The position numbers and the translations under genes are program-made. Shown one piece after another: positions 1 through 8,220 of a DNA stretch of 8,220 nucleotides. This stretch comes from Kiritimatiellales bacterium. GTDB taxonomy: Bacteria > Verrucomicrobiota > Kiritimatiellia > Kiritimatiellales > Pontiellaceae. Where the stretch lies: positions 1 through 8,220 of the forward strand of contig JABDQT010000069.1 of the NCBI GenBank assembly GCA_013042165.1, in the 5' to 3' direction. The notes beneath the pieces were generated by a model. That model searched no databases. It was given only the letters and a program-made list of their open reading frames with translations, and was not told where the DNA came from. Numbering within the stretch: the first letter of the stretch is position 1; the number at the start of each line of letters is the position of its first letter.

Positions 1-69
1 GCCGGCTTCACTTCGGTCGATGTCTGGTTCCAGTGCTTCAACTTCATGTCCATGCTCGCCATCAAATAG
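1..69 (+). CDS. cmoA: CmoA C-terminus (partial): carboxy-S-adenosyl-L-methionine synthase
   Basis: The window opens inside a reading frame of 22 codons that ends at TAG (67-69). The encoded tail contains WFQCFNF followed by a short hydrophobic end (SMLAIK). From memory, E. coli CmoA ends in a very similar way, with WFQCFNF near the C-terminus, and then runs a few residues further than this one. CmoA converts S-adenosylmethionine and prephenate into carboxy-SAM (Cx-SAM), the cofactor used by CmoB, in the cytoplasm. The next gene downstream is cmoB, the usual partner, which strongly supports the call despite the short fragment. The stop codon lies one base before a GC-rich REP hairpin (71-90), so the 3' end of the cmoA message probably carries that structure. 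Only the C-terminus is visible, so catalytic residues cannot be checked. Confidence 0.88.
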   Translation, partial: AGFTSVDVWFQCFNFMSMLAIK

Positions 70-70
70 T

Positions 71-94
71 GCCGGGTCGGGGGACCCGGCCTAC
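71..94 (-). repeat. REP unit A (GTAG-headed hairpin, reverse orientation)
   Basis: On the minus strand this reads GTAG followed by a perfect 8-bp stem (GCCGGGTC / GACCCGGC) closed by a CCCC loop, 24 nt in all. The hairpin itself is 71-90 and the complement of GTAG is 91-94. A GTAG tetranucleotide 5' to a palindrome is the known hallmark of REP sequences mobilised by REP-associated tyrosine transposases (RAYT/TnpA-REP, related to IS200/IS605). The unit begins one base after the cmoA stop codon. It could act as a 3'-end stabiliser or a weak terminator; no T-run follows, so a classical intrinsic terminator is not supported. Confidence 0.75.
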
Positions 95-99
95 ACGTT

Positions 100-123
100 G
101 TAGGCCCGCTGCCCTCAGCGGGC
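100..123 (+). repeat. REP unit B (GTAG-headed hairpin, forward orientation)
   Basis: GTAG (100-103) is followed by a perfect 8-bp stem (GCCCGCTG / CAGCGGGC) with a CCCT loop (112-115), 24 nt in all. It faces away from unit A, with the two GTAG ends separated by only 5 nt (95-99). The stem differs from that of unit A although the layout is identical. The stem ends 7 nt before the cmoB start codon at 131, leaving only a GATAAGA leader with no strong Shine-Dalgarno sequence. The hairpin may therefore affect ribosome access to cmoB. The short central palindrome 88-106 (GGCCTACA / TGTAGGCC, loop CGT) overlaps both hairpins by 3 nt and could form instead of them. Confidence 0.75.
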
Positions 124-130
124 GATAAGA

Positions 131-1135
131 ATGAAAATCGACTACACAGAATTTTACGAGCAGCTGAAAAACACACCACTCGAGCCGTGGATCGAGCTGC
201 TGCCGAAACGGATCGCCCATGGCCTGCGCTATGAACGCCACGGTCTTCTGCCTCAATGGGAGGAGGCACTCGCGAAACTTCCAAAGATCGTAGAAGCGAC
301 GCCCTCGTCGCTTTCCCCGCGCACGCAACGCGACGAGGGCGTCGCGTCTACGTTGGTTGATCTGAAAAATGAAGTCAGGGTGGATGGGCAGCCGATCGAC
401 GGACTCGAAGAGTTGCTTAAGGCATTCCATCCGTGGCGCAAGGGGCCGTATCACATCCACGGTGTGGATATCGATACCGAGTGGCGCTCCGACTGGAAGT
501 GGGACCGGGTGCTGCCGCACCTTCAACCGCTCAAAGGCCGCACCATCCTTGATGTCGGCTGCGGCAACGGCTACCACTGCTGGCGCATGGCGGGTGAAGG
601 AGCCAGGCTGGTCGTCGGCGTCGACCCCTCGCCCATGTTTGTCTGCCAGTTTTTCGCCATGAAAAACTTTATCCGGAATCCCCGCGCATGGGTACTGCCG
701 CTCGGCATCGAGGATGTACCGGCAGCGCCGGGGGCCTTCGATACCGTTTTTTCCATGGGCGTGCTCTACCATCGCAAGGATCCGCTGGAGCACATTGAGC
801 AGCTCAAGTCGTTCCTGCAGCCGGGCGGTGAACTGGTCATCGAAACGCTGGTCGTCGATGGTCCTGTGGGCCATGCGCTGACACCCGAAGGACGCTATGC
901 CAAGATGCGCAACGTCTGGTCGATCCCTTCAGTGCCGACCCTCGAACGCTGGCTTCGCGATTGCGGACTGGATAATATCCGAACGGTTGACGTCACCGCG
1001 ACCTCCATCGAGGAGCAGCACTCCACAGAGTGGATGACCTTTGAATCACTTCCCGACTTCCTCGACCCCGACGATCCATCAAGAACCGTCGAAGGCCACC
1101 CCGCCCCCAAACGCGCCGTCATGCTGGCTCAATAA
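131..1135 (+). CDS. cmoB: CmoB, tRNA U34 carboxymethyltransferase (with in-frame REPIN insertion)
   Basis: CmoB transfers the carboxymethyl group of Cx-SAM to 5-hydroxyuridine at position 34 of tRNA, giving cmo5U, which widens wobble decoding. The 334-residue protein matches E. coli CmoB (about 323 residues, recalled from memory) along its length. The N-terminal part has LPKRIA and HGLLPQW. The linker PWRKGP (101-106) and DTEWRSDWKWDRVLPHL (115-131) are conserved. The Rossmann SAM-binding motif ILDVGCGNGYH is at 139-149, with SMGVLYHR at 208-215 and EGHPAPKRAV at the end. The ligand residues known in E. coli correspond to K104, W118, K123, G143, D165, M209, Y213 and R328; all are present at a constant offset of 13. 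Before residue 53 the offset is only 1, so about 12 net residues were added between 53 and 104, where a palindromic REPIN (290-351) encodes residues 54-74. The gene follows cmoA. The start matches the family N-terminus but has only a weak ribosome site. Confidence 0.96.
   Translation: MKIDYTEFYEQLKNTPLEPWIELLPKRIAHGLRYERHGLLPQWEEALAKLPKIVEATPSSLSPRTQRDEGVASTLVDLKNEVRVDGQPIDGLEELLKAFHPWRKGPYHIHGVDIDTEWRSDWKWDRVLPHLQPLKGRTILDVGCGNGYHCWRMAGEGARLVVGVDPSPMFVCQFFAMKNFIRNPRAWVLPLGIEDVPAAPGAFDTVFSMGVLYHRKDPLEHIEQLKSFLQPGGELVIETLVVDGPVGHALTPEGRYAKMRNVWSIPSVPTLERWLRDCGLDNIRTVDVTATSIEEQHSTEWMTFESLPDFLDPDDPSRTVEGHPAPKRAVMLAQ
290..351. repeat. REPIN: inverted pair of REP units inside cmoB
   Basis: Two 24-nt REP units face each other. 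Unit 1 (290-313, forward) is GTAG plus stem AAGCGACG / CGTCGCTT with loop CCCT. Unit 2 (328-351, reverse) reads on the minus strand as GTAG plus stem ACGCGACG / CGTCGCGT with loop CCCT. They are separated by a 14-nt spacer (314-327), so the GTAG ends lie outermost, as in the REPIN arrangement of doublet REPs. Flanking C289 and G352 extend the symmetry by one base. In the cmoB frame, 290-352 is exactly 21 codons (residues 54-74, ATPSS near one end and DEGVAST at the other) with no stop. The next frame is closed at once by the TAG inside GTAG. No transposase is present in the window, so the element would need a RAYT elsewhere. This resembles in principle the Rickettsia palindromic elements found inside genes. 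Confidence 0.8.
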
Positions 1136-1216
1136 ATGCGTGTACTTCAGTAAGCCTATGTGATACCGCTTATTTTCAATATAAGCATAAGCTAATGTAT
1201 TAACTGGAGAGCCCCT
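1136..1216 (+). promoter_or_regulatory. AT-rich leader of the PEP-CTERM gene, with possible -10 and ATAAGC repeats
   Basis: This 81-nt gap is clearly AT-richer than the flanking genes. It contains GCTTAT (1168-1173), a 7-nt loop, then ATAAGC (1181-1186), a 6-bp inverted repeat, with a second direct copy of ATAAGC at 1187-1192. TATAAG (1180-1185) is a plausible -10 box, but no convincing -35 lies 16-18 nt upstream. A clear GGAG Shine-Dalgarno (1206-1209) sits 7 nt before the GTG start at 1217. The inverted repeat could be an operator or the end of the cmoB transcript; there is no T-run to support a terminator. The promoter reading is an inference. Confidence 0.3.
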
Positions 1217-2524
1217 GTGAAACGAATTACACCTTGTCTTTTAGTTGCCGCGATTGCGTGCTCGGCCAGCGCAACCTGGCTCGACTTAAACAGTGCAATC
1301 CTAGACCTGACAGGAGCAGACACCTCATCTTCGACGTATTCCGACGCGCTCTCGGTGCAGGCAACCACCGCTGGTGACGTACTGGTCATCAGCACATTCT
1401 CAACGGAAGCCGCGAACAAAACCGGTCTCGGTGAATGGCAGTTGAGTTATGGAGGCCAAACCTCAACATCCATCAGCAGAACGCTCGATAGCAAAAACGA
1501 TATCGGCATTGCCTCCGTTGTGCATGTTTTCACCAACGTTACCGGAGGCAGTAACATCAACCTTCAGCACCGTACCTCAGCCAACGATACGCTTACCACC
1601 AGCGGAGCCAATCTTGTGGCCATACCGCTTACAACCTCCACTGGCGAAAAACTCAATCATGGTATTTATCAGCAGACTTCGGGATTTCAAACCGGATCAC
1701 CAACGTTTGTCGGCACCGGCATGCAGACCTCGGTGCAGCTCGACCGTGCATCCAATAATGGCATATACATTGCCGCTTCATTCAACGCTCAGGCCATAGA
1801 CGCCGCCGAAACCGGCTCGTGGCAATTGCAATACCGCCTCGCAGGAGGTTCCTGGGTCAACACCGGAACCGAGATGAAGCGGGCCATGGGGTCCACATCC
1901 GACAAGGGCGCGGTCACCTTATACGCTTTGGAGGAAGGACTGCCTCCGGGAACCTATGAGGTGCAGCTGGCGGGAAAATCCGAAACCGGGGAAACGGTCG
2001 AAACACTCAACGGCACCCTGGCTGCCGTAGCGCTCTCCTATACCAATGAAACAGGCGGTGGATACTTCGATGGATTTGCCGTGGATGACACATCACTCAA
2101 TGAGGTAGGCGGCCCCTATGACGGAGTGCAGCTCACGTTGAATCTTGAAAATCCCGATAGCGACGTTTTTACTTCCATGAGCTTCTATAGCAAGGCCGGA
2201 GTCGGGAAAAACCAAACCTCCGCCTTCGATCTATGGGCCACCAATGCCGTCTCGGAATACAGCAATCAGGGCAATCAGCGCCTCTTCGAAGATGGCACCG
2301 ATTTCGGATCCGGCGGATCGGTGGCATATTTCAGCAATGTAGAGGCGGGCGAACTCACTCTTTTCGGGCGTAAAGACGAAGTATCAGGTCAAAGTGAGGT
2401 GCCCGGCGTAACCCTCGTCGGGTTTTCCACCGAAGCCATCCCGGAGCCGGCCGTCATCACCTTATTTGCAGGCTGCGGCATCTCCATGATTTTCGTGCGG
2501 CGCATCTTCGGAAAACAGGCCTGA
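1217..2524 (+). CDS. Secreted PEP-CTERM protein with three tandem repeats of about 100-110 residues
   Basis: A 435-residue exported protein of unknown function. Residues 1-19 form a signal peptide: KR, a hydrophobic core LLVAAIAC, and cleavage after SASA. The C-terminus is a PEP-CTERM tail: IPEP (408-411), a hydrophobic segment (about 412-427) and the basic end VRRIFGK. In this known sorting system, exosortase recognises such tails and the protein is delivered to the cell surface or exopolysaccharide matrix. The body is rich in Ser, Thr, Gly and Asn and looks all-beta. I see three diverged copies of one module, at about 40-140, 165-276 and 300-405. Each has a strand pair anchored by EWQLSY (73-78), SWQLQY (201-206) or AFDLWA (336-341), and ends in a similar strand (NLVAIPLT, AAVALSYT, VTLVGFST). 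The start is GTG with a good GGAG 7 nt upstream. No exosortase gene is in the window. Its AT-richer leader sets it apart from cmoB, so it is probably transcribed alone. Confidence 0.88.
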   Translation: MKRITPCLLVAAIACSASATWLDLNSAILDLTGADTSSSTYSDALSVQATTAGDVLVISTFSTEAANKTGLGEWQLSYGGQTSTSISRTLDSKNDIGIASVVHVFTNVTGGSNINLQHRTSANDTLTTSGANLVAIPLTTSTGEKLNHGIYQQTSGFQTGSPTFVGTGMQTSVQLDRASNNGIYIAASFNAQAIDAAETGSWQLQYRLAGGSWVNTGTEMKRAMGSTSDKGAVTLYALEEGLPPGTYEVQLAGKSETGETVETLNGTLAAVALSYTNETGGGYFDGFAVDDTSLNEVGGPYDGVQLTLNLENPDSDVFTSMSFYSKAGVGKNQTSAFDLWATNAVSEYSNQGNQRLFEDGTDFGSGGSVAYFSNVEAGELTLFGRKDEVSGQSEVPGVTLVGFSTEAIPEPAVITLFAGCGISMIFVRRIFGKQA

Positions 2525-2592
2525 TTCCTGTATCCAAGGACATTGCCCTATACGCCTTCTTTTCCGTGTATTCGGTGATGCGAAGCGCGGCT

Positions 2593-2607
2593 GTCCATCG
2601 AATGGAC
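2593..2607. repeat. Small palindrome between the PEP-CTERM gene and avtA
   Basis: GTCCAT and ATGGAC form a perfect 6-bp inverted repeat around a CGA loop. GCG (2587-2589) and CGC (2608-2610) could extend it across a 3-nt bulge. It lies 69 nt after the PEP-CTERM stop codon and just upstream of the proposed avtA promoter. It may be a weak terminator or an operator, but there is no T-run and no second copy in the window. The rest of the 130-nt gap (2525-2654) holds nothing else I can identify. Confidence 0.3.
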
Positions 2608-2619
2608 CGCAATGAAACG

Positions 2620-2648
2620 TTGTGAAATGGCAATTTCGTGGCTAACCT
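2620..2648 (+). promoter_or_regulatory. Possible avtA promoter giving a leaderless transcript
   Basis: TTGTGA (2620-2625) and TAACCT (2643-2648) are separated by exactly 17 nt and resemble sigma70-type -35 and -10 boxes. The -10 ends 6 nt before the avtA ATG (2655), so transcription would start at or next to the start codon. That fits the complete lack of a Shine-Dalgarno sequence there; the bases before the ATG are CTCCAACC. The boxes are imperfect and the call is an inference. Confidence 0.35.
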
Positions 2649-2654
2649 CCAACC

Positions 2655-3905
2655 ATGAACCTCTCAAAGTTTGGTGAAAAGTTTACGCGCAAGGCGGGGA
2701 TCACCCAGCTGATGGACGATCTGGGCTCAGCGATGGCCGGCGGCGACATGCTGATGCTCGGCGGCGGCAACCCGGCCCACATTCCGGCCGTGCAGGATCG
2801 GTTCCGCCGGCGGATGGAAGAGATTCTTGCGGAGCCCCTCGGATTCGAAACGATGATCGGCAACTATGACGGATCGCGCGGTAACGAGGCGTTCATCGAA
2901 GCGCTGGCCGGAATGCTTCACGACACCTTCGGCTGGGATATCACCGCCAAAAACATTGCGCTGACGAATGGAAGCCAGAATGCCTTCTTCTGCCTTTTCA
3001 ACCTGTTTGCGGGCGATATGCCCGACGGTTCGAAAAAGAAAATCCTTTTTCCGCTGACGCTGGAATATATCGGCTATGGCGATGTGGGGCTGACGGACGA
3101 CTTTCTGACCGCACGCCTGCCGCACATTGAGCTGCTCGATGACGGACTGTTTAAATATCATGTCGATTTTGAGTCACTGGACATCGGTGATGATGTCGGC
3201 GCCATCTGTGTGTCGCGGCCGACCAATCCGACGGGCAACGTCTTGACGGACGATGAAATTATTCATCTCGACGCCATCGCCCGCGAAAAGGGTATCCCGC
3301 TAATCATCGACAATGCCTATGGCACGCCTTTCCCCGATATCATCTATACCGAAGCCCAGCCCATCTGGAATGAAAACACCGTGGTCTGCATGAGCCTCTC
3401 GAAATTCGGCCTGCCGAATCTGCGGACCGGTATTGTGATTGCCCGCGAAGAGATTGCCGCGGCCATTGCGGACATCAACGGCGTCATGCATCTTGCGCCG
3501 GGCGGCATCGGGGCGCGCATGGCGCTGGATCTGGTGCGCAGCGGAGAAATCATGCAGATCAGCCGCGAGATCGTACAGCCCTTCTATGAACGCAAGGCCA
3601 GACGAACTCTGGATCTTTTCCGAACTGAGCTCGACGGTCTGCCCTGCCGCATCCACAAGCCCGAAGGCGCCATCTTCCTGTGGCTCTGGTTCCAGGACCT
3701 GCCCTATCCATGTGAACGGCTTTACGAAGAGCTGAAGCAACGCAATACGCTGGTCATCCCCGGCCACCATTTTTTTCCGGGGCTGGAGAATGAATACTGG
3801 CAGCATAAGCATGAATGCATCCGGGTCACCTATGCCCAGGATGATGCCATCGTGGAGGAAGGCGTGAAGGTCATTGCCGATCAAGTCAGAAAGCTTTACG
3901 GGTGA
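2655..3905 (+). CDS. avtA: AvtA, valine-pyruvate aminotransferase
   Basis: A PLP-dependent fold-type I aminotransferase of 416 residues, the usual AvtA length. It catalyses L-valine + pyruvate <-> 2-oxoisovalerate + L-alanine, linking branched-chain amino acid and alanine metabolism in the cytoplasm. It aligns end to end with E. coli AvtA as I recall it: the N-terminus SKFGEKFTRKAGIT, MLGGGNPAHIP (34-44), NYDG (70-73), ALTNGSQNAFF (102-112), SRPTNPTGNV (187-196), IIDNAYGTPFP (217-227), SLSKFGLP (247-254), APGGIG (281-286), KPEGAIFLWLWF (335-346) and PGHHFFPGL (369-377). The PLP Schiff-base lysine is K250. N191, D219 and Y222 are the expected cofactor contacts, and R390 (CIRVTY) the carboxylate-binding arginine. 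The start is fixed by the conserved N-terminus although no ribosome site precedes it. Gaps of 130 nt upstream and 57 nt downstream suggest its own transcript. The downstream gap (3906-3962) holds no convincing terminator hairpin. Confidence 0.96.
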   Translation: MNLSKFGEKFTRKAGITQLMDDLGSAMAGGDMLMLGGGNPAHIPAVQDRFRRRMEEILAEPLGFETMIGNYDGSRGNEAFIEALAGMLHDTFGWDITAKNIALTNGSQNAFFCLFNLFAGDMPDGSKKKILFPLTLEYIGYGDVGLTDDFLTARLPHIELLDDGLFKYHVDFESLDIGDDVGAICVSRPTNPTGNVLTDDEIIHLDAIAREKGIPLIIDNAYGTPFPDIIYTEAQPIWNENTVVCMSLSKFGLPNLRTGIVIAREEIAAAIADINGVMHLAPGGIGARMALDLVRSGEIMQISREIVQPFYERKARRTLDLFRTELDGLPCRIHKPEGAIFLWLWFQDLPYPCERLYEELKQRNTLVIPGHHFFPGLENEYWQHKHECIRVTYAQDDAIVEEGVKVIADQVRKLYG

Positions 3906-3962
3906 CACATCGCTCCCCTTGGGCTAAGCTTTTCCCCTGTTCAACGCTATGCAGATAAACCC

Positions 3963-4910
3963 ATGAAAATTCATCTTTTTTTATTTTTCACGGCCGTGGC
4001 CGCACTAGGTATCGCCGACAACATTGTACTCAAGGGCGGAGCGCAAATCCTCGCCCCGGTCATCAAGCAGACCGACGATGCCAAGGTGGTGGATCTGGGT
4101 TACGACGTGCTGCGTATTCCCGCAAGCGAAATCATTGCAACCTATGATAACGAACCGGTTGAAGGCACGATTCCGGATGACACCAATCGACTCTATTCGG
4201 TTCAGGTGCCTGAACGCATCACAACGTCCGAGGCCTCGACGCTCTACGCCCCGGCCGTTGTACTGGTTAAAACCGCAGCGGGTCTGGGTTCGGGATTTTT
4301 CATCAACAAGGCCGGCTATCTCATCACCAACTTCCATGTGATCGCGGGCGAAAAAAAGATCTCCGTGACCCAGTTCCTGCAGGAGAATCAGATTTTGCGG
4401 AGAGTGGTGCACAAGGATGTGGAAATCGTTGCGGCTGCCCCGTTCCACGATCTGTGTGTGCTTCGGATCAAGAACTTCGATACCGAGATCACACCGGTGG
4501 TATTTGCGCCGGAGGAAGCGCTGCGCATCGGCGAAACCGTTTTCGCGATCGGGAACCCGCTCGGACTGGAGCGCACCGTAACCGAGGGCGTATTGAGCCA
4601 AACCCATCGAAACTTCGGCGGCATCCTGTATCTGCAGGTCGACGCTCCCGTGAACCCCGGCAACTCGGGCGGCCCCCTGTTCAATGCGCGCGGTCAGGTG
4701 ATCGGGGTCATCAATATGGGTGTGCCCAGCATGGAAGGCCTCAACTTCGCGATTCCCGCATTGCATACCAAGTATATCCTCGATCACATCGACGCCTTTG
4801 CCTACGACGCCACCAATCCCGAATCCGGGTTTGTGTATCCCGATCCGCCGCGGCGGCCCGGTAAGTTTTCTTCCGAACAAAAGGAGCAAATCCATGTCCC
4901 GATGCCTTAG
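3963..4910 (+). CDS. Exported HtrA-type (S1C) serine protease without PDZ domain
   Basis: A 315-residue secreted trypsin-fold protease. Residues 1-18 form a signal peptide (KIH, hydrophobic core, ALGIA), so it should act in the periplasm or cell envelope. The catalytic triad reads H125 in TNFHVI, D163 in HDLCVLRI and S235 in NPGNSGGPL. The segments IGNPLGLERTVTEGVLS (196-212) and LQVDAPVNPGNSGGPLF (224-240) are typical of the DegP/HtrA branch. Unlike DegP it has no PDZ domain: after the protease core only a proline-rich tail of about 35 residues remains. Between signal peptide and protease is a small extra module (about 20-65) with the phrase VVDLGYDVLRIPASEI; it looks like a short beta-domain, function unknown. 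No Shine-Dalgarno precedes the ATG (ATAAACCC lies directly upstream), so translation may be SD-independent. The gene overlaps the next by 17 nt and likely leads an operon with it. HtrA homologues do protein quality control or regulated proteolysis; the substrate here is unknown. Confidence 0.9.
   Translation: MKIHLFLFFTAVAALGIADNIVLKGGAQILAPVIKQTDDAKVVDLGYDVLRIPASEIIATYDNEPVEGTIPDDTNRLYSVQVPERITTSEASTLYAPAVVLVKTAAGLGSGFFINKAGYLITNFHVIAGEKKISVTQFLQENQILRRVVHKDVEIVAAAPFHDLCVLRIKNFDTEITPVVFAPEEALRIGETVFAIGNPLGLERTVTEGVLSQTHRNFGGILYLQVDAPVNPGNSGGPLFNARGQVIGVINMGVPSMEGLNFAIPALHTKYILDHIDAFAYDATNPESGFVYPDPPRRPGKFSSEQKEQIHVPMP
4882..4886 (+). promoter_or_regulatory. Ribosome binding site deciding the start of the DUF3352-like gene
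   Basis: AGGAG lies 7 nt before the ATG at 4894, inside the last codons of the protease gene. An in-frame ATG further upstream at 4720 has no ribosome site, and the peptide it would add is the out-of-frame shadow of the protease. The protein starting at 4894 begins with a proper signal peptide. The 4894 start is therefore preferred. Confidence 0.8.
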
Positions 4911-6546
4911 AATCGCCCTCCTGATTTTGATTCCCGTTGTGCCGATCGCTTCGTTCGGCATGGAGCGCACGGAGCTGCTGCCTCCGGAGGCGCAGGCCTA
5001 TGTCCGCATCACCAACACGACCAACTTCTGGACGCGCCTGAAGGCCTCACCGCTTGGGCAGCTCTGGGCGGACCAGCAATTCCAGGACTTTCTCGGCAAT
5101 CCCGATGCTGAAACCTGGCAGGAGCTTTTTTTCGCAAATGAATCGACGGCCGAGGACGAGGTCTTCCTTGAACAGTTGAAGATGTTGAATGGCGAGGTTA
5201 TTCTGGCTTTTGACACAGAACACGACGATCCCTATCTGGTAGCGGCCATCAGCGAGGCCGACTTCCAGCGCAGTCTGGAACTCGATGAAAATCTTGCGGA
5301 CCTGGCGCACGACACGTTCGACATTGTCAGAAGCACCTTCCAGGATGTGGAGATTATCCAGCACATTGATCATCCCGGCGAGCCGAGAGAGACCTCGTCC
5401 TGGCAGACCTTCGTCAACAATACGCTGGTGCTGGGCTATAGCCGTGAATGGATCGAGCAGTGCATTGTAACCTTAAAGAAAGAGACGGTGAAGGAACCCG
5501 AGGGTAATCCAATACTGAACCTCAACATTCCGCTGGCCAAACTGATTCAACATTCGATCGATTCGAAGAAATCCAGATCTCAGGAATCCGCCCTGCTTAC
5601 CGCACTTGGATTGCTCGATATCGAGCGCCTCACTGCGCAGCTCGAACTGAAAGAATCCGAAATGGTGGCGGATAACGTACTGAGCATATCCAATCTGGAA
5701 CGGGGGCTGTTCACGATTCTCGATGTCCAGCCCTCGGAACTTCCCACCGTGACCTTTATTCCTGAAAACATCTCCTCCATCGAGGTGGGTCGCGTCAACC
5801 TGCTCCGCTTCTGGCGGGAAATCCCCAACGTCCTTTTGGCGGCCCAGCCCGGCATGAAGCCGCAATTCGATATGCTGCTGGCTATGATTCAGCAGCAGGC
5901 TGGAATCAATATCGAACTGGATCTGCTGGCCAATATCGGAACCCGGTATATCTCTTTTGCCGTCGCAGAGAATGAGGGACAACGTTCGGTGGTGGCGGTT
6001 GACCTCAAGGATGGGGCGGCCTTCAAAAAAGGGCTCGAAACCGCGATGGCCGCACCGGCCATGCAACCCTATGTGGCCGCCGGAATCGATATTCAGGAGT
6101 TTCTGGATCACACGATATATGTTCAGAAGAACGCCTCTGAGACCGTCCCCAACGGACTGGCGATCTCGGGCGACTACCTGCTGTACGGAGCTCCGGAAGG
6201 ACTTCGTCAGGTGATCCGCTCGATCACAAGCGATGCCGCCGCCAATCAGTCCTTCGAACGTTCTGAACTGGTGAAGGGATTGCGTCGGCATGTGCCGCCG
6301 AGAGCCTTTGCCTACAGCGCCATCGACTGGAAGACAAATATCGATGTCCTCATGGGCGAGCTATCCAAACCTAAAAATCGTGCCCTCATCCAACAGCAAT
6401 GGGCACGCAGCGGCGCCGCTTTGCCTCCGCCGGACTTCAGCAAGCTGCCGCCGGCCGACCATATCGCTTCCTTTTTCAACACGTCATACCAGTATCTCGA
6501 GGCAAGCATCGACGGCCTGCATCAACGGATCATATTAAAATACTGA
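4894..6546 (+). CDS. Exported duplicated-domain protein, DUF3352-like, function unknown
   Basis: A 550-residue protein with an N-terminal signal peptide (MSRCLRIALLILIPVVPIAS). Mature sequence begins with TELLPPEAQAYVRI, then FWTRLKASPLGQLWAD. A pattern of LPP, a Y-x-R/V strand, then a tryptophan helix and a short 'SPLGQL' helix is what I associate with DUF3352-type proteins of Cyanobacteria and PVC bacteria; this link is a resemblance, not a proven match. The protein appears to be an internal duplication. LPPEAQAYVRIT...FWTRL (29-49) recurs as IPENISSIEVGRVNLLRFWREI (289-310), read in two parts. EVILAFDTEH...LVAAISEADFQRSLE (101-129) recurs as RYISFAVAEN...VVAVDLKDGAAFKKGLE (351-382). No catalytic motif is visible. 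It overlaps the protease gene by 17 nt and ends 13 nt before the FG-GAP gene, so the three are probably co-transcribed. Possible roles are a periplasmic structural or chaperone partner of the protease; this is a guess from context. Confidence 0.85.
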   Translation: MSRCLRIALLILIPVVPIASFGMERTELLPPEAQAYVRITNTTNFWTRLKASPLGQLWADQQFQDFLGNPDAETWQELFFANESTAEDEVFLEQLKMLNGEVILAFDTEHDDPYLVAAISEADFQRSLELDENLADLAHDTFDIVRSTFQDVEIIQHIDHPGEPRETSSWQTFVNNTLVLGYSREWIEQCIVTLKKETVKEPEGNPILNLNIPLAKLIQHSIDSKKSRSQESALLTALGLLDIERLTAQLELKESEMVADNVLSISNLERGLFTILDVQPSELPTVTFIPENISSIEVGRVNLLRFWREIPNVLLAAQPGMKPQFDMLLAMIQQQAGINIELDLLANIGTRYISFAVAENEGQRSVVAVDLKDGAAFKKGLETAMAAPAMQPYVAAGIDIQEFLDHTIYVQKNASETVPNGLAISGDYLLYGAPEGLRQVIRSITSDAAANQSFERSELVKGLRRHVPPRAFAYSAIDWKTNIDVLMGELSKPKNRALIQQQWARSGAALPPPDFSKLPPADHIASFFNTSYQYLEASIDGLHQRIILKY

Positions 6547-6559
6547 ACGGGGCTCGGGC

Positions 6560-8220
6560 ATGCGCTTTTTCATTACGCTTATCGCAACGGCCATGGTGGC
6601 AGGCTCCTTCGGCGCCGAGGACGATGTACCCCGCCGTACGTTCGGCTTTCAGCCTTTGGAAATCTACAACTTCAAGCAGGGCACCAGCCGATTGATCGTG
6701 GCCGATCTCAATCTGGATGGCCTGGATGACATCCTCTTCGCCAACAACCACCTCTCCCGGCTGGAGATCCTCGTCCGTAAGCCGGCCACCGCCTCGAAAG
6801 AACATGTTCTGCCGGAACTGGAAGATTGCTTCGACAACCAGGGCATCATTGTGGACCAGGGGCTCAAGGCCATTCGCGTGGGCGATCTCAATAACGATGG
6901 CCTGCCTGATATCGCCACTTTCGGAACCGCGGTCGGCCTGGTTATCCGCTACCAGCAGGACGACGGAACCTTCGGTGAACCTTCGCGTATTTTCATCAAG
7001 GACGCCTCCGATGTCACCACGATCCAGCTGGGCGACCTCAACGGCGATGGGCTCAAAGATATTCTCGTCTGCCGGAAGGATCAGGCCGATCTGCATTGGA
7101 ACCGCGCAGAAAATCCCTTCCTCGAAAAGAAGACGCTCACCTACTCCACCGACAAAAGTTATTATGGCGACATCGCCGACATCAACCGGGACGGGCTTCC
7201 CGACCTGGCCTTCCATTACAATGCCCCCCGCAATCCGCTCAAGATCCGATACGGAAGCGGGGACGGCCTCTACGGTATTGAACAACCGATCGACCTGCCT
7301 CCGCGACAATACATGGACATTCTTCAACCCAGCGGTTCCGCCCCGCAAATCGGCATGGTTCTGCGCAATCGTCTCGCCTTCCGGCTCTATGACTTTGTGG
7401 AAAAAGAACAGCCTCCGCTATTGGCTTCGCAGGAGGTTTCGCCGGGGCGCATCGGCCTGGAAGGGACAAGCAAGAAGGCGCCGCCCGCCTGGGCTCCGGG
7501 CGACTTCAATGCCGACGGAGCCGATGACCTGCTGGTGGCTGCTCCGGAGTTGAGCCGGCTGCATCTTTATTTTGGCGGCGAGAGCGGGCTTGATCCCGAA
7601 CCGCAGCGCATCGACACCCTGTCCGATGTTGTTCGCGCCGATCGCCTGGCGAATGGCGACATTCTGGTTATCAGCAAGAAGGAAAAAGTTGCGGCGCTGC
7701 ACGATGCCGCCGATCTTTCCCGCTTTCCCCGAATCCTCAACACTCCCGGCGAGGTGCTGGCCGGCAGTGCCGTTGAATCCGGGAATGAGGCCTGGTTTGT
7801 ATGCCGGGACGAGGACAAAAACCTGCAGCTTATCCGTATGCCCATGAGCGGGGATGCCGGCAAGGTTTATCCCCTCGACATGAAGAACGCTCCCAGCGAT
7901 CTGCTGGCCTTTGCACTGCCGGACAACAAGATCGGCCTGATGATGTTCATGGCCTACGACACCACCAGAATGTATCTGTTCAGCAACGGTGAAATCGAGG
8001 AGCTCACCAGCGAATCGTTTCGCGCCCTGACTCAAAAGCTTGTTCGCTCCAACCTGCATCTTGCCACCCCCGGTGACGGCAGTGAACTTATTGTAACCCA
8101 GGGGCCCATTGCGCGACAGTTCCAGTGGAAAGGGGATCATTATGAAGTGGTGCGCCAGTTCAACCCCGAAAACCCGCGTGCCGATCTGATCGCCGCCACC
8201 CGATATGCCCTGCTTGACGG
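6560..8220 (+). CDS. Exported FG-GAP/VCBS repeat beta-propeller protein (3' end beyond window)
   Basis: The frame stays open from ATG at 6560 to the window edge, 553 complete codons. It starts with a signal peptide (RFFITLIATAMVAGSFGA, about 2-19). Five calcium-binding FG-GAP/VCBS loops of the DxNxDGxxD type are visible: DLNLDGLDD (49-57), DLNNDGLPD (109-117), DLNGDGLKD (159-167), DINRDGLPD (207-215) and DFNADGADD (315-323). Spacing is 48-60 residues, the size of one propeller blade. The 108-residue step between the fourth and fifth fits one degenerate blade (about 252-280) without the acidic loop. From 360 on, blade-like strands continue (DILVIS, AWFVCR, IGLMMF, SELIVT) but the calcium loops are lost. 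Such proteins are usually extracellular or outer-surface binding proteins; the ligand is unknown. It follows the DUF3352-like gene by 13 nt with only a weak ribosome site (CGGGG, 6548-6552), which suggests translational coupling. The C-terminus, and any anchor, is not seen. Confidence 0.9.
   Translation, partial: MRFFITLIATAMVAGSFGAEDDVPRRTFGFQPLEIYNFKQGTSRLIVADLNLDGLDDILFANNHLSRLEILVRKPATASKEHVLPELEDCFDNQGIIVDQGLKAIRVGDLNNDGLPDIATFGTAVGLVIRYQQDDGTFGEPSRIFIKDASDVTTIQLGDLNGDGLKDILVCRKDQADLHWNRAENPFLEKKTLTYSTDKSYYGDIADINRDGLPDLAFHYNAPRNPLKIRYGSGDGLYGIEQPIDLPPRQYMDILQPSGSAPQIGMVLRNRLAFRLYDFVEKEQPPLLASQEVSPGRIGLEGTSKKAPPAWAPGDFNADGADDLLVAAPELSRLHLYFGGESGLDPEPQRIDTLSDVVRADRLANGDILVISKKEKVAALHDAADLSRFPRILNTPGEVLAGSAVESGNEAWFVCRDEDKNLQLIRMPMSGDAGKVYPLDMKNAPSDLLAFALPDNKIGLMMFMAYDTTRMYLFSNGEIEELTSESFRALTQKLVRSNLHLATPGDGSELIVTQGPIARQFQWKGDHYEVVRQFNPENPRADLIAATRYALLD

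Follow-up and report, generated by a model that had tools for sequence, protein, structure and literature searches.

The palindromic element in cmoB

How did a palindromic repeat of a mobile type come to lie in the reading frame of a conserved gene, and how do the gene and the element persist together? In the window (the whole 8,220-nucleotide stretch of DNA that we analyzed), cmoB occupies positions 131 to 1,135 of the plus strand and encodes a 334-residue tRNA U34 carboxymethyltransferase, as judged by TIGR00452 (444 bits, cut-off of 275) and by PDB entry 4qnu (E = 6.8e-112). A 62-bp REPIN composed of two opposed GTAG REP units lies in frame at positions 290 to 351 (plus strand) and codes for CmoB residues 54 to 74; the original prediction had described these hairpin units and residues correctly, and its end point of 352 was one base over. 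The left unit GTAGAAGCGACGCCCTCGTCGC (positions 290 to 311, plus strand) and the right unit GTAGACGCGACGCCCTCGTCGC (positions 330 to 351, minus strand) are exact pattern matches, and the frame reads V-E-A-T-P-S-S-L across the former and, on the plus strand, R-D-E-G-V-A-S across the latter. The ends of the element, 5′ GTAG and 3′ CTAC, are those of two opposed GTAG units. Folded as single-stranded DNA, the REPIN formed a long hairpin of −27.4 kcal/mol, compared with −13.35 (sd 2.18) for shuffled sequences (z = −6.4), and 0 of 200 shuffles were as stable. The sequence possesses what defines a REPIN, namely opposed GTAG-ended REP units, a hairpin, and multiple genome copies. The notion that the REP sequence is specially open in all frames was rejected: four of its six frames are open, versus a shuffle mean of 3.7. 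By eye, two more GTAG/CTAC-type palindromes of different sequence, GCCGGGTCGGGGGACCCGGC and GCCCGCTGCCCTCAGCGGGC, are present just 5′ of cmoB (window positions 71 to 118), and positions 1,217 to 2,524 encode a secreted-looking protein with a PEP-CTERM-like end.

Alignment with Escherichia coli CmoB (4qnu) gave an offset of +1 before the element (window residue 3 pairs with residue 2) and +13 after it (106 pairs with 93, and 333 with 320), as claimed earlier; the description of the downstream offset as constant was slightly overstated because a pair of one-residue indels brings it to +12 near residues 183 to 200. At this site the window CmoB has 39 residues versus 21. The gene is thus longer by a net 54 nt, less than the 62 bp of the element, and a few bases of the host gene were probably deleted or overwritten. 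In the AF2 model of the window CmoB, residues 55 to 77 have pLDDT values below 50, which agrees with the surface loop that had been proposed, but residues 1 to 36 are also below 50 and the mean for the whole model is 65.9, making this a weak test. The two AF2 models that we used are modest in quality (the other has a mean pLDDT of 66.7) and derive from shallow alignments.

A search of the host genome for further copies, suggested by the original prediction, was positive. The REP pattern GTAGAMGCGACGNCCYCGTCGC, allowing up to two mismatches, has 21 matches in the genome of the window (G000), 20 in G003, 45 in G015, and 0 in G012, and the reversed-pattern control gave 0 in all four. With at most one mismatch, the pattern is present in 17 of the 29 GTDB family genomes. 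Judged by frame length and by eye, in the window's own genome the copies in cmoB and priA are the ones that clearly lie within a long open reading frame (ORF) of a recognizable host, and some of the others overlap ORFs of 150 to 270 residues. The letters of the right unit GTAGACGCGACGCCCTCGTCGC recur as an exact pattern match at positions 5,254 to 5,275 of contig C315 (G000), inside a RAYT that is nested in priA. The expectation that REP spread adds protein sequence in this lineage was borne out, with in-frame REPs also found in a leucyl-tRNA synthetase, an MrpA-like subunit, and an RHS/YD protein. The first of these is a single REP arm within the synthetase (L255, G003). Two species have the second at the C-terminal end of this MrpA-like antiporter subunit (L264 in G003; L263 in G015, identified by eye), where the REP is read in another frame than in cmoB, and the third lies within an RHS/YD-repeat protein (L248, G015).

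States of the cmoB and priA sites among relatives

The 29 family genomes contributed 28 CmoB rows (G010 was omitted since its fragment lies beyond the site). An insert was present at the cmoB codon in five (G000, G003, G015, G024, and G013) and absent from 23; the reading of G007 is ambiguous in part, and two extra residues occur in G016. Of 119 aligned CmoB proteins (from the best 120 of 7,999), 94 have a segment of 21 to 23 residues and 25 have a longer one. The REP-peptide pattern matched 18 of the 25 longer segments, with the remaining seven being degenerate or uncertain, and it matched one of the 94 short segments. The clean absence of the insert from relatives was thus as anticipated, we did not find the same residues in palindrome-free relatives, and the element does have other copies in the genome. 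A CmoB named as that of Pontiella desulfatans (P0123) carries the REPIN; the window's genome, of the same GTDB genus, is probably a Pontiella too. At the same codon, a whole RAYT with REPs is present in frame in G013 and in the database protein P0194 (572 residues), the remaining one of the 120, and the G013 CmoB-RAYT has a database counterpart, P0081 (596 residues). As a whole, the original interpretation was supported in part: this is a multicopy, in-frame REP dimer in an otherwise conserved cmoB, but the list of precedents was incomplete and the nested RAYTs were missed.

The insert is scattered over the cmoB phylogeny. The 28-row tree requires five changes, at least three of which are forced by starred branches, and an AU test (p = 0.0026, with the long branch of G007 included) rejected a single ancestral insertion inherited as one clade. 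On the 119-row tree the insert needs 20 changes, compared with a mean of 23 for shuffled labels, and only two are forced by starred branches; the poor branch support of this tree makes the one-clade test weak.

The priA gene exhibited a similar range of states, which we read in 19 of the 29 family genomes. Frame length was misleading here: an open frame of 940 residues or more proved unreliable as a marker of a RAYT in PriA, failing for G003, G092, G050, and G032, and the states were therefore read from sequence. A RAYT is present in priA of nine genomes (G000, G004, G013, G015, G017, G019, G025, G027, and G028), only REP sequence in four (G003, G009, G016, and G021, by eye), and the site is empty in five (G001, G002, G005, G012, and G020). 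These counts exclude the matches in G006 and G007, and eight of the 29 genomes have no PriA match. In the window's own genome, the priA RAYT (L092, contig C315) has the same REP at its right edge (positions 4,809 to 4,830) and internally (the copy at 5,254 to 5,275 described above), with a degenerate left edge, and L108 (G015, contig C54) carries a REP in frame at the same place within the RAYT coding sequence. Thus, for cmoB and priA alike, three states (empty, REP-only, and RAYT with REPs) are shown across relatives.

In G010, the nineteenth genome, the priA sequences were discordant. Contig C91 (L110) starts inside a RAYT and continues into PriA, whereas contig C76 (L238) passes from the PriA N-terminus through a REP remnant to the next PriA residues without a RAYT, and the two have a 30-mer in common beyond the RAYT; they may represent two alleles or an assembly break at a repeat. 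This disagreement, the fragmentation of the window's genome into 329 contigs, and the tendency of REPs to break assemblies raise the question of whether repeats were collapsed into host genes during metagenome assembly or binning. We consider such an artefact very improbable, since a RAYT also resides in priA of two records without a MAG label, Pontiella sulfatireligans F21(T) (2.76-Mb contig) and B12227, the REPIN is in CmoB of P. desulfatans, and open frames have been kept in many species.

It is conceivable that the window REPIN landed once and neutrally in a tolerant loop, with no relation to the RAYTs at the same codon, and that the shared site reflects only the tolerance of CmoB. The variable length of this CmoB segment among relatives fits that account, as does the argument for neutral insertion in linkers and loops in the available portion of Di Nocera 2013 (PMC3733652). 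It is unlikely, in our judgment, given that a RAYT with REPs occupies the same cmoB codon in two relatives, that priA has the same three states, and that the inserts of G000 and G003 are alike even between the REP arms, with one difference by eye. We favor the explanation that the REPIN was moved by a RAYT and forms a predicted loop of about 20 residues that CmoB tolerates, at one of a few sites with three states, and we regard this as likely. In our reading, the site can be empty or can hold a REPIN or a RAYT, and the window REPIN represents its state without a RAYT.

RAYTs nested in host genes

The extent of such nesting was assessed by a Y1_Tnp search of the 29 family genomes, which gave many matches in very long open frames; 20 + 20 regions among the matches listed were read, and the counts are a lower bound. 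At least 27 RAYTs are bracketed by host sequence in one open frame: nine in PriA, seven in a B12/radical-SAM protein (at two sites), five in the CCA-adding enzyme, three in XseA, two in MvaD, and one in CmoB. The nested RAYTs come with in-frame REP-like peptides, and Pfam and NCBIfam scans of representatives identified host domains beside Y1_Tnp or REP_Tyr_transpos. Three more loci fall outside this count: L286 (radical-SAM) and L276 (CCA) are cut off by the end of their contigs, and the G010 priA contigs disagree. RAYTs are fused to the C-terminal end of two TatD-type nucleases and one Fic-like protein, the latter named by eye (L271 in G026, L282 in G021, and L094:932-2677 in G023). A long frame by itself was rejected as a sign of this RAYT group; L279 to L281, L283 to L285, L287, and L293 to L295 are other Y1 types or weak matches.

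We also queried a protein database with residues 140 to 350 of the window genome's own PriA-RAYT, limiting candidates to about 530 to 1,690 residues, and 1,025 of 1,552 candidates passed. In 112 of the best 120 of the 1,025, the RAYT is flanked on each side by at least 90 residues. The hosts indicated by precomputed Pfam lists, and in part by scans, are PriA, RarA, DinG/YoaA, ClpB, MvaD, MurC, AlaRS, DUF1156 and N6-methyltransferases, HsdR-like helicases, and others; for hosts without a DNA-level reading, nesting is deduced from flank lengths and domain lists. In the AlaRS protein P0023, whose record is partial, only 42 residues precede the RAYT. By precomputed Pfam, many long-flanked RAYTs are in DNA methyltransferases and HsdR-like helicases, including P0005, P0031, P0033, P0035, P0036, P0039 to P0041, and others.

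All 141 RAYT domains that we compared retain the HUH motif, and 126 have the catalytic tyrosine in Y..NP by a simple pattern that the other 15 lack. The NCBIfam model NF047646 (cut-off of 80 bits) scored most of the scanned RAYT-bearing proteins at 58.5 to 78.5 bits and the standalone L288 at 79.1, and among them only AlaRS P0023 (132.9) and L272 (80.3) passed. Sequence similarity of the RAYT to PDB entries is weak (best E = 0.011; TnpAREP 4er8, 0.13), and the fold-search matches listed for the CmoB-RAYT model, a list that one domain can fill, are methyltransferases or related enzymes. Values of dN/dS for the RAYT in PriA were 0.034 to 0.112 in 10 of 13 pairs, with three saturated and most dS values above 1, making them rough; those for the PriA helicase part were close, at 0.023 to 0.103 (11 pairs). 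These ratios indicate that the RAYTs in PriA are under purifying selection.

No internal start backed by a Shine-Dalgarno (SD) sequence was found in 20 informative nested loci (L110 was left out because its contig begins there), which points to synthesis of the RAYT within the host protein; at 11 of the 20, no start codon occurs in the 40 codons before the RAYT core. Each family genome with any PriA match has one, and the CmoB query returned one full-strength CmoB per family genome plus fragments and distant methyltransferases; the nested form therefore appears to be the only full copy of these two host genes.

A different proposal is that the insert is removed from the mRNA or protein, by IStron-like or intein-like splicing or by ribosome bypass, such that the enzyme never carries it. 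Pairing of the REP arms in RNA could be envisaged from the palindrome. Several results make removal quite improbable: one open frame joins insert and host in the bracketed loci, the RAYT in PriA is under apparent purifying selection, 11 sources gave 0 Rfam matches at the gathering threshold and no group I intron RNA, and no Hint or intein domain was among the Pfam matches (E ≤ 1e-3) of 10 nested proteins. The choice of loci by long frames is biased toward open ones; eight short-frame loci were also checked. Five of them (L288, L290, L291, L292, and L296) are RAYTs of the group and three (L293 to L295) are weak matches of another type; tblastn with the flanks of the first-read hosts, a set without XseA and TatD, detected no host piece beside any of the eight.

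The history of the nested RAYTs was examined with a 141-row RAYT tree, on which host labels need 26 changes versus 91.8 in shuffles; hosts therefore tend to keep their RAYT. The RarA RAYTs form one clade, the CmoB-RAYT of G013 lies inside the MvaD-RAYT group, and the Pontiella PriA-RAYTs, although they occupy a single priA site, fall into two distinct groups with support. The latter two placements mean that new captures occur, including at used sites. They also bear on whether recombination between species, by swapping cmoB and priA alleles, gave rise to the distribution of inserts in place of repeated transposition. Exchange would accord with the near-random spread of the insert on the cmoB trees and with the near identity of the G000 and G003 inserts between their arms (by eye), but a single-origin exchange does not give two RAYT groups at one priA site, and it does not sit well with a CmoB-RAYT that groups with MvaD-RAYTs. 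We view allele exchange as a possible but doubtful account of the distribution.

REP abundance was compared with RAYT presence. Five genomes in which a RAYT of this REP's group was read contain 7 to 73 REP copies, versus 0 to 41 in the other 24 (p = 0.004), and copy number is also higher in the five genomes with the cmoB insert (p = 0.019), with clear exceptions. G014 (41 copies), G027 (30), G017 (24), and G021 (21) are rich in REPs although no RAYT of this REP's group was read in them, so the pairing of REP with RAYT is loose.

Under the RAYT-moved explanation, a RAYT like the priA-nested one of the same genome likely moved the window REPIN, with insertion at the DNA level by action on single-stranded REP. 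Survival would be limited to insertions that keep the frame and fall in tolerant loops or linkers. The whole ORF would then be translated, with the host enzyme folding around the insert. A nested RAYT would be made only within the host protein, and carriage by a needed gene would aid its persistence. The REPINs at these sites could be independent landings or RAYT-loaded units that remain after RAYT loss.

Relation to known elements and biological meaning

The window REPIN is of an already published kind. A 2013 study (PMC3733652) described in-frame GTAG REP dimers that contribute 20 to 30 residues, many of them within genes for DNA repair, from Opitutus terrae and other species, and in the text of that paper available to us such intragenic dimers are most numerous in O. 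terrae, itself a verrucomicrobium. The original prediction had named the Rickettsia palindromic elements as the main precedent; they are the older one, and the 2013 dimers need to be added. In the same portion of PMC3733652, no whole RAYT inside a host gene and no series of empty, REP-only, and RAYT sites is described. Of greater interest, a whole transposase can occupy the cmoB site and a few further sites as well.

Similarities to other systems help to place these elements. To our knowledge, no transposase is associated with the Rickettsia palindromic elements. As described in part of PMC10969869, those elements are likewise in-frame palindromic repeats in conserved genes, a resemblance in description. 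The REPIN/RAYT system, or REPtron (also the subject of PMC3116915), shares the opposed GTAG pairs, the HUH single-tyrosine transposase, and the REP flanks, according to portions of PMC6006769 and PMC8049555; RAYTs are described there as single-copy genes, whereas here many lie within host ORFs. From an excerpt of PMC8266576, TnpAREP cuts single-stranded REP substrates and GTAG has a role, and this cutting is the movement step that we assume for the window REPIN. Inteins and WHO/HO homing elements (PMC7282813, in part) are likewise selfish, tied to host genes, and recurrent at one site, but we found no splicing domain in the nested RAYTs, and the RAYT remains in the predicted product. The IStrons treated in the consulted section of PMC4227781 are also gene insertions made harmless, in their case by RNA self-splicing; no intron family match was obtained here (Rfam, 11 sources). 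CSB-PGBD3 of primates similarly fuses a transposase to a host repair-related protein, with alternative splicing yielding the fusion beside the normal protein (PMC3459987, partial text). The RAYT described here is nested, unlike CSB-PGBD3, and we saw no additional full-length host gene.

Among the papers listed by our searches of an open-licence library, we found no title or abstract start naming a RAYT nested in a host gene. The words "fusion," "in-frame," "inside," and "coding sequence" are absent from the first RAYT paper (PMC2817692), and in PMC3390384 the term in-frame is used of deletions. Long TnpA proteins were set aside as fusions or annotation errors in the relevant excerpt of PMC6006769. 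RAYTs are termed domesticated transposases of unknown exact function in the available text of PMC8049555, whose 2021 model of REPIN persistence has a REPIN copied into a gene destroy that gene. This assumption stands against the in-frame REPINs and RAYTs in housekeeping genes for which we saw no second full copy.

A further-reaching reading is that RAYTs have become permanent nested domains in needed enzymes (PriA, RarA, XseA, the CCA-adding enzyme, MvaD, MurC, and CmoB), resembling inteins without splicing, and that fixed in-frame sites move cyclically among the empty, REPIN, and RAYT states, with the window REPIN as one stage of the cycle. We put this forward tentatively, as a serious possibility about which we are almost evenly divided. 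If true, out-of-frame loss of the element would cost the host its gene, and fusions to PriA, RarA, and DinG would bring a single-strand-specific transposase to replication forks. Mobile DNA in this family likely survives by turning into protein segments that the host tolerates. Carriage and expression by a host gene offer a specific explanation for RAYT persistence that can be put to the test, and the same elements provide a route for mobile DNA to add protein sequence, along with natural fusions in which a transposase is nested in a replication protein.
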